Shown here: positions 1 through 64,000 of the stretch, piece after piece
Position numbering within the stretch: position 1 is the stretch's first letter
How the letters are laid out: every line of letters begins with the position of its first letter
Assembly (NCBI GenBank): GCA_020027475.1
Contig: JAHRAZ010000128.1
Coordinates: 62,001 to 126,000 of the forward strand
Direction of reading: 5' to 3'
DNA length: 64,000 bases
DNA from: Microthrixaceae bacterium
GTDB lineage: Bacteria; Actinomycetota; Acidimicrobiia; Acidimicrobiales; Microtrichaceae
Program-made: the position numbers and the translations under genes
The notes under the pieces: generated by a model
Databases searched by the model: none
Told to the model about the DNA's origin: nothing
The model's input: only the letters and a program-made list of their open reading frames with translations

Positions 1-279
1 CGTGACGCCGCAGCGCGTGAGTCAGCCGAAGAGATTGCACGGGTGATGGTCTCCAAACAAATCGTTGTAACCGCTCAAGCGGGGGACTCCGGCAAGCTGT
101 TCGGTTCCGTGACGGCCTCCGAGATCAGTGAGGCTGTGTCCGAGCAGGCTGGATTCGAAATTGATCGCAAGGCAATCCGCCTCGAAGATCCAATCAAGGC
201 CGTCGGCGATTATCACGTGATGGCGCGACTGCACTCCAGTGTTGAGTTCCCACTCAACATCGAGGTTGTCGCTGGCTGA
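1..279 (+). CDS. rplI: 50S ribosomal protein L9, C-terminal part (cut by window start)
   Basis: The open frame enters from the window edge and ends with TGA at 277-279. The visible 92 residues match the C-terminal domain of L9: an alpha-helical lead (AAARESAEEIARV) followed by the compact domain with KLFGSVTASEI and IRLEDPIKAVGDY. L9 binds 23S rRNA domain V and influences frame maintenance on the ribosome. In actinobacteria it usually ends the rpsF-ssb-rpsR-rplI operon just before dnaB, which fits the strong hairpin after it and dnaB next. The 5' part is missing only because of the window boundary. Confidence 0.95.
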   Translation, partial: RDAAARESAEEIARVMVSKQIVVTAQAGDSGKLFGSVTASEISEAVSEQAGFEIDRKAIRLEDPIKAVGDYHVMARLHSSVEFPLNIEVVAG

Positions 280-300
280 CGTCAGAACTTGAGGGTTTGC

Positions 301-333
301 ACAATGGGCATCACCTCAGGTGATGCCCATTGT
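301..333 (+). terminator. Hairpin terminator after rplI
   Basis: Two 16-nt arms (301-316 and 318-333) are perfect reverse complements around a single C, giving a stem of about 15 bp. It lies 21 nt after the rplI stop. A short T-rich stretch (GGTTTAT) follows rather than a full U-run. Probably ends the ribosomal-protein operon. Confidence 0.75.
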
Positions 334-412
334 GGTTTATGACAAGAGTTACCCACAGTTGTCCACCCTTGATCCACAGGAGATTCACGGGCTTGTCCTC
401 TGGATGCCCACA
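331..412. promoter_or_regulatory. Cluster of DnaA-box-like 9-mers upstream of dnaB
   Basis: Within about 80 bp there are TTACCCACA (349-357), TTGTCCACC (359-367) and TGATCCACA (370-378), each one mismatch from the DnaA box (TTATCCACA or TTGTCCACA), plus weaker ATGCCCACA (404-412) and a reverse-strand variant at 331-339. They sit between the rplI terminator and dnaB. Either DnaA controls dnaB here or this is a secondary DnaA-binding locus. It is not the classical dnaA-dnaN origin, since neither gene is present. Confidence 0.5.
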
Positions 413-438
413 GGTGGTTACGTGCACAATTGACTCCA

Positions 439-2865
439 ATGTCGCAACCACAGGATCTGGGTACTGGAATCGGGCTCGGCGAGCAGCGGATACCACCACA
501 CAACATTGGCGCCGAGGAGTCCCTGCTAGGGGCAATGCTTCTCTCTCCCCAGGCAATTTCAGCCGTGGCGGGGAAGGTCTCCCCCGACGATTTCTACAAA
601 CCAGCGCATCGGCACGTCTTCGACGCGATCCAGGCCCTCTCCGCAGACGGTCGAGGAGTTGATCCCGTCACGGTGTCAGAGGAACTCCAGCGGCTTGAGT
701 TGCTTGAATCCATCGGCGGTTCCGCCGAACTGCTGACACTTCAGGCGCGGACGCCAGCCATCACAAACGCTGAGTATTACGCCAACATCGTGGCCGAGAA
801 GGCGTTGCTCCGACGGTTGATCTCGGCCGCCCGGGAAGTAGGGGAGCTCGGATACGCACCTCTGGATGATGTGGACAAGACGATTGATCAGGCTGAGAGT
901 GCGATATTCGCCGTAGCCCAACGACGCGAGAGTGAAACCATCCGACCAATGAGCGAGTTGGTCAGCCCCGGAATCGACCGACTTGAGGAACTGCAGGAAC
1001 GAAAGCAGGCGGTCACCGGTACGCCCACCGGATTCACGCGGCTCGATCGCCTGCTGTCCGGCATGCAGCCGAACTCCCTTTCGATCGTCGGAGCCCGACC
1101 TGGTGTGGGAAAGACGGCCTTTGCCCTGTCCATGGCGGCGCATGTCTCGATCAGGGAGCAGCTGCCGGTGCTCTTCTTCTCGTTGGAGATGAGCCGCCTC
1201 GAACTCACCTACAGGCTCCTGTCGGCGGAGGCGAAGGTGCAATCCACCAAGTTCCGTCACGCCAACATGAACTCACGCGACTGGCAGAAGATCAATCAGG
1301 CCGGCGACGAGTTGTCCCGCGCCACCATGTGGATCGACGACAATCCGGCTGTCTCCTTGATGGAGATCCGCGGCAAGGCCCGGCGTTTGCAGGACCGATT
1401 GGGTCAGAAGCTGGGACTCATCGTGGTGGACTACCTGCAACTGATGCAGGGACGCGGTGGAGCCGAAAGTCGTCAGGTGGAAGTGTCAGAGATCAGCCGT
1501 GGCCTGAAGGTGCTGGCCAGGGAACTGCAAGCCCCGGTGATGGCACTGTCACAGCTGTCCCGTCAGCTGGAATCACGGACGTCCGACCGTCGTCCACAAC
1601 TCTCCGACCTGCGCGAGTCCGGCTGCCTCACTGCTGACACGCGCCTGCGGCGAGCAGACGACAATACGGAGATCACACTTCGCGATCTGGTGGAAAAGGA
1701 CCTGACAGGTATTCCCGTGTGGAGTCTGGATAAGGACTGGAGGATGGTGCCGGCCACGCTCACCAAGGCATTTCCCAGCGGCACCAAAGAGGTCTTCCTG
1801 CTTCGAATGGCCTCGGGTCGCGAGGTCAAGGCGAGCGCCAATCATCCGTTCCGGACGATTCTTGGATGGCGGCGACTCGACGAACTCAAGGTCGGATCCA
1901 GACTCGCCGTCCCGCGACTCATCCACCCTCCGGAAAACCTCGTGTCGGCCGATCGGGAAAGGCTCGATGACTGGGTCAACCACGTGTGTCAGGGATCACC
2001 TGTACCCGCGGAAGCTCACGCACTGAATGACAATCAGCTGGCTTGTTTCCTGGCTCGACTATTCGGTCGAATGGCGTACCTTTCGGTCACCCAGCTCCGC
2101 GGCAGACCCCATGTGCGGCTGGCGGCATCCTGTTCCCGTCCCGATGTTCTCCGTGATGTTCAAGAGTTGCTCCTGCGCTTCGGGATCCACGGCCGGATTT
2201 CAGCAACCGGTGCCAACCGGAAGCTGCATCGCCTCTGGATTCACGGTGTGGATCAGCAGAAACACTTTTTGACCACCATCGGCGTCGACGGCCCCAAGTC
2301 CGCCAAGCTCAACGAAGCACTGCAGACCCTTGGCGGCCAGAAGTCCAATCCGAACGTCGACACCATCCCGTGTGAGGTTCGTGACGTGGTGGTCGCCGAA
2401 CTTGGCCGAGCCGAACTGACACAGCGTCAACTGGCCGACCTCTTGCGGGAGAAGTACTGCGGCGGCTACCTGCTCGGAACGGAAGCCCGACCGCGGTGCT
2501 CGAGCCGTTCAAGGCTTGCACGTATAGCGGAAGCTCTTGACAGCAAGGATCTCGCCCAACTCGCAACTTCGGAAGTGATGTGGGACGAAGTGCATGAGAT
2601 CACTTCGCTGGGAGAGCAGCCCACATACGATGCCACGGTCGCTGGAACCCACAATTTCCTGGCCAACGGCTTGATTGCCCACAACTCAATCGAGCAGGAC
2701 GCAGACGTAGTGATGTTCTTGTACCGGGACGCCATGTACAACAAGGAGACCGACGACAACACCACCGAGGTGATCGTCGCCAAACACCGTGCCGGTCCCA
2801 CCGATGTTGTCGAGCTCATGTTCCACGATTACTGCACGCGTTTCGAGGATGTCGAGAGCGAGTAG
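439..2865 (+). CDS. dnaB: Replicative DNA helicase DnaB, precursor containing an intein
   Basis: Precursor of 808 codons. The N-extein starts with the usual N-terminal dimerisation domain (PPHNIGAEESLLGAMLLSP) and includes the RecA-like core with Walker A GARPGVGKTAF; the C-extein resumes at SIEQDADVVMFLYRD. Removing the intein leaves about 454 aa, the normal DnaB length. The hexamer unwinds DNA at the fork and recruits primase. ATG 439 is chosen because it opens the conserved N-terminus; a TTG at 430 is in frame. CACAAT at 425-430 could be a -10 for a nearly leaderless mRNA. Confidence 0.96.
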   Translation: MSQPQDLGTGIGLGEQRIPPHNIGAEESLLGAMLLSPQAISAVAGKVSPDDFYKPAHRHVFDAIQALSADGRGVDPVTVSEELQRLELLESIGGSAELLTLQARTPAITNAEYYANIVAEKALLRRLISAAREVGELGYAPLDDVDKTIDQAESAIFAVAQRRESETIRPMSELVSPGIDRLEELQERKQAVTGTPTGFTRLDRLLSGMQPNSLSIVGARPGVGKTAFALSMAAHVSIREQLPVLFFSLEMSRLELTYRLLSAEAKVQSTKFRHANMNSRDWQKINQAGDELSRATMWIDDNPAVSLMEIRGKARRLQDRLGQKLGLIVVDYLQLMQGRGGAESRQVEVSEISRGLKVLARELQAPVMALSQLSRQLESRTSDRRPQLSDLRESGCLTADTRLRRADDNTEITLRDLVEKDLTGIPVWSLDKDWRMVPATLTKAFPSGTKEVFLLRMASGREVKASANHPFRTILGWRRLDELKVGSRLAVPRLIHPPENLVSADRERLDDWVNHVCQGSPVPAEAHALNDNQLACFLARLFGRMAYLSVTQLRGRPHVRLAASCSRPDVLRDVQELLLRFGIHGRISATGANRKLHRLWIHGVDQQKHFLTTIGVDGPKSAKLNEALQTLGGQKSNPNVDTIPCEVRDVVVAELGRAELTQRQLADLLREKYCGGYLLGTEARPRCSSRSRLARIAEALDSKDLAQLATSEVMWDEVHEITSLGEQPTYDATVAGTHNFLANGLIAHNSIEQDADVVMFLYRDAMYNKETDDNTTEVIVAKHRAGPTDVVELMFHDYCTRFEDVESE
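1624..2685 (+). other. DnaB intein (DnaB-b insertion site), 354 aa, LAGLIDADG-like region degenerate
   Basis: The N-extein ends DLRESG, the intein starts with Cys (C-LTADTRL), the intein ends IAHN, and the C-extein starts with Ser (SIEQD). This is the insertion point of the Synechocystis DnaB intein. Splicing blocks are visible: block A at the Cys1 end, block B (ASANHPFRTILGW, with the SxNH-type His), block F (YDATVAGTHNFLANG), and block G HN|S. The length allows a homing-endonuclease insert, but its best LAGLIDADG candidate (LACFLARLFGRM) lacks the catalytic acidic residue. Protein splicing should work; homing is doubtful. Confidence 0.93.
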
Positions 2866-2923
2866 GGCAAGCCGGGGCGCTGGGCATCGTGGCGGGCACT
2901 GTGGCGGGCAATATGAGGAAACC

Positions 2924-3640
2924 TCAAGCCGGTGATTCCCAGGATCGACCGAAGTTTCCCGACGTTGCCGCTCTCAGACGCCGAAGGTATTGGGTGCGGG
3001 GGATTTCGACGGCTCCGAGGCTCTCGAGGTGCGGTGTGAGCCACTGGACGTCAAAGAGTGCCGATGGAGACTGCCTCAGTCGATCGACCAAGTGCACCAG
3101 GGCCGCCTTTGAAGCGTCGGTTGCCCGGTGAAACATCGACTCGCCGGCAAAGAAGGACCCGATCCCCACGCCGTAGACCCCGCCGACCAACTCCCTGCCG
3201 GACCACACCTCAACGCTGTGGGCCCATCCCAGTTCATGAAGCTGATGATAGGCCTCACGGATGTCGTCGTTGATCCAGCCATACGGTCGGCCGGGGTCGG
3301 CGCAGCCCAGTACGACTTCGTCGAAAGCCTGGTTGGTGCTGAAGTGGAATCCTCGCATTGAGCGAACCAGAGACCGTGACCGGTACAGCTGATCAACTGG
3401 TATGACTGCCCGGGGATCTGGTGACCACCAGCCGAGTTGATTCTGTCGGCCAACCGGCATCGGAAACAGACCGGACCGGTATGCACATAGCAACGTGCCG
3501 GGTTCGAGGTCACCGCCGACCGCCACGGGACCTTCTGGTTCGGCGTCATCGAGGGGCGGGAAGGCCCAGTGCGAAGGTGGTGGCTCTATCGGCACCGCGT
3601 CATCGTAGAAGAGAGCGGTCCACGCGGAACGCACGCCCAT
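2924..3640 (-). CDS. aat: Leucyl/phenylalanyl-tRNA--protein transferase
   Basis: 238 aa from ATG 3640; the reading frame is open further upstream but that part overlaps the neighbouring gene and has no family similarity. The motif WWSPDPRAVI, the segment GWAHSVEVW and the GGVYGVGIGSFFAGESMF block are diagnostic of Aat. The enzyme adds Leu or Phe from charged tRNA to proteins with N-terminal Arg or Lys, marking them for ClpS/ClpAP (N-end rule). It is convergent with dnaB, 58 bp apart, and downstream of the hydroxyacyl-CoA dehydrogenase on the same strand (49 bp gap). Confidence 0.93.
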   Translation of the reverse strand: MGVRSAWTALFYDDAVPIEPPPSHWAFPPLDDAEPEGPVAVGGDLEPGTLLCAYRSGLFPMPVGRQNQLGWWSPDPRAVIPVDQLYRSRSLVRSMRGFHFSTNQAFDEVVLGCADPGRPYGWINDDIREAYHQLHELGWAHSVEVWSGRELVGGVYGVGIGSFFAGESMFHRATDASKAALVHLVDRLRQSPSALFDVQWLTPHLESLGAVEIPRTQYLRRLRAATSGNFGRSWESPA

Positions 3641-3689
3641 TGCGGGGCGGCTCGACTCCGGTTCTTGTATCCCACGCGATGTACGCGAC

Positions 3690-4544
3690 TCAGCGGGTGT
3701 AGTTGTAGAAGCCCTGCTTGGTCTTGCGGCCGAGTTGCCCGGCGGAAACCATGCGGCGCAGCAAAGGCATCGCGGCGTAGTTCGGATCCTTGAACTCTTC
3801 GTAGAGTGCGTCGATGATCGCAAGGGAGGTGTCGAGACCAACGAGGTCGAGCAGTGTAAGCGGTCCCATCGGGAAGTTGCACCCGCCCTTCATTGCCTCA
3901 TCGATGTCTTCGGCAGATGCCGTTCCGTTCTCCAACATACGAACGGCATTGTTCAGATACGGGAAGAGCAGGGCGTTGACGATGAAACCGGCACGGTCCT
4001 TCACTGCCACCGCGTTCTTTCCGCAGGCCTCTGCGAAGGCGGTGGCAGCAGCCATCGTCTCGGAAGATGCGGTCAGTGGTGTGACGATCTCCACGAGGGA
4101 CATCATGGGAGCCGGGTTGAAGAAGTGAATTCCACAAACCTGCGAGGGCCGGCCGGTGGCGACCGCCATCTCCACAACCGCAAGAGTGGAAGTGTTGGTG
4201 GCGAGGATGGTTTCCGGCTTGCAGATGCTGTCGAGTTCGGCGAACAGTGCCGTCTTGACCGCAAGGTCCTCGACGACCGACTCGATAACGAGGTCGCACT
4301 CGGCCAGATCACCCAGATCGGTGGTCGGAGTCACGAGAGCCAGCGTGGCATCGGCATCGGCCTGTTCCAACTTGCCTCGTTCGACCTGCTTGGCCAGTGA
4401 TTTTTCCAGGCCGGCAACCATGGCATCGGCGGATTCCTGCTTGCGGGAGCGCAGCACGACGCTGTGTCCCTTCTTGGCCGCAACTTCGGCGATACCGGAA
4501 CCCATGATTCCGGAACCAATTATTCCCACACGTTGGATCGTCAT
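3690..4544 (-). CDS. 3-hydroxybutyryl-CoA / 3-hydroxyacyl-CoA dehydrogenase
   Basis: 284 aa, the full length for the short stand-alone family (Hbd/FadB2 type). The N-terminal Rossmann domain has GIIGSGIMGSGIAE, followed by the catalytic His region (GIHFFNPAPMMSLVEIV), the conserved NTSTL segment, and the C-terminal helical domain (DRAGFIVNALLFPYLN; GCNFPMGPLTLLDLVGLD). It oxidises 3-hydroxyacyl-CoA with NAD(P). The start ATG is 7 nt after TAACCT on the minus strand (4552-4557), and this -10 lies inside a perfect 26-bp palindrome, so a repressor probably controls it. Confidence 0.93.
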   Translation of the reverse strand: MTIQRVGIIGSGIMGSGIAEVAAKKGHSVVLRSRKQESADAMVAGLEKSLAKQVERGKLEQADADATLALVTPTTDLGDLAECDLVIESVVEDLAVKTALFAELDSICKPETILATNTSTLAVVEMAVATGRPSQVCGIHFFNPAPMMSLVEIVTPLTASSETMAAATAFAEACGKNAVAVKDRAGFIVNALLFPYLNNAVRMLENGTASAEDIDEAMKGGCNFPMGPLTLLDLVGLDTSLAIIDALYEEFKDPNYAAMPLLRRMVSAGQLGRKTKQGFYNYTR

Positions 4545-4548
4545 GGTT

Positions 4549-4574
4549 CGGAGGTTACCGATCGGTAACCTCCG
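4549..4574. promoter_or_regulatory. 26-bp perfect palindrome, probable TetR-family operator over the hydroxyacyl-CoA dehydrogenase promoter
   Basis: The half-site CGGAGGTTACCGA is followed directly by its exact reverse complement. The core TTACCG-AT-CGGTAA has the ACCGNNCGGT form seen in operators of TetR-type fatty-acid or acyl-CoA regulators (family knowledge). It covers the minus-strand -10 TAACCT (4552-4557) that lies 7 nt before the ATG at 4544. The symmetric copy of TAACCT points to the plus strand. No TetR gene is present in the window. Confidence 0.7.
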
Positions 4575-4626
4575 CGTACAAAGCCGGCGAGTTCGGGGAC
4601 GGGCAGTGCGAGGTCGGACGATCGGG

Positions 4627-4641
4627 CATCATGGAGGCGTG
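4627..4641 (+). promoter_or_regulatory. Candidate leaderless -10 (CATCAT) before the S51-like gene
   Basis: CATCAT at 4627-4632 is 6 nt before GTG 4639. It keeps the A2 and T6 of the -10 consensus. The GGAGG at 4633-4637 is too close to this GTG to act as its ribosome binding site but could serve ATG 4657. Confidence 0.4.
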
Positions 4642-5364
4642 CCTGGATCTTTGGTGATGGTCGGTGGAGCGGAGTTCACTCCGCAGTGTGATTTCGACGC
4701 GGACTTCGTGACCGCCGGTTCAGAAGTGGTGATTCTCCCGACTGCTCACGCGTACGAAAACCCGGATCTGTCTGTGGAGGCGGCGACCGAGCACTTCAAG
4801 GGATTTGGTGCGAGGGTCCGCTCGCTTGACGTATTCCGGCGACCCGACGCCCAGGACGAAGCAGCTTGTGAGGTGATCGAAGCGGCGCAAACCATCTATT
4901 TGACCGGTGGATCGCCAATGCATCTGCGATCTGTTCTCATGGACACGCCCGTGCTTGACGCGTTGGTCCGAGCTTGGGAAGCAGGAGCCACCGTGGCAGT
5001 CGCAGCCGAGGCTGCAACCGTGATGTGTTCTCACATGGTGGACAGTCGCGGGGGAGCGTTCACGCTCGGACTCAATGCTGTTGACACGATGACGGTGATA
5101 CCTCGGTTCAACACATGGTCGGCCGACAAGATTCACCGCACCCTGAAGCTCGCGCCGGCGGATTTGGTGGTTGTTGGCATCCCGGAGGCCACGGCGCTCA
5201 TCAGGTCACCCCAGGGAGGATGGAGTACCCGTGGTGTCGGTTCGGTCGAGGTGTACCGCCACATGAAGCGGGCAGAGTTCAGTGATTTGCCGGTAACCCT
5301 GACGAATGCGGCAACCCCGACAGACACCGACCCGAAGGTTTCGACCCGACAACTCTCGAGCTGA
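4639..5364 (+). CDS. Peptidase S51 / cyanophycinase-like protein lacking the catalytic serine
   Basis: 241 aa from GTG 4639 (ATG 4657 is the alternative). The S51 (type 1 glutamine-amidotransferase-like) layout is visible: SLVMVGGAEF at the start, IYLTGGSPMHLRSVL (residues 86-100), and the region where active members have GTSAGA. Here that element reads VAAEAA (121-126), so Ser aligns to Ala123. The usual His after the nucleophile region is not obvious either. A non-catalytic sensor or binding role is more likely than peptidase activity. It is divergent from the hydroxyacyl-CoA dehydrogenase and shares its palindrome region. Confidence 0.72.
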   Translation: MPGSLVMVGGAEFTPQCDFDADFVTAGSEVVILPTAHAYENPDLSVEAATEHFKGFGARVRSLDVFRRPDAQDEAACEVIEAAQTIYLTGGSPMHLRSVLMDTPVLDALVRAWEAGATVAVAAEAATVMCSHMVDSRGGAFTLGLNAVDTMTVIPRFNTWSADKIHRTLKLAPADLVVVGIPEATALIRSPQGGWSTRGVGSVEVYRHMKRAEFSDLPVTLTNAATPTDTDPKVSTRQLSS

Positions 5365-5377
5365 GAATTCGAGTTGA

Positions 5378-6199
5378 CTACTTGGGAGTCTCGATGATGG
5401 TCACGGAGTTGATCAGCACTTCCTTGGTTGGTTGCTGCTGTTCGTCTCCGAGAGCGCCGATTGAATCGACGGTGCCCTGACCCTCGATCACCTGGCCAAA
5501 CAACGAATACGCGGGGGTGAGCCCTGCTCCGCCGCCGGGAAGTACCACGAAGAACTGGCTGCCGTTGGTGTCGGGTCCGGCGTTGGCCATCGCGAGCGCG
5601 TAGTCCACGTATTCATCACTCGAGTCAGGTAGTTCGTCGTCGATCGTGTAGCCGAGATCGTTGTTGCCCCACGGTTCGCCGTCGCCGTCACCAGCCTGGA
5701 TGACGAACCCCGGCACGATCCGGTGGAAGGGGACGCCCTCGTAGTACCCCTCCCTCGAGAGGACCACGAAATTGTTAACCGTCCCGGGGGCCGAGTCCGC
5801 ATACAACTCCGCGGTGAACGGGCCCTCAGTGGTGTCGAATATCGCCGAATAGTCAGCGGTGGCAGCGTCAATGCACATCGGGGGTGGACCGGCGAACTTC
5901 TCCGCTCGTTGGCCGGTGCCCTCTTGTGGTGGGCACTCGGTGATTTCGGTTGCGTCCAAGGCGGATGTCACCGATTCGCCGGTGGCCGAATCGTTCGTGC
6001 CTACCTCGGTGGTCGAGTTGGAATCTTCGCCCGTCGGTTCCCCGTTGTCGCCTGTCAGGAACACCACCGCGGCGATCACCACAATCACACCCAGCACGCC
6101 GGCGCCGATCATGACCCATCGCGCTCCACTTGCGGACTGAGTTTCGCCCGACTCGCGGTTTTCTTGTTGGCGGCGGCGTTTGTCAGAGTTGGTTCCCAC
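5378..6199 (-). CDS. Membrane-anchored peptidyl-prolyl cis-trans isomerase, cyclophilin type
   Basis: 273 aa from GTG 6199 (VGTNSDKRRRQQ...), the usual cytoplasmic basic head of actinobacterial PpiB-like proteins. One membrane helix follows (about residues 28-48), then a Ser/Thr/Glu-rich linker, then the cyclophilin domain with FHRIVPGFVIQAGDG and NGSQFFVV; the Arg of FHR and the QFF segment line the active site. The C-terminal domain is therefore outside the membrane and helps fold exported proteins. TACCCT (minus strand, 6208-6213) lies 8 nt before the start. The gene is convergent with the S51-like gene. Confidence 0.9.
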   Translation of the reverse strand: MGTNSDKRRRQQENRESGETQSASGARWVMIGAGVLGVIVVIAAVVFLTGDNGEPTGEDSNSTTEVGTNDSATGESVTSALDATEITECPPQEGTGQRAEKFAGPPPMCIDAATADYSAIFDTTEGPFTAELYADSAPGTVNNFVVLSREGYYEGVPFHRIVPGFVIQAGDGDGEPWGNNDLGYTIDDELPDSSDEYVDYALAMANAGPDTNGSQFFVVLPGGGAGLTPAYSLFGQVIEGQGTVDSIGALGDEQQQPTKEVLINSVTIIETPK

Positions 6200-6259
6200 C
6201 GCCTTGCAGGGTAATTGCAGTTGAGGGCTGCCTGCATCCGGGCGGTAGCGTCGGTGGTC

Positions 6260-8810
<2,551 letters not shown>

Positions 8811-8823
8811 GGGCGTAACGGTA
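8811..8823 (-). promoter_or_regulatory. Leaderless -10 (TACCGT) before the MazG-like gene
   Basis: Minus-strand TACCGT (8818-8823), a 7-nt spacer, then GTG at 8810. No ribosome binding site is visible. Confidence 0.55.
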
Positions 8824-8831
8824 CGCCCTGA

Positions 8832-8908
8832 TGGTCGGGTGGGGGAGATTTGAACTCCCGACCTCCTCGTCCCGAACGAGGCACGCTGCCAAACTGCGCC
8901 ACCACCCG
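8832..8908 (-). tRNA. tRNA-Pro (anticodon CGG)
   Basis: Read on the minus strand the acceptor arms CGGGTGG and CCACCCG pair (8902-8908 with 8836-8842). The anticodon stem CCTCG/CGAGG encloses TTCGGGA with CGG in the anticodon position, and the T arm is GGGAG-TTCAAAT-CTCCC. The discriminator A (8835) is followed by an encoded CCA (8832-8834). CGG reads the proline codon CCG. Confidence 0.95.
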
Positions 8909-8918
8909 TAGGAGTCGC

Positions 8919-9308
8919 TTATGGTAGCGCCGCCTCAGCTGAACGGGCCAACAGGGGCTGGGCCGCCCGCCTGAGTTTCAGAGCGTTGAGTGGCTTGGTC
9001 ACCCAGTCGTCGGCGCCCGAGGTCTTTGCCAGAAACTCATCGTCGATCCGATCCAGGAGAAGGAGCACTCGTTGTGGTGGCATCCGATCTGCGCCCTCCT
9101 CCAACCTGAGGTCCATGCAGGTGGCAGCACCACCCATGTTCCCGATCTGCAGATCGAGCATCACCAAGTCCGGCCCGAGGTCCAGAGCAGCCTGACGAAC
9201 GTCTTTTCCGGCGTGGACACGGATTATCCGGGTGTTGTCGTCACCGATGGCCGCATCGACCTCGTCGAAGACCTCATCAGCATCGGTGGCAAGCAGCACG
9301 TTCTTCAC
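8919..9308 (-). CDS. Single-domain response-regulator receiver (CheY-like) in the ArsA operon
   Basis: 129 aa from GTG 9308, containing only a receiver fold and no output domain. The phosphoacceptor Asp is in LVMLDLQIGNMGG and the conserved Lys in DDWVTKPLNALKL. The acidic pair near the N-terminus is reduced (VLLATDADEV) and the usual Ser/Thr before the Lys is replaced (VLLLLDR). The start overlaps the stop of the second ArsA gene (GTGA), so it is translationally coupled to the ATPase pair; TATCGT at 9316-9321 (minus strand) may also drive it separately. No kinase gene is nearby. Confidence 0.8.
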   Translation of the reverse strand: MKNVLLATDADEVFDEVDAAIGDDNTRIIRVHAGKDVRQAALDLGPDLVMLDLQIGNMGGAATCMDLRLEEGADRMPPQRVLLLLDRIDDEFLAKTSGADDWVTKPLNALKLRRAAQPLLARSAEAALP

Positions 9309-10432
9309 CGGTCTGACGATACCGCAGGGCCGTCCGGTCGCACCAGTATCGAACCAAGCTGTGACAGCGCCTCCAGGTCGTTCACCTCGAACGGCTGAAC
9401 CTCCACCGGCACAACTGGTGCCGGCTGGATCCGCTCCGTCAACCCCTCGAGGTGTTCGGCCTCTCCGAGAGCGAGTTGCTGGGCATCGGCCAGACAGGTG
9501 AAGTAGTCCCCGATCGCGGTGCCCTCGAGTGTGGTGGCGCGAGCCCGGGCACCCAGGGGTGAGAGTGGGTGACCGGAGTCGTCCGTTCCGAATACCGGTT
9601 GCATTCGGTTCACGATCAGGGCTCGCACGTCGATGTCGTTCTTTGACAGCCGGTCTGCGAAGTAGCCCGCCTCCGCCACGGTGTCTGCCTTCGGGGTTGC
9701 CACCAGGACGAAGGCCGTCTCGTCCGCCGACAGGAGTTGGCTCACATGGGCGGCCCGATCCTTGAATCCCTCCTCCATCCCCTCGAAGGCCTGGAAGAAG
9801 GCGATGGCGTCGCCGATCACATCGGCACCCACCACCTTGGAGATGCTGCGTACCGCTGCCTGAGCGGCCACGTTCACCGCTTTGGCAATTCCGCGCGTCG
9901 GCGACATGAGAATCCGGTAGAGGCGATGATCGAGGAAGTTGGCCAGGCGCTGCGGTGCCTCCAGAAAATCCAATGCGTTTCGTGTGGGTGGAGTATCCAC
10001 GACAACGAGGTCGAAATCGCTTTGTTCTGCCAATTCGTAGAGCTTCTCCGAGGCCATGTACTCCTGCGTGCCGGAGAGTGAAGAGGATATGTTGCGGTAG
10101 AAGTTGTTGTCGAGGATTGCCTCGGCCTGATCGTCGTCGGCAGAGTAGCGACGCACCAGTCCGTCGAACGTGGCCTTTGTGTCGAGCATCAGTGCGTGGA
10201 CGCTCCCGGGCCACTCGCCCGAGATTTCGGTTGGCTCGTTGGTCAGTTCATCGATTCCGAGTGCATCTGCCAGTCGTTTGGCGGGATCGATGGTGACCAC
10301 CACACTCCGTCGGCCCATCCGGGCGGCCTCCAACGCGAGGATCGCCGCGGTGGTGGTTTTGCCCACCCCGCCGCTGCCGCAGCAGACGATCACCTCACTC
10401 CTTTCCACGATCTCAGTCAGTGATTCGGCCAT
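9305..10432 (-). CDS. ArsA/Get3-family ATPase (second of a pair)
   Basis: 375 aa. The deviant P-loop is CCGSGGVGKTTTAA, followed by switch elements VVVTIDPAKRLADALG and VVVDTPPTRNALDFL typical of ArsA/Get3 ATPases. It ends with an extra segment (about 310-375) that the first ATPase lacks. Family members couple ATP hydrolysis to handling of metalloid oxyanions or tail-anchored proteins; no arsB or arsR is present, so an arsenic role is not indicated. The start and the preceding stop share one base (TGATG), so the two ATPases are coupled and probably form a heterodimer like Mycobacterium Rv3679-Rv3680. Confidence 0.88.
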   Translation of the reverse strand: MAESLTEIVERSEVIVCCGSGGVGKTTTAAILALEAARMGRRSVVVTIDPAKRLADALGIDELTNEPTEISGEWPGSVHALMLDTKATFDGLVRRYSADDDQAEAILDNNFYRNISSSLSGTQEYMASEKLYELAEQSDFDLVVVDTPPTRNALDFLEAPQRLANFLDHRLYRILMSPTRGIAKAVNVAAQAAVRSISKVVGADVIGDAIAFFQAFEGMEEGFKDRAAHVSQLLSADETAFVLVATPKADTVAEAGYFADRLSKNDIDVRALIVNRMQPVFGTDDSGHPLSPLGARARATTLEGTAIGDYFTCLADAQQLALGEAEHLEGLTERIQPAPVVPVEVQPFEVNDLEALSQLGSILVRPDGPAVSSDR

Positions 10433-11412
10433 CAGCCGTCTCCCTTGGGCGCATCGGCGGATTCGAGCATCTGGATCCCCAACTCCAGGGCGTTTGCCAA
10501 CTCTTCAAGCTCAGGTCGTCCCATTTCTGAGGTGAACTGGTAGGGCGTTCGGAGCTGCGGGAGTGGGAGTGAATTGGCCAGGCGATCCAGCTGCTGATCC
10601 TGAATTGCCTGCCGGGAAAGCCGAAATTCTGCGGCTGCAGAGAGCAGTTCTGCTTCACCTTCGAGTAGTCGTGTACCCGTTTCAGAAGCGGTGGAGCGGA
10701 CGTCCGAGCGCAGTCCGGCCAGGTTGGGATGGATGCCGTTGATCACCACGGGTCCCAGGGAAACACCGACCTCCTCCTCGAGGCTGTAGGCGGTCTCGAT
10801 GAGTTCGTTTACCGGAGTCTCCTCCGGGATCGTCACGAGGGTCACCTGGCAGTCTTCGTGATCGGAGAGGAGTTCCAGCACCTCGGTGGCCTGAGTATGG
10901 ATCGGCCCGACCTTCACGGCGTCGGCCAGACCGCTGGCGGATTGCAAGAAGCTGATTGCATGTCCGGCGGCAGGGGCGTCCACAATCAACAAGTCCTGTT
11001 CGCCTGAGCGGGCGAGTTGTTTCACTTTGCCCAGAACCAGAATGTCCCGGATGCCCGGAACGGCCGTGGCAATGATGTCGAGCAATCCGGTGGAGATCAG
11101 ACGGTTGGAGATCCTCTGCAATCCCCGGCCGGCCAGGTAATCCACCAGTGCCTGGTCGGGTGTGAGTGTCCGCGCGCTGACACCCGCGTGTTTGCGGGAC
11201 GGTTCGACCAGAGTCTGCTCGTCGTGGTCCAGGACTTCCTCGTCGAACATCGCCACGAGGCTCTCCTTGCCGTCGAGTTCCACGATGAGGGTCCGAAGAC
11301 CAGCTCGAGAGGCCGCTATGGCCAACGCCGCGCTGACCGCGGTTTTGCCGACACCGCCTTTCCCGGCGACGATTAGTACACGGCTGTCCGGAAACCACTG
11401 GCCAGTGCTCAT
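10432..11412 (-). CDS. ArsA/Get3-family ATPase (first of a pair)
   Basis: 326 aa. The P-loop is VAGKGGVGKTAVSAA, a deviant Walker A with the signature Lys, followed by LIVELDGKESLVAMF and LIVDAPAAGHAISFLQ. It is the first gene of the operon ArsA1-ArsA2-receiver. ATG 11412 is preceded by GGAG on the minus strand. The divergent NfeD-like gene starts 24 bp away. In Mycobacterium the homologous pair sits beside whiB4; here a whiB gene lies 1.5 kb away on the other side of the NfeD-like gene, a looser version of that neighbourhood. Confidence 0.88.
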   Translation of the reverse strand: MSTGQWFPDSRVLIVAGKGGVGKTAVSAALAIAASRAGLRTLIVELDGKESLVAMFDEEVLDHDEQTLVEPSRKHAGVSARTLTPDQALVDYLAGRGLQRISNRLISTGLLDIIATAVPGIRDILVLGKVKQLARSGEQDLLIVDAPAAGHAISFLQSASGLADAVKVGPIHTQATEVLELLSDHEDCQVTLVTIPEETPVNELIETAYSLEEEVGVSLGPVVINGIHPNLAGLRSDVRSTASETGTRLLEGEAELLSAAAEFRLSRQAIQDQQLDRLANSLPLPQLRTPYQFTSEMGRPELEELANALELGIQMLESADAPKGDG

Positions 11413-11436
11413 CCCGCTCTCCAGGAGGGTCCGACA

Positions 11437-12777
11437 GTGAACGCAGTATCCAGGCGGCCAATGCCTCTCTCCAACCGCTTCCTCATTGCGGTGCTGGTGA
11501 TTTCCGTGGCTGGAACTCTGTGGTCTGCTTCCGCGTCAGCGCAGGACACCTGTGATTCCGTGGGTTGTATCGACATCGTGGCGATTGATGGCCTTGTCGA
11601 CGAGATCCAAGCGACCAACATCATGGACACGCTACGCGCTGCGAACCGCGCAGGGAACGTCGACTCGCTCGTGTTTCAGATCGACAGCGAAGGTGTGGTT
11701 GTGAGTGACGCCCGCCTGATCGAGATCGCCCGTGCAGTCAGGGCGTCCGCTGTACCCGTCTCCTTCTGGATCGGACCTTCGGGCGCCGTGGCCCATGGCG
11801 GCGCGGCCGAACTGGTCACATCGGCGCCACAATCAGGAATCTCTCCCGGCTCGACCTACGGAAAAGTGGGCAAGCGAAGACTGCCGAAATCCGAGTTCGG
11901 GGATCCTTACACCGGTGACGCTGTTTCGGCTCTCGACTCGGCCGTCGAAGCAGAGGACGCAGTTGAACTCGGACTGGTGGACCGCGTAGCCCCGATTGTT
12001 CGCGAACATGTTCTGAACGTCGACGGGGTCGAAATCGAGACCACTGACGTGGACGGCGAGGAACGGCCGTCGGCGGTCCAACTGGTGCGTTTCCACAAAC
12101 TGCCGCTCGGAACTTCGCTCATGCACACTGTGGCGAGCCCATCAGTGGCCTACTTGCTACTCACCATCGCACTTGGTTTGCTGTTGTTCGAGTTCTACAC
12201 AGCGGGTATCGGTGTGGCCGGAGTGGTCGGTGCCGGGTCATTGGTTCTCGCCAGCTATGGAGTGGCCGCCTTGCCGTTCAACACCTGGGCTCTCGTGTTG
12301 ATGCTGCTGTCAACGGTTGCTTTCGCCGTGGACATTCAGAGTGCGGTTCCGAGGGTGTGGACCGGGATTGGGCTTGGAGCGTTCACGGCCGGGTCACTCC
12401 TGCTCTTCACGGAGTTCAGGCCCACCTGGATCGCACTGTTGGTGGGCGTAATCGGTATGTCGATCACCATGTTCTCGGGGATGCCGGCGATGGTTCGCGC
12501 CAGATTCGGAACTCCCACGATCGGTCGGGACTGGATGGTGGGTGAAATGGGCGAAGCCGTTTCCGACGTCGATCCGGATGGCCACGTTCGTATCCGCGGG
12601 GCCTTGTGGCGAGCGCGTACCAATCGGGCGACACCCATTTCGGCAGGAGAATCCATCCGCGTCATCGAAATCGATGGCCCTCTGGTGGAAGTCGAACCGG
12701 AAGTTGGCGGTGCCAAGGACTACCGGGAGATGCGAAATCGGGGTTCCTCGACCGCGGAGTCCGAGCCGCAGGAGTAA
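11437..12777 (+). CDS. NfeD-family membrane protein with inactive ClpP-like domain
   Basis: 446 aa from GTG 11437 (GGAGGG 8 nt upstream). A signal-like helix (residues 12-35) precedes a ClpP/SppA-fold domain (40-195), about four membrane helices (200-320), and a C-terminal OB-fold (DWMVGEMGEAVS...GHVRIRGALWRA). In active 1510-N-type proteases the motif is PPGASAASAG; here it is PSGAVAHGGA, so the serine aligns to Gly121. The protease domain is therefore probably dead. NfeD proteins work with SPFH/stomatin proteins in membrane organisation, but no stomatin gene is present in the window. Confidence 0.85.
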   Translation: MNAVSRRPMPLSNRFLIAVLVISVAGTLWSASASAQDTCDSVGCIDIVAIDGLVDEIQATNIMDTLRAANRAGNVDSLVFQIDSEGVVVSDARLIEIARAVRASAVPVSFWIGPSGAVAHGGAAELVTSAPQSGISPGSTYGKVGKRRLPKSEFGDPYTGDAVSALDSAVEAEDAVELGLVDRVAPIVREHVLNVDGVEIETTDVDGEERPSAVQLVRFHKLPLGTSLMHTVASPSVAYLLLTIALGLLLFEFYTAGIGVAGVVGAGSLVLASYGVAALPFNTWALVLMLLSTVAFAVDIQSAVPRVWTGIGLGAFTAGSLLLFTEFRPTWIALLVGVIGMSITMFSGMPAMVRARFGTPTIGRDWMVGEMGEAVSDVDPDGHVRIRGALWRARTNRATPISAGESIRVIEIDGPLVEVEPEVGGAKDYREMRNRGSSTAESEPQE

Positions 12778-12867
12778 CTCCAGCAAGCAGAACGCGTGCT
12801 AATTGCCTCTTGTGGGGAGCCCGATGCGTGCCTATGGTCATGGATCACACACCGAAGGGGGGCTTGG

Positions 12868-13146
12868 GTGAGTGCCCAGCAAACACAAGAACAGGGAATC
12901 GAGTTGTGGCAGATCAGGGCGGAGTGCCGTGGTCCGCAGGCAGAGGTCTTCTTTCCGCCACCGCACTTCGAGCGCAAGGTCGACCGACTTCAGCGTGAAC
13001 GGCGGGCCAAACGGATCTGCGATCACTGCGCTGTGAAAGACCAGTGTCTCGAGTACTCGCTGTCGATCCGGGAGCCTCACGGCATTTGGGGCGGACTCAA
13101 CGAGAACGAGAGAAAGTCTGTGCTCGAACTAGCGGTCCTCATGTGA
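12868..13146 (+). CDS. WhiB-family Fe-S transcriptional regulator
   Basis: 92 aa from GTG 12868 with an AAGGGGGG ribosome binding site. The four ligands of the 4Fe-4S cluster are visible: Cys in AECRGP and the CDHCAVKDQC cluster (C-x2-C-x5-C). The G[I/V]WGG turn (HGIWGGLNENER) and a basic segment follow. WhiB proteins bind the principal sigma factor and sense O2, NO or redox state. The position beside an ArsA pair recalls mycobacterial whiB4, but the subtype cannot be fixed by eye. TATGGT near 12833 is a possible -10. Confidence 0.93.
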   Translation: MSAQQTQEQGIELWQIRAECRGPQAEVFFPPPHFERKVDRLQRERRAKRICDHCAVKDQCLEYSLSIREPHGIWGGLNENERKSVLELAVLM

Positions 13147-13208
13147 GGGTCGCGTTTCTCAACTGAGGAGTTTCTCACGCAGCCCCGTGTCCGATCGGGT
13201 TTGCGGCG

Positions 13209-13223
13209 TATCATTTTGGGGTG
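13209..13223 (+). promoter_or_regulatory. Leaderless -10 (TATCAT) before fxsA
   Basis: TATCAT at 13209-13214, 6-nt spacer, GTG 13221. No Shine-Dalgarno sequence lies between. Confidence 0.6.
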
Positions 13224-13733
13224 CTCGTGGTCCTGATCGCCCTTTTTGTCATCCTTCCCCTGGCGGAGTTGTGGGTGATTCTGGTCGTTGCCGACTCAAT
13301 CGGTTTCGCCGGCACGTTTCTCGCGCTCATCCTTTTCAGCGTCTTGGGAGGCTGGCTGGTACGCCGGGAGGGATTGACCGTGTGGCGCAGGTCGAACGAG
13401 CAAGTGGCAGTCGGACGGATTCCAACCAGGGAGATTTCCGACGGCTTGATGATCCTGGGCGGCGGAGCGCTACTGCTGACTCCGGGCTTCATCACGGACT
13501 TCGTGGGCCTGGCGCTCCTGTTGGCACCGACCCGTGCCCTTATGCGGCCGTTTCTCGCCAGATCGCTGGCCGTTCGGATGAATCGGGGCGGACCGGTGAT
13601 AGTTACAGGGACACCAAGCTGGCAGCAGTCGCAAACCAGTGGCGAGGAGCCGTGGGCCAAGGTTGTCGACGTGGAGGTCGATGACCCCCGCTCCATTGAT
13701 CCCCGCTCCACTGGGCCATCAACCGAGGGCTGA
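13221..13733 (+). CDS. fxsA: FxsA-family membrane protein
   Basis: 170 aa. Membrane segments are at about residues 2-20, 25-45 and 72-100, with the family signature PLAELWVILVVADSIG and the ILGGGALLLTPGFITDFVGLALL block; a soluble tail follows with a short DPRSIDPRSTG duplication. FxsA-type proteins are small cytoplasmic-membrane proteins; E. coli FxsA relieves F-plasmid exclusion of phage T7, and the general function is unknown. Start GTG 13221 follows a leaderless -10. Its last 15 nt overlap the convergent mrp gene. Confidence 0.87.
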   Translation: MLVVLIALFVILPLAELWVILVVADSIGFAGTFLALILFSVLGGWLVRREGLTVWRRSNEQVAVGRIPTREISDGLMILGGGALLLTPGFITDFVGLALLLAPTRALMRPFLARSLAVRMNRGGPVIVTGTPSWQQSQTSGEEPWAKVVDVEVDDPRSIDPRSTGPSTEG

Positions 13734-14894
13734 CTGGTCCAACGCTTCCTGCATGGCGTCGAGCATCCGGACGGAACATCCTGAGAGATCCGGGGGTGGG
13801 CTGGCTTCCAGCACTCGTTCGGCGAGTTCGGTGAATGCGTTTCCCACGGGGGAATCAGTGAGGGCCACTGGATTCCCCGAGTCACCTCCCGCTCCGACTT
13901 CTGGTGCGATGGGTATTCGGCCAAGCATCGGGATCCCGGCCTCCTGGCTCAGCAATCTGCCGCCACCTTGGCCGAAGATGCGATGCTCGCGACCCTCGTC
14001 ATCGGTGTAGACGGACATGTTCTCGATTGCTCCGGCAACGTGCAGGTGATTCTTGCGGCCCATGTCGACTGCTCGAATTGCGACCTTCTGAGCCAGCTCC
14101 GACGGAGTGGTCACGATCAGCATTTCTGCCCGCGGCAACATTTTGGCGAGCCCCATCTGCACATCTCCGGTGCCGGGAGGCATGTCCACAAGGAGGTAAT
14201 CGAGGTCTCCCCAGTTGACGTCTTCCAGGAAGTGTCGAACGGCTCGGTTCAGGATCAGGCCCCTCCACATGAGCGCAGAACCCTCTTCGGACACGAGGAA
14301 GCCCATCGATACGACTTCCAGATGACCGGGACCGATCTGCTTGTGATGTGGTGTTATCCGGCCGCTACTGGACTCAGCCGTGAGCCCGCCTTCAATCCCC
14401 AGCATCCTCGGAATCGAAAAACCCCAGATATCGGCGTCCAGAACCCCCACCGTGTAACCCTTGGCCGCAAGAGCGCAGGCGAGGTTCGCCGTGATCGATG
14501 ACTTGCCGACGCCTCCCTTGCCCGAGGCCACGAGGAGGACCTTTGCATTCTTCGGCACCGCGGTGTGCTCCTCGCGCTCGGAGATCGCCTTGCGGGCCCG
14601 GTCCATGGCTGCCGCTTTCTCGTCGGGAGACATCTCCGTCCAGTCGATCTTGACAGCGGAGACTCCCGGCAGCGCGCTCACCCGAACTTTTGCGTCGCGC
14701 TGGATTTCTGCGCGCAGAGGGCAGCCGGCGGTGGTCAGGGCGATCTTGATGCGTACCAGACCCGAATCGTCGACGGAGCACCCTTTGGCCATGCCCAGAT
14801 CCACGATGTTTGATCCGAGCTCCGGATCCATCACGCCGCGCAAGACCCCCAGTACCTGCTTTTCGGAGGGCATGGGGGATGGTTGTTCGGCCAC
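13719..14894 (-). CDS. mrp: Mrp/ApbC (NBP35-like) P-loop Fe-S carrier ATPase
   Basis: 391 aa from GTG 14894. An N-terminal MIP18/DUF59 domain (VLRGVMDPELGSNIVDLGM) leads into the ParA-like ATPase with VASGKGGVGKSSITANLA and the VDMPPGTGDVQ switch. The family carries and transfers Fe-S clusters. The C-terminal CxxC that bridges the cluster in ApbC is absent here (IENMSVYTDDEGREHRIFG), as in several actinobacterial Mrp proteins. A consensus TACAAT (minus strand, 14901-14906) is 6 nt before GTG 14894, so this start is preferred over ATG 14930. Divergent from the SufR-like regulator. Confidence 0.92.
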   Translation of the reverse strand: MAEQPSPMPSEKQVLGVLRGVMDPELGSNIVDLGMAKGCSVDDSGLVRIKIALTTAGCPLRAEIQRDAKVRVSALPGVSAVKIDWTEMSPDEKAAAMDRARKAISEREEHTAVPKNAKVLLVASGKGGVGKSSITANLACALAAKGYTVGVLDADIWGFSIPRMLGIEGGLTAESSSGRITPHHKQIGPGHLEVVSMGFLVSEEGSALMWRGLILNRAVRHFLEDVNWGDLDYLLVDMPPGTGDVQMGLAKMLPRAEMLIVTTPSELAQKVAIRAVDMGRKNHLHVAGAIENMSVYTDDEGREHRIFGQGGGRLLSQEAGIPMLGRIPIAPEVGAGGDSGNPVALTDSPVGNAFTELAERVLEASPPPDLSGCSVRMLDAMQEALDQSALG

Positions 14895-14906
14895 TTCCGA
14901 ATTGTA
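14895..14906 (-). promoter_or_regulatory. Leaderless -10 (TACAAT) before mrp
   Basis: TACAAT on the minus strand (14901-14906) with 6 nt to GTG 14894. This is the best match to the -10 consensus among the leaderless starts in the window. Confidence 0.7.
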
Positions 14907-14938
14907 ACGGGTCGCGCCGGGTTTTTTCATCCGTGCGC

Positions 14939-14954
14939 TATCCTCAGCTGTGTG
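14939..14954 (+). promoter_or_regulatory. Leaderless -10 (TATCCT) before the SufR-like regulator
   Basis: TATCCT 14939-14944, 7-nt spacer, GTG 14952. The mrp and regulator promoters are back to back within 57 bp. Confidence 0.6.
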
Positions 14955-15629
14955 CGCAGCGTACCGCGTCTGGATCTGTTGAAGGCTCTGGGTGACAACA
15001 CCCGGTATGCCATTTATGTGGAGCTGTCACGGTCCGCCAAGGCCCTTTCCACGGCCGATGTGGCCGTGACGTTGGGTCTGCACGTGAATACCGTGAGGCC
15101 CCATCTCGAGCGTATGAGGAACGTGGGCCTTCTGGCAGTCAGCCCAGATTCGCGCGGGGCCGTCGGCAGACCCCAGAAGCTCTATTCAATCGCCGCCGAC
15201 GCTCCAGACCTGGGGTTGGAGCCACCACTGATGTCGATGCTGTCCGAGATGCTGCTTCGGATTGCAGTGGATTCCGAAGCCCAACGCGACGCGGTTCTCG
15301 ATGCTGGTCGCGAGGCGGGCACGAAACTTGGTCGCAGCCATCAGGACGAGCGATGCACCGACGCAATGATCTCGGCCCTTGAACAGCTTGGCTTTGATCC
15401 CGCAACGGTTACAGAGGCTGAGAGGACTTCGGTGGTTTTCGGGAGCTGCCCCTTCTCCGGACTCGCTCAGGATGAACCGCAGGTGATCTGTTCCCTGCAT
15501 CAGGGAATGATGGAAGGGTTCGCGGCCAACTGGGGAGACGAGCACGCAGACGTGGCGGTCTTCAATGACCTGTCCTCGGGTACGCCCTGTACCGCGGAAA
15601 TAGTCGAGACGGTCGGGCCGTCCTCCTGA
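14952..15629 (+). CDS. SufR-like HTH regulator with Fe-S ligand cysteines
   Basis: 225 aa from GTG 14952. The N-terminal ArsR/DeoR-type winged helix (LLKALGDNTRYAIYVEL, LGLHVNTVRPHLERM) is followed by a C-terminal domain with Cys166, Cys180, His183 and Cys213. In cyanobacterial SufR the cluster ligands are three cysteines with spacing C-x12-C-x27-C; here it is C-x13-C-x32-C, a close match. SufR represses suf/isc genes when its cluster is loaded. Its neighbours are an Fe-S carrier ATPase (divergent) and an A-type carrier (downstream), supporting Fe-S sensing. Confidence 0.82.
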   Translation: MRSVPRLDLLKALGDNTRYAIYVELSRSAKALSTADVAVTLGLHVNTVRPHLERMRNVGLLAVSPDSRGAVGRPQKLYSIAADAPDLGLEPPLMSMLSEMLLRIAVDSEAQRDAVLDAGREAGTKLGRSHQDERCTDAMISALEQLGFDPATVTEAERTSVVFGSCPFSGLAQDEPQVICSLHQGMMEGFAANWGDEHADVAVFNDLSSGTPCTAEIVETVGPSS

Positions 15630-15679
15630 ACGAAGTGTCCGCGTGATCGGGGATGGGAGAATCGTCGGCTTCCTTTGCA

Positions 15680-15698
15680 CGGCAAATGCCGGTACAAT
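15680..15698 (+). promoter_or_regulatory. Palindrome next to the -10 of the A-type carrier gene (candidate SufR-type operator)
   Basis: CGGCA-AA-TGCCG (15680-15691) is an inverted repeat ending 1 bp before TACAAT (15693-15698), a consensus -10. A repressor bound there would block RNA polymerase. The start codon lies 55 nt further on, behind a GGAGG ribosome binding site. That the neighbouring SufR-like protein binds it is inference. Confidence 0.55.
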
Positions 15699-15752
15699 GG
15701 GGGAACTGGTGCACACACGCACCGAGCGGATCTGTAACTGGAGGAACAAACT

Positions 15753-16073
15753 GTGATCACTGTCACCGATGCAGCAGCAACCAAGGTTGACCAGCTCATC
15801 AAGGCCGAAGGCGATGAGTTTCTTGCATTGCGTGTTGCAGTACGCCCCGGTGGCTGTTCGGGATTCTCCTACGAAATGTTCTTCGACAGCGATGTCAGTG
15901 ATGAGGACCAGGCCACCAAACACGGCGGCATTCAGGTTGTTGTGGATTCCTCCAGCGCTCCATTGCTCGAGGGAGCCACCTTGGACTACAAGGATGGCCT
16001 CGAGGATTCCGGGTTCTCCATCATGAATCCGAACGCCCAGAGCACGTGCGGCTGTGGCAACAGCTTCAGCTGA
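15753..16073 (+). CDS. erpA: A-type Fe-S cluster carrier (ErpA/IscA family)
   Basis: 106 aa, normal length for the family. The three conserved cysteines are present: GGCSGF (Cys35) and the C-terminal STCGCGN (Cys99, Cys101). It receives clusters from the SUF scaffold and delivers them to target proteins. GTG 15753 has TGGAGGAAC 6-7 nt upstream. It follows the SufR-like regulator by 123 nt and has its own promoter with a palindrome. ErpA versus SufA cannot be separated by eye. Confidence 0.92.
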   Translation: MITVTDAAATKVDQLIKAEGDEFLALRVAVRPGGCSGFSYEMFFDSDVSDEDQATKHGGIQVVVDSSSAPLLEGATLDYKDGLEDSGFSIMNPNAQSTCGCGNSFS

Positions 16074-16084
16074 GGGCAGCAGGT

Positions 16085-17014
16085 TCAGCTGAGAAGCTCT
16101 TCCATCTCCGAGCGGTCAACGATCGTATCTGCGCGCGCCGTGACGGTGCCTTGGGGATCAGTAACGAACAGAGCCGGTTCGTAGACCATCTTGTAGGTGG
16201 CGGGAACCGGCGCCAGGTTTGCATCGGCGAGGTTCCTGACCTCCTTGGGATTCTCGTACACCTCGGTGTGAATCGGGATCAGGTCATCGCGTTCTGATGC
16301 GATGTCGATGAGGTTGTCCAGAATTGGACCGCACACGGCCGTCTGACAGTAGGCCGGGGTGGCAACCAGCAGCGCCACCTTCTTGCCCATCGTCAGGGCA
16401 TCTGGAAGTGCTACGGAGTGGAACGGACACGGTGGAACGCGGGTACAAATCGGATCTACGTCCAGTGGGTTGTCCGCAGTGGGGGTACCGACTGCGGTCA
16501 ATGGTTCGCCCACTCCGGGTGGACCAATCTCGTCGGGTGAGTACGCCTGCACCTGGGAGTCCATGCCAGAGCCTTGGTATATGGCTGTGATGTCGTAGAT
16601 CCCGGTTTCGGGAAAGGTGACATTCAGTGGAACGTAGGCGCGGGGTACCCCTTCATTGCGGGGTTGTACCTCCACGCCTTCCTCCACGGTTTCGCCGTTG
16701 AGCGTCACATTGAAGATGACAGGATCGGTCAGTTCAGAGAGTGGTACACCTTCCGCATCCGAGATCAGGTAGGGGAGACGGTTGGGAATACCTGCTCCCA
16801 GGTGAGGTACCGATTGGGGGAATGCTGCAAGAAGTGCGTGCTGCGTTCCTGTACCAACAGGTGTGGATGTGCCGTCACTTTCCGAACACGATGTGAGCGT
16901 AGTCACCGCGAGCACACCTCCGGTGGCGAACCCTGCCCTCAGTACGCCCCTTCTCGTGAGTGAAGGTGCGGAACCGGAATGACTTGACTCGGGGACGGTA
17001 AGGCGCTTGGGCAT
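16085..17014 (-). CDS. Tat-exported lipoprotein with thioredoxin-like domain
   Basis: 309 aa from ATG 17014. The N-terminus has a twin-arginine signal (LTRRGVLRAGFATGG) ending in a lipobox LTSC with Cys43 as the likely lipidated residue. A beta-rich middle (about 60-170) precedes a C-terminal thioredoxin-like segment (VALLVATPAYCQTAVCG; PALFVTDPQGTV). The CQTAVC pair is spaced C-x4-C, closer to SCO-like than to CxxC thioredoxins, and a further pair occurs in ICTRVPPC. It may handle copper or thiol redox outside the membrane. TACCTT (minus strand, 17021-17026) is 6 nt before the start. Confidence 0.75.
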   Translation of the reverse strand: MPKRLTVPESSHSGSAPSLTRRGVLRAGFATGGVLAVTTLTSCSESDGTSTPVGTGTQHALLAAFPQSVPHLGAGIPNRLPYLISDAEGVPLSELTDPVIFNVTLNGETVEEGVEVQPRNEGVPRAYVPLNVTFPETGIYDITAIYQGSGMDSQVQAYSPDEIGPPGVGEPLTAVGTPTADNPLDVDPICTRVPPCPFHSVALPDALTMGKKVALLVATPAYCQTAVCGPILDNLIDIASERDDLIPIHTEVYENPKEVRNLADANLAPVPATYKMVYEPALFVTDPQGTVTARADTIVDRSEMEELLS

Positions 17015-17026
17015 GGCACAAAGGTA
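17015..17026 (-). promoter_or_regulatory. Leaderless -10 (TACCTT) before the Tat lipoprotein
   Basis: Minus-strand TACCTT (17021-17026), 6-nt spacer, ATG 17014. On the other strand AATACT (17087-17092), 6 nt before ATG 17099, may serve the divergent gene. Confidence 0.55.
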
Positions 17027-17098
17027 GTCAAGGTTCATTCGAGGCCCAGATCGCGCTGACAGGTGTCACAGGGCCGGCCCAGCGTGAATACTTGCCGT

Positions 17099-18775
17099 AT
17101 GGCCGTTTCGTTCGAACTAAATGGGGCGACACTGACGGTTTCCGAATTCGACGCCGCCGGCAACAAGCGCAGCCTGATGGACGTCCTTCGTGACGAGGGT
17201 GATGCCCTGTCGGTGAAGGACGGGTGTGCTCCCCAGGGACAATGTGGCTGTTGCACGGTGCTGGTGGACGCGAAGGCACGGGTTTCCTGTGTGACCCCGG
17301 TGGTCAGGGTTCGCGGCAAGAAGATCGAAACGCTGGAGGGATTGCCACCGGAAGTCTCTGATGCCTACACCGAGGCCATCGCCGAAGCGGGAGCATCCCA
17401 GTGTGGATTCTGCACTCCGGGCATTGTGATGCGACTGGAGGCTCACCGGCGGGATGAGCGCAGTCCGATTGGGGCTGAGCGTCCTGATGCGCACGCACGT
17501 TCCGACGATGTCGTTCGGGCCGATGCGACCGATGCACTGAAGGCCCACCTGTGTCGATGCACAGGTTGGGAGGGGATCGTGGAATCAGCCGTGCGGTTGG
17601 GATCGGGGACACACGGGGATCCGTCGACCGGACCCACCACAGCTGAGATTTCTGCGACCCGGGAGAGGGCCACGCTGGAGTCCGGTCTGCTGCAACGCTG
17701 GGTTCCCGAGGTGCCACTGGGATTTGGCGCATTCGCCATTGACACTGCTCCGCAGGGAGCGGCGGTGGCTGTTCTGGGGCTCGACGGTGAGTGGCTGCTG
17801 GCGGATTCCATCGGTGAGGCCCGGGCTCTGTCACGCAAGGTGCAGGGTCGGCGGAGTACCGCAAGCGGCCAACCACCAATCGAACTGCCGCCGGGGCAAT
17901 GGGCGGCAACGCTGCGCACCTCATGGGTGGAACCGGCCTATCTCGAAACGGATGCTGCTTGGTGTGAACCCGGCGGAAAGCCCGCGAGTGTTCTGGCCAA
18001 CGGCGGTGCATTCGGTGCGAAAGTGGATAGTCCTCTTCCGGCGGCTGCGGCGGAACTCGCCGATCGCCATGGACGAGCGGTACTGGCGCTGTGGAGTCGG
18101 GAGGATGTCATACGACTTGGATCAAAACGGCCCCCAATGGCCATGGGAGTGAATCCCGATGGAACGGGTATCGCCAGAGTCGCCCGAGCCGATGGCATCG
18201 CCGAAGCCATAGCTTCGGTGGCTCCCGGACTCATCATCGAACAGGTGGATCTCGCCGGCCCGCCGGTCTCGTCCCGGCATCGGGCGGCTGGATGGCTGGA
18301 GGCCTACTGCGCTTTGATTGCTGCCGGCTGCGACACGCCGATCGGCGGATCCAGTGGTGGCTGGAGCGAGGTTCACCAACCGGGTGGTGGATGGGCGCGC
18401 TGTCGGGTGGTGGCGGGCGAGGTTGGAATTGACGGCAACGGAGTGATCGAAGTTGAGGTCGGTGCGGGTGATCCGCTTGATCCGGTGGTGATCCGATCCT
18501 TCGTCACCGGAGCGGTCCACATGGCGGCCGGTCTGGTGGCCAGGGAGTCGATCACCGTTGATGGCGGCGGTGATGTGCAGGACCTCACCATTCGATCGTT
18601 GGGAATCATTCGGGCGTCCGACATGCCCGAAGTGCGAATCAGCATTGCTGCGGTGCAACCTGCGCAAAAACCCGTGGCGGTTTCCGACGCGGTGTTCGTT
18701 GCCTGTGCTGCTGCGATCTGGAACCACCACGGTCGACCGGGAGTATGGCCTACTTTGTGTCGGCCCCTGATCTAG
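17099..18775 (+). CDS. Fusion of a two-cluster 2Fe-2S subunit with a shortened molybdopterin-binding (xanthine dehydrogenase family) domain
   Basis: 558 aa from ATG 17099. Residues 1-165 form a CoxS/XdhC-type subunit: plant-type cluster cysteines in CAPQGQCGCCTV plus Cys64, and the second cluster in QCGFCTPG and LCRCTGW. After a linker, residues about 295-555 match pieces of the molybdenum subunit: GGAFGAK (302-308), LWSREDV, GDPLDPVVIRSFVTGAVHMAAGL, DLTIRSLGIIRASDMPEV and the C-terminal SDAVFVACAAAIW. Molybdenum subunits are normally over 700 aa, so large portions are missing, including the catalytic Glu region. Hydroxylase activity is uncertain. ridA follows after 8 nt. Confidence 0.75.
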   Translation: MAVSFELNGATLTVSEFDAAGNKRSLMDVLRDEGDALSVKDGCAPQGQCGCCTVLVDAKARVSCVTPVVRVRGKKIETLEGLPPEVSDAYTEAIAEAGASQCGFCTPGIVMRLEAHRRDERSPIGAERPDAHARSDDVVRADATDALKAHLCRCTGWEGIVESAVRLGSGTHGDPSTGPTTAEISATRERATLESGLLQRWVPEVPLGFGAFAIDTAPQGAAVAVLGLDGEWLLADSIGEARALSRKVQGRRSTASGQPPIELPPGQWAATLRTSWVEPAYLETDAAWCEPGGKPASVLANGGAFGAKVDSPLPAAAAELADRHGRAVLALWSREDVIRLGSKRPPMAMGVNPDGTGIARVARADGIAEAIASVAPGLIIEQVDLAGPPVSSRHRAAGWLEAYCALIAAGCDTPIGGSSGGWSEVHQPGGGWARCRVVAGEVGIDGNGVIEVEVGAGDPLDPVVIRSFVTGAVHMAAGLVARESITVDGGGDVQDLTIRSLGIIRASDMPEVRISIAAVQPAQKPVAVSDAVFVACAAAIWNHHGRPGVWPTLCRPLI

Positions 18776-18783
18776 GAGATCCA

Positions 18784-19122
18784 ATGCCGCCTGCCTACTC
18801 ACCCGTCTACGCCGCTGGTCCCTGGCGGATCGTTTCCGGTCAGATTGGGCTCACCGACGGGGGACTCCCTGCCGGATTCGCCGATCAGCTCGAAGCCACG
18901 TTGGTCAACCTGAGAACACGGCTCAGTGAGAACGGACTCAGATTGGTTCAAGTTGCCAAGACCACGGTGTTCCTTACTGACATGGCCAACTACGACACGC
19001 TCAATGAGATCTATACGAGATTTTTCGAGGGCCACCTTCCGGCGCGCTCGGCGGTTGCAGTGTCAGGCCTGCCATTTGATGCCTTGGTGGAAATTGAGGC
19101 TTGGGTATTCACGGGCGATTGA
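18784..19122 (+). CDS. ridA: RidA family (YjgF/YER057c/UK114) protein
   Basis: 112 aa from ATG 18784 with TAGGAG upstream; the frame is open to 18745 but that would overlap the preceding gene. The pattern YSPVYAAGPWRIVSGQIGL, the VVNL-like helix (ATLVNLRTRL), KTTVFLTDMANYDTLNEIY and PARSAVAVSGLP is typical. The usual catalytic Arg is retained in PARSAV. RidA hydrolyses reactive enamine/imine intermediates. It is probably cotranscribed with the 2Fe-2S/molybdopterin fusion (8 nt gap). Confidence 0.9.
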   Translation: MPPAYSPVYAAGPWRIVSGQIGLTDGGLPAGFADQLEATLVNLRTRLSENGLRLVQVAKTTVFLTDMANYDTLNEIYTRFFEGHLPARSAVAVSGLPFDALVEIEAWVFTGD

Positions 19123-19153
19123 ATGGCTTCACTGCATCGGGCAGACTGTGGGC

Positions 19154-19312
19154 ATGCTTGGCCCGATCCTGATGATCATCGCACTCGTGATCGCCATTCC
19201 GGTGGCCGTGTTCATCTCCGCAGCAGTGATGGCAGTGATCCTTGGGCAGTCCCTGACCCATGAAGGCGAGTATCGCAACGAAGACAGCGAACTGCTCGAC
19301 CTCAACCTCTGA
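19154..19312 (+). CDS. Small single-span membrane protein, unknown
   Basis: 52 aa: MLGPILMIIALVIAIPVAV and onwards is one long hydrophobic helix (residues 4-30), then a charged tail (HEGEYRNEDSELLDLNL). I do not recognise a family. It lies 31 nt after ridA on the same strand, with no clear ribosome binding site. The hydrophobic/charged composition suggests a real gene, but a spurious ORF cannot be excluded. The 86 bp that follow (19313-19398) are very GC-rich and contain nothing I can name. Confidence 0.5.
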   Translation: MLGPILMIIALVIAIPVAVFISAAVMAVILGQSLTHEGEYRNEDSELLDLNL

Positions 19313-19398
19313 GAGCGCGGTCCGGCGGAGCGCGGCCCAACTGGGCACGGCGCGCCCCGCAGCGGCCCGAGCGGTGTCCGCCCTTCGTTGAGCTGGCC

Positions 19399-20070
19399 TC
19401 AGGCTCCCCAGCGGGATTCGCCGAACTTGTAGCCCACTGAACGCACGGTTTGGATCAATCCCGCCTGTTCTTCGCCCAATTTTGCCCGAAGGCGACGTAT
19501 GTGAACGTCCACGGTGCGCGCTCCGCCGTAGTACTCGTAGCCCCAGACCCGCGACAGAAGGATCTCCCGGGTGAAGACTCGGCCCGGATTCGAGGCCAGG
19601 AACTTCAGCAGCTCGTATTCCATGTAGGTGAGGTCGAGTGGCGTGCCTTCGATGGAGGCTTGGTAGGTCTCCAAGTTCAACTCGAGTGATTCGTATTGAA
19701 CCACCTCGGGCGGCAGGTCCAAGCCGGATTCAGAGGCCAGTAGGTGCTTGATGCGAGCTTCGAGTTCCGAAGGGTGGGCGGGCACCACACAGAAGTCGTC
19801 GTACGCATCGTGGCGACCTTCGAGTTCAGCCAGCTGCGAACCGCGAACCAACAACAGAAGTGGGGCCACGTTCAGATCTCCACGCCGCAACAGCCGCGCC
19901 ATCGCGAATCCGGCTTCGGGGCTTTCCTCCGCAGACACCACTGCACCCGAAAACAGGCCGCTGCGTGCTCCCGCCTCGTCGGAGATGGCTTGCCAGGCTA
20001 TGCCGGCAACGTCGAGAACCCGTATCAGGTCATGGGGAGCCGGATCAGGCCAGATCAGCATCGGCTGCAT
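19399..20070 (-). CDS. glnR: GlnR-like orphan response regulator (OmpR-type winged helix)
   Basis: 223 aa from ATG 20070, only 2 nt after the stop of the GSI gene, so cotranscribed with it. The N-terminal receiver-like domain lacks the phosphoacceptor Asp (LFSGAVVSAEES at that place), as expected for atypical GlnR proteins. The C-terminal OmpR/PhoB DNA-binding domain is intact (LDLTYMEYELLKFLASNPGRVFTREILLSRVWGYEYYGGARTV region; RRLRAKLGE; TVRSVGYKF). GlnR controls nitrogen assimilation genes in actinobacteria. Adjacency to two glutamine synthetases and to a GlnR-type operator supports the call. Confidence 0.85.
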   Translation of the reverse strand: MQPMLIWPDPAPHDLIRVLDVAGIAWQAISDEAGARSGLFSGAVVSAEESPEAGFAMARLLRRGDLNVAPLLLLVRGSQLAELEGRHDAYDDFCVVPAHPSELEARIKHLLASESGLDLPPEVVQYESLELNLETYQASIEGTPLDLTYMEYELLKFLASNPGRVFTREILLSRVWGYEYYGGARTVDVHIRRLRAKLGEEQAGLIQTVRSVGYKFGESRWGA

Positions 20071-20072
20071 CG

Positions 20073-21401
20073 TTACCAACTGCTCAGGTAGCGGCGGAGC
20101 TCGAAGCTCGATACGTGGGTGCGGTAGTCGCCCCATTCGGCTCGTTTGTTCCTCAGGAACCATTCGAAGATGTGTTCTCCCAAGGCTTCTCTGACGAGTT
20201 CGGAACCCTCCATGCGGTCGAGTGCCACCGACAGGTTGGCGGGAAGAAGTTTATGGTCGGTTGAGGTCCGTTCGGACTCGTCGCCCAGACGTCCGAGCGA
20301 TGCAGGACCCAGTTCGTACCCATCACGGATCCCCTTGAGGCCGGCCGCGAGGATCACCGAGTAGGCGAGATAGGGATTACAGGCTGAGTCGAGCGCCCGG
20401 TATTCGATCCGGGTGCCGAGCGATTCCTTGTCTTTCTTGGGAACAGGAATTCGAACCAGAGCTGTGCGGTCATTGTGGGCCCAAGCGATGTTCACCGGCG
20501 CCTCGTATCCTGCCACCAGTCTCTTGTAGGAGTTCACAAGTTGGTTGGTCACGGCTGTGAATTCTCCAGCGTGGGTCAGCACTCCGGCCATGAATGCACG
20601 CGCGGTGCCGGACAAACCGTCGTCGGCATCCGGATCGTAGAACGCGTTCTGGTCAGCAGACCACAGCGAAAGGTGCGTGTGCATGCCCGAGCCCTGCACT
20701 CCCTCCATTGGTTTCGGCATGAATGTTGCATGCACACCGGTCTCCATGGCCACCTCGCGAACGATCATCCGCAGGGTCATGATGTTGTCGGACATCGCGA
20801 GGGCATCGGTGTACCGAAGGTCGATCTCGTGTTGGGAGGGAGCGTCTTCGTGGAAGGCGTATTCCACGGGGATTCCCGTGGCTTCCAATCGCCGGATGGT
20901 GGATCGGCGCAGGTCGCTGTTCTCGTCCAGGGTCGTGTGATCGAAGTAACCTGCATCGTCCAGCGGCTGAGGCCGCACCGCGGGGTCGGCCGAAGCCAGA
21001 TAGAAGAACTCGACTTCGGGGGCGCACATGAACTGGAAACCGGCGTTGGAGGCGGCGGTGAGATTCCGGCGAAGAACCTGTCGGGGATCACCTTCGAAGG
21101 GTGAGCCGTCGAGGTTTGCGATGTCACAGAAGACCCGGGCCGTGATCTCATCGTCGTGGCTCGGCATCAGCTGAAATGAGTCGGGATCGGGCAGCGCAAG
21201 GACGTCGCTTTCCTGAATCCGGCTGAAACCATCGATGGCCGAGCCGTCGAACTGCACGCCTTCCTCAAAGGCTGCCTCGAGTTCAACGGGCGAAATAGCG
21301 ACTGACTTGAGCTGGCCGAGTACGTCGGTGAACCAGAGCCGGATCAGTCGTACGCTTCGTTCTTCGACTGTGCGCAGCACGTAGTCCTGCTGGTTGTCCA
21401 T
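20073..21401 (-). CDS. glnA: Glutamine synthetase, type I (GSI-alpha-like)
   Basis: 442 aa, ATG 21401 with AGGAGAAG upstream. GSI blocks are visible: FDGSAIDGFSRIQESDV, the metal/glutamate site EVEFFYL, HEDAPSQHEIDLRY, GSGMHTHLSLW, NSYKRLVAGYEAPV and RIEYRALDSACNPYL. The adenylylation-loop tyrosine of GSI-beta (NLYDLP) is absent; the region reads ANLSVALDRM, so it is probably not regulated by adenylylation. It makes glutamine from glutamate, ammonia and ATP. It leads the glnA-glnR operon and is divergent from a GSII gene. Confidence 0.93.
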   Translation of the reverse strand: MDNQQDYVLRTVEERSVRLIRLWFTDVLGQLKSVAISPVELEAAFEEGVQFDGSAIDGFSRIQESDVLALPDPDSFQLMPSHDDEITARVFCDIANLDGSPFEGDPRQVLRRNLTAASNAGFQFMCAPEVEFFYLASADPAVRPQPLDDAGYFDHTTLDENSDLRRSTIRRLEATGIPVEYAFHEDAPSQHEIDLRYTDALAMSDNIMTLRMIVREVAMETGVHATFMPKPMEGVQGSGMHTHLSLWSADQNAFYDPDADDGLSGTARAFMAGVLTHAGEFTAVTNQLVNSYKRLVAGYEAPVNIAWAHNDRTALVRIPVPKKDKESLGTRIEYRALDSACNPYLAYSVILAAGLKGIRDGYELGPASLGRLGDESERTSTDHKLLPANLSVALDRMEGSELVREALGEHIFEWFLRNKRAEWGDYRTHVSSFELRRYLSSW

Positions 21402-21529
21402 GGACTTCTCCTGAAGAGGGAATCAGATTCAAGTCTGGCACCATGGCCCGCGGTGCCGGTAGTTCACGAATCGGTTCGAGATGGGTGATTCTGCCTCGGC
21501 TTCGGGGATCTTGCGCACCTGGATGGTTC

Positions 21530-21568
21530 GTTCACACGCCGTTCACAATCGGGCAACCGATGGGTAAT
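21530..21568. promoter_or_regulatory. Four-box GlnR-type operator between the two glutamine synthetase genes
   Basis: Four 5-mers follow one another with exactly 6 bp between them: TTCAC (21531), TTCAC (21542), GCAAC (21553), GTAAT (21564), an 11-bp period. The known GlnR box is gTnAC-n6-GnAAC with n6 spacing, so the architecture fits. It lies in the 308-bp divergent region 21402-21709, which holds no gene. The rest of that region shows nothing I can assign apart from the ribosome binding sites. Confidence 0.65.
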
Positions 21569-21709
21569 CAGTGGGACTCACACTGCGTGCGCGGCGGGTG
21601 AGGATCATCCGAAGTCCGTCTCGGGTGGAGGATTCCTCCCGTGGGGTGTAAGTCTGTACGGATTGCCAGCACGAAGCGTGGCGGCAACATCGAGAAAAGG
21701 GTGACATCA

Positions 21710-22726
21710 GTGGCATTCAGAGCCGAATACATCTGGACCGACGGTACCGAACCAGTCCCGTTGATGCGTTCAAAGACCAGGATCATGGACGGCGGCGAAC
21801 CTCCCATCTGGGGATTCGACGGTTCGTCGACCAATCAGGCCACCGGCGACAACTCGGACTGCGTTCTCAACCCGGTCTTCACCTGTGCCGATCCGCTGCG
21901 TGGTGGAGACGACATCCTCGTTCTGTGTGAGGTTCTCCTTCCGGAGACCATGGAGCCGCATCCCACCAACCATCGTGCGGCTTGTGCGGAGGTCGCGGCG
22001 AAGTTCGCTGATCACGAGCCGTGGTTCGGCATGGAGCAGGAGTACACGTTCTTCGAAGAAGGGCGCCCGCTGGGTTGGCCCGTCGAGGGTTACTACTTCC
22101 CGGCGCCCCAAGGTCCGTACTATTGCGGCGTGGGTGCCACGGAGATTTCCGGCCGCAACATCGTGGAAGCACACACAAGCGCCTGCATGGAGGCAGGCCT
22201 CTCGATCTCCGGGACCAATGCCGAGGTGATGCTCGGTCAGTGGGAATACCAGATCGGACCGTCCGGACCGCTCGAGGTTGCCGACGAGATGTGGATGGCT
22301 CGCTACCTGCTCTACCGCATCGCCGAGGATTTCGGCGTGAATGCCTCCATCTCGGCCAAGCCCATCAAGGGCGACTGGAACGGTGCCGGCTGTCACACCA
22401 ACTTCTCCACGAACGCCATGCGCGAGAGCTATGAACCCATCATCGCTGCCTGTGAGGCCATGGGTGCCGAAGGCAAGGTCGAGGAACACCTCGAGGGGTA
22501 CGGCCATGGATACGAAGACCGTCTGACCGGCATGCACGAGACCGCTCACTTCACGGAGTTCCGCTACGGCGTTTCCGACCGCGGAGCTTCGATCCGCATT
22601 CCATGGCAGGTTGCCCAGGATCAGAAGGGTTACATCGAGGATCGTCGGCCGAACGCCAACATCGATCCTTACATCGTTTCACGATTGATCACGAACACGA
22701 TCTGTTCGGTAATCGACCCGGCCTGA
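21710..22726 (+). CDS. glnII: Glutamine synthetase, type II (eukaryotic type)
   Basis: 338 aa from GTG 21710 (AAAAGG about 9 nt upstream); a second GTG at 21701 is in frame. The start VAFRAEYIWTDGTEP and RSKTRIMDGGEPPIWGFDGSSTNQA are classic GSII, as are WFGMEQEYTFFE, GTNAEVMLGQWEYQIG and GAGCHTNFST. GSII enzymes are decamers found in actinobacteria, rhizobia and eukaryotes, and are usually induced under nitrogen limitation. It faces the GSI-glnR operon across the four-box operator. A GC-rich hairpin follows. Confidence 0.95.
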   Translation: MAFRAEYIWTDGTEPVPLMRSKTRIMDGGEPPIWGFDGSSTNQATGDNSDCVLNPVFTCADPLRGGDDILVLCEVLLPETMEPHPTNHRAACAEVAAKFADHEPWFGMEQEYTFFEEGRPLGWPVEGYYFPAPQGPYYCGVGATEISGRNIVEAHTSACMEAGLSISGTNAEVMLGQWEYQIGPSGPLEVADEMWMARYLLYRIAEDFGVNASISAKPIKGDWNGAGCHTNFSTNAMRESYEPIIAACEAMGAEGKVEEHLEGYGHGYEDRLTGMHETAHFTEFRYGVSDRGASIRIPWQVAQDQKGYIEDRRPNANIDPYIVSRLITNTICSVIDPA

Positions 22727-22753
22727 CCAATCCGGCGGAAATCTGGTTGACAC

Positions 22754-22771
22754 GGGGGCCTTCGGGCCCTC
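22754..22771 (+). terminator. GC-rich hairpin after glnII
   Basis: GGGGGCC-TTCG-GGCCCTC forms a 7-bp stem (one G-T pair) on a TTCG tetraloop, 28 nt after the GSII stop. No T-run follows, so termination may be incomplete or Rho-assisted. Confidence 0.5.
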
Positions 22772-22803
22772 ATGTCGCGTGCGGGGACTCCCCGGCCACC
22801 CGG

Positions 22804-22819
22804 TATTGTCAGTTCGGTG
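22804..22819 (+). promoter_or_regulatory. Leaderless -10 (TATTGT) before nadE
   Basis: TATTGT 22804-22809, 7-nt spacer, GTG 22817. It supports this start over the in-frame ATG at 22772, which would overlap the hairpin. Confidence 0.6.
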
Positions 22820-24625
22820 AGTGAGCTTCGGATCGCCCTCTGTCAGATCAACACCCGCGTGGGTGACCTCGCTGCCAACGTTGATCGTATTCGGGAGGCA
22901 TACACCGAATCCGAGGCTGCCGGGGCCGATGTGGCGCTGTTTCCCGAACTGGCCATCACCGGGTACCCGCCAGAGGACCTACTCCTCAAGCCCGGCTTTC
23001 TCCGCGCGGGTGCTGACGCGCTTGTCGATCTGGCCGCCTCCCTGACGGGACACTGCGCGGCAGTGGTTGGCTGGGTTGAGGGCCGGCGCCCCCGGGGCAC
23101 CGAAGCCCACGATGCAACTCACGGGCCATGGAACTCCGCAGCTGTCCTCCACGGCGGGGAAGTGGTGGGCAGTTACCGCAAGCAGTGTCTGCCGAACTAC
23201 GCGGTGTTCGACGAGAAGCGCTACTTCGACGCTGGTTCGACCATGCAGCCGTTGTTCCGCATCGCCGGCTCAGATCTGGCCGTAACCATTTGTGAGGACA
23301 TCTGGGTTGCGGGAGGTCCCGCCGAAGTTGCGGCGCGCCACGGTGCCTCGGCAGTGCTGAACATCAATGCGTCGCCCTTCCGGTCGGGAAAGCAGGCTGT
23401 TCGCGAGGACACCCTGCGGATCCGAACTCTGGCCGCCGGAATACCGATTGCATATGTCAATCAGGTGGGCGGCCAGGACGAACTGATCTTCGACGGCGGA
23501 TCAATGGTGATGCACCAAGGTGAGCTGCTGGCTCGGTCCCCTCGGTTTGTCGAGTGCGTCTCGATTGTTGATCTCGATCTCGAGGATCCCGATGGTGCAC
23601 CTCTGGATGCGGTGACACCGGTGAGCGGGCCACGTCAGAGGGGATCCCGCAGGCCTGAAGCCGGCGCCGGCTCCGAACCGGTGGTTGGTGAGCCAGTGGT
23701 CGCCCACTCGCCGGAAGGACCGCAGGAGCTCTGGGATGCGCTGTGCCTGGGCACCGCCGACTACGTTCGCAAGAACGGATTCTCGGATGTGGTTCTCGGT
23801 CTCTCCGGCGGGGTGGACAGTGCCCTGGTGGCAGCGATTGCGGCGGACGCTCTCGGAGCAGCGCACGTGCACGTGGTTCTGATGCCTTCGCGGTACTCCA
23901 GTGGCCACTCGGTTGCCGACGCCGGACAACTGGCACTGAACCTCGGTCTTGACCAGCGCACCATCGCCATCGAGGACGGCCACAAGGCATTCCTCGACAT
24001 GTTGGCTCCATCCTTCTCCGACACGGAACCGGGTCTGACCGAGGAAAATCTGCAATCGCGAATCCGCGGGGTGCTGCTGATGGCCCTTTCCAACAAGTTC
24101 GGCTGGCTCGTCCTGACCACCGGAAACAAGAGTGAAACCGCCGTCGGGTACTCCACCCTGTACGGCGACTCGGCGGGTGGTCTCGCGGTGATCAAGGATC
24201 TGCCCAAGCTCGATGTCTACGAGCTCTGCCGGTGGCGAAACGAACAGACGGATTCACCATGGATCCCGGATGACATTCTCGTCAAGGCGCCATCAGCAGA
24301 GTTGCGACCCGGCCAGACCGATCAGCAGAGCTTGCCCTCATACGAAGTCCTGGATCCCTTGATTCAGGACTACGTCGACGGAGACATGTCCGCCGGTCAG
24401 CTGGTGGAAGCCGGCCACGATCCCGATCTGGTGGTCCGGATCACCCGCTTGGTTGATCTTGCGGAATTCAAGCGCCGCCAGTCTCCACCAGGACTCCGGC
24501 TTTCGGAGAAGGCGTTTGGCCGGGACCGTCGCCTGCCGATCACCAACGGCTACCGGCCAACTCTGCGTTCCGAGGGCGGTGCAACCGCGCAGGACCCACA
24601 GAGCTCGCCCAGCACCGACCGGTGA
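22817..24625 (+). CDS. nadE: Glutamine-dependent NAD+ synthetase
   Basis: 602 aa from GTG 22817. The N-terminal nitrilase-type amidase has the Glu-Lys-Cys triad: LFPELAITGYPPED, YRKQCLPNY and TICEDIW. The C-terminal synthetase has the PP-loop LGLSGGVDSALVAAIA, the TTGNKSETAVGYSTLYGD block and the substrate segment TDQQSLPSYE. It converts nicotinate adenine dinucleotide to NAD using glutamine. It lies beside the glutamine synthetases, so glutamine supply and use are adjacent. It shares one base with the next gene (TGATG). Confidence 0.95.
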   Translation: MSELRIALCQINTRVGDLAANVDRIREAYTESEAAGADVALFPELAITGYPPEDLLLKPGFLRAGADALVDLAASLTGHCAAVVGWVEGRRPRGTEAHDATHGPWNSAAVLHGGEVVGSYRKQCLPNYAVFDEKRYFDAGSTMQPLFRIAGSDLAVTICEDIWVAGGPAEVAARHGASAVLNINASPFRSGKQAVREDTLRIRTLAAGIPIAYVNQVGGQDELIFDGGSMVMHQGELLARSPRFVECVSIVDLDLEDPDGAPLDAVTPVSGPRQRGSRRPEAGAGSEPVVGEPVVAHSPEGPQELWDALCLGTADYVRKNGFSDVVLGLSGGVDSALVAAIAADALGAAHVHVVLMPSRYSSGHSVADAGQLALNLGLDQRTIAIEDGHKAFLDMLAPSFSDTEPGLTEENLQSRIRGVLLMALSNKFGWLVLTTGNKSETAVGYSTLYGDSAGGLAVIKDLPKLDVYELCRWRNEQTDSPWIPDDILVKAPSAELRPGQTDQQSLPSYEVLDPLIQDYVDGDMSAGQLVEAGHDPDLVVRITRLVDLAEFKRRQSPPGLRLSEKAFGRDRRLPITNGYRPTLRSEGGATAQDPQSSPSTDR

Positions 24626-25200
24626 TGGAAGAATTCTCTGCGATGGACCGTCCCTTGACCCTCATCGAAGTGGCGCAGGTCATTTCGGAGTACATGGAAC
24701 GCGAGCGTTTCCTCTTCGAGCTCACTGGGGGATGGTCATCGGATGGCGACGTTGATTCCTGTCGGGGATTCTTCGCCGAACAGTCGGCCTTCCATGCCTG
24801 GCGTCTCGAGCAGTGGGAAGCACGCCTGCCGCGGTCGGTGGAACCGGACCGGTTGGCACTCGATGAAACTGTGGCGGGACTCCGTTCCGCAGCACTCAGT
24901 GGGACAGGATTGGCCGACCTGGGCGATGACGGTCGACGTCTCGGCGTCTGGTCCTGGGTTCTCATTCCCCATTCCGTGGCGGGCTACCGCGATCACGCTG
25001 ACCGACTCAGCGAACCGGCTGACCGTGGTCTGCGGCGGATGCGGGGGATCGTCGGTGAGGATTCAGTTGCATCGATGCTTGCCGGGCAGAGCCTCCTTCG
25101 GAATATCATGACCCGATCTGATGGTTATGCCGGTGGTGGAGCCGAAATGGCCGAGCTGGTCGCCGAGGCGGTGCGGCAGGTGGGACTTCAGCTCTGGTGA
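24625..25200 (+). CDS. Uncharacterised mainly helical protein coupled to nadE
   Basis: 191 aa from ATG 24625, translationally coupled to nadE by TGATG. The sequence looks all-alpha, with possible ferritin-like helices (YMERERFLFELTGGW; FFAEQSAFHAWRLEQWEARLP; IPHSVAGYRDHADRL). Glu/His residues occur at suggestive positions, but no clean ExxH pairs are visible, so a ferritin-like di-iron fold is only a guess. Related sequences might exist mainly in this lineage. I cannot assign a function. Confidence 0.6.
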   Translation: MEEFSAMDRPLTLIEVAQVISEYMERERFLFELTGGWSSDGDVDSCRGFFAEQSAFHAWRLEQWEARLPRSVEPDRLALDETVAGLRSAALSGTGLADLGDDGRRLGVWSWVLIPHSVAGYRDHADRLSEPADRGLRRMRGIVGEDSVASMLAGQSLLRNIMTRSDGYAGGGAEMAELVAEAVRQVGLQLW

Positions 25201-25332
25201 AAGAACTTTTCTCCAAGTTGACACCAAAGTCAGGCCGAAAACGTCCTCGGAGTCTGATGTGAGAGCAGTTGAAAGTCGCTGAAAAGAGCTGAGGTTCCTC
25301 AAAAGTCTGGAGCACTATGCAGGATTGCTTGG

Positions 25333-25361
25333 TTGGACCCCCTTGACTTGATCCGTACAGT
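25333..25361 (+). promoter_or_regulatory. Sigma70-type promoter of the sigma factor gene
   Basis: TTGGAC (25333-25338), a 17-bp spacer and TACAGT (25356-25361) give a well-formed -35/-10 pair, about 95 nt before the start codon. The upstream 130 bp (25201-25332) are relatively A-rich and contain no gene. Confidence 0.6.
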
Positions 25362-25455
25362 GGTAAGGGCGATTCGCGGGATGTGAACAATTTTTCGCGG
25401 AGCCAACCAATAATTCCCAGAAACACGACGATTCCTAGACAAATGAGGTACCAAG

Positions 25456-26394
25456 GTGGCAAAAGATCGAGTTGAACGCGATGAGGAAGACCTCGTCCGG
25501 CTCTATCTCACCGATATCGGGCAGTATCCGTTGCTGACGAAGGATGACGAGGTCCGCCTCGCTCAGGCCATTGAAGCCGGGAACGAAGCCGATGAAGAAC
25601 TCGAAAAGGGTGGTAAGAGCCTGTCGCCGGCAAAGAAGCGCGAGCTTCGCCGGGCCTCTCGCGGAGGTGTGAAGGCTGAGCGAACCTTTGTTCAGTCAAA
25701 CCTACGTCTCGTGGTGTCCATCGCGAAGAAATATCAGGCCTCGGGTCTGCCGTTGCTGGATCTCATCCAGGAAGGCAACCTGGGTTTGATGCACGCCGTG
25801 GAAAAGTTCGATTGGCGGAAGGGCTTCAAGTTTTCCACCTATGCCACTTGGTGGATTCGCCAGGCGATCACCCGCGGCATCGCCAATACAGGCCGAACCA
25901 TTCGTCTTCCGGTTCACGCCGGCGACACTTTGGCGCGTCTGCAGAAAGCGCGTGCGCGCCTGGAGCTCAAGTTCGGTCGTCCGGCAACTCTGGTCGAACT
26001 GAGTCGCGAGGTGGAGATGCCGGAGGACAAGGTCACCGAGGCACTGCGCTTCGCTGCCGAGCCCCTGTCCTTGTCCGAGCCGCTCCGCGAGGATGGCGAC
26101 GCCGAACTTGGTGACGTGGTCGAGGACCGCAGCGTGGAGTCGCCCTTCGAAGTGGCCGCTACCGCCCTACTCCCCGACGAGATCAGCCGTCTGCTTTCTC
26201 CGCTGGACGAACGTGAACGTGAGATTCTCAAGCTCCGTTTCGGCCTTGATCGTGGTGAGGCCCGCACGCTTGAAGAGGTTGGTGAGCACTTCAACCTCAC
26301 TCGTGAGCGCATCCGTCAGATTGAAGCCCGGGCGATGTCGAAACTTCGTCACCCATCGAGCGACACGGGTGCCCGCGATTTGCTGGCGGTCTGA
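25456..26394 (+). CDS. RNA polymerase sigma factor, RpoD/SigA-SigB group
   Basis: 312 aa from GTG 25456 with GAGG 8 nt upstream. Region 1.2 (VRLYLTDIGQYPLLTKDDEVRLA), region 2 (NLRLVVSIAKKYQASGLPLLDLIQEGNLGLMHAVEKFD and the -10-reading ATWWIRQAITRGIANTGRTIR), region 3 and region 4.2 (TLEEVGEHFNLTRERIRQIEARAMSKL) are all present. It lacks a long acidic N-terminal region 1.1, so it could be the vegetative sigma or a SigB-like group 2 factor. The TANNNT elements in the window suit the region 2.4 sequence. A 21-bp hairpin follows. Confidence 0.93.
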   Translation: MAKDRVERDEEDLVRLYLTDIGQYPLLTKDDEVRLAQAIEAGNEADEELEKGGKSLSPAKKRELRRASRGGVKAERTFVQSNLRLVVSIAKKYQASGLPLLDLIQEGNLGLMHAVEKFDWRKGFKFSTYATWWIRQAITRGIANTGRTIRLPVHAGDTLARLQKARARLELKFGRPATLVELSREVEMPEDKVTEALRFAAEPLSLSEPLREDGDAELGDVVEDRSVESPFEVAATALLPDEISRLLSPLDEREREILKLRFGLDRGEARTLEEVGEHFNLTRERIRQIEARAMSKLRHPSSDTGARDLLAV

Positions 26395-26428
26395 CCAACT
26401 TCCGGTTGTCCGGGAACAAGACTGAACC

Positions 26429-26474
26429 GACTCAGGGTGCCAACGGGCAATGCTGCCCGTTGGCACCCTGAGTC
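26429..26474 (+). terminator. 21-bp perfect hairpin after the sigma gene
   Basis: The arms 26429-26449 and 26454-26474 are exact reverse complements with an ATGC loop. It lies 34 nt after the sigma factor stop and 84 nt before the Tad operon. There is no T-run behind it. Confidence 0.8.
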
Positions 26475-26558
26475 GCGTCCGGCAGGCTTTGTGGAACGTC
26501 CCCCCGGAATGGATCCTTCCCCCTGATCCGCCGCGTCGGCGAAATTGGGAGGAAAGTC

Positions 26559-27248
26559 GTGTTCGTCACTTGTTGGTCGGTAAAGGGTGGTTCAGGGGTA
26601 TCGGTGGTGTCGGCTGCGCTGGCATGCCTCCTGGCCGACAGTTCGGGTTCGGCTGTCCTCGCGGATTTCGGCGGTGATCAACCGGCGGTCATGGGAATGG
26701 CGGAACCACCGGGGCCGGGCCTTCTGGATTGGTGCCACAGCGATGCTCCAGCGGACGCCCTGATGAGTCTCACCATCGAAGTCTCAAACGGTCTGCGAAT
26801 GATCCCGAAAGGGACCGGCGGCCGGATGGTGCCGAGACAGCGCTGCAAGGAGTTGGCTGCGGCTTTGAACTTCATCGCCGACGAAGTGATCGTGGACGCT
26901 GGAGTCCCACTTGGTGAGTCCCCTCCCACCGCAGATGGGCCAACCGAAGCTCGGCGCGGCGCCGATATAGCATCGGTTCTGCGGGAGATGGGGTCCTCGC
27001 TGTTCGTCACCAGGGCGTGCTATCTGGCATTGAGGCGCGCCACCCGCATCGGAATTGAGGCTGATGGGGTCGTTCTGCTGCATGAGCAGGGGCGTTCCAT
27101 CAGTCGCAGCGACGTGGCCGACGTGCTCGGTCTGCCGGTGATCGGCGTTGTCGAGCACGATCCGGCTATTGCAAGGGCGGTGGACGCCGGATCACTTGCC
27201 CGCCGGTTGCCCAGTTCCCTGCGGTCCGGGCTTCGCCGTGCCGGATGA
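26559..27248 (+). CDS. TadZ/CpaE-like ParA-family protein with altered Walker A
   Basis: 229 aa from GTG 26559 with GGAGGAAA upstream. The N-terminus carries a deviant P-loop SVKGGSGVSVVSAAL, where the ATP-contacting Lys is Val14 although the signature Lys9 remains. The rest resembles ParA/MinD-type proteins (VIVDAGVPLG; VLGLPVIGVVEHD). TadZ proteins place the Tad secretion machine at the pole and several have atypical P-loops. It is the first gene of the Tad operon and overlaps tadA by 11 nt. Confidence 0.75.
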   Translation: MFVTCWSVKGGSGVSVVSAALACLLADSSGSAVLADFGGDQPAVMGMAEPPGPGLLDWCHSDAPADALMSLTIEVSNGLRMIPKGTGGRMVPRQRCKELAAALNFIADEVIVDAGVPLGESPPTADGPTEARRGADIASVLREMGSSLFVTRACYLALRRATRIGIEADGVVLLHEQGRSISRSDVADVLGLPVIGVVEHDPAIARAVDAGSLARRLPSSLRSGLRRAG

Positions 27249-28341
27249 GTACGAGCGGTATCCGGATCTTCAGGATGAATTCATCGAAGCGGAGCTTCTG
27301 GGCAGGGTCACCAGGAGATTCCGTGACACCGATGCCTTCACCGTCGATCCCGGTGAGCGGATAAGTCAACTGGTTTCCGAGGAGGCTCCATTGCTTGCCC
27401 CGGATGATCGGGCCCGTATGGAGCGGAGGTTGTCGAGTGATCTTCTGGGGCTGGGCGATCTGGAGCAACTACTGGAGGATTCCACTGTCACCGATGTGCT
27501 CGTGAACGGGCCCGGTGAGGTCTGGGTGGAGCGTGCGGGTGAACTGTGTCCGACCGGGATCCATCTGGATGAGTCGGAGATCCATCGTGCAATTGAACGC
27601 CTCGTGGCGCCATTGGGACTGCGGTGCGATCGGTCGCATCCGGTTACCCACGGTCGACTGGCCAACGGGACCAGGGTCACGGCGGTCCTGAGTCCGATAT
27701 CGGTTCGCGGCCCAGCTCTGGCGCTCCGCCGGCATTCCTCCCAGGTCTTTCCGCTTGAGTCGTTTACCAACGCGCACACCGCCGGCGTGCTGCGAGGATT
27801 CGTGGCCGACCGGTCGAACATCGTGGTCTATGGCCGGACCGGTTCGGGAAAGACCAGTCTGGTGAACAGCTTGGGGAGACATGTCCTGCCACAAGAGCGG
27901 ATTGTGGTGATCGAAGATGTTGCGGAACTCCGATTTGATGGACCCCAGGTTCTGAACCTGGAGACACGAGAGGGATCAACGGATGGCCGCGGGACCGTTG
28001 ACCTTCGTGATCTGGTTCGAACGGCACTGCGCCTTCGCCCTGATCGGCTGGTGCTGGGCGAGGTGCGGGGTCCGGAAGCGGTCGAGATGCTCTGGGCCCT
28101 CAGTTCAGGGCATCGCGGAAGCATGTCCACCTGTCATGCCAATGACGCCTCCGGGGCGGTTGGTCGGCTGGAGACGATGGTGATCATGGCAACCGGTGAG
28201 GCCTTGCCACTGTCGGCCGTTCGAGCACAGATTCTCGATGCCGTGGATGTGTTCGTCGGAGTGGACCGCGATTCCCATGGTCGGAGGTTTGTCACCGAGG
28301 TGACCCGGTCGGCGGACCTGGTCCGAGCAGCGACCCGATGA
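27238..28341 (+). CDS. tadA: Tad/CpaF-type pilus assembly ATPase
   Basis: 367 aa from GTG 27238. Type II/IV secretion ATPase features in order: DVLVNGPGEVWVE, an N-terminal domain arginine-rich block, Walker A VYGRTGSGKTSLVNSL, the Asp box VIEDVAELRF, Walker B DRLVLGEVRGPEAVEML and the His box GHRGSMSTCHANDA. It powers assembly and possibly retraction of Flp/Tad pili at the inner membrane face. It is cotranscribed with tadZ (overlap) and tadB (ATGA overlap). Confidence 0.93.
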   Translation: MPDEYERYPDLQDEFIEAELLGRVTRRFRDTDAFTVDPGERISQLVSEEAPLLAPDDRARMERRLSSDLLGLGDLEQLLEDSTVTDVLVNGPGEVWVERAGELCPTGIHLDESEIHRAIERLVAPLGLRCDRSHPVTHGRLANGTRVTAVLSPISVRGPALALRRHSSQVFPLESFTNAHTAGVLRGFVADRSNIVVYGRTGSGKTSLVNSLGRHVLPQERIVVIEDVAELRFDGPQVLNLETREGSTDGRGTVDLRDLVRTALRLRPDRLVLGEVRGPEAVEMLWALSSGHRGSMSTCHANDASGAVGRLETMVIMATGEALPLSAVRAQILDAVDVFVGVDRDSHGRRFVTEVTRSADLVRAATR

Positions 28342-28988
28342 TTCCGCTGATCCTGGGGATCGCCATGGCCTCGATCTGGTGGATTCGCCGTCTACGGACC
28401 AACCGAGTCGATCCCACACGGGATCTGGCTCAGGTGACGGCGTCCCTCGCCCGTGAGCTCAGGCAAGGAGCAGGTTTACACCAGACCGTGTTGCGGATCG
28501 GGGATGAGGCACCGGCCACTCTGGCAGGTTTGTCAGCTGTGGCGTCTGCTCTTCGCGGGGGAGTGGATCTGCAGTCCGCGCTCAACGCTTGGAGCGCTCG
28601 CCCGGAAGGTGTCGATTCAGCGGGCAGGAGCGCCAAGGTGCGCCAACCCAACGCGGGGGACGTGGAGCTGTTGGTGGGCGCACTCGCAATGGGAAGCAGC
28701 TTCGGTGGGGATCTGGCGGCAGCACTGGATGCTGTGGGAGCGGCCCTCATGGCGAGGGCGGATCTGGCTGACGAAACCTCGGCCCTGACGAGTCAGGCGA
28801 ACGCCTCAATGGTGATGATGTGTTCCTTGCCGCTGCTCGGTTCAGCGCTGTTTGCGTCAGTTGATCGACGAGCCGGGGCGATCCTGTTTCAGACCACAGC
28901 GGGGAGGCTGTGCCTCCTGATCGGACTGACCCTCGAAATGGCGGCCGTTGGTGTGAGTCGCGTAATGGTCTACCGGGCGCTTCGATGA
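28338..28988 (+). CDS. tadB: TadB-like inner-membrane platform protein
   Basis: 216 aa, ATG 28338 overlapping the tadA stop by 4 nt. The T2SSF-type domain is visible: LARELRQGAGLHQTVL, the glycine-rich ELLVGALAMGSSFGGDLAAALDAV and a helical C-terminus with two hydrophobic spans (MVMMCSLPLLGSALF; LCLLIGLTLEMAAVGV). It is shorter than typical TadB (~300 aa), lacking the paired N-terminal helices. TadB and TadC form the platform contacted by TadA. Confidence 0.82.
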   Translation: MIPLILGIAMASIWWIRRLRTNRVDPTRDLAQVTASLARELRQGAGLHQTVLRIGDEAPATLAGLSAVASALRGGVDLQSALNAWSARPEGVDSAGRSAKVRQPNAGDVELLVGALAMGSSFGGDLAAALDAVGAALMARADLADETSALTSQANASMVMMCSLPLLGSALFASVDRRAGAILFQTTAGRLCLLIGLTLEMAAVGVSRVMVYRALR

Positions 28989-29004
28989 GGGCGCTGCGAT
29001 TCTC

Positions 29005-29688
29005 GTGATTGATCCGCTGGCATTACTGGTCGGAGGTTGCGTGGGGTTGGCGCTGTGGCCCAAAGCATCCGGACTCCAGCGCCGTTCCCGCGCTGAATCC
29101 CTCCAGAATGGGACCCGACTCGGTGAACACAGTGTTGGGAAACGCAGTCTCGGGGTGCGCAGTGAGGTGTCCACAAGGGGACCGGGTGGGCGCAGAAGGC
29201 TGAGGGGCATGAGGAGGTTGAGGGCCGCGATGATGGCCTCGAGCCGGAAGGGACGACCCAGCTCGCCGGGCAGCCAGGTTTCTCGCTGTGCTGAGCTACT
29301 GGCTGTGGCGGTGTGCGCTGGCGCATCCCTGCATCAGGCAGTCGACGCGGTTGCCGCCCAGACGGATTCCGAGCTGGACCAGGTGGCTTCGGCCACCAGC
29401 AACGGCGAATCATTGCTGGATTCCCTCGGGCATCTCGGGGAGTCTGCACCCGGATGGCGGTCGTTGGCGATGTTGTTGTCATCCGGAATTGAAAGCGGCG
29501 CCTCGATGGTTGATTCCCTGAGGCGGCTCGGCGAGTCCGAAAGAACTCGGGAGCGACGCCGACTCGAGCGTCAGATCCGTCGGTTGCCGGTGCTGCTGCT
29601 GATTCCCACGGCGGTCGGCGTCCTGCCGGCGTTCGTTCTCCTGACAATCGTCCCCCTGCTCCTTGCGAGCGCAGAGAACCTCAGATGA
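29005..29688 (+). CDS. tadC: TadC-like inner-membrane platform protein
   Basis: 227 aa from GTG 29005, 16 nt after tadB. Hydrophobic N-terminal helix (LALLVGGCVGLALW), a basic linker, then the T2SSF-type block (LLAVAVCAGASLHQAVDAV; LSSGIESGASMVDSLRRLGES; RRLERQIRRLPVLLLIPTA) and a C-terminal membrane span. It pairs with TadB in the Tad platform complex. Confidence 0.82.
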   Translation: MIDPLALLVGGCVGLALWPKASGLQRRSRAESLQNGTRLGEHSVGKRSLGVRSEVSTRGPGGRRRLRGMRRLRAAMMASSRKGRPSSPGSQVSRCAELLAVAVCAGASLHQAVDAVAAQTDSELDQVASATSNGESLLDSLGHLGESAPGWRSLAMLLSSGIESGASMVDSLRRLGESERTRERRRLERQIRRLPVLLLIPTAVGVLPAFVLLTIVPLLLASAENLR

Positions 29689-29706
29689 CAAACGAAGGTG
29701 GATCAG

Positions 29707-29955
29707 ATGGAAACACGACCGGGTATCACGAAAACCCCGCAGCTCAAAGGAGGGCAAAGACAAGGTGGACAGCGAGAACTGGGACAGGAACAACGGGTAC
29801 AGGGACAAGCGGGGCAGAGCACAGTGGAATATGCGCTGGTGTTACTCGGAGCGGCCGCGCTCGCACTGTTGTTGCTCTCCTGGGTGACGGGCAGTGACGT
29901 CATTGGCCGGCTGTTCGAGACGGTCTTCGGGGGAATCATTGAACGTGCCGGATGA
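29707..29955 (+). CDS. Flp-pilin / DUF4244-like small membrane protein
   Basis: 82 aa from ATG 29707 (AAGGTGG upstream); GTG 29698 is an in-frame alternative. A Gln/Gly-rich hydrophilic leader ends at G|QSTVEYALVLLGAAALALLLLS, the prepilin-peptidase type site with the Glu at +4/+5 of the mature protein, then one long hydrophobic helix. DUF4244 proteins occupy this place in actinobacterial Tad loci and are candidates for the pilus subunit. The Gln-rich leader is unusually long (about 35 residues). Confidence 0.8.
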   Translation: METRPGITKTPQLKGGQRQGGQRELGQEQRVQGQAGQSTVEYALVLLGAAALALLLLSWVTGSDVIGRLFETVFGGIIERAG

Positions 29956-30322
29956 ACGGCGGGTCCTCGGCCAGCGTGGACAGGCAACGGTTGAGTTCGC
30001 GTTGCTCCTTCCGCTGGTGGCACTTCTGCTTGCCGTGATCCTTCAATCGGCCCTCGTGGTGAGGGATCAGCTCGGAGTGACCCATGCGGCGGGGGTTGCC
30101 GGTCGAGCCGTCATCGTGAGACCCACCCTTGGGGCGGCAAGAACTGCAATCTCCAGGAGTGGACTGAGACTTGCTGGTCTTGACGTCTCGCTGAGCGGTG
30201 ATCGCAGCAGAGGCTCACTCGTGAGGGTCACTGTAAGGGCACGGCCGACCAGGGTTCCGCTGGTCGGCCGTGCCCTCAGCGGTGTCCAGCTGAGCGAGGC
30301 GCTGACGGTGCAGGTCGAGTGA
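29945..30322 (+). CDS. tadE: TadE-like minor pilin
   Basis: 125 aa from GTG 29945, overlapping the previous gene by 11 nt. RGQATVEFALLLPLVALLLAVILQ is the TadE signature: a prepilin-type site followed by a hydrophobic helix. The rest is a small exported domain. A second minor pilin (TadF) seen in other actinobacterial loci is not found. The 3' end overlaps that of the convergent helicase gene by 47 nt. Confidence 0.85.
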   Translation: MPDERRVLGQRGQATVEFALLLPLVALLLAVILQSALVVRDQLGVTHAAGVAGRAVIVRPTLGAARTAISRSGLRLAGLDVSLSGDRSRGSLVRVTVRARPTRVPLVGRALSGVQLSEALTVQVE

Positions 30323-32675
30323 CGGCAGTGGCGGAGTGACTCAGGCCGGGTGGACCGGTATCGGAAGCCAGATTCAGTGCGTAGCTGATGAGAGCCGCTG
30401 CCGCGGCCTTGTTCAGCGGCTCGTTTCCGTTGCCACATTTCGGGGATTGAACGCAGCTCGGACATCCCGTTGTGCAGGCACATCCGTGCAGAACTTCGTG
30501 GGTCGCCAACAGGTGTTCGCGGACTGCATCGAAAGCCATCGGTGCCACGCCGGATCCTCCCGGATGTGCATCGTGGATCACGATGGTGGCAGCTCCGGTT
30601 TCCGGCAACCAAGGTGTCGAAACTCCGCCAACGTCCCAGCGATCACAGATGGCGAACAACCCAAGGATGCCGATACCGGCGTGTTCGGCAGCGTGCAAAG
30701 CTCCAGGGACATCCTGTTCGGTCAGTCCTGCCCGCTTGATCAACTCGGCTCCGAATACCCACCAGACGGCTGTGGTGTCGAGTGTGCTCGGTGCCAGATC
30801 GAGAGAATTGCGTTCAACGGTCTTGTGCGTGCTGGAATCCTTCAATACGTATCCGGTGACGGTGGTGGTCACCTCAACGCGCCCGAGGTGGGTGGTGATG
30901 TTGTCAACGATCGCACTCTGGTGCATCTCGACCAATCTGATCGTTGTGTCGGAGCGAACCTGGCTGTAGAGGTTGCCGTCGCTCGGCTCCACGGTGGCTG
31001 TGCGTGAGTAGTGATCAAGATCGGTGACGGTGTAGGCGGCACCTTGGTGAAGATAGATCGCTCCGGTGTGGATGGTGCTGGACACCCGTGCCGCGTCCAT
31101 GGATCCCACGAGCGAGTGGTTTTCCCGACGAATCGCGTATTCGCCGCGGCTGGCCGATCGCAGACCAATTGTCGGCGCGGGTGCGCCCCGGCCGGACCAG
31201 TACGCCAACGCAGAGCCGTTCCGTTTGCCGATCGTCAGCCTGTCTTGCAATACAAGCTCGCGAACTCCGTCGTCGAGATCGTCTGGCCAGAGTCGCTCGT
31301 CATGATGCTGGAGCGGGATCTCGTCGGCGGCGCAACCCAGATGGGGATTCAGAACGTGCGGGTTTGACGGATTGATCACCGACGGTTCCGGGGAACGGTC
31401 GAAAAGTTGGCGCGGATGGCGCATGAGCCATTGGTCGAGCTGGTTGTCGTCTGCCACCAGGACGGCGAGGCCGGCGCGTTCACCGCGCCCGCAACGCCCG
31501 AGCTGCTGTCGAAACGACGCCGTGGTTCCGGGGTAACCGGACATCACCACGGCGTCGAGTCCACCGATGTCGATTCCGAGTTCGAGTGCGTTGGTGGCCA
31601 CCACGCAGCGGAGGGCGCCATTCGCCAGATCGAGTTCGATGTCACGTCGTTCAGAAACCAGGTAACCAGCGCGGTAGGCGCGGATAGTGTCCGGGTGAAC
31701 CTCGCCCACACGGGATCGAATATCGCGCGCCACAAGCTCCGTGGCACGTCGAGATCGACAGAAGACCAGTGTTCGGAGTCCTGCCGAGAGCAACTGCGCC
31801 GCCAGGGTGGCCGTTTCCATGTTCATCGACGCAGTCGCTCGACCAAGCTCGTCGCCGTGCGCCTCCTGTGGATTCCACAACAATGTGGTGCGGGGTGCCG
31901 CAGGAGAATGGTCGGCTGTAATTTCGGTTACCGGGAGACCGCAAAGATCTCCCGCGAGCTGACCCGGTTTGCCGATGGTGGCTGATGTGAAGGCGAACGT
32001 GGGTTCGCGTGATCCGGTGGGAGCGGCGATTCGGCGGAGACGCCTCAGAACGTGTGAGACGTGGCTGCCAAAGACGCCTCTCAGCGTGTGGATTTCGTCA
32101 ACCACCACCAGATCGAGTTTGCGCAGGAACCGTTCCCAACGCCGATGGTTGGCCAGGATCCCGAGGTGAAGCATTTCGGGATTGGTCAGGATTATGTCCG
32201 CATTGGAGCGAACCCAGTTCCGTTCCTGAATTGAGCAGTCGCCGTCGTAGGCCGCCACCGTGATACCGGAGGGAGCCCATGACCCGAGGGAAGCCAGTTG
32301 GTCGCGGGCCAGCGCCTTGGTGGGAAACAGCATCAGGGTGGTGCGGTTCCTTTCTGCAGCCTCGATCGCCGGCACCTGATAACACAGCGACTTCCCGGAC
32401 GACGTTCCGGTTGCGATCACCGTGGACCGCCCGTTGCGCAGGTGTTCGATCGCTTCCACCTGGTGCTGCCAGAGATTTTCGACCGGAATCGGACACTGCG
32501 GAATGGGACACGCCAGGTGATCCGAACCTGATGATGCGAAGCGCGGCTCCCTTCCTTGGTGAGTGTGTACATGAATCAGACGAGAATCACCCTCCAGGGA
32601 TTCCACAAAACCAGCGATACGCGTTTGGACACGATCGGGGTCTTCCCCCGAAGCGTCCGCACGGTCAGTCTGCAT
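30276..32675 (-). CDS. DEAD/DEAH-box helicase of the MrfA/YprA (DUF1998) type
   Basis: 799 aa from ATG 32675 (GTG 32678 just upstream). SF2 motifs in order: Q/I region with GTSSGKSLCYQVPAI, FPTKALARDQL, the DEIH box (VVVDEIHTLRG), SATI, LVFCRSRRATELVA, TNALELGIDIGGLDAVV and QQLGRCGRGERAG. The C-terminal DUF1998-like domain has the cysteine cluster HGCACTTGCPSCVQSPKCGNG. MrfA-type helicases repair mitomycin-type DNA damage. The M. tuberculosis counterpart (Rv3649) also lies next to the Tad locus and near topA. Confidence 0.92.
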   Translation of the reverse strand: MQTDRADASGEDPDRVQTRIAGFVESLEGDSRLIHVHTHQGREPRFASSGSDHLACPIPQCPIPVENLWQHQVEAIEHLRNGRSTVIATGTSSGKSLCYQVPAIEAAERNRTTLMLFPTKALARDQLASLGSWAPSGITVAAYDGDCSIQERNWVRSNADIILTNPEMLHLGILANHRRWERFLRKLDLVVVDEIHTLRGVFGSHVSHVLRRLRRIAAPTGSREPTFAFTSATIGKPGQLAGDLCGLPVTEITADHSPAAPRTTLLWNPQEAHGDELGRATASMNMETATLAAQLLSAGLRTLVFCRSRRATELVARDIRSRVGEVHPDTIRAYRAGYLVSERRDIELDLANGALRCVVATNALELGIDIGGLDAVVMSGYPGTTASFRQQLGRCGRGERAGLAVLVADDNQLDQWLMRHPRQLFDRSPEPSVINPSNPHVLNPHLGCAADEIPLQHHDERLWPDDLDDGVRELVLQDRLTIGKRNGSALAYWSGRGAPAPTIGLRSASRGEYAIRRENHSLVGSMDAARVSSTIHTGAIYLHQGAAYTVTDLDHYSRTATVEPSDGNLYSQVRSDTTIRLVEMHQSAIVDNITTHLGRVEVTTTVTGYVLKDSSTHKTVERNSLDLAPSTLDTTAVWWVFGAELIKRAGLTEQDVPGALHAAEHAGIGILGLFAICDRWDVGGVSTPWLPETGAATIVIHDAHPGGSGVAPMAFDAVREHLLATHEVLHGCACTTGCPSCVQSPKCGNGNEPLNKAAAAALISYALNLASDTGPPGLSHSATAVTRPAPSAPRSAGHR

Positions 32676-32801
32676 CACGCTTATTGCTGTCCTTTCGGAT
32701 GTCAGCTACGCCTCATGGATATCTGTTGCGATTCGAAAGATGCCGGACAACATGTCCTGACATCAGTTGGGCCGATCTGTGTTGTTTCGAGGACCGCCTG
32801 T

Positions 32802-32815
32802 TGGCACAAGTGCCA
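32802..32815. promoter_or_regulatory. Palindrome in the helicase/STAS intergenic region
   Basis: TGGCAC-AA-GTGCCA is a perfect inverted repeat of 6-bp arms in the 264-bp region 32676-32939, which carries no gene. It lies about 125 bp before the STAS start and the same distance from the divergent helicase start, so either could be regulated. The binding protein is unknown. Confidence 0.4.
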
Positions 32816-32939
32816 GGCAATCGATTCACTTTGCCACCAACTACATCAGTCAAGTTACGACCTTGTAGTGACATGGTCCGAGTCGGTGTCCCAACCTCGT
32901 TTGCCGTGTCACCTGGCAGGTCGCCAATACTGGAGGCAC

Positions 32940-33251
32940 ATGCTTTTCGATGTGCAGCCCAGCCTGCGGGGACGGTTCAGTGTTTTGAGGGTGGTCGGGG
33001 ACGTAGACATGTCAACGTTGCCCGCGCTCCGCTCGGCGGTGGAAGACCTGGGTGGTCCGCATCGGGCTCTGGATCTGTCATCCGTGGATTACTTCGATCC
33101 CGTGTGTCTCGGAATTCTGATTGCGGCCAAGTTCCGAGCGGACCAGTCGCGAGCGACCTTTGTCGTTGTCGCCGGCCCTCCTGTACAGGAACTACTGAAC
33201 CGCTCCGGTCTGGATCAGCTGCTCGGGGTCGTCGGGTCGTTCCCCGACTGA
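32940..33251 (+). CDS. STAS-domain protein (anti-anti-sigma-factor-like)
   Basis: 103 aa, ATG 32940 with TGGAGG upstream. The STAS fold is visible: FSVLRVVGDVDMSTLPALRSAV and RALDLSSVDYFDPVCLGILIAA. Antagonists such as SpoIIAA have a phosphorylatable Ser in a DSSGL motif; here the place reads DPVCL, so regulation by an RsbW/SpoIIAB-type kinase is unlikely. No anti-sigma kinase gene is adjacent. The 3' end overlaps mnhG by 37 nt (convergent). Confidence 0.85.
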   Translation: MLFDVQPSLRGRFSVLRVVGDVDMSTLPALRSAVEDLGGPHRALDLSSVDYFDPVCLGILIAAKFRADQSRATFVVVAGPPVQELLNRSGLDQLLGVVGSFPD

Positions 33252-33568
33252 TCCGGCTCCCCCTCGCTGACGTCGGATCGTGGTGTTGGCGACTCTCCTT
33301 CAACCGAATACCCGAGCAGGTGTGCAGCAACGGGCGCGGTGATGAACTGCAAGACAAGGGCAACCACGAGGATCGATGCCTCGGCTCGATCACCTAGCTG
33401 GATCGCAGCCGCCACGAAGGTACATGCAATGCTGAACGTCGCCGGTTTCGTGGCCACATGGAGACGTCTGAATGTGTCGGGCATTCGGTGGAGGCCGATG
33501 GCGGAGATGAGTGTGAACGCTGCACCTACGAGGAACAAGAACGCGGAAACGACATCGAGGATGCTCAC
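33215..33568 (-). CDS. mnhG: Mrp antiporter subunit G
   Basis: 117 aa from GTG 33568 (GAGGGGAGA upstream). Three hydrophobic helices and the family pattern GAAFTLISAIGLHRMPDTFRRLHVATKPAT followed by FITAPVAAHLLG. It is a small subunit of the Mrp Na+/H+ antiporter complex. GTG overlaps the stop of mnhF by 4 nt; last gene of the operon. Confidence 0.93.
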   Translation of the reverse strand: MSILDVVSAFLFLVGAAFTLISAIGLHRMPDTFRRLHVATKPATFSIACTFVAAAIQLGDRAEASILVVALVLQFITAPVAAHLLGYSVEGESPTPRSDVSEGEPDQSGNDPTTPSS

Positions 33569-33828
33569 TCTCCCCTCCTCTGAATGAATCGCGACACGGC
33601 GACGGTCCCGAGGAATGACAGAACCACTGTGAGAAGAATCAGCTCCAGGAACACATCGTCGTCGGAGAGTGCAGCGAATACGGCCAGCCCGTTGACCAGA
33701 ACTGCAACGGTGACGTCCAGGCCGACCGCCCGATCCACGAGAGATCTGGCCCGCAGCACCCATGCGGAGCTGATGAGTGCAGCCAGGCCGATAACGGCCA
33801 GGGCGATCACCTCGACATTCTCCATCAT
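33565..33828 (-). CDS. mnhF: Mrp antiporter subunit F
   Basis: 87 aa, three membrane helices (VIALAVIGLAALISSAWVL; VDRAVGLDVTVAVLVNGLAV; ELILLTVVLSFLGTVAVSRF). The D-R-x-V-GLD segment is typical of MrpF. ATG 33828 overlaps the mnhE stop (ATGA). Confidence 0.92.
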   Translation of the reverse strand: MMENVEVIALAVIGLAALISSAWVLRARSLVDRAVGLDVTVAVLVNGLAVFAALSDDDVFLELILLTVVLSFLGTVAVSRFIQRRGE

Positions 33829-34343
33829 GGGATGTCCTTGAACGGAGCCGGCCTGGTGGGGGGAACAGCGGTGATCGCCGCAGTGGTCAGGTGCTCGAGA
33901 CGCTTGACCTCTTTGGTGACCATCTCCGGCGAGTCATGGCCCATTGCGTGAACCCTGATACGCGGCGGAGCCGAGTTGACGTTCACGGTCAGCGATCCTG
34001 GGACAAGGCTGAGCAGATCTGCCACGACTGTGAGCTGCAGTGGTTGATCGACCTGAAGGTCTACGTCGACGAAGAAGCTTCGAGTGTTGCGTTCGGTGGG
34101 AACGAGCACGGCCTTTGCCACTCGAGCACTCCCGATCACCAACTCGACCAGCAGTACTATCACCAGCTTGAACAGGCCAAGAAGGTGGATCTTGTATGAG
34201 CATCCGCGGGAGCTTCGTCGGTACAGCGAGGAGATCACTCCTGCCACCACGAGGCCACTGAAGAGGTTCGTGTACGAGATGTTGCCCCATAGGGCGAACC
34301 AGAGTGCGAGCAACAGAAGTGGGCCGAGAATCCGGGTACTCAT
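33825..34343 (-). CDS. mnhE: Mrp antiporter subunit E
   Basis: 172 aa. Two N-terminal membrane helices then a cytosolic domain with LSLVPGSLTVNVNSAPPRIRVHAM, matching MrpE. It is required for stable assembly of the antiporter in studied species. Start overlaps the mnhD stop by 4 nt. Confidence 0.92.
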   Translation of the reverse strand: MSTRILGPLLLLALWFALWGNISYTNLFSGLVVAGVISSLYRRSSRGCSYKIHLLGLFKLVIVLLVELVIGSARVAKAVLVPTERNTRSFFVDVDLQVDQPLQLTVVADLLSLVPGSLTVNVNSAPPRIRVHAMGHDSPEMVTKEVKRLEHLTTAAITAVPPTRPAPFKDIP

Positions 34344-35833
34344 TTTGAGTCACCCACGATCGCTTCGGAGATCTCGGCGGGGAGATACAGGTCCTCTGCG
34401 GCGCGCTCAGTGAAGCTGTAGAGCGGACCGGCTGCCAATGCGATTCCCACTCCGAGTGCCACCACGGACGCCGCGGCGGCACTCATGCGCCGGTGGTGTC
34501 GCAGGACGCCCTTGCGGGGATCCACTGGCATGACGTCGCCCCAGAACAGGCCCGACCATATCTTGAGCATCGACACCAGGGTGAAGAGGGAGACCAGCAG
34601 TGCCACTGCCACGAGAACCCATTCCTGCTGGTCAAGTCCGGCCGTCACGATCCCGACCTTGCCGACGAAACCGGACAACGGCGGGATTCCGGCCAGACTC
34701 ATGGCGCTGAGCATGAACATGAACGCGAGGGGGCCGGATCTTCGTGCCATGCCGCCAACACGGTCCAGGCGCGAGGTGCCGGTCTCGGCTTCGACTATTC
34801 CCTCCACCAGAAACAGTGATGTCTTGATGGGGATCTGGTGGAGAACAAAGAAGATGGTGGCGGTCAGCGCGGCCACTCCTCCGAGAGCCAACCCCATGAC
34901 CATGTACCCGATCTGGCTGACAATGTGAAATGACAGGATGCGTTTCATGTCGGATTGGGCGATCGCGCCGAGTACCCCGATGATCATGGTCAAACCGGCG
35001 ATCCACATGAGCAGTGTTCGGTTCGTGTCAGGGAACAACAGGGTTTGGGTGCGAATCAGCGCGTACACGCCAATCTTGGTGAGGAGGCCGGCGAATACAG
35101 CCGTCACAGGGCCGGGTGCAGCGGGGTAGCTGTCTGGCAACCAGGAGAACAACGGGAAGATGGCGGCCTTGAGGCCGAAAGCGGCGAGCAACAGCAGGTT
35201 GAGCCCGGTCTGTATGCCGCTCGGGAGTTCCGCGATTGCGGCCGGGAGTGCGAAGAAACTGAGAGTCCCCGTGGCGGCGAAGACCAGCGCCACAGCCATC
35301 AGCAGGAGAGTGGATTCGAGCACGTTCAGCACTACGTACGTCGTGCCGGAACGAATCTGCTCGTCGTTGCCCTCCAGCATGATCAGTACATACGAGGACA
35401 ACAGCAGTAATTCCACCGCAACGAACAGGTTGAACAGGTCGGCCGTGACGAAGGCCGCGGAAACGCCGGCCACCATCACCAGGTACGCGGGCTGGTACCA
35501 GATACTCATCTCGCCGGCGGCTTTCTGGCCCGCCGAATAGAGCAGAACCGCAAGAAGCATCAGCATGGCTATGACCAACATGAGTGACGCGAAACGGTCG
35601 GCGTAGAGATCGAGGGTCACCCCGATCGGGGCCTCGGGAATCGATGTGACGGCCCGGATGGGGCCGTCGGCATCCACTTTCAGCAGGAGGGCGATCGAGA
35701 GGATTGTGGTTCCGGCGGCGACAGTGAAGGTCACCGCTGTTTGCATCGTTCGCAGTCGGGCTACCACAAGGGAGGCTCCGGCTCCGAGGAGTGGAACCAG
35801 GACCATTAGTGGAAGGATCGCCTCTGAGGTCAT
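34340..35833 (-). CDS. mnhD: Mrp antiporter subunit D (complex I NuoM/N-like proton channel)
   Basis: 497 aa with about 14 hydrophobic spans. Antiporter-like signatures: ADLFNLFVAVELLLLSSYVLIML with the conserved Glu, KAAIFPLFSWLPDSYPAAPGPVTAVFAGLLTKIGVYAL with the conserved Lys, and SDMKRILSFHIVSQIGYMVMGL. It forms one of the ion-conducting half channels of Mrp. Overlaps mnhC by 4 nt. Confidence 0.95.
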   Translation of the reverse strand: MTSEAILPLMVLVPLLGAGASLVVARLRTMQTAVTFTVAAGTTILSIALLLKVDADGPIRAVTSIPEAPIGVTLDLYADRFASLMLVIAMLMLLAVLLYSAGQKAAGEMSIWYQPAYLVMVAGVSAAFVTADLFNLFVAVELLLLSSYVLIMLEGNDEQIRSGTTYVVLNVLESTLLLMAVALVFAATGTLSFFALPAAIAELPSGIQTGLNLLLLAAFGLKAAIFPLFSWLPDSYPAAPGPVTAVFAGLLTKIGVYALIRTQTLLFPDTNRTLLMWIAGLTMIIGVLGAIAQSDMKRILSFHIVSQIGYMVMGLALGGVAALTATIFFVLHQIPIKTSLFLVEGIVEAETGTSRLDRVGGMARRSGPLAFMFMLSAMSLAGIPPLSGFVGKVGIVTAGLDQQEWVLVAVALLVSLFTLVSMLKIWSGLFWGDVMPVDPRKGVLRHHRRMSAAAASVVALGVGIALAAGPLYSFTERAAEDLYLPAEISEAIVGDSK

Positions 35834-36267
35834 GAGTCACCCGCTTCGGGTACTTCATCGAGGCCACCGGTGAACTCCGAGTCGGAGGTGGTCGGGTCGG
35901 GGCCGCTGCTGCGATCGGATTCCAACGCTGCGCGGGCGAGGCGGACATCCTCGATATCGTCCTCCACATCGTCGTTTCCGTCGATGGTCCAAGACCGTAG
36001 GGCTGTCGCGAGGAGGAAGGCTGTGACGCCGAGACCGATCACAATCGCCGTGAGTACCAAGGCCTGCGGCAGGGGATCGGCTGTTTCGCCGCCTTCGCCG
36101 ATGATCGGTGGGGACCCCGGTGATCCACCTGCGGTCAGGGCGATCAGGTTTACCGCGTTTGCCAACAGGCCGATGCCGAGGATGATTCGTGTGAGGCTTC
36201 GGTGCAACAGGAGGTACGTACCAGCGGCACCTTGCAGACCGATGAGCGTTGCCATTGCCCAGCTCAT
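35830..36267 (-). CDS. mnhC: Mrp antiporter subunit C (NuoK-like)
   Basis: 145 aa from ATG 36267. NuoK-like three-helix core (GAAGTYLLLHRSLTRIILGIGLLANAVNLIAL; PLPQALVLTAIVIGLGVTAFLLA) with a long acidic cytosolic tail (DGNDDVEDDIEDVRLARAALE and onwards), longer than in most MrpC proteins. Start overlaps the mnhAB stop by 4 nt. Confidence 0.93.
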   Translation of the reverse strand: MSWAMATLIGLQGAAGTYLLLHRSLTRIILGIGLLANAVNLIALTAGGSPGSPPIIGEGGETADPLPQALVLTAIVIGLGVTAFLLATALRSWTIDGNDDVEDDIEDVRLARAALESDRSSGPDPTTSDSEFTGGLDEVPEAGDS

Positions 36268-39137
36268 CGCGTTGTTCCCACTTCGTCGGTTGCCAAGTCG
36301 TCGGCGAGGTTGGCTTCGCCGGCCGTTTCGTCGGTGTCCACGAGTGCTCGTATGGCTCCTACAACGGAACCGACCACCACGAGATACACCCCGATGTCGA
36401 AGAAGGAAGACGACACCAGTTTCACCTGGCCGATCAGCGGCAGTGTGAACTTCCAGATCGTGGATTCCATCGGGGCTCCGCCCGTGGCCAGCGGATACCC
36501 TGCCACGATCGCCGCCAGGAGGAGTCCGGCACCCATCAGTTTGATCGGATCGATGCCTAGCTTGCGAACGGAACCGGGACCTTCGGCGAAGTAGCGCAGC
36601 GCCACTGCTATCGAGAGCACAAGCCCTCCTGCGAATCCACCGCCCGGGGCGTTGTGACCCCGAAAGGTCAGGTACACCGATGTCACCGCCAGCACCGGTA
36701 CGAGACCCCGCGTGGTGGTCGTCAGGATCACCGACCTCCATTGTGGCGCCGGGCCGACATCGCCGTCCACGGATGATTGCCGGATGCCGAACCTGGTTCC
36801 ATTGTTCGCTGGAGCTGAGGCAAAGAGGCCTCGTCGGAGCATCTCGCGTCGGGCAACGGCGGCGAGGTTGATCACACCCACGGCGGCAACCGCGAGAACG
36901 GCGATTTCGCCCAGGGTGTCCCAGCCGCGGAAGTCCACCAGGATCACGTTCACCACGTTCTTGCCGCCACCGGCGGGTTCGGCCAGCGAAGTGAGTCTGT
37001 CGCCCACCGGGTAGTCACTCCTTACGGCGCTGGTGGCAACGGCGAAGAGCGCAAGCCCGATTCCCACCGCGGCAGCGAACAACCCGCGCACTACCCCCGG
37101 CGCCCAACTGGGAGGCCGGGAGAACTTCTCGGGCAGACGTGCAAGGACCAGGAGGTACAGCACGATCACCAGCGTTTCCACCAGGAATTGAGTGAATGCG
37201 AGATCGGGTGCGCCGTATGAAAGAAACACGATGGCCAAGCCATATCCGGCGCCTCCCAGCAGCAGAGCGGCGCTGAATCGACGCTGGGTGCGCAGGATCC
37301 CCACTGTGAGGACAGCGGTGACAGCCACGGCGCCCAGTTCGATGGGGGAATTGGTGATCCTGGTGGTGCCGAGGTCACGGAGGTCCCCTGCGGCCAATGC
37401 TGCGACAAAGCAGGCAATCAGGGTGGCCAATGCCACACCGACGTACACGGGAAGGGACCCGCTGTGGGTAACCGCTGTGATCTTTCGTGCCCCCAGCAGG
37501 AGACCGTTGTAGGAGCGGTCGTACAGGGTGGTGGCGAATCCGACTCCCGCATCGGCATCCCGTTCGTGGCGGTAGAGCCACCAAGCGATGGCGCTTCCAC
37601 CCACCCAGGTGACTACAGAAAGCGCCAGCGCGCTGTTCAGCCCGGGCCAGAGGACGAGGTGATAGGCATTGGAGGCCGGATCCAGCGATGACGCGACCTT
37701 GCCCAGCCAGTCTCCAACTGGTCCGGCGATCAGTCCGAACAGCAATGAGAGGAACGCCAGGAGCACCGGTGCAAACTTGAATCCCCAGGACGGGATCTTC
37801 ACCCGCGCCGGGTTCACTGGGGGGTGTCCGGCTGTACCAGGTGCCCGATTGCCGAATACCCCCATCAGCAGGCGAACTGTGTATGCCACTGTGAATGCCG
37901 AACCCACAACCACCGCAGCCACCGTGATGGTTCCGGCGAAGCCCATGTCCAGTTTCAGAAGTGCGTCCAGACCCTTTTCCTTGGCGACGAATCCAAACGT
38001 GGGCGGGATTGCCGCCATGGAGGCGCCGGCGGTGACCGTGGCCGCGGCAATCACCGGAAGCTTCCTGAGCAATCCGCGAAGCCGTCGAATGTCCCGGGTT
38101 CCGACTTGATGATCGACCACGCCGATATTGAGGAACAGCGAGGCCTTGAACAAAGCGTGGGCCGTGAGAAGAGCCACGCCGGCGTAGGTGGTGCCGGCAG
38201 TACCTACGCCCAGCAGGATCATCAGGAGTCCGAGCTGGGACACCGTGCCGTGGGCGAGGATCAATTTGGCATCGTGTTGGCGCAGCGCCCGCATCCCGCC
38301 GAGCAACAGCGAAATCGAACCGGCTGTGAGGACCATGAAACGCCAAGGTGGGACCTCGGCGAATACCGGAGCGAATCGTGCCACCACCACGAGTCCGGCC
38401 TTCACCATCGTGGCGGAATGTAGGTACGCGGAGATCGGCGTGGGTGCAGCCATGGCTCCCGGCAGCCAGAAGTGCAGCGGGAACTGAGCTGACTTCGCGA
38501 ACGCTCCGATGAGCACCAGCACCAACGCCGCCGGTACGACGCCATTGGTTGGAGGGTTGGCGAGGATCTCGCTGATCTCTGAGGTGCCCGAGGCACTGCT
38601 GAGCAAGATGAGCCCAGCCAACATCGCGATTCCGCCGCCTCCGGTGACGAGGAATGCTCTCGTGGCAGCCTTGCGGGCAGCAGAACTCCGATCTTCCAGC
38701 CCGATCAGCAGGAATGAGATTACCGAGGTCAGCTCCCAGAACAGGAACAGGGTGAAGAGTCCGTTGGCTGCCACGAGGCCCCACATGGCGCCGGCGAAAG
38801 CCGCGAGCAGTCCGGCGATCTTTCCCAGATCGGGCCGTTTCGGAAAGTAGAAGTGGCTGTAGCCGAGCACCAGTGTCCCGATGCCGAAGATGAGTAATCC
38901 CATCAGCAATGCCCAGCCGTCGAGACGGAAGTCGAGGGTCAGCCCGAGCTGCGGGACCCAGTTCCAGTTCTCCGTGGTGATCTCCCCGGAGGTGACAGCC
39001 GACGCCTGGGTGAGGATCCAGATGAACCCGATGAACATTCCGAACGTGGCCACGGGAATTGCCCAGCGCTCGGATCGCCTTCCCGGGGCCAGGCATATCA
39101 TGGCAACGATCCCTTGAAGGGCGAGAAGGGCGATCAT
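36264..39137 (-). CDS. mnhAB: Fused Mrp antiporter subunits A and B
   Basis: 957 aa, first gene of the operon. The N-terminal two-thirds is the NuoL-like MrpA: FFLFWELTSVISFLLIG, FPLHFWLPGAMAAPTPISAYLHSATMVKAGL, and many helices. The C-terminal ~170 residues are MrpB (VYLTFRGHNAPGGGFAGGLVLSIAVALRYFAEGP). MrpA and MrpB are separate in Bacillus; fused A-B occurs in group 2 systems such as Sinorhizobium Pha. The complex exchanges Na+ (or K+) for H+ and supports pH and salt tolerance. All seven functions are present. Confidence 0.95.
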   Translation of the reverse strand: MIALLALQGIVAMICLAPGRRSERWAIPVATFGMFIGFIWILTQASAVTSGEITTENWNWVPQLGLTLDFRLDGWALLMGLLIFGIGTLVLGYSHFYFPKRPDLGKIAGLLAAFAGAMWGLVAANGLFTLFLFWELTSVISFLLIGLEDRSSAARKAATRAFLVTGGGGIAMLAGLILLSSASGTSEISEILANPPTNGVVPAALVLVLIGAFAKSAQFPLHFWLPGAMAAPTPISAYLHSATMVKAGLVVVARFAPVFAEVPPWRFMVLTAGSISLLLGGMRALRQHDAKLILAHGTVSQLGLLMILLGVGTAGTTYAGVALLTAHALFKASLFLNIGVVDHQVGTRDIRRLRGLLRKLPVIAAATVTAGASMAAIPPTFGFVAKEKGLDALLKLDMGFAGTITVAAVVVGSAFTVAYTVRLLMGVFGNRAPGTAGHPPVNPARVKIPSWGFKFAPVLLAFLSLLFGLIAGPVGDWLGKVASSLDPASNAYHLVLWPGLNSALALSVVTWVGGSAIAWWLYRHERDADAGVGFATTLYDRSYNGLLLGARKITAVTHSGSLPVYVGVALATLIACFVAALAAGDLRDLGTTRITNSPIELGAVAVTAVLTVGILRTQRRFSAALLLGGAGYGLAIVFLSYGAPDLAFTQFLVETLVIVLYLLVLARLPEKFSRPPSWAPGVVRGLFAAAVGIGLALFAVATSAVRSDYPVGDRLTSLAEPAGGGKNVVNVILVDFRGWDTLGEIAVLAVAAVGVINLAAVARREMLRRGLFASAPANNGTRFGIRQSSVDGDVGPAPQWRSVILTTTTRGLVPVLAVTSVYLTFRGHNAPGGGFAGGLVLSIAVALRYFAEGPGSVRKLGIDPIKLMGAGLLLAAIVAGYPLATGGAPMESTIWKFTLPLIGQVKLVSSSFFDIGVYLVVVGSVVGAIRALVDTDETAGEANLADDLATDEVGTTR

Positions 39138-39244
39138 CAGACGGCGGTCATGGGGTTGCCCGCGAAGCTACTCGTAGTGCAGGTTTGGCTGGTCGATCTA
39201 CCCAGGGGACCGGGCCAGCAGGGATTGAGCCGGCAGGGACCGGA

Positions 39245-40456
39245 TCAGAGGTGTCGGGCGAGTTCGGTCCGGGCGACCTGTCGGCGGTGGACTTCGTCAG
39301 GGCCGTCAGCGAATCGCAGAGTGCGCAGCCCGGCGTACATTCGCGCGAGCACGAAGTCGTCGGAGACTCCTGCGCCTCCGTGTGCCTGAATGGCCCGGTC
39401 GACAACCCGCAGGGCGGTGTTTGGGGCAACGACCTTGATTGCCGAAATTTCGATGGCCGCACCTTTGGATCCAACGGTGTCCATCAGCCAGGCGGCCTTC
39501 AGGGTCAGGAGTCGGGCTTGCTCGATTTCCATTCGGGAGTCGGCGATCCATTCGCGGATCACGCCCTGCTGAGACAGCTTTGAACCGAATGCCTCGCGTG
39601 CCTCCACGCGGCGACACATCAGATCCAGCGCCCGCTCGGCAATGCCGATGCAGCGCATGCAGTGATGGATTCGGCCGGGGCCGAGGCGGGCCTGGGCGAT
39701 GGCGAAGCCGCTACCTTCGGAGCCGATCAGGTTCTCCGCTGGAACCCGGACATCATTGAATTCCATTTCCACATGGCCTTCGCGGTCTTGATATCCGAAC
39801 ACTGGTAGATCCCGGAGGATTTCGAGTCCGGGAGAATCGCGCGGCACGAGGATCATCGACTGTTGTTTGTACCGGGCTGCGTTTGGATCTGTCTTGCCCA
39901 TGACGATGAATACTTTGCAGCGATCCGAAGCGGCACCAGAGATCCACCATTTGCGGCCGTTCAGCACGTATTCATCGCCCTGACGCTCGATCGAAAGCTG
40001 AATGTTGGTGGCGTCCGAGGATGCCACTGCCGGTTCGGTCATGGCGAAAGCGGACCGTATCTCGCCATTGAGCAGCGGCACGAGCCACTGCTCCTGTTGC
40101 ACTGTTGAGCCGAACAGGGAGAGTACTTCCATGTTTCCGGTGTCGGGTGCGGAGCAATTCATTGCCTCGGGAGCGAGTGCACTACTCATGCCCGAAATCT
40201 CGGCGAGTGGCGCATAGTCGATGTTGGAGACTGGCTCGGGAGTCCACTGGGTCTGGTGAGGCATGAACAAGTTCCACAGTCCCCTTCCCCGGGCCTCCAC
40301 CTTCAGGTCTTCGATGATTTGCGGATGCGCGTGGTCGTCGCCGGCAGCCTTCATCTGGGCGTCATAAACCGACTCGGCCGGATAGACGTGTCTGTCCATG
40401 AAGTCGGCGAGGTTCTCCTGGAGTTCTTGCGCCCGCGGGGTGGGATTGAAATCCAT
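39245..40456 (-). CDS. Acyl-CoA dehydrogenase
   Basis: 403 aa from ATG 40456 with AAAGGAGA upstream (the 27 codons before it have no family match). FAD-dependent ACAD features: [53 protein letters not shown], the Arg region of [19 protein letters not shown], and [35 protein letters not shown]. It introduces the alpha-beta double bond in an acyl-CoA; chain-length preference is not readable. Divergent from topA across 204 bp that contain the topA promoter. Confidence 0.93.
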
Positions 40457-40622
40457 GCTGGGTCTCCTTTGTTCGATGAGGAGGACGGGTCCGGGACCGC
40501 ACACTATCCCCATCGGTTTGCACGCCTCGGTGATCACAATCTCAATCAGGTTGGTGACCCCGGATTTCGCCCGTATCGGCGCGGCGTGACCAGAAATCAG
40601 CTTCAGCTGGTGATGAACAGGC

Positions 40623-40651
40623 TTGACAGATGGCCGTCGGACGTTTTAGTT
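40623..40651 (+). promoter_or_regulatory. Promoter of topA
   Basis: TTGACA at 40623-40628, a 17-bp spacer and TTAGTT at 40646-40651. The -35 is perfect, the -10 weak. Transcription would begin 1-3 nt before ATG 40661, so the mRNA would be almost leaderless. Confidence 0.5.
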
Positions 40652-40660
40652 GTCCTTCCG

Positions 40661-43459
40661 ATGCCAAAATCTCTTCTGATCGTCGAGTCACCCGCCAAAG
40701 CCAAGAAGATCGCGGAGTTTCTCGGCGACGACTACTTGATCGAATCATCGGTCGGACACATCCGCGACCTCCCGCGCAACAGTGCGGATGTCCCGAAAAA
40801 CATGAAGGGTGAGAAGTGGGCCCGGCTGGGTGTGGACACCGAGAATCATTTCAAGCCGCTGTATGTGATTTCAGCCGACAAGAGAGACCAGGTCCGCAAA
40901 CTGAAGTCGCTGCTCAAAGATGCTGATGAGCTGTATCTCGCAACAGATGAGGATCGTGAGGGGGAGGCAATCGCCTGGCACCTTCTCGAAGTGTTGAATC
41001 CCGAGGTCCCGGTTCACCGCATGGTGTTCCATGAAATCACTCGCGAAGCAATTCTGGAGGCCGTCAACAATCCGCGTGAACTGGATCGCCGCCTCGTCGA
41101 TGCCCAGGAGTCGCGACGGATTCTCGATCGCCTGTACGGATACGAGGTATCGCCAGTCTTGTGGAAAAAGGTCATGCCGAAGTTGTCTGCAGGCCGGGTG
41201 CAGTCGGTGACCACCCGAATTGTGGTGGAACGAGAGCGGGAGCGCATGGCGTTCCGATCCGCATCCTGGTGGGATCTGCAGGCTCAGCTTCATCATGGCG
41301 ACGACTCCCTGGATCAGACCGTGTTCCCGGCCGAATTGCTTCAGGTCGATAGCTCCCGCCTGGCCAGTGGCAAGGACTTCGACGACACGGGCCGGCTCAC
41401 AGCCAAGGCGGAGAAGGCCTCGGTCATGGTCCTCGACAACGTGGAGGCTGCAGCGTTGCGGGAGTCGCTGATGCGGGCCGAGCCAACGGTGAGGTCGGTG
41501 GAGGCGAAGCCATATACGCGGAAGCCGTTTGCGCCCTTCATGACTTCAACCCTCCAGCGTGAAGCTGGTAACAAGCTTCGCTTCAGTTCCTCCCAGACGA
41601 TGTCGGCGGCTCAACGCCTGTACGAGAACGGGTTCATCACCTACATGCGTACCGACAGCACCACATTGTCGGGTACCGCCCTGTCGGCAGCCAGGTCCGT
41701 GATCTCAAAAGATTTTGGTGCTGACTATCTGCCCGCGGCCCCTCGCCACTACGCCAACAAGGTCAAGAACGCCCAGGAAGCACACGAGGCGATCCGCCCC
41801 GCGGGCGAACACTTCAAGTCACCCACGGAAGTTCGGGCGAGGGTCTCACCCTCGGAAGCGAAGCTGTACGAACTCATCTGGAAGCGCACCATCGCCTCTC
41901 AGATGACCAACGCCAATGGTGAAACGGTTTCGGTTCGCTTCGACGCGCAAAGCGCCGACGGCCGGGCCGTAATCCTCGGTGCTTCCGGAAGCACGGTTCT
42001 CTTCCCTGGGTTCCTGAGGGCATATACCGCCGGCCGTGAAGAAGGTGCCGAGGACGAGAACGCGGAAAAGGTCCTGCCCGACATGTCCGAAGGTGATGGT
42101 ATGTCGGTGGATTCCCTTGAAGCTGTTGGACACGAAACCCAGCCTCCTTCGAGGTACTCCGAGTCTTCCCTGATCAAGAAACTCGAAGAACTCGGCGTTG
42201 GTCGGCCTTCAACCTGGGCATCGAACATCACGACGATTCTGGACCGCGGATACGTGTGGAAGAAGGGCAGCGCCCTGGTGCCCACCCTCACCGCCTTTGC
42301 CGTGGTGGGACTGATGGAGAGTCACTTCCCGAATCTCGTGGACTACACCTTCACCGCGAAAATGGAGGAAGACCTGGACTCCATCGCCCTCGGTACAGCC
42401 GACATGGAGCCCTGGTTGAGCCGGTTCTATTTCGGCACCAGGGATCAGGTGGATGCCAACGGAGAGTTCCCGCACGGGTCAGCGGGTCTGGGCGGACTCG
42501 GATTGCAGGAGTTGGTGCTGGAGCGTCTGGGCGACATTGATGCCCGTGCCGTGAACTCGCTGCCTCTGGGCGTGGACGCGCAAGGGCGGCCGATCTGCGC
42601 AAGGGTCGGGCGGTTCGGGCCGTATCTGGAGCGGGGCACGGGTGATGACACCGACCGGGCGAGCATTCCAGATGACTTGCCACCTGACGAGCTGACCATC
42701 GAACGTGCTGTGGAACTGATCGAGGCCCCGTCGGGTGACCGGGTTCTGGGTGAACACCCGTCGACCGGCCTTGAAGTCCAGTTGAAGAACGGTCGCTTCG
42801 GCCCGTACGTGATGGAGGGCATCCATGACGATGAAACGGGTATGAAACCCCGGACAGCGTCGCTGTTTGCCGACATGGATCCGGAGACAGTGACGCTGGA
42901 ACAGATCCTTCCCCTGCTGGAGCTTCCCCGCGATGTAGGAACCGATCCGGCTGATGGGGAAATGATCCGTGCCTACAACGGTCGGTACGGGCCCTACATC
43001 AAGAAGGGAAATGACAGCCGTTCGATCGAGAACGAAGCGCAACTGTTGACCATCACGCTGGAAGGGGCGCTAAAGATCCTGGCCGAACCGAAACGTCGGC
43101 GAGGCCAGAAGAGTTCTGCTCCCCTGAAGGAACTTGGGGTCGACCCGAACTCGGAGAAGCCAGTGGTGGTGAAGGACGGCCGGTTCGGTCCTTACGTCAC
43201 CGACGGCGAGTACAACGCGAGCTTGCGAAAGTCCGATTCCGTTGAGGAGATCAACCTTGAGCGGGGACTCGATCTTCTGGCGGAGCGGCGGGCCAAGGGT
43301 CCTGCGAAGAAGAAGAAAAAGAAGAAGGCTCCGGCGAAGAAGAAGGCTCCGGCCAAGAAGAAGGCTCCGGCCAAGAAGAAGGCTCCGGCCAAGAAGAAGG
43401 CTCCGGCGAAGAAGAAGGCTCCGAAATTGGGAACCGGAACTGAGCCCGACGACGAGTAA
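40661..43459 (+). CDS. topA: DNA topoisomerase I
   Basis: 932 aa from ATG 40661; the open frame runs further upstream through the promoter. The TOPRIM domain (LLIVESPAKAKKIAEFLG; LYLATDEDREGEAIAWHLLE) is followed by the active-site Tyr328 in GFITYMRTDST. The C-terminus has no zinc fingers but four repeats of the NGRFGPY type (GRFGPYLERG, GRFGPYVMEG, GRYGPYIKKG, GRFGPYVTDG) and then a Lys/Ala/Pro tail. It relaxes negative supercoils. The lysine-rich tail is known in actinobacterial TopA to aid processivity. A histone-like gene with the same repeat follows. Confidence 0.96.
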   Translation: MPKSLLIVESPAKAKKIAEFLGDDYLIESSVGHIRDLPRNSADVPKNMKGEKWARLGVDTENHFKPLYVISADKRDQVRKLKSLLKDADELYLATDEDREGEAIAWHLLEVLNPEVPVHRMVFHEITREAILEAVNNPRELDRRLVDAQESRRILDRLYGYEVSPVLWKKVMPKLSAGRVQSVTTRIVVERERERMAFRSASWWDLQAQLHHGDDSLDQTVFPAELLQVDSSRLASGKDFDDTGRLTAKAEKASVMVLDNVEAAALRESLMRAEPTVRSVEAKPYTRKPFAPFMTSTLQREAGNKLRFSSSQTMSAAQRLYENGFITYMRTDSTTLSGTALSAARSVISKDFGADYLPAAPRHYANKVKNAQEAHEAIRPAGEHFKSPTEVRARVSPSEAKLYELIWKRTIASQMTNANGETVSVRFDAQSADGRAVILGASGSTVLFPGFLRAYTAGREEGAEDENAEKVLPDMSEGDGMSVDSLEAVGHETQPPSRYSESSLIKKLEELGVGRPSTWASNITTILDRGYVWKKGSALVPTLTAFAVVGLMESHFPNLVDYTFTAKMEEDLDSIALGTADMEPWLSRFYFGTRDQVDANGEFPHGSAGLGGLGLQELVLERLGDIDARAVNSLPLGVDAQGRPICARVGRFGPYLERGTGDDTDRASIPDDLPPDELTIERAVELIEAPSGDRVLGEHPSTGLEVQLKNGRFGPYVMEGIHDDETGMKPRTASLFADMDPETVTLEQILPLLELPRDVGTDPADGEMIRAYNGRYGPYIKKGNDSRSIENEAQLLTITLEGALKILAEPKRRRGQKSSAPLKELGVDPNSEKPVVVKDGRFGPYVTDGEYNASLRKSDSVEEINLERGLDLLAERRAKGPAKKKKKKKAPAKKKAPAKKKAPAKKKAPAKKKAPAKKKAPKLGTGTEPDDE
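43319..43423 (+). repeat. 18-bp tandem repeat (KKKAPA) in the topA 3' end
   Basis: Five full 18-bp units AAGAAGAAGGCTCCGGC(C/G), starting at 43319, 43337, 43355, 43373 and 43391, and a partial sixth. Units encode Lys-Lys-Lys-Ala-Pro-Ala. Four wobble positions vary only between CCG GCC and CCG GCG. Confidence 0.95.
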
Positions 43460-43550
43460 CTGCTCCCAATAGTTGGGAGACGGAGATCACGCGATTACAT
43501 TTGAAGTGTGCCTCCCAGTGGTTGGGTGGCCGTTACCGAGGAGTTCCTTG

Positions 43551-44201
43551 ATGACCATCGATCGTCCTGAGTTTGTTGGCCAGGCCTCTGCAGAGCTCGA
43601 CAAGATAGCCAAGCAAGCGCGCGAAGGCACCAAAGATGTCGAAGAGATGCTTACCGACTTCATCGAGAGTTTCCAGGATTGGGTCGAGGAACTGATGGGC
43701 TGGGTCAACAACGAGGTAGATCGTGTCAGCTCGATCACCGACAAGCAGATGAAGCGTGCCGGCGGTCAGGTCCAGGACATCTTCGACGCTGCCTCAGATG
43801 CGTCAGCTTCGGCTCAGAAGACAGCCAAGAGCGCGTCGGCTTCCGCGGAGAAGACAGTCAAGAGCGCGTCGGCTTCCGCGGAGAAGACAGTCAAGAAGGC
43901 ATCGGCTACTGCTCAGAAGTCGGTCAAGCAGGCTGCAGGGGCCGCGAAGAAGAAGGCTCCCGCCAAGAAGAAGGCTCCCGCCAAGAAGAAGGCTCCCGCG
44001 AAGAAGAAGGCTCCGGCCAAGAAGAAGGCTCCCGCGAAGAAGAAGGCTCCGGCCAAGAAGAAGGCTCCGGCCAAGAAGAAGGCTCCCGCCAAGAAGAAGG
44101 CTCCCGCGAAGAAGAAGGCTCCCGCGAAGAAGAAGGCTCCCGCGAAGAAGAAGGCTCCGGCCAAGAAGAAGGCTCCCGCGAAGAAGAAGGCCGCTAGCTG
44201 A
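43551..44201 (+). CDS. Lys/Ala/Pro-rich histone H1-like protein with phasin-like N-terminus
   Basis: 216 aa from ATG 43551 with GAGGAG upstream. Residues 1-80 are an acidic amphipathic helical domain (EFVGQASAELDKIAKQAREG; MLTDFIESFQDWVEELMGW), resembling phasin-like or coiled-coil segments. Then come two 11-residue SASASAEKTVK units and 13 KKKAPA units ending KKKAAS. The tail resembles H1/Hlp-type DNA-compacting tails. It lies 91 nt after topA and 5 nt before tmk, between two DNA-metabolism genes. A nucleoid protein is likely; the N-terminal partner is unknown. Confidence 0.8.
   Translation: MTIDRPEFVGQASAELDKIAKQAREGTKDVEEMLTDFIESFQDWVEELMGWVNNEVDRVSSITDKQMKRAGGQVQDIFDAASDASASAQKTAKSASASAEKTVKSASASAEKTVKKASATAQKSVKQAAGAAKKKAPAKKKAPAKKKAPAKKKAPAKKKAPAKKKAPAKKKAPAKKKAPAKKKAPAKKKAPAKKKAPAKKKAPAKKKAPAKKKAAS
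43830..43895 (+). repeat. 33-bp tandem duplication in the histone-like gene
   Basis: Two identical 33-bp units (43830-43862 and 43863-43895), each coding for eleven residues Ser-Ala-Ser-Ala-Ser-Ala-Glu-Lys-Thr-Val-Lys. A diverged copy precedes them. Confidence 0.9.
43947..44180 (+). repeat. 13 copies of an 18-bp repeat (KKKAPA) in the histone-like gene
   Basis: Units begin every 18 nt from 43947; all carry AAGAAGAAGGCTCC and vary only in the last bases (C/G GCC/GCG). The same unit is found in the adjacent topA tail. Confidence 0.95.
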
Positions 44202-44206
44202 AAGCA

Positions 44207-44818
44207 GTGACCGGATCCTCTGGGTCCTTCATCGTGGTCGAGGGCATCGACGGCTGTGGCAAGTCCACCCAGGCTGAGTTGCTCGCTAACGGGCTTGGAG
44301 CGTTGCTCACACGGGAGCCGGGCGGATCCCCCTTGGGAATCGAGATCCGCCGGCTTCTGTTGGCCACGAAACACGGCGAGGTCTCCGATCGCGCCGAAGC
44401 CTTGCTCATGGCGGCCGATCGTGCACAACATGTCGTGGACGTAATCAGGCCGACACTCCTCGAGGGTCGCTCGGTGGTGGGGGACCGCTACATTGGTTCC
44501 TCGGTTGCCTACCAGGGGTACGGCCGACGGCTTGACGTGGACAAGGTACGCGACATTTCTGAATGGGCCACCGATGGTCTGGTAGCGGATCTGGTGTTGT
44601 TGGTTGACGTACCCGTCGCCACGGCTGTCCGCAGGCGGTCGGCGGCACCGGACCGGATCGAGGCGGCGGGCGAGGCGATGCAGCATCGTGTCCGTGAGGG
44701 ATTCCTGGCCGAGGCAGCAGCCAACGCTCATCAGTGGGTTGTGATCGATGGGGACCACCCTGTGGCCGACGTGGCCCAGAGTGTGAATGAATCTGTCAGG
44801 GAGAGATTGGGTCTGTGA
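44207..44818 (+). CDS. tmk: Thymidylate kinase
   Basis: 203 aa from GTG 44207. P-loop FIVVEGIDGCGKSTQAELLA, the TREPGGSPLGIEIR motif, DRYIGSSVAYQGYGR and a C-terminal LID with PDRIEAAGEAMQHRVREGF. It phosphorylates dTMP to dTDP. It is 5 nt after the histone-like gene and overlaps holB by 4 nt (GTGA), giving a topA-hlp-tmk-holB replication cluster. Confidence 0.95.
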   Translation: MTGSSGSFIVVEGIDGCGKSTQAELLANGLGALLTREPGGSPLGIEIRRLLLATKHGEVSDRAEALLMAADRAQHVVDVIRPTLLEGRSVVGDRYIGSSVAYQGYGRRLDVDKVRDISEWATDGLVADLVLLVDVPVATAVRRRSAAPDRIEAAGEAMQHRVREGFLAEAAANAHQWVVIDGDHPVADVAQSVNESVRERLGL

Positions 44819-45942
44819 GTTCCGAGCCGACTGCCAGTTCTGCAGAGACCAGATCGTCAGCGGTGGATGCTCTCTGGGACAAAGTCATCGGGCAGTCGGA
44901 GGCGGTACACGCGCTCCGTTCGGCAGCGAGCTCGCCGGTGCACGCCTATTTGATTGCTGGTCCACAGGGTTCGGGAAAGATGGCTGCAGCCGAAGCCTTT
45001 GCTGCCGAACTGTTGATCCGTTCGCTCACGGACGGCTCAGGTGAGCCCACCAGGTCCATGCAGGACCCAACTCCCGAACAGGCGGCTGAAATGGTGGCGG
45101 GCCACCGCCATCCTTGTGTTGTTCATGTGGAACGAGATGGTGCTTCGTTGTCGGCCGCTCAGGCTCGACAGGTGGTCGCCAGGGCAGGAATGGCGCCAAC
45201 CACGGGGAGCTTGCAGGTATTCATCCTCAACGAGTTCCACCTTGTGAGCGACGCGGCTCCGATCCTTCTGAAGTCCATTGAGGAACCGGCTTCGCAGACG
45301 GTGTTCATAGTTCTGGCCGATGACGTTCCGGACGACTTGGTGACGATCGCTTCCAGGTGTGTTCGGGTGGACTTGTCCGCGGTGCCAGCGGCCGCGGTTT
45401 CGGCTGCCCTGGCGGCGGAGGGTGTTGCGACTGATCGGGCCGACCTGGCTGCCGGCGCATCCGGCGGGAGCATGTCGCGGGCACGTCTGCTCGCATCTGA
45501 TGACGGAATCGTTGAGCGGCAAGCTGCTTGGGAGCACTCGGTTGAGGAGCTCGACGGTACCGGCGCCACGGTGTGCGCTCTGGTGGATGAACTGTTGGCC
45601 GGGATCAACTCCCTGCTGGAGCCTCTGGCAGCGGTTCACGAACGCGAGGTGTCTGCCTTCGAGGAGCAAAGTGAGTTGCTGGGGGGACTGCCGAAGGGTG
45701 ACCGAAATCGAATGGACGCTCGTCACAAACGAGAAGCGAGGCGCGTTCGCACCGACGAACTGAGATCAGGCCTTGCCTCGCTGATGGCAGGCTACAGATC
45801 AAGGACGCCCGATGATGAGGGTCGCCGTTTCGTCGAGGCGGCTGGGCTTGTGCAACAGGTCACTGAGTCGCTGACGTTCAATCCCAACGAGTCTTTGGCC
45901 CTGCGGGCGCTGTTCACCAAGCTCGACGGCTTGGCCGATTAG
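44815..45942 (+). CDS. holB: DNA polymerase III delta' subunit
   Basis: 375 aa from GTG 44815. AAA+ features: IGQSEAVHALRSAA, Walker A AGPQGSGKMAAAEAFA, LQVFILNEFHLVSDAAPILLKSIEEPASQTVFIVLA and the SRC/sensor region SRCVRVDL. The four zinc-binding cysteines usual in the first domain are absent. It is the clamp-loader stator subunit. Its 3' end overlaps the convergent nitroreductase gene by 4 nt. Confidence 0.93.
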   Translation: MSSEPTASSAETRSSAVDALWDKVIGQSEAVHALRSAASSPVHAYLIAGPQGSGKMAAAEAFAAELLIRSLTDGSGEPTRSMQDPTPEQAAEMVAGHRHPCVVHVERDGASLSAAQARQVVARAGMAPTTGSLQVFILNEFHLVSDAAPILLKSIEEPASQTVFIVLADDVPDDLVTIASRCVRVDLSAVPAAAVSAALAAEGVATDRADLAAGASGGSMSRARLLASDDGIVERQAAWEHSVEELDGTGATVCALVDELLAGINSLLEPLAAVHEREVSAFEEQSELLGGLPKGDRNRMDARHKREARRVRTDELRSGLASLMAGYRSRTPDDEGRRFVEAAGLVQQVTESLTFNPNESLALRALFTKLDGLAD

Positions 45943-46463
45943 CTGCTGGAGACGGGAACCAGGCGGAACACTCGCAGATCGCGACCCGAACGCTCCACGT
46001 AGCGGTCGAACGGCGGCCAGATCTTCGTGATTTCCGGCCACGCAACGGCCTTCTCTTGTGTCGTCAACTGCTCAGCTCGAACCTTGGTGGTCGTGCCATG
46101 CAGGCTCATCGTGGCTTCAGGGTTTGCAATGAGGTTGTAGGACCATGCTGGGTGCTTCTCGCCACCCCAATTTGAGCCGATGACCAGGTAGTTGCCGCGG
46201 TAGGGAATGGACGCGAGTGGTGATTCGCGCACTTGACCCGATCTGGCTCCGGTAGTGGTGAGGAGCACCGATGGCAACATCATCTGTGCCATCAGGATCC
46301 TGCCTCCGGATATTCTGTGGAGGAACCGGTCCAACGTGGGGAGTATCGGCGGGGCGACCCTGGCGAACGTGTTCGTTGCCGCAATCCTGTGTAAGAGATT
46401 TCTGTACCAGGTGGTGAACACGTTTGCGGGCTTTGGATCTGACGCACCGGTGGGATTCGACAT
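45939..46463 (-). CDS. F420-dependent nitroreductase family protein (DUF385/Ddn-like)
   Basis: 174 aa. Typical blocks: LLTTTGARSGQVRESPLASIPYRGNYLVIGSNWGG, HPAWSYNLIANPEATM and PEITKIWPPFDRYVERSGRDLRVFRLVP. Members bind deazaflavin F420 and reduce diverse substrates; Mycobacterium Ddn activates nitroimidazoles. It suggests that the host makes F420. Confidence 0.9.
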   Translation of the reverse strand: MSNPTGASDPKPANVFTTWYRNLLHRIAATNTFARVAPPILPTLDRFLHRISGGRILMAQMMLPSVLLTTTGARSGQVRESPLASIPYRGNYLVIGSNWGGEKHPAWSYNLIANPEATMSLHGTTTKVRAEQLTTQEKAVAWPEITKIWPPFDRYVERSGRDLRVFRLVPVSSS

Positions 46464-46565
46464 TTCAGAAAACTAAGCGACGACTGTCCTGCCCGAAAGT
46501 GTGGTTGATCACATGTGGAGCCGAAGTGGTCCACGGTTGTAACCTTCATCCTCGCCGTAAGGCAC

Positions 46566-46638
46566 GCCCGAGTAGCTCAGTCGGCAGAGCGATTCACTCG
46601 TAATGAATAGGTCAGGAGTTCGATTCTCCTCTCGGGCT
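46566..46638 (+). tRNA. tRNA-Thr (anticodon CGT)
   Basis: Acceptor GCCCGAG (46566-46572) pairs with CTCGGGC (46631-46637), discriminator T. Anticodon stem ATTCA/TGAAT with loop CTCGTAA giving anticodon CGT, which reads ACG. T arm AGGAG-TTCGATT-CTCCT. CCA is not encoded. The 278 bp after it (46639-46916) contain no convincing gene. Confidence 0.95.
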
Positions 46639-46916
46639 CAACCCAAACCAACACTGCGATCCGAGCCAACATCGTTCACGGGCGGTACCACTTCGCCACC
46701 GATTCCCGCCCACGATCCGGCCAGGGCGCGTGCCAGACATCGCGGGGATCACTCTCGGATCCCTCCGTGCGCTCCTGAGACAACCCGGTTCTGTCGACAC
46801 CGGTTGGATGCACGGCGGCCGAAAGGTGTGGGTGTACGTGTCGAGGGTTTTCTTCATCACCTGGATGGGTTGATTCTCCGGTCGAAATGAAACGTCCGCC
46901 CGTGGAGGACCTCATG

Positions 46917-47545
46917 TCAGGTAGTCGGATCAGGATCTGGAAGCAGAATCCTTCGCTGGAGGCGCTCGGGGTTCGCACGAGCTTCATTCACACGAATGCC
47001 GATGCGGGTCCGCTCGAGGCGGAGATCATCATCGACAGTGACGGCATCGATATCGTGGAACCAGATACCGATGGTGACAACTTGTTGAGTCCGGATGATG
47101 CCGGAAGTGATCTTGACGCCGTTCACTCCTATGCGGTGATACGACACGTTGTCTCGATGTACAAGCGTGCGCTTCCACGCCTCACGGGATCTGCCGAGTT
47201 CACCTGGCCATGAGGGGCAGGAGTCCCGTTCCAGGTTTATCCGCGAGCCGGAGTAGACAAGAATGCCTACTACTCGCGCAACCAGCGCACCCTGCGGTTC
47301 CGTCATTGTTACTGGCCCGGACAGGACAGAGTCGTTTACACCGACCGGTCTTTCGACATCGTCGCTCACGAAACAGGCCGTGCGCTGCTCGATGCGTGGC
47401 ATCCGGGGAGTTTCGAATCAAATCGGGAATCCCAGACGGGTGGACTCCATGAGTCCTTTGGTGATTTGACGGCAATCTTCACCGGGCCGTGTTCGACGTA
47501 CTCATCGCAATGTTCGAAGCGCATCGCCGAGAAGGCGGAGGCTGA
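46917..47545 (+). pseudogene. Decayed metalloprotease-like gene with in-frame stop
   Basis: One frame reads SGSRIRIWKQNPSLEALGVRTSF..., DAVHSYAVIRHVVSMYKRALP, then TGA at 47211-47213, and continues in the same frame with FQVYPRAGVDKNAYYSRNQRTLRF, DRSFDIVAHETGRALLDAW and QTGGLHESFGDLTAIF. The second half matches the zinc-peptidase family in which that site reads VAHETGHALLD; here the second His is Arg. After 47483 a different frame (RAVFDVLIAMFEAH) continues the similarity, suggesting a frameshift, and the C-terminus is lost. It is a degraded gene rather than a recoded one. Confidence 0.78.
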
Positions 47546-47577
47546 ATCGGGGCACCGGGCTGGCATGATTGATCGCC

Positions 47578-48636
47578 ATGGCAACAAAAGTGATTCAGTG
47601 GGCCACGGGTGGAGTCGGCAAGGCTGCCATCGCGGGGATCCTGGCGCACCCGGACCTCGAGCTCGTCGGCTGCTGGGTTCACAGTGCCGCCAAGGTTGGC
47701 CGCGATGTCGGCGAACTCTGCGGGCTGGATCCGATCGGTGTGCTGGCCGGCAACGATATTGATGAGTTGCTGGGGCTCGGGGCGGATTGTGTGATCTACT
47801 CACCCGTGATGGCCGACCCCGCGGTTGTCGAGCGGATACTGGCGTCTGGGACCAACGTGGTCACGCCGCTCAACTGGTTCTACCCGGTTGGACTCGACAC
47901 CTCGGGGATCGAGGCGGCCTGCGCGGCCGGCCACAGCACCGTTCATGGCACTGGCATTCATCCGGGTGGCATCACTGAACGGATTCCCCTGGTTGTTTCG
48001 GCTTTGTCGCAGTCGATCACGCATGTGCGAGCTGAGGAGTTCAGCGACATTCGCACTTACAACGCTCCCGAAGTGGTGTCCGAGATCATGTTGTTCGGCA
48101 AAACTCCGCAGGAGGCCTCCTCCAGCGTCATGCCGGCGATGCTCGGCTCGGGTTTCCTGCAGTCAGCGCACATGCTGGCCGACGAACTCGGTTTTGCCAT
48201 TGACCCTGAGCCCATCATCAGCCACGAGGTGGCTGTGGCCACAGCTCCGATCGACTCTCCTGCAGGGGTGATCGAGCCAGGTCGGGTGGCAGCACAGAAG
48301 TTCCGGTGGGACGCAACCGTTCGAGGTGAGGTTGTGATATCGGTTCGCACCAACTGGTTCATGGGTGAGGAGAATCTCGATCCTCCGTGGAACTTCGGTC
48401 CCGAGGGCGAACGCTTCGAGATCGAAGTCACGGGGGATCCATCGACACAGGTGACCATCCACGGTTGGCATCCTGATTCAATCGCTGAAGGACTCAAGCG
48501 CAACCCGGGGATCGTGGCCACTGCGACTCACTGCGTGAGCGCGGTTCCAGCAGTCGTTGCGGCGTCGCCGGGAATCAAGAGCTATCTTGATCTGCCGCCC
48601 TATGCCGGCCGGGCGGCGGCTCATCTGCTGCGCTGA
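47578..48636 (+). CDS. NAD(P)-binding dihydrodipicolinate-reductase-like protein (2,4-diaminopentanoate dehydrogenase-like)
   Basis: 352 aa from ATG 47578. The Rossmann fold KVIQWATGGVGKAAIAGIL is followed by ELVGCWVHSAAKVGRDVGEL, VIYSPVMADPAVVERILASGTNVVTP and GTGIHPGGITERIPLVVSAL, the layout of the DapB-like family that includes Clostridium Ord. Many actinobacterial paralogues occur beside SnoaL-like or steroid/aromatic catabolism genes; the substrate is unknown. CATGAT (47564-47569) 8 nt upstream may be the -10. Confidence 0.82.
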   Translation: MATKVIQWATGGVGKAAIAGILAHPDLELVGCWVHSAAKVGRDVGELCGLDPIGVLAGNDIDELLGLGADCVIYSPVMADPAVVERILASGTNVVTPLNWFYPVGLDTSGIEAACAAGHSTVHGTGIHPGGITERIPLVVSALSQSITHVRAEEFSDIRTYNAPEVVSEIMLFGKTPQEASSSVMPAMLGSGFLQSAHMLADELGFAIDPEPIISHEVAVATAPIDSPAGVIEPGRVAAQKFRWDATVRGEVVISVRTNWFMGEENLDPPWNFGPEGERFEIEVTGDPSTQVTIHGWHPDSIAEGLKRNPGIVATATHCVSAVPAVVAASPGIKSYLDLPPYAGRAAAHLLR

Positions 48637-48684
48637 AATCCTGCGGAGAGGATCCAGTCCCTGAGAAGCCAGGGTGCACCGGAG

Positions 48685-49212
48685 TCAGTCGTCATACGTG
48701 CCCGTGGCCTCGCGCAATACCTCCGCAAAGGCGCCACCCTCGAGGAACTTCGATTCCTCCAGACGCTTCGTGAATCGCCACACACCATCGGTCTTTCGAT
48801 ATTCGTCGAGGTAGAGCCCGTAAACGTCGAGGTACTCGCGTTCGCCCTGCCAGATGAGACCGTTGCGGTTGATCAGGTTTGATCGTCCTCGGGCGGTGTG
48901 CGGACCGGTGAAGGTGATCTCATGGGTGAGCACGGAATGCATGCAGGTCGTGAACAACGACATGGCGTCGGGGAACCAGGCGGCAATTTCTGCCGGTGTC
49001 CCGTCAATACCACCGCTGCTGCGGTAATCCACGTAGGCGTCGGCCTCAAAAAGGGTTTCCCAACGCCCCCAGTCCCGGTCATCCACTGAATAGGCGTATG
49101 CGACCGCGAGCGCTTTGATGGCCACGATGTCGGCGAGCCGGGTGGGATCCGGTACTGCTCCGGCTTCGGTGCCCGATGTTGCGCCCGGTGTTGTGCTGTC
49201 TGTTGAGTCCAT
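48685..49212 (-). CDS. SnoaL-like (NTF2-fold) polyketide cyclase/dehydratase family protein
   Basis: 175 aa from ATG 49212 with AAAGGGG upstream. The NTF2-like cone is visible from residue 35: DIVAIKALAVAYAYSVDDRDWGRWETLFEADAYVDY, then the HSVLTHEITF and GLIWQGEREYLDVYGLYLDEYRKTDGVWRF segments. Such proteins catalyse small-molecule isomerisation or dehydration, or lack activity. The Ser/Thr-rich first 30 residues look disordered. Divergent from the sigR-like gene by 31 bp. Confidence 0.82.
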   Translation of the reverse strand: MDSTDSTTPGATSGTEAGAVPDPTRLADIVAIKALAVAYAYSVDDRDWGRWETLFEADAYVDYRSSGGIDGTPAEIAAWFPDAMSLFTTCMHSVLTHEITFTGPHTARGRSNLINRNGLIWQGEREYLDVYGLYLDEYRKTDGVWRFTKRLEESKFLEGGAFAEVLREATGTYDD

Positions 49213-49243
49213 GGAGTCCCCTTTGCGGTAGTTTGGGTTGTTC

Positions 49244-49930
49244 ATGGCGGACCAGACAACTTTTGCCGAGCAGGCTTCGCCGTTCATGGATGCCCTTTAC
49301 GGAGCGGCCATGCGCATGACCCGAAACCCGGCTGACGCCGAGGATCTTCTCCAGGAGACGTTCCTTCGTGCCTATCGGGGATTCCCCAATTTCAATGAGG
49401 GAACCAACCTGCGGGCGTGGCTGTATCGGATTCTCACGAACACCTACATCAACACGTATCGGGCGAAACAGCGCAGACCGGATCAGACACAGCTGGATGA
49501 GGTGGAAGATCTATATCTGTATCGTCGCCTCGGAGGCCTGGAAGCTGCCAAGTTGGGCAGAAGCGCTGAGGATGAGCTCATGGATCTCTTTGCCGACGAG
49601 GACGTCAAAGCGGCCCTCGAGCAATTGTCGGACAACTTCCGCATTCCCGTGCTTCTGGCAGATGTCGAAGGTTTCTCCTACAAGGAGATTGCCGAAATGG
49701 TGGACATTCCGGTGGGAACAGTCATGAGCCGCCTCCATCGTGGAAGAAAGCAGCTTCAAAAAGCGTTGCTTCCGTTTGCAGAGACCCACGGGCTGACGGA
49801 GCGCCCTGAATCGGGTCGCCCCGGATCCGGACGAATTGATTCCGAGCAGGGCGACTCCGAAGATGGCGAACCCGGGATACCGGAGTCGGGCGCAAGGCCG
49901 GCTCCAGACGAGGCAGTTGTCGACACATGA
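49244..49930 (+). CDS. sigR: ECF sigma factor, SigR/SigH type
   Basis: 228 aa from ATG 49244. Region 2 reads [37 protein letters not shown] and [27 protein letters not shown]; region 4 reads [48 protein letters not shown]. The [11 protein letters not shown] and NTYINTYR segments are the SigR group hallmark. Residues ~180-228 form a hydrophilic tail ([23 protein letters not shown]), not needed for DNA binding. TAGTTT at 49229-49234 is a possible -10. Its anti-sigma gene follows 37 nt later. Confidence 0.92.
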
Positions 49931-49967
49931 TTTGTACCCGAGGCATCGAATCCAGAGCATGTGAATC

Positions 49968-50243
49968 ATGAATGAGAACCATGCCGCAACCGATTGCGCC
50001 CAGGCCATCGAGTGGCTCCATTCCTACATCGACGGAGAACTGGACGAATCTGATCTGGACACGATGCGGATCCATCTCGATCAATGTCCGCCGTGCGGGG
50101 ATGCGCACGAATTCGAGAGGTCGCTGCATGTGGTGATCTCCACAAAATGCGCTGAGACGATCCCGCCGGACCTTCGGGACAAATTGATCGCATTGGTTGT
50201 CGGCGAATCTGGCAAATCCACTGGTTCACCCGCTGATCCGTGA
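49968..50243 (+). CDS. rsrA: Zinc anti-sigma factor, RsrA type
   Basis: 91 aa. The ZAS motif HLDQCPPC (His36, Cys40, Cys43) plus Cys10 and Cys61 reproduce the positions of Streptomyces RsrA, where Cys11 and Cys44 form the redox disulfide that releases SigR. The C-terminal ETIPPDLRDKL also matches. The pair senses thiol oxidation. The 109 bp after it hold only the promoter of the next small gene. Confidence 0.92.
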   Translation: MNENHAATDCAQAIEWLHSYIDGELDESDLDTMRIHLDQCPPCGDAHEFERSLHVVISTKCAETIPPDLRDKLIALVVGESGKSTGSPADP

Positions 50244-50340
50244 ACCAATCGCGGCAAATCATGCTCTGTGCTCGCGGCGAATCACACTGCGAAATGGCGC
50301 GAATCACCTTGCGAGATGTGAGTGCGCTGCCGTTGCCCTC

Positions 50341-50355
50341 TAGAGTGGACGCATG
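50341..50355 (+). promoter_or_regulatory. Leaderless -10 (TAGAGT) before the 46-aa membrane protein
   Basis: TAGAGT 50341-50346, 6-nt spacer, ATG 50353. No ribosome binding site. Confidence 0.55.
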
Positions 50356-50493
50356 CTGTTCGCCGAAGAAACGGTCTGGCACTTCTGGATTGCCGTACCC
50401 CTCGCTGTGGGTGCGATCCTCGCGGTTGTGGCAATCGTCATTCTGTACCTGCTCAAAGTCTCGAGCCTGCGTTATCCCAAGGAACAGGGCTGA
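50353..50493 (+). CDS. 46-aa single-span membrane protein
   Basis: ATG 50353 to TGA 50493: an N-terminal MLFAEETVWHFW, a hydrophobic helix (residues ~12-34), then KVSSLRYPKEQG. Function unknown. It follows the sigma/anti-sigma pair with its own leaderless promoter, 33 nt before the DUF2342 gene. The charge distribution (basic tail) suggests a cytoplasmic C-terminus. Confidence 0.65.
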   Translation: MLFAEETVWHFWIAVPLAVGAILAVVAIVILYLLKVSSLRYPKEQG

Positions 50494-50525
50494 ACAACTG
50501 GTGAGCCCGTTCGCCGGCTGGAACA

Positions 50526-51590
50526 ATGAGTGATTCGATCGACTGGGGTCTGGCCAAGTCTGTCGCTGGTCGCGTCAGTTCAGCGGATCCGTTCGCCGGT
50601 TCCTACCACGCTGCGGGCATGGAGGCAGACTTCGAAAGGCTCACCACCGAAGCTCAGGAACACGTTGAGGAAGAGGTCGGGTTCAAGTCTCTTGCCGGTG
50701 CCGCTCGAGCCAAGGTCGTTGATCGCCAGGACTGGGTGGAGGCGAATCTTGCTTCCTACAACCGTCTGCTGCGACCGGTCCTGAACCAACTGGACGAAAA
50801 GCTGGATGGTCCAGCGGCCGTCATCTCCGCAAAGATCGCGGGTGTCCAACTCGGAGCGCTTCTGGGCTGGATGTCTTCGCGGGTGCTGGGTCAGTACGAC
50901 CTTCTGGTGTTGGAGGACGAGGATCCCGAAGATCAGGATCTCGTGTACTACGTGGGTCCCAACATTCTTTCGCTGGAGAAGAAGAACTCTTTTCCTCCCG
51001 AACAGTTCCGGCTCTGGGTTGCGCTCCACGAGGTGACCCACAGAACCCAGTTCACGGGAGTGCCCTGGATGCGCCAGCACTTCCTCGATCTGGTGTCCGA
51101 GATGGTTGGATTCGCGGAACCCGACCCGGGCCGATTCTTTGTCGCTCTGGGGCGGGTGGCAGAAGGTGTCCGCACGAGACGCAATCCGCTGGATGACGGA
51201 GGGTTGGCGGCTCTTTTTGCGACCAGTGACCAGCGTGAGGTCATGGATCAGGTTGGCGGGCTCATGAGCCTGCTGGAAGGCCACGGTGATGTCACCATGG
51301 ATCGCGCCGCCCTCGATCGAGTGCCGCAGGCGGACCGATTTTCACGAGTGCTGCGGGCACGTCGACAGGAAATGGGCGGTCCCGCCCGACTCCTGCAGAA
51401 GCTGATCGGCCTGGAAGCCAAGCTTGCTCAGTACAGCAAGGGGGAAGACTTCATTGAGGCGGTGGAAGCGGCCGGAGGCCCCGAGCTTCTGAACCGGGCA
51501 TTTGAGGATCCGACGAATCTGCCCACGTTGGAAGAGATCGAGAATCCGACAGCATGGATTCGTCGACTCGATCCGGCCCTTGTCGAGTGA
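50526..51590 (+). CDS. Zinc metalloprotease-like DUF2342 (F420-associated) protein
   Basis: 354 aa from ATG 50526. The HExxH zinc motif is in WVALHEVTHRTQF; other family features are GVQLGALLGWMSSRVLGQYDLLV, PNILSLEKKNSFP and VGGLMSLLEGHGDVTMDRAA. The family is found in F420-producing actinobacteria and precedes tilS in Mycobacterium (Rv3626c). Its substrate is unknown. Its last codon overlaps tilS. Confidence 0.9.
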   Translation: MSDSIDWGLAKSVAGRVSSADPFAGSYHAAGMEADFERLTTEAQEHVEEEVGFKSLAGAARAKVVDRQDWVEANLASYNRLLRPVLNQLDEKLDGPAAVISAKIAGVQLGALLGWMSSRVLGQYDLLVLEDEDPEDQDLVYYVGPNILSLEKKNSFPPEQFRLWVALHEVTHRTQFTGVPWMRQHFLDLVSEMVGFAEPDPGRFFVALGRVAEGVRTRRNPLDDGGLAALFATSDQREVMDQVGGLMSLLEGHGDVTMDRAALDRVPQADRFSRVLRARRQEMGGPARLLQKLIGLEAKLAQYSKGEDFIEAVEAAGGPELLNRAFEDPTNLPTLEEIENPTAWIRRLDPALVE

Positions 51591-52564
51591 CCTTCAAGGC
51601 TGACCCTGCGCTGCGCCCTGATCCGGCCGATCCATTCATCGCGAAGTTGTTGGACCTATGTACTTTCGCGGTCACCGGAACTCTTCACCTTGCGGTTTCG
51701 GGCGGTGCCGATTCGTTGACACTGATGGCGTTGGCGGTGGCGGCCAGAACCACCACGACCGGAGCTACCATCGACAGCCAACCCGGGAGGGAAATCACAG
51801 CGCACCACGTGGACCATGGCCTCAGGCCCGCAAGCGCGACAGAGGCAAATCCGGTCCGCGAACTGGCGCTGGCCTGGGAGATTGGTTTCGAATCCCATCA
51901 GGTGGATGTGAGCGATGGTCCGAACCTGGAGGAGCGTTGCCGAATGGCCCGCCGTCAGATTCTTCCCCCGAGCACGCTGTACGGACACACTGCCGATGAT
52001 CAGGCTGAAACGGTGCTGCTGAGGATCCTTCGCGGAACGGGACCGAGCGGATTGGCCGCCATGGATCCCAGCACCCATCCCATCCTCGGCATCCGACGTT
52101 CCGACACCCTCCGCGTGTGCGGACACCTGGGCATCGTTGCGTTCTCGGATCCCAGCAACACCGACCTCCGTTTCACCCGGAACCGCGTCCGACACGAATT
52201 GTTGCCTCTCATGTGTGACATTTCCGATCGTGATCCCGTTCCGCTGTTGTCCCGACTTGCCGAGCAAGCCGGCGCCCAACGTGAGATTCTGGAGGAGTTG
52301 GCTGCTGAACTGGATCCGACTGATGCCACGGCGGTTCGCGAGGCCCCGGGCGCGTTGGCCCGCGTTGCCCTGGTGAAGTTCTGGCAGAGCGAAACCGGTG
52401 GTCTGCCAGTACCCGATGCCGGAGCCATGCAGAGAATGCTGGAGGTTGCCAGTGGCACCAGCGTGGCCACCGACGTGTGTCGGGGATGGCGTCTTCATCG
52501 CAGCAGTGGCCAACTTCGTCTTGTCGGCCCCGAGCCGGCGGGTAACGTCGAAGCCCGTGAGTGA
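51587..52564 (+). CDS. tilS: tRNA(Ile)-lysidine synthase
   Basis: 325 aa from GTG 51587, which overlaps the previous stop (GTGA); an in-frame ATG at 51554 is the alternative. PP-loop LAVSGGADSLTLMALA, HHVDHGLRP, GHTADDQAETVLLRILRGTG and the FTRNRVRHELLPLM block are diagnostic. It converts C34 of tRNA-Ile(CAU) to lysidine. Overlaps hpt by 8 nt. Confidence 0.94.
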   Translation: MTFKADPALRPDPADPFIAKLLDLCTFAVTGTLHLAVSGGADSLTLMALAVAARTTTTGATIDSQPGREITAHHVDHGLRPASATEANPVRELALAWEIGFESHQVDVSDGPNLEERCRMARRQILPPSTLYGHTADDQAETVLLRILRGTGPSGLAAMDPSTHPILGIRRSDTLRVCGHLGIVAFSDPSNTDLRFTRNRVRHELLPLMCDISDRDPVPLLSRLAEQAGAQREILEELAAELDPTDATAVREAPGALARVALVKFWQSETGGLPVPDAGAMQRMLEVASGTSVATDVCRGWRLHRSSGQLRLVGPEPAGNVEARE

Positions 52565-53126
52565 AACACCGCCCCTGCCCATGCTCTCTGCCGATCCCTG
52601 CATAGGTGAGGTCTTGCTCAGCGATGAGCAGATCCAGGCCCGGGTGCGCGAGATCGGGGAGCAATTGACCATCGAGTACGCGGGCCGCGCACCGTTGATG
52701 GTCTGCGTGCTCAGAGGGGCGTATTCGTTCCTGACCGACCTGTCCCGATCGATCGACCTGCCAGTGGAGATCGACTTCATTGCCGTGTCGTCATACGGAT
52801 CGAGCACCCGGACCTCTGGAGTCGTTCGACTGGTGAAGGATCTGGATGTGGATCTGACCGGACGGGACGTGATTCTGATCGAGGACATCGTGGACACCGG
52901 CCTGACCCTGCGATACCTGCGCCGTAGCCTGGAAGCCCGTGGTCCGAACAGCTTGGAAGTGTGCACTCTGCTGGCCCGCGAGTCGGCAGACCTTGAAGGT
53001 CTCGGTGTGAAGTATGTGGGATTCACCATCCCCGGAGACTTCGTGATCGGTTACGGCCTGGATGTGGACGAGCGCTACCGGAACCTCAGGTACCTCGCCA
53101 GCTATGAACCGCAGGACGATGCGTGA
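52557..53126 (+). CDS. hpt: Hypoxanthine-guanine phosphoribosyltransferase
   Basis: 189 aa from GTG 52557; ATG 52581 also fits. PRT features: [53 protein letters not shown] (PRPP loop) and [24 protein letters not shown]. It salvages hypoxanthine and guanine. GTGA overlap with folE; ftsH, which separates them in most actinobacteria, is not here. Confidence 0.94.
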
Positions 53127-53761
53127 ACGCTGAATCGACCGGCGACCTGAACGTGCCCGAGCCGATCGGGACCGTCGAAGGTCTCTCCGAAGGTGTTGAC
53201 CTTGAGCGGATCGCTGCCGCGGTCAGGGAGATCCTTGCCGCCATCGGTGAGGATGTTGAGCGCGATGGGCTGGTGGAGACGCCCGCTCGGGTGGCCCGCA
53301 TGTACGCCGAAGTCTGCTCCGGACTGCACTCCGATCCCGCTGCACACCTCCGCGTGACCTTCGACGAGGATCACGATGAGATGATCATTGTGCGCGACAT
53401 CCCCTTCTACTCAATGTGTGAACACCATTTGGTCCCGTTCTTCGGCAACGCACACCTTGCCTACATACCCAATGAAGCGGGGCGGGTGACTGGGCTGTCC
53501 AAACTCGCAAGGTTGGTGGACGGCTTCGCCAAGCGCCCGCAGGTGCAGGAGCGGTTGACCACCCAGGTGGCCAACGCGATCGTCGACTCGCTCGACCCTC
53601 GTGGGGCCGTTGTGGTGATCGACGCGGAACATTTGTGCATGTCGATGCGCGGTGTCCGCAAGCCGGGAACGTCCACCGTGACCTCAGCGGTCCGGGGAAT
53701 ATTCCGCGACGATGCCGCTGCGCGCTCCGAGGCGATGCGTCTCATCCACGATGGTCATTGA
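53123..53761 (+). CDS. folE: GTP cyclohydrolase I
   Basis: 212 aa from GTG 53123. [40 protein letters not shown] (zinc ligands and active-site His), [23 protein letters not shown] and the C-terminal [14 protein letters not shown] with the third zinc ligand. It makes dihydroneopterin triphosphate from GTP, the first folate step, feeding folB, folK and folP nearby. Confidence 0.95.
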
Positions 53762-53785
53762 GCATTGCGGGGCAATCACTGAGTC

Positions 53786-54724
53786 ATGCCAGGCAATCCC
53801 CGGGTTCTGCGGCTTGGTCACCGGCTCCTGCCAGATGGGCGGCCAACTTCGGTGAACATCATGGGGATATTGAACGTGACTCCCGACTCATTCTCCGACG
53901 GCGGTGATTACAGCGATGTGGGCAGTGCGCTGCATCGCGCGGAAACCATGGTTGCCGAGGGTGCTTCGGTGCTCGACGTCGGAGGTGAGTCCACTCGATT
54001 CGGAGCCGAGACCGTCAGTGTTCAGGAGGAAATCCGCCGGGTGGTTCCAGTGATCGAAGAGCTCGCCGCTGCATCGGAATCCGGCCTGTTCGGAGGCGAA
54101 CGATTTCGAATTTCGGTGGACACCCGGAATCGGGAAACGGCGCAAGCGGCCGTGAAAGTCGGCGCGAGTCTCCTCAACGACGTGACGGCGTCGATGTGGG
54201 AGGAAGCTGCCGAATTGGGGGTTGGATGGGTGGCAATGCACATGCAGGGGCGTCCGCAGACCATGCAGGTCAATCCGGCTTACGCCGATGTTGTGGACGA
54301 AGTCCGGAGATTCCTGGCGGAGAAGGCCGAGCTGGCCGAGGCTGCCGGTGTGGAGGAAGTCTGGGTTGATCCCGGAATTGGATTCGGCAAGACGATCTCT
54401 CACAACGTCGCCCTTCTGGCGAATCTGGACCGGATTGTTGCTGATGGAGTGCCGTTGTTGATCGGCACGAGCAGAAAGAATTTTCTGGGGACTCTTGCGA
54501 CGTGGTCGGATGCTGGGGGCACTCAGTTTGACGATTCCGCTGATTGGGCGGAACATGTGGGTCAGCAAGTGCCCACTGAGACCGATGACCGGCTCGAGGG
54601 TTCGCTGGTTTCCGCATCTTGGGCCATGATCCAGGGTGCACAGATGTTTCGAGTGCACGATGTGGCGTCCACAAGATCGGCTCTGGCCGCAGTGGCAGCC
54701 GTAGACGTCGCTCCCAAGGAGTAA
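53786..54724 (+). CDS. folP: Dihydropteroate synthase
   Basis: 312 aa. VNIMGILNVTPDSFSDGG, VLDVGGESTRFGAE, SVDTRNRETAQAAVKVGASLLNDVTA, MHMQGRPQTMQ, VWVDPGIGFGKTISHN and IGTSRKNFLG cover the standard sites. A ~30-residue acidic insertion (DAGGTQFDDSADWAEHV) after the SRK motif makes it longer than most. It joins pABA to the pterin diphosphate. The pseudo-phosphatase gene starts 3 nt later. Confidence 0.95.
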   Translation: MPGNPRVLRLGHRLLPDGRPTSVNIMGILNVTPDSFSDGGDYSDVGSALHRAETMVAEGASVLDVGGESTRFGAETVSVQEEIRRVVPVIEELAAASESGLFGGERFRISVDTRNRETAQAAVKVGASLLNDVTASMWEEAAELGVGWVAMHMQGRPQTMQVNPAYADVVDEVRRFLAEKAELAEAAGVEEVWVDPGIGFGKTISHNVALLANLDRIVADGVPLLIGTSRKNFLGTLATWSDAGGTQFDDSADWAEHVGQQVPTETDDRLEGSLVSASWAMIQGAQMFRVHDVASTRSALAAVAAVDVAPKE

Positions 54725-54727
54725 GAA

Positions 54728-55243
54728 ATGGCCGCGAAAGGCAAGTGGGCACAGGGAATTCAACCCCGCCACTTCAGCTGGATCATTCAGGATCAGATCG
54801 CGATTTGCGAGCGTCCTGGTGGATTCGGCGCGAACCACCGCAAGGTGCGTCGTCAGGAGGAGATCATCTGGGTGAGGGAACAGAGTTTCGACTTCGTCGT
54901 CTCGCTTTCCTCGGCACCGCACAATCTTCACAACTATGACGAGATGGCAGTGCGCTGGCTGCACTGGCCATATCCCGCCACGGATGAGATTCACCGTTAC
55001 CTGTCCGACTGTTATGGGGAGCTGCAGCGGTTGCTGGGAGACAAGCGCCGCCTGCTCATGCACGCCGATGAGGTGTCCGAGCGGTTGATCGGTTTCCTCG
55101 CCGGCTATCTGATCTGGTCCGGAATGGTTCCGGAGTCCCCGCGTGCGATCACCGTCATCGAGCGGATCTCCGGTCGACAGATCGGCGCCACTGGCCGCTT
55201 CATAGTTTCCGAAGCACAGAAGCTCTCAACGGCCGACGCCTGA
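54728..55243 (+). CDS. Dual-specificity-phosphatase-like protein with Cys-to-Ala active site, in the folate operon
   Basis: 171 aa from ATG 54728, 3 nt after folP. The arrangement follows a DSP/PTP fold: FSWIIQDQIAICERPGG, EEIIWVREQSFDFVVSL, a possible general-acid region WLHWPYPATDE (Asp86), then LLMHADEVSERLIGFLAGYLIWSG. The last segment is the HCx5R loop with Ala113 in place of Cys and Arg119 retained (H-A-D-E-V-S-E-R). If so, it can bind a phosphate but cannot form the phospho-cysteine intermediate. I know of no such protein in bacterial folate operons. Confidence 0.65.
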   Translation: MAAKGKWAQGIQPRHFSWIIQDQIAICERPGGFGANHRKVRRQEEIIWVREQSFDFVVSLSSAPHNLHNYDEMAVRWLHWPYPATDEIHRYLSDCYGELQRLLGDKRRLLMHADEVSERLIGFLAGYLIWSGMVPESPRAITVIERISGRQIGATGRFIVSEAQKLSTADA

Positions 55244-55272
55244 CGCAGTCTCCGCCACGATCTGTCACTTCA

Positions 55273-55737
55273 ATGGTTGACCCATCTCCTCAATCACAGC
55301 CAGAGCTGATGTCACAGCCAGACCTGGTGTCACAGCCAGACCTGGTGTCACAGCCAGACCTGATCCTTCTCGAGGGCCTGCGGGTGATGGCAGTCGTGGG
55401 AGTTCTTCCCGAGGAACGCGAGCGGGAACAGCTGCTGCAATGTGATCTGGCGCTGCGGGTGGACCTGTCGGCCGCCGGGGTGAGCGACGACCTCGATGAC
55501 ACCGTTGACTATGGCTCGGTGACCGATGCCGTTGTGCAGACCCTCCGAACGGCTTCGCCGTTGCTCCTGGAGCGCCTTGCTGCGCAGGTAGCTTCCACCG
55601 TGTTCGCTGTGGATCAGAGTGTCGAGTCCGTTGAGGTGATCCTGCGGAAGCTGCATCCGCCGGTTCCGCACGACCTTGGCAGTTCCGCTGTGCGGATAAC
55701 CCGACGTGCCGGTTCGTCCGGTCAGACGGACCCATGA
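55273..55737 (+). CDS. folB: Dihydroneopterin aldolase
   Basis: 154 aa. The catalytic fold begins LILLEGLRVMAVVGVLPEEREREQLLQCDLALRVD, with DDTVDYGSVTDAVVQTL and the active Lys-containing RKLHPPVP. The N-terminal ~30 residues (PQSQPELMSQPDLVSQPDLV...) are a low-complexity extension made of four 18-bp repeats. It converts dihydroneopterin to 6-hydroxymethyl-dihydropterin. ATGA overlap with folK. Confidence 0.93.
   Translation: MVDPSPQSQPELMSQPDLVSQPDLVSQPDLILLEGLRVMAVVGVLPEEREREQLLQCDLALRVDLSAAGVSDDLDDTVDYGSVTDAVVQTLRTASPLLLERLAAQVASTVFAVDQSVESVEVILRKLHPPVPHDLGSSAVRITRRAGSSGQTDP
55294..55365 (+). repeat. Four 18-bp tandem repeats encoding SQPDLV in folB
   Basis: Units begin at 55294, 55312, 55330 and 55348 (TCACAGCCAGACCTGGTG and close variants), encoding SQPELM, SQPDLV, SQPDLV, SQPDLI. 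The copy number could vary between strains by slippage. Confidence 0.95.
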
Positions 55738-56210
55738 ACTCCTCAGTGGCATCCTCGGTTCGCCGTCGGACCTTTCTGTCGGTCGGCTCCAATCTGGGTG
55801 ATCGGGTCAGCTTCCTCAGGCAAGCCATCGAGTCCCTGCCCGATGTGGTCGCGGTATCTCCGGTGTATGAAACCGCGCCCGTGGGTGGACCCGATCAGGA
55901 TTCATTCCTGAACGTTGTCGTCGAGCTCGATACCGACATGATGCCGCTCAACCTTCTGGGAGTGTGTCACCGCATCGAGGCCAATGCCGAGAGGGTTCGC
56001 GAGGAACGCTGGGGGCCAAGAACGCTGGACGTGGACATCATCTGGATGGCTGACATGGAGATGGACACCGAGCGATTGACCATCCCACATCCTCGTTGGA
56101 AGGATCGGCGATTCGTGTTGGCGCCGATGCGGGATCTGGCACCCGAACTCGTATCGGATGAAGACCTCAGACTGTCCGATGGTTCGGTGACACAGACCGG
56201 AGATCTTTGA
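55734..56210 (+). CDS. folK: 2-amino-4-hydroxy-6-hydroxymethyldihydropteridine pyrophosphokinase
   Basis: 158 aa. LSVGSNLGDRVSFLRQAIESL, SPVYETAPVGGPDQDSFLNVVVEL, RIEANAERVREERWGPRTLDVDIIWM and TIPHPRWKDRRFVLAPMRDLAP contain all the ATP and pterin contacts. It pyrophosphorylates hydroxymethyl-dihydropterin for folP. Confidence 0.95.
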   Translation: MNSSVASSVRRRTFLSVGSNLGDRVSFLRQAIESLPDVVAVSPVYETAPVGGPDQDSFLNVVVELDTDMMPLNLLGVCHRIEANAERVREERWGPRTLDVDIIWMADMEMDTERLTIPHPRWKDRRFVLAPMRDLAPELVSDEDLRLSDGSVTQTGDL

Positions 56211-56212
56211 CG

Positions 56213-56944
56213 GTGCCTCCGGTGGCCGTGCCGTCTGTGACGGTGGTGGGCGGCGGCCGGACGGGCTCAGCCTTTGCCACGTTGCTGGATTCCTCCGGAT
56301 GGCCGACCGATCTGGTTCACCACGATGACGATCTGTCGGAGCGAGCATCGGGAGCAGACTTGATCCTTCTCTGCGTTCCTGATTCGGCGGTGGCAGAAAT
56401 TGCCGGGAAGCTCACCGTTTCCGACGAGCGAGTGGTTGCCCACTGTGCAGGGTCACTCACACTCGACGTTCTTCAGCCACACCCGAGGCGAGCATCGATG
56501 CACCCGTTGACGTCGATTCCTCCGCCACCTCTCGGAGCCGGGCGAATGGCCGGTGCATGGTTCGCTGTGGCCGGCGAACCGCTTGCCGATGACCTGGTGG
56601 CCGCGATCGGTGGGCGATCCTTCCGGGTCACAGATGCCGACAGGGGGAAATACCACGCTGCATCAGCCATTGCCTCGAATCACCTCGTTGCCCTTCTGGG
56701 CCAGGTCGAGCGGATTGCCGATCAGGTTGGTGTCCCCATGGAGGCGTACCTGGAGCTTGCACGGGCTTCGGTGGACAACGTGGCAGAACTCGGTGCGGCG
56801 AGGGCACTCACCGGCCCCGTTGCCAGAGGTGACTGGCATACGGTTCGCCGGCACATCGAATCCATTGCGCGCTCGGAGATGGCGACCTATCAGGCAATGG
56901 TCATCGAGACCGCAAAGCTGGCAGACAGCCGCGATGACATCTGA
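56213..56944 (+). CDS. Rossmann-like and DUF2520 domain protein
   Basis: 243 aa from GTG 56213 (TTG 56207 overlapping the folK stop is the other option). VTVVGGGRTGSAFATLL is a dinucleotide-binding loop; LILLCVPDSAVAEIAGKL and MHPLTSIPPPP follow, then the helical DUF2520 part (GKYHAASAIASNHLVALLGQVERIA). The family is conserved beside panC (Rv3603c in Mycobacterium). It resembles ketopantoate reductases (PanE) and no panE is seen here, so a pantoate role is possible but unproven. Confidence 0.83.
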   Translation: MPPVAVPSVTVVGGGRTGSAFATLLDSSGWPTDLVHHDDDLSERASGADLILLCVPDSAVAEIAGKLTVSDERVVAHCAGSLTLDVLQPHPRRASMHPLTSIPPPPLGAGRMAGAWFAVAGEPLADDLVAAIGGRSFRVTDADRGKYHAASAIASNHLVALLGQVERIADQVGVPMEAYLELARASVDNVAELGAARALTGPVARGDWHTVRRHIESIARSEMATYQAMVIETAKLADSRDDI

Positions 56945-57010
56945 CCATGATCGGGCACCCTTGATCACATGCCCATGAGTTGGCAATGAATGCAAGGGCT
57001 GGTCCGCGGG

Positions 57011-57026
57011 TAGCATTCGCGCTGTG
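57011..57026 (+). promoter_or_regulatory. Leaderless -10 (TAGCAT) before the 112-aa protein / panC transcript
   Basis: TAGCAT 57011-57016, 7-nt spacer, GTG 57024. It could start a transcript covering the 112-aa gene and panC-nadBC-coaX-lysS. Confidence 0.55.
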
Positions 57027-57362
57027 AACTCAATAGGTACCCCGTTGCTGATCACCGGGGCTGTGGAACACAGCCTCGAGATGATCCAGCGTGATGGCCC
57101 ATTGCAGCCACTTCTCGAGTATGTGCAGCCGGAGGAAGGTGCCGACCATGCCAGCGTACGATCGCGTGACGGGCAGTTCCACGCCTCGATCCCCCTGGAC
57201 TGGTTGATCAAGGGTCGGCTGGAGAACGGGCGCTTGCGGATCCCTTCGGCTCCCACCAAGTGCTGGCATGTCAAGGACGTTGTGGCGATTGAGCTCACCG
57301 AAGGTGCCCGACCGGATTCTGTTCGGCCGGAATCATTCGGGACCTGCCTACCCGACGACTGA
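57024..57362 (+). CDS. 112-aa protein with a short sulfite-oxidase-like (Moco-domain-like) patch
   Basis: 112 aa from GTG 57024. The part RSRDGQFHASIPLDWLIKGRL...LRIPSAPTKCWHVKDVVAIEL resembles the end of molybdopterin-oxidoreductase Moco domains, whose Cys would be the Mo ligand in a complete domain, but the protein is far too short for one. A chance likeness is possible. It sits 79 bp after the DUF2520 gene and 3 nt before panC with its own leaderless promoter. Confidence 0.6.
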   Translation: MNSIGTPLLITGAVEHSLEMIQRDGPLQPLLEYVQPEEGADHASVRSRDGQFHASIPLDWLIKGRLENGRLRIPSAPTKCWHVKDVVAIELTEGARPDSVRPESFGTCLPDD

Positions 57363-57365
57363 TCG

Positions 57366-58340
57366 ATGCAGACACTCGACAAGATCGCGGATCTGCGGCG
57401 CGAACTTGACAAGGCGCGCGGCCGGGGGCTCAGGGTTGGACTTGTACCCACGATGGGCTTCTTCCATGAAGGCCACGTGTCGCTGATCGAAGCAGCGGTG
57501 CACGATTGCGATTTTGTGGTCACCACGATCTTTGTGAATCCGCTGCAATTCTCAGAAGGCGAAGATCTGGACGCATATCCTCGTAACGCCGAAGGTGACG
57601 CCGCGCTCGCAGCCTCCGCGGGTTGCGACATCCTGTTCGTACCATTGCCCGCCGAGATGTATCCCTCGGGTTCCGACTCTGTGCTGACCAGCGTGTCGCT
57701 CGGTCCACTTGCCGAGACCATGGAAGGAAGATCGCGGCCGACCCATTTCGCCGGGGTGGCGACGGTGGTCACCAAGCTCTTCTTCCTGATCGGGGAGTGC
57801 AGCGCCTACTTCGGCGAAAAGGACTATCAGCAACTCGCCGTCATCCGACAGATCGCTCACGATCTGTCGGCCCCGGTCAATGTGGTCGGCTGCCCGGTGA
57901 TTCGTGAGCCGGATGGTCTCGCGATGTCGAGTCGCAACGTTTATCTGAGCGGAGAGGAACGAGACGTTGCTCCTGTTCTCAACCATGCGCTTTCCCACGG
58001 TGCCGAGATGATCTCTGCTGGAGAACGCGATGCCGGGCGCGTCCGTGCAGCGATGGCGGCAATGATCGACGAAGCTTCCTTGGGCACACTTGACTACGTG
58101 GAGGTGGCCGACGAGGGAACGCTTGAGCGTCAGTCCGCTTGTTCAGGAAGATCGCGGCTCTTCGGTGCCGTCCACTTTGGTCGTGCCCGCCTCATAGACA
58201 ACATCTCTGCAAGTAGCGGAATCTCTGCAAGTAGCGGAGTTTCCGCGGACGACATCCCCACCGTCAATGTCTCAGCGGTCAACACCTCCACAGTAAACGT
58301 CCCTGCACACACCGGAATCAGCGCGGGCAATGAACGCTGA
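57366..58340 (+). CDS. panC: Pantothenate synthetase
   Basis: 324 aa. VGLVPTMGFFHEGHVSLIEAA (HxGH motif), FVNPLQFSEGEDLDAYPR, HFAGVATVVTKLFFLIG, AYFGEKDYQQLAVIRQ, EPDGLAMSSRNVYLS. The ordinary enzyme ends near residue 275; the remaining ~45 residues (ISASSGISASSGVSADD...) are a low-complexity tail partly made of an 18-bp duplication. It joins pantoate and beta-alanine. panD, the source of beta-alanine, is not in the window. The 3' end overlaps nadB by 11 nt. Confidence 0.94.
   Translation: MQTLDKIADLRRELDKARGRGLRVGLVPTMGFFHEGHVSLIEAAVHDCDFVVTTIFVNPLQFSEGEDLDAYPRNAEGDAALAASAGCDILFVPLPAEMYPSGSDSVLTSVSLGPLAETMEGRSRPTHFAGVATVVTKLFFLIGECSAYFGEKDYQQLAVIRQIAHDLSAPVNVVGCPVIREPDGLAMSSRNVYLSGEERDVAPVLNHALSHGAEMISAGERDAGRVRAAMAAMIDEASLGTLDYVEVADEGTLERQSACSGRSRLFGAVHFGRARLIDNISASSGISASSGVSADDIPTVNVSAVNTSTVNVPAHTGISAGNER
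58203..58238 (+). repeat. 18-bp duplication in the panC tail
   Basis: ATCTCTGCAAGTAGCGGA occurs at 58203-58220 and 58221-58238; a diverged third copy follows. It encodes Ile-Ser-Ala-Ser-Ser-Gly. Confidence 0.9.
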
Positions 58341-59961
58341 ATCTCCGCTCGACCTGCTCGTGCTGGGCTCTGGCGTGGCCGGACTCACAGCCGCGGTGGG
58401 AGCAGCCACGCGCGGGAACCTGAGCATCGGGGTGGTCACCAAGGGTGGACTCGAGCAGTCCACCACCAGATTTGCCCAGGGGGGAGTTGCAGCGGCGTTG
58501 TCGCTGGACCCCGAAGACGTTGATCTGCATTTGTCGGACACCCTCAGCGCAGGTGCAGGCCTGTGTGATGTCGACGCTGTCCGCGTGCTTGTGGATGAGG
58601 GTCCACGTCGAGTTGAGGAACTGATCTCACTCGGTGCCGAGTTCGACCGGGATACCGCCGGAAACCTGGAACTCGCACGCGAAGGCGGTCATTCTGTTGC
58701 GCGCATCGTTCACGCGGGCGGGGCGGCCACTGGTGCCGAGGTCGAACGAGCCCTGGTCAACGCCGTGCGGCGGTCGGCGGTGATCCTGCTGGAAGATACG
58801 TTCGTCGTGGATCTGATTCTCGATGATGGCAGGTGTGTGGGCGTCGAATGCCTGTCCAGGGACGGCATCCGCCATGAGGTCCGGGCGCGAAATGTCCTCA
58901 TGGCGGCCGGGGGTGCCGGTCAACTGTTTTCTGTGACCACCAATCCCGCCGCAGCCACGGGTGACGGTGTTGCGATGGCCATGCGAGCAGGTGCAGCCGC
59001 CGCCGACCTGGAGTTCTTCCAGTTTCATCCAACCGCTCTGCATCACACTCGCAAGCCGCGGCCGTTGCTGTCAGAAGCGTTGAGGGGCCACGGTGCCGTG
59101 CTGCGGGATTCTCGAGGCGAACGTTTCGTGGATGAACTCTTGCCCAGGGATGTGGTCTCCAGGGCGATCATGACCAAGATCCTCTCCGAGGGCACCGATC
59201 ATGTGAACCTCGACTGTCGGGAACTCAAGCACTTCTCCACCCGGTTCCCGAGCTTGGCATCGGTGCTTGAGTCTGTGGGTCTCGACGCAGAAAAGGATCT
59301 ACTTCCTGTTGCGCCGGCTGCTCATCATCTGTGCGGCGGGATCCTCACCGACCTCGACGGAGCTACCTCGGTTCCAGGGCTGTGGGCTGCTGGGGAGGTC
59401 GCTTGTGCAGGAGTTCACGGCGCCAACCGACTGGCCTCCAATTCGCTGCTGGAAGGCATGGTGTTCGCTCCGCGTGCCGTCGAAGCGATCATCGTGGGCA
59501 AACAGCGCTGTGAAATGACTGGCGCCATGTCGGCCATTGATCCGGCCGTGACGAATGGTCCCGTTGGGCTGGCGAGCTCCATGAGCATCCCCGGTCGGGT
59601 GTTGGAGGTTCCTCCGGTGGCTGAAGGTGACCGGATCCACGGACTCGGTCCCGAGACGGTTCGGGCACGCCTTGGCGAGACGATGATGGCCATGGCTGGC
59701 GTTGTGCGCACTCAGGAGAGCCTCAGGGAGGCAATCTCGGTACTCGACGAACTGGCGCGGACCATTGAGCCCATCAGCGACATCACCGTCGGCCTCTCCG
59801 AACTGGACAATCTCGTGCAACTCTCCAGGGATCTGGTGGTGTCGGCGTTGAATCGGGAAGAGTCTCGGGGAACACACTTCCGGCTCGACCATCCGGAGCC
59901 GGTCGAAGAGCTGCGCGAACGTATGGTTCATCTCGGCTCGCATGGAAGAATCGCGCCGTGA
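58330..59961 (+). CDS. nadB: L-aspartate oxidase
   Basis: 543 aa. FAD-binding LLVLGSGVAGLTAAVGA, TKGGLEQSTTRFAQGGVAAAL, GGHSVARIVHAGGAATGAEVERAL, FFQFHPTALH, FVDELLPRDVVSRAI and GLWAAGEVACAGVHGANRLASNSLLEGMVF match NadB. It makes iminoaspartate for NAD synthesis; nadA is not adjacent. Between panC and nadC. Confidence 0.95.
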   Translation: MNAESPLDLLVLGSGVAGLTAAVGAATRGNLSIGVVTKGGLEQSTTRFAQGGVAAALSLDPEDVDLHLSDTLSAGAGLCDVDAVRVLVDEGPRRVEELISLGAEFDRDTAGNLELAREGGHSVARIVHAGGAATGAEVERALVNAVRRSAVILLEDTFVVDLILDDGRCVGVECLSRDGIRHEVRARNVLMAAGGAGQLFSVTTNPAAATGDGVAMAMRAGAAAADLEFFQFHPTALHHTRKPRPLLSEALRGHGAVLRDSRGERFVDELLPRDVVSRAIMTKILSEGTDHVNLDCRELKHFSTRFPSLASVLESVGLDAEKDLLPVAPAAHHLCGGILTDLDGATSVPGLWAAGEVACAGVHGANRLASNSLLEGMVFAPRAVEAIIVGKQRCEMTGAMSAIDPAVTNGPVGLASSMSIPGRVLEVPPVAEGDRIHGLGPETVRARLGETMMAMAGVVRTQESLREAISVLDELARTIEPISDITVGLSELDNLVQLSRDLVVSALNREESRGTHFRLDHPEPVEELRERMVHLGSHGRIAP

Positions 59962-60842
59962 ACGACTCGGATTGGCTCAACCCACCATCTGTTGCAGTGG
60001 ACGCAGCGGTAACGCGTGCACTCGAAGAAGACTTGTTGCCGCTGGGGGATCTGACCTCCACTCTGCTACCGGCTTCGGCTGCCGAACCGGGTTCCGGAGA
60101 AGCGCGATTCGTTGCTCGCGAAGTCGGCAGAATTGCCGGCACCGCCTGCGTCGGGGCGACGTTTGCCCAGATCGACGACCGCATCGAGCTGCAGTGGTCC
60201 ATTTCCGAAGGCGCCGCGGTTGAGCCGGGGGAACTGCTCGCCACCGTTCGTGGACCGATGCGCGGGATCCTTACGGGCGAGCGCACCGCATTGAACTTCC
60301 TGGGTCACCTCAGCGGAGTCGCCACCCTCACATCAAAGTACGTGGCAGCGGCTTCCGCGGCCGGGTCTGCGGGGATCTGGGACACACGCAAGACGATTCC
60401 CGGACTTCGGAGCCTGGCCAAAGCCGCAGTTCGTGCAGGTGGCGGCCGCAACCATCGGGGGAACCTCTCGGACTGGATGCTCATCAAGGACAACCACCTT
60501 GGGAGCACTGGGATCACTGCGGCCGTGGAACTGGCCCGCGACCGCTGGCCGGCGAGAACGGTTCACGTGGAATGCGACACTTTCGATCAGTGCGTAGAGG
60601 CCGTCAATGCGGGTGCCGACGCGGTGCTTCTCGACAACATGACCACCGCCGAGGTCACGTGTTGTGTTGAGGCCGCCGCCGCGATTCAGGGCGATCTGCG
60701 CCGCAGGACTCTGCTGGAGGTGTCCGGGGGCGTAACACTGGAGACGGTGGCCGGATATTCCGCCACGGGTGTTGATCAGATATCGGTTGGTGCCATCACC
60801 AACTCTGCGCCTGTTCTGGACATTGGCCTGGACCTCGGCTGA
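59958..60842 (+). CDS. nadC: Quinolinate phosphoribosyltransferase
   Basis: 294 aa from GTG 59958 (GTGA overlap). ALEEDLLPLGDLTSTLLP, GERTALNFLGHLSGVAT, WDTRKTIPGLRSLAKAAVRAGGGRNHR, LSDWMLIKDNHL, VECDTFDQCVEAVNAGADAVLLDNM and SGGVTLETVAGYSATGVDQISVG are diagnostic. It converts quinolinate to nicotinate mononucleotide, feeding the nadE-catalysed last step. Confidence 0.95.
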   Translation: MNDSDWLNPPSVAVDAAVTRALEEDLLPLGDLTSTLLPASAAEPGSGEARFVAREVGRIAGTACVGATFAQIDDRIELQWSISEGAAVEPGELLATVRGPMRGILTGERTALNFLGHLSGVATLTSKYVAAASAAGSAGIWDTRKTIPGLRSLAKAAVRAGGGRNHRGNLSDWMLIKDNHLGSTGITAAVELARDRWPARTVHVECDTFDQCVEAVNAGADAVLLDNMTTAEVTCCVEAAAAIQGDLRRRTLLEVSGGVTLETVAGYSATGVDQISVGAITNSAPVLDIGLDLG

Positions 60843-60851
60843 GGAGATGAA

Positions 60852-61637
60852 GTGCTGCTCGTAATCGACGTTGGAAATACCCAGACCGTTGTGGGGCTCT
60901 ATGACTCCGGCCAGCAGAGCCATGAACTTGTGGACCACTGGCGTCTGGCTACCCGGACCGATACAACCGGAGACGAACTGTCCCTGCTCCTTCGTCAACT
61001 TCTGGGGAGCCGCGGAATGACACTCTCAGAGGACATTGCCGGCGTGGCAGTCTGCTCGGGAGTGCCCAACATCACCTACGAACTTCGCCGCCTGTGCGAG
61101 CGGTATCTGGACATCGAGCCGGTTGTACTTGGCGCCGGTGTTCGCACCGGGATGCCAATTCTGTATGACAATCCGAAAGAGGTGGGAGCAGACCGAATCG
61201 CCAACGCAGTGGGTGCATTCGACCTCTACGGTGGACCCACGATCGCTGTCGACTTCGGAACGGCCACCACGTTCGACGTGATCTCCGCAGAGGGTGCATA
61301 CCTGGGCGGAACGATCTTCCCGGGGATCGAAATCTCGATGGATGCCCTTTACGGCCGGGCGTCAGCGTTGCGGCAGGTTGAACTGGTGGAACCCCGAAGT
61401 GTGATTGGCAAGACCACCGTTGAGTCGGTCCAGTCCGGCGCGATCTACGGGTTTTCCTCGATGGTGGATGGCATGTGCACCCGAATCGAGGCCGAACTCG
61501 GTGACAGTACCGTGGTGGCCACCGGGGGCCTGGCGAGCCTGATCGCCCCTGTGACTCAATCGATCGAATACGAGGAGCCGTGGCTGACGTTGCACGGGCT
61601 TCGTCTCATCTGGGAGAAGAATCAACAAAGTGAATGA
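60852..61637 (+). CDS. coaX: Type III pantothenate kinase
   Basis: 261 aa from GTG 60852 with GGAG upstream. The ASKHA-fold motifs LLVIDVGNTQTVVGLYD, GADRIANAVGAF, IAVDFGTATTFDVIS and GGTIFPGIEISMDALYGRASALRQVEL are typical of CoaX (no P-loop, not feedback inhibited by CoA). It starts CoA synthesis from the product of PanC. Overlaps lysS by 8 nt. Confidence 0.95.
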   Translation: MLLVIDVGNTQTVVGLYDSGQQSHELVDHWRLATRTDTTGDELSLLLRQLLGSRGMTLSEDIAGVAVCSGVPNITYELRRLCERYLDIEPVVLGAGVRTGMPILYDNPKEVGADRIANAVGAFDLYGGPTIAVDFGTATTFDVISAEGAYLGGTIFPGIEISMDALYGRASALRQVELVEPRSVIGKTTVESVQSGAIYGFSSMVDGMCTRIEAELGDSTVVATGGLASLIAPVTQSIEYEEPWLTLHGLRLIWEKNQQSE

Positions 61638-63093
61638 ACAACAAGCGGATTCGTCCCATTTCGAACAGCCCTACTCCCACGAGGTCGAAAACACGGTTGC
61701 AGATATCATCGACAGTCACCACGGCATCGAAGCGGGCACCGAGACGGGCGAGCAGGTGTCGATGGCCGGGCGCCTGATGTTGCGTCGGGTTCAGGGCAAG
61801 CTGGCGTTCGGAACCTTGGCAGACTCCACCGGTCGGATTCAGCTCTTTGCTCCCTCCAAGGTCACGCCCCGCTTCGAGCAGTTCTGTGAACTCAGCCTCG
61901 GTGACTGGATCGGGGTATCGGGCGAGGTGATGGCCACCCGCCGTGGTGAACTGTCGGTGAAGGTGGAGTCCTGGACTCTGCTTGCCCGCACCCAGCGCCC
62001 GTTTCCGGACAAATTCCACGGCCTCACCGATGTGGATACTCGATACCGGCAGCGGTACGTGGACCTGTGGGTCACCCAGGATGCCCGCAAGACCTTCGTG
62101 CTTCGGAGTCGAGCCTTGTCTTTGCTGCGGCGATTCATGGAAGAACGTGGATACCTGGAGGTGGAGACGCCGGTGTTCCATCCAATCCCCGGCGGCGCCC
62201 TGGCCAAGCCGTTCATCACACATCACAACGCACTCGACGTGGATCTCTACCTGCGTATCGCACCGGAGCTCTTCCTGAAGCGTCTGGTGGTGGGCGGGTT
62301 CCCCAAGGTGTTCGAGGTTGCCCGGGTGTTTCGCAACGAAGGCATCTCCAATCGCCACAATCCCGAGTTCACGATGATGGAGTGCTACGAGGCGTACGGC
62401 GACTACTTCACCTACATGGATCTCACCGAAGAGCTCGTTGTGCATCTTGTGGAGGAACTCTGTGGGTCAACCAGGATTTCCCACGACGGCCGGGAGCTGG
62501 ATCTCTCTGCACCCTGGAAACGGGCGACCATGGCCGAGCTCACTTCCGACCGTGTCGGAACCGACATTTCCGTGCACACATCCGTGGACGAACTGCGGGA
62601 ACTGTGCGACACCCACGGGGTGCCCTGGAATGATTCCTACGGTTCCGGGAAGTTGCTGCTCGAGTTGTTCGAGAAGACCACCGAGCACGATCTGTGGGAA
62701 CCGACCTTCGTCACGGATTATCCGACCGAGGTCTCACCACTTTCGCGGCCTCACCGCGATGACCCGGAACTGGTGGAACGCTTCGAATGCATTGTTGTCG
62801 GGCGCGAGATGTGCAATGGGTTCAGCGAGTTGACCGATCCGGTGATTCAGCGTGAGCGCTTTGAAGCTCAGGATGCTCAGCGGGCCGACGGTGACGAAGA
62901 AGCAATGGCTCTGGACCAGGATTACTTGCGTGCCCTCGAGTACGGGCTCCCGCCGACCGTTGGCCTGGGTATTGGCATCGACCGATTGGTGATGCTGCTG
63001 GCTGACGTGCAGACGATCCGCGATGTGGTTCTTTTCCCAACTCTGCGCCCTGAGGTTCTGGATCGCTCGGAGCAGCCACTCCAGGATCGCTGA
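61630..63093 (+). CDS. lysS: Lysyl-tRNA synthetase (class II)
   Basis: 487 aa from GTG 61630. OB-fold anticodon domain (VSMAGRLMLRRVQGKLAFGTLAD) followed by class II motifs 1 to 3 (ARKTFVLRSRALSLLRRFMEERGYLEVETPVF; VFEVARVFRNEGISNRHNPEFTMMECYEAYGDY; GLPPTVGLGIGIDRLVMLLAD). Last gene of the vitamin/cofactor series, as in Mycobacterium. TGATG overlap with the ABC ATPase gene. Confidence 0.95.
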   Translation: MNEQQADSSHFEQPYSHEVENTVADIIDSHHGIEAGTETGEQVSMAGRLMLRRVQGKLAFGTLADSTGRIQLFAPSKVTPRFEQFCELSLGDWIGVSGEVMATRRGELSVKVESWTLLARTQRPFPDKFHGLTDVDTRYRQRYVDLWVTQDARKTFVLRSRALSLLRRFMEERGYLEVETPVFHPIPGGALAKPFITHHNALDVDLYLRIAPELFLKRLVVGGFPKVFEVARVFRNEGISNRHNPEFTMMECYEAYGDYFTYMDLTEELVVHLVEELCGSTRISHDGRELDLSAPWKRATMAELTSDRVGTDISVHTSVDELRELCDTHGVPWNDSYGSGKLLLELFEKTTEHDLWEPTFVTDYPTEVSPLSRPHRDDPELVERFECIVVGREMCNGFSELTDPVIQRERFEAQDAQRADGDEEAMALDQDYLRALEYGLPPTVGLGIGIDRLVMLLADVQTIRDVVLFPTLRPEVLDRSEQPLQDR

Positions 63094-64000
63094 TGGAGCA
63101 CATTCAGGAGGATCCCGGGCAACGTGAGCGGGAACCGGCCGACAAGGGAACCTATCTGGCAGTCCATGGGCTTCGGGCGGGGTATTCACCGGACGTTGCG
63201 GTGATCGATGACTTGTCCCTCCACGTCGGAAATGGCGAAATCCTCGCTCTCCTCGGGCCGAGTGGATGTGGCAAGACGACGTTCTTGCGGTGTCTAGCGG
63301 GCCTCGAAGTTCCCTCGGCCGGACAGATCGTGCTCGGTGATCGACCTCTCTATGAAAGTGATGTGCAGGAAGGGCATGCACGTTCCAACCCGATCAACGT
63401 TCCGCCCGGCGATCGAAGGATCGGAATGGTCTTTCAGGACTGGGCTCTGTTCCCACACATGACAGTTGCCGCAAACGTCGGGTTCGGAGTATCCAGGAGC
63501 GCCCGAGACAAGAGCGAACGCGTCTCCGAAGCGCTCGATCTGGTCGGGATTGCCGAGCTGGCGGATCGGCTGCCGGAGGACCTGTCAGGTGGTCAGCAGC
63601 AACGTACCGCCGTGGCCAGATCCATCGCACAGAAGCCGGACCTGCTGTTGCTCGACGAGCCATTCAGCAATCTCGACGCCTCACTTCGCTCGAGCGTGCG
63701 ATCCGAAATCCGCGGGCTGCTTCGGGATGCAGGCATGACGACCGTCCTGGTCACCCACGATCAGGGCGAAGCCTTTGTGCTGGGCGATCGCGTGGCGGTG
63801 ATGAAGGACGGCCGGATTCGCCAGATCGGAACTGCCCGCGGAATCTATCAGCGACCGGTTGATCCCTGGGTGGCCGGATTCGTCGGAGAGGTGAATCTTC
63901 TCCCCGGAACCTCGAATGGAGCGGAGGCGAGAGTCTTGGCAGGTCACAACGTGGAAGTGTTCGATCCGAAAGGAGGTCCTGCCCCCGTTGGCGACGTTGT
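63093..64000 (+). CDS. ABC transporter ATP-binding protein, Fe3+/spermidine/sulfate type (3' end beyond window)
   Basis: Frame from ATG 63093 (sharing a base with the lysS stop) to the window edge, 302 codons seen. Walker A LLGPSGCGKTTFLRCLAG, Q-loop VFQDWALFPHMTVAANV, signature LSGGQQQRTAVARSIA, Walker B LLLLDEPFSNLDASLR and the switch His in VLVTHDQGEAF; a TOBE-like domain starts near residue 265 (GEVNLLPG). The FbpC/PotA/CysA group imports iron(III), polyamines or sulfate; which one cannot be told without its permease. Confidence 0.9.
   Translation, partial: MEHIQEDPGQREREPADKGTYLAVHGLRAGYSPDVAVIDDLSLHVGNGEILALLGPSGCGKTTFLRCLAGLEVPSAGQIVLGDRPLYESDVQEGHARSNPINVPPGDRRIGMVFQDWALFPHMTVAANVGFGVSRSARDKSERVSEALDLVGIAELADRLPEDLSGGQQQRTAVARSIAQKPDLLLLDEPFSNLDASLRSSVRSEIRGLLRDAGMTTVLVTHDQGEAFVLGDRVAVMKDGRIRQIGTARGIYQRPVDPWVAGFVGEVNLLPGTSNGAEARVLAGHNVEVFDPKGGPAPVGDV

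Follow-up and report, generated by a model that had tools for sequence, protein, structure and literature searches.

A near-universal protein of Acidimicrobiia with a predicted dual-specificity phosphatase fold and a degenerate P-loop, encoded in a folate gene cluster but probably not a folate-synthesis protein

Introduction

What does a protein that resembles a phosphatase without its catalytic cysteine do between two folate biosynthesis genes? The question is raised by an open reading frame, here called X, in a 64,000-nucleotide stretch of Microthrixaceae DNA (contig JAHRAZ010000128.1, positions 62,001 to 126,000; hereafter, the window). A preliminary description based on the sequence regarded X as a pseudophosphatase of the dual-specificity phosphatase (DSP) type that binds a phosphorylated pterin or a partner, or that regulates flux, in folate synthesis. 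We assessed this proposal using gene order, distribution, predicted structure and conservation. The features concerned are as follows.

53123 to 53761, + strand: folE, GTP cyclohydrolase I, context (PF01227, 256 bits)
53786 to 54724, + strand: folP, dihydropteroate synthase, context (PF00809 and TIGR01496, above cut-off)
54728 to 55243, + strand: X, 171-residue predicted DSP-fold protein of a family without a name (open reading frame, ATG start)
54800 to 54871, + strand: near-invariant stretch AxCERPGGxGxNHRxVRRQEEIIW of X, residues 25 to 48, which includes the Arg-rich beta-alpha loop (class conservation)
54962 to 54988, + strand: HWPYPATDE of X, residues 79 to 87, at the acid-loop position (profile alignment to 25xa)
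55061 to 55084, + strand: degenerate P-loop HADEVSER of X, residues 112 to 119 (sequence; family motif H-x-[DE]-x3-[DE])
55273 to 55737, + strand: folB, dihydroneopterin aldolase, context (PF02152, TIGR00525)
55734 to 56210, + strand: folK, HPPK, context (PF01288)

Gene order, selection and distribution

The genes around X are arranged as tilS-hpt-folE-folP-X-folB-folK, with FolE, FolP, FolB and FolK confirmed by Pfam. The open reading frame exists as first described, with HADEVSER at residues 112 to 119, as does the folE-folP-X-folB-folK order; the 3-nt spacing attributed to the operon applies to the folP-X junction only (folE-folP, 24 nt; X-folB, about 29 nt; folB-folK, overlapping). Relatives of X are encoded at 73 loci, and dN/dS between X and its relatives is 0.11–0.17, equal to or lower than that of folP, folB and folK in most comparisons. 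Hence, X is a real gene rather than a chance reading frame, and it is under strong purifying selection.

Two further features of the neighborhood and genome were observed. The start of the folB reading frame contains an in-frame 18-bp tandem repeat (55294–55364; 3.9 copies, SQPDLV units), which is present as about five diverged copies in one relative (L031). The window's own genome also carries a second dihydropteroate synthase-like gene (G000:C143:104588-105358), and two copies are common in Acidimicrobiia.

X was detected in 56 of 61 close relatives. Of 149 Acidimicrobiia genomes sampled, 142 gave a match to X, in each case a single one, and they include genomes of about 1 Mb. In a phylum-wide sample, 40 of 296 genomes were matched, and beyond the class the matches were confined to six distant homologues, all belonging to family f77. 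A plasmid collection yielded no match. Three absences (G087, G147 and G175) seem to result from the contig ending, as folP runs to its edge, and two other genomes without X (G107 and G119; 87%–88% complete) are also without FolE, FolP and FolB; none of these five was scored as a loss. X is accordingly a near-universal single-copy gene of Acidimicrobiia.

Predicted fold

X matches no family model in Pfam or NCBIfam. The Pfam DSPc model was not reached above its gathering score by any of 42 family members (best E 0.036), and X itself gave no match. When the family profile was compared with solved structures, the best match was 25xa (Dual specificity protein phosphatase family protein; E 7e-7), which was also found with the single sequence in a PDB search (E 0.013). 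Phospholipase A2 matches in the latter search were weak and judged to be due to chance. The profile alignment pairs the HCRAGYGR loop of 25xa with the HADEVSER loop of X, in agreement with the initial placement of HADEVSER at the phosphatase loop position.

An AlphaFold2 model built from 42 aligned relatives (mean pLDDT 88.3, pTM 0.85) is likewise DSP-like. Foldseek and VIA-align searches with this model returned DSP/PTP-fold proteins throughout the matches listed, with DUSP23/VHZ and KAP on top, and superposition on human DUSP23/VHZ (2img) gave a Z score of 18.0 and 2.1 Å over 144 residues at 17% identity. The structural comparison against DSPs thus upholds the proposed relationship, and the model shows a predicted DUSP23/VHZ-like DSP fold for X. 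It shares its whole fold with DUSP23/VHZ and with small atypical DSPs (KAP/CDKN3, Tk-PTP and SsoPTP), and aligns with DSPs from end to end; a Nudix fold, as in FolQ/NudB, was not found in it.

A degenerate P-loop and an Arg-rich loop

None of the 126 aligned relatives has an intact HCx5R motif. Across this set the loop reads H-x-[DE]-x3-[DE], with no relative carrying the P-loop Gly at position 116. Among the class sequences, His112 and an acidic residue (D/E) at position 114 are each found in 120/120, the acid at 118 is kept in 114/120, and Arg119 is present in 97/120. The preliminary reading of an HCx5R loop with Cys changed to Ala and Arg retained is therefore true of X itself but does not hold as a family rule. 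Comparison of orthologues at position 113, to see whether they carry Cys or Ala, showed variable occupancy (G, A, Q, R, K, N and other residues), and only 2 of the 120 class sequences have Cys there; the conserved positions are His112 and the acids at 114 and 118. The idea that deep orthologues might keep Cys was also pursued and set aside: the sequences that carry Cys (five from f77 and one each from f38 and f7) never have the Arg as well, and no sequence among the 126 relatives combines Cys113 with Arg119. In the distant f77 homologues the loop is HCDRVSEW or close to it, such that Cys is present, Trp takes the place of Arg, and both acids are kept. The acid-loop motif WPYPATDE is present as described, although the general-acid Asp of 25xa aligns to Ala84 of X rather than to an Asp; position 84 is non-acidic in most orthologues, and a shifted Asp86 is common.

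On the evidence of these alignments, the X loop is rebuilt rather than merely dead, the catalytic machinery of DSPs is gone, and the Cys and Arg of the old motif are dispensable in the family. STYX-like phosphate binding at the old P-loop site is unlikely because conserved acids occur there and the Gly is absent.

A second conserved element is the Arg-rich beta-alpha loop, H37-R38-x2-R41-R42, which is near-invariant. R38, R41, R42, E45 and W48 are conserved in 121/121 class sequences, and R38, R42 and W48 are also conserved in the distant family f77. By topology, this stretch would correspond to the beta2-alpha1 loop and would lie adjacent to the acidic loop; the Arg loop is the weaker part of the AlphaFold2 prediction (mean pLDDT 63 for residues 31–40). 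The same topological place is occupied in PTEN by the pbeta2-palpha1 "arginine loop", which forms a positively charged patch (PMC4700475).

Comparison with known phosphatases and pseudophosphatases

The combination of residues in X differs from that of the DSP-fold proteins that it resembles. Compared with DUSP23/VHZ-type DSPs, X is without the Cys, the P-loop Gly and the general acid, and has an acidic P-loop and an Arg-rich insertion after beta2. 25xa has an N-terminal W-x-I-x-x-x-LA pattern in common with X, but its HCRAGYGR motif is intact and its acid loop reads LPD. PTEN has a positively charged loop, but it also has a C2 domain and is active as a phosphatase. STYX and MK-STYX, like X, each have a dead DSP domain conserved in evolution, with the catalytic Cys replaced (by Ala113 in X). 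In STYX proteins the motif still has its Gly, Ile, Ser and Arg, and a single Gly-to-Cys change is enough to make STYX active again (PMC8269279). X, in contrast to STYX, is without the P-loop Gly, has conserved acids, and does not conserve the Arg.

Relationship to the folate pathway

The folE-folP-X-folB-folK order is kept at most loci, which explains the earlier assignment to folate synthesis. X might, for example, handle or bind dihydroneopterin triphosphate or monophosphate, or regulate FolE-FolB flux. In support of such a role, most Acidimicrobiia have X flanked by folP and folB, and dephosphorylation of dihydroneopterin triphosphate, the step after FolE, has no known gene in most bacteria (PMC1971073). 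The likeness of X to the FolQ/NudB dihydroneopterin triphosphate pyrophosphatase is confined to being a candidate for this pathway step. FolQ/NudB belongs to the Nudix family, whereas X is DSP-like in fold and occurs independently of the pathway.

Several genomes separate the gene from its neighbors. No match to FolE, FolE2, FolP, FolB or FolK was found in seven X-carrying genomes (G189, G067, G090, G098, G170, G194 and G111), as scored by HMM, most of the seven being drafts. G189 is one contig and 99% complete. In G170, G194 and G111, the neighboring fol genes have disappeared, yet X retains its position with hpt on one side and panC on the other; in the genomes of family f7 it follows tilS. 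A maximum-likelihood tree of X requires five label changes to account for the seven genomes without fol genes, of which at least four are forced by well-supported branches. In several lineages X has outlasted a natural loss of the fol genes, and its presence is therefore not bound to theirs. The converse is seen in two genomes of one family: G073 (one contig) and G174 encode zincin-tilS-hpt-folE-folP-folB-folK without X, which could not be found anywhere in either genome, even with the family profile. In f77, folP and folB are adjacent, with the X homologue elsewhere. Orthologues outside folate operons, named in the preliminary description as grounds for refutation, do exist, which tells against the folate role.

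Together with the loss of the catalytic Cys and the acidic P-loop, these patterns speak against the proposed binding of a phosphorylated pterin or regulation of flux, and a function in de novo folate synthesis is improbable. Of the initial idea of a pseudophosphatase in folate synthesis, the pseudophosphatase part stands (DSP fold, no HCx5R in 126 relatives) and the folate part does not: X is probably not a folate-synthesis protein, and its operon position, which we take as inherited gene order and not as evidence of function, was misleading in this respect.

Other observations on these lineages were as follows. At the f7 loci (L170–L180 and L182–L184), hpt and the fol cluster have mostly been lost or moved from this place, and several f7 members, in which none of the folate genes tested is present, should be folate auxotrophs, judging from their gene content. 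Two f30 loci (L165 and L166) have a folE-folP-folB-folK cluster from which X is cleanly missing, and folP and folB overlap in L165. The f77 homologues at L104–L108, with HCDRxSEW-type loops, lie near sugar-transferase- and glycoside-hydrolase-like reading frames (judged by eye); the neighbors of f77 homologues provided no usable clue to function. The literature searched contained no report of DSPs in Acidimicrobiia or of folate auxotrophy in this class.

Proposed function

We consider it somewhat probable (roughly 0.55) that X is a conserved non-phosphatase DSP-fold protein with a binding or regulatory role, which is located in the fol cluster by ancestral gene order. According to this explanation, the Acidimicrobiia ancestor would have carried X within a tilS-hpt-fol-pan gene cluster. 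The old active-site cleft would be a pocket lined by the acidic loop (H112, D/E114 and D/E118). Beside it would stand the Arg-rich beta2-alpha1 loop, which is invariant. If X binds an anion at all, be it nucleic acid, a phosphorylated ligand or a membrane head group, the Arg loop rather than the former P-loop would be its binding site. The acidic loop, in turn, would position either the Arg cluster or a partner of positive charge. We infer that X works as a binding or regulatory protein, although a new enzyme would account for the conserved polar residues in the old active site just as well.

X could be an enzyme that uses the DSP scaffold for new chemistry, with H112, D/E114, D/E118 and the Arg loop forming a new catalytic or metal site. 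The most highly conserved residues (H112, the acids at 114 and 118, R38, R42 and Y70) belong to segments that form the lining of the cleft in the DSP fold, and the gene is retained in 1-Mb genomes; its sequence, however, matches no known enzyme family, and its absence from two complete or near-complete genomes indicates that it is dispensable there, making this reading possible but unlikely. A stronger version, in which X is a class-wide, near-essential family that turned its Cys phosphatase site into a new center for catalysis or metal binding (His and two acids facing the Arg loop), with a reaction not known for the fold, is decidedly unlikely. Folates are still required by folate auxotrophs, and X may alternatively act on folate cofactors or pterins once these have been made, in salvage, storage or transport, in which case it would stay after pathway loss. 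Its location in the fol cluster and the auxotrophs' continued need for folates are consistent with this, but there is no sequence hint of pterin binding in X, and f30 has the synthesis genes without X; downstream folate use is accordingly very improbable.

Implications

Pseudophosphatases have been studied mostly in eukaryotes. X represents a bacterial pseudo-DSP found in nearly all members of one class, down to 1-Mb genomes, with its own set of conserved residues; the family has no name. X clearly illustrates how operon context can mislead, and, as a near-universal gene without a name in an environmental bacterial class, it is a good target for function discovery.
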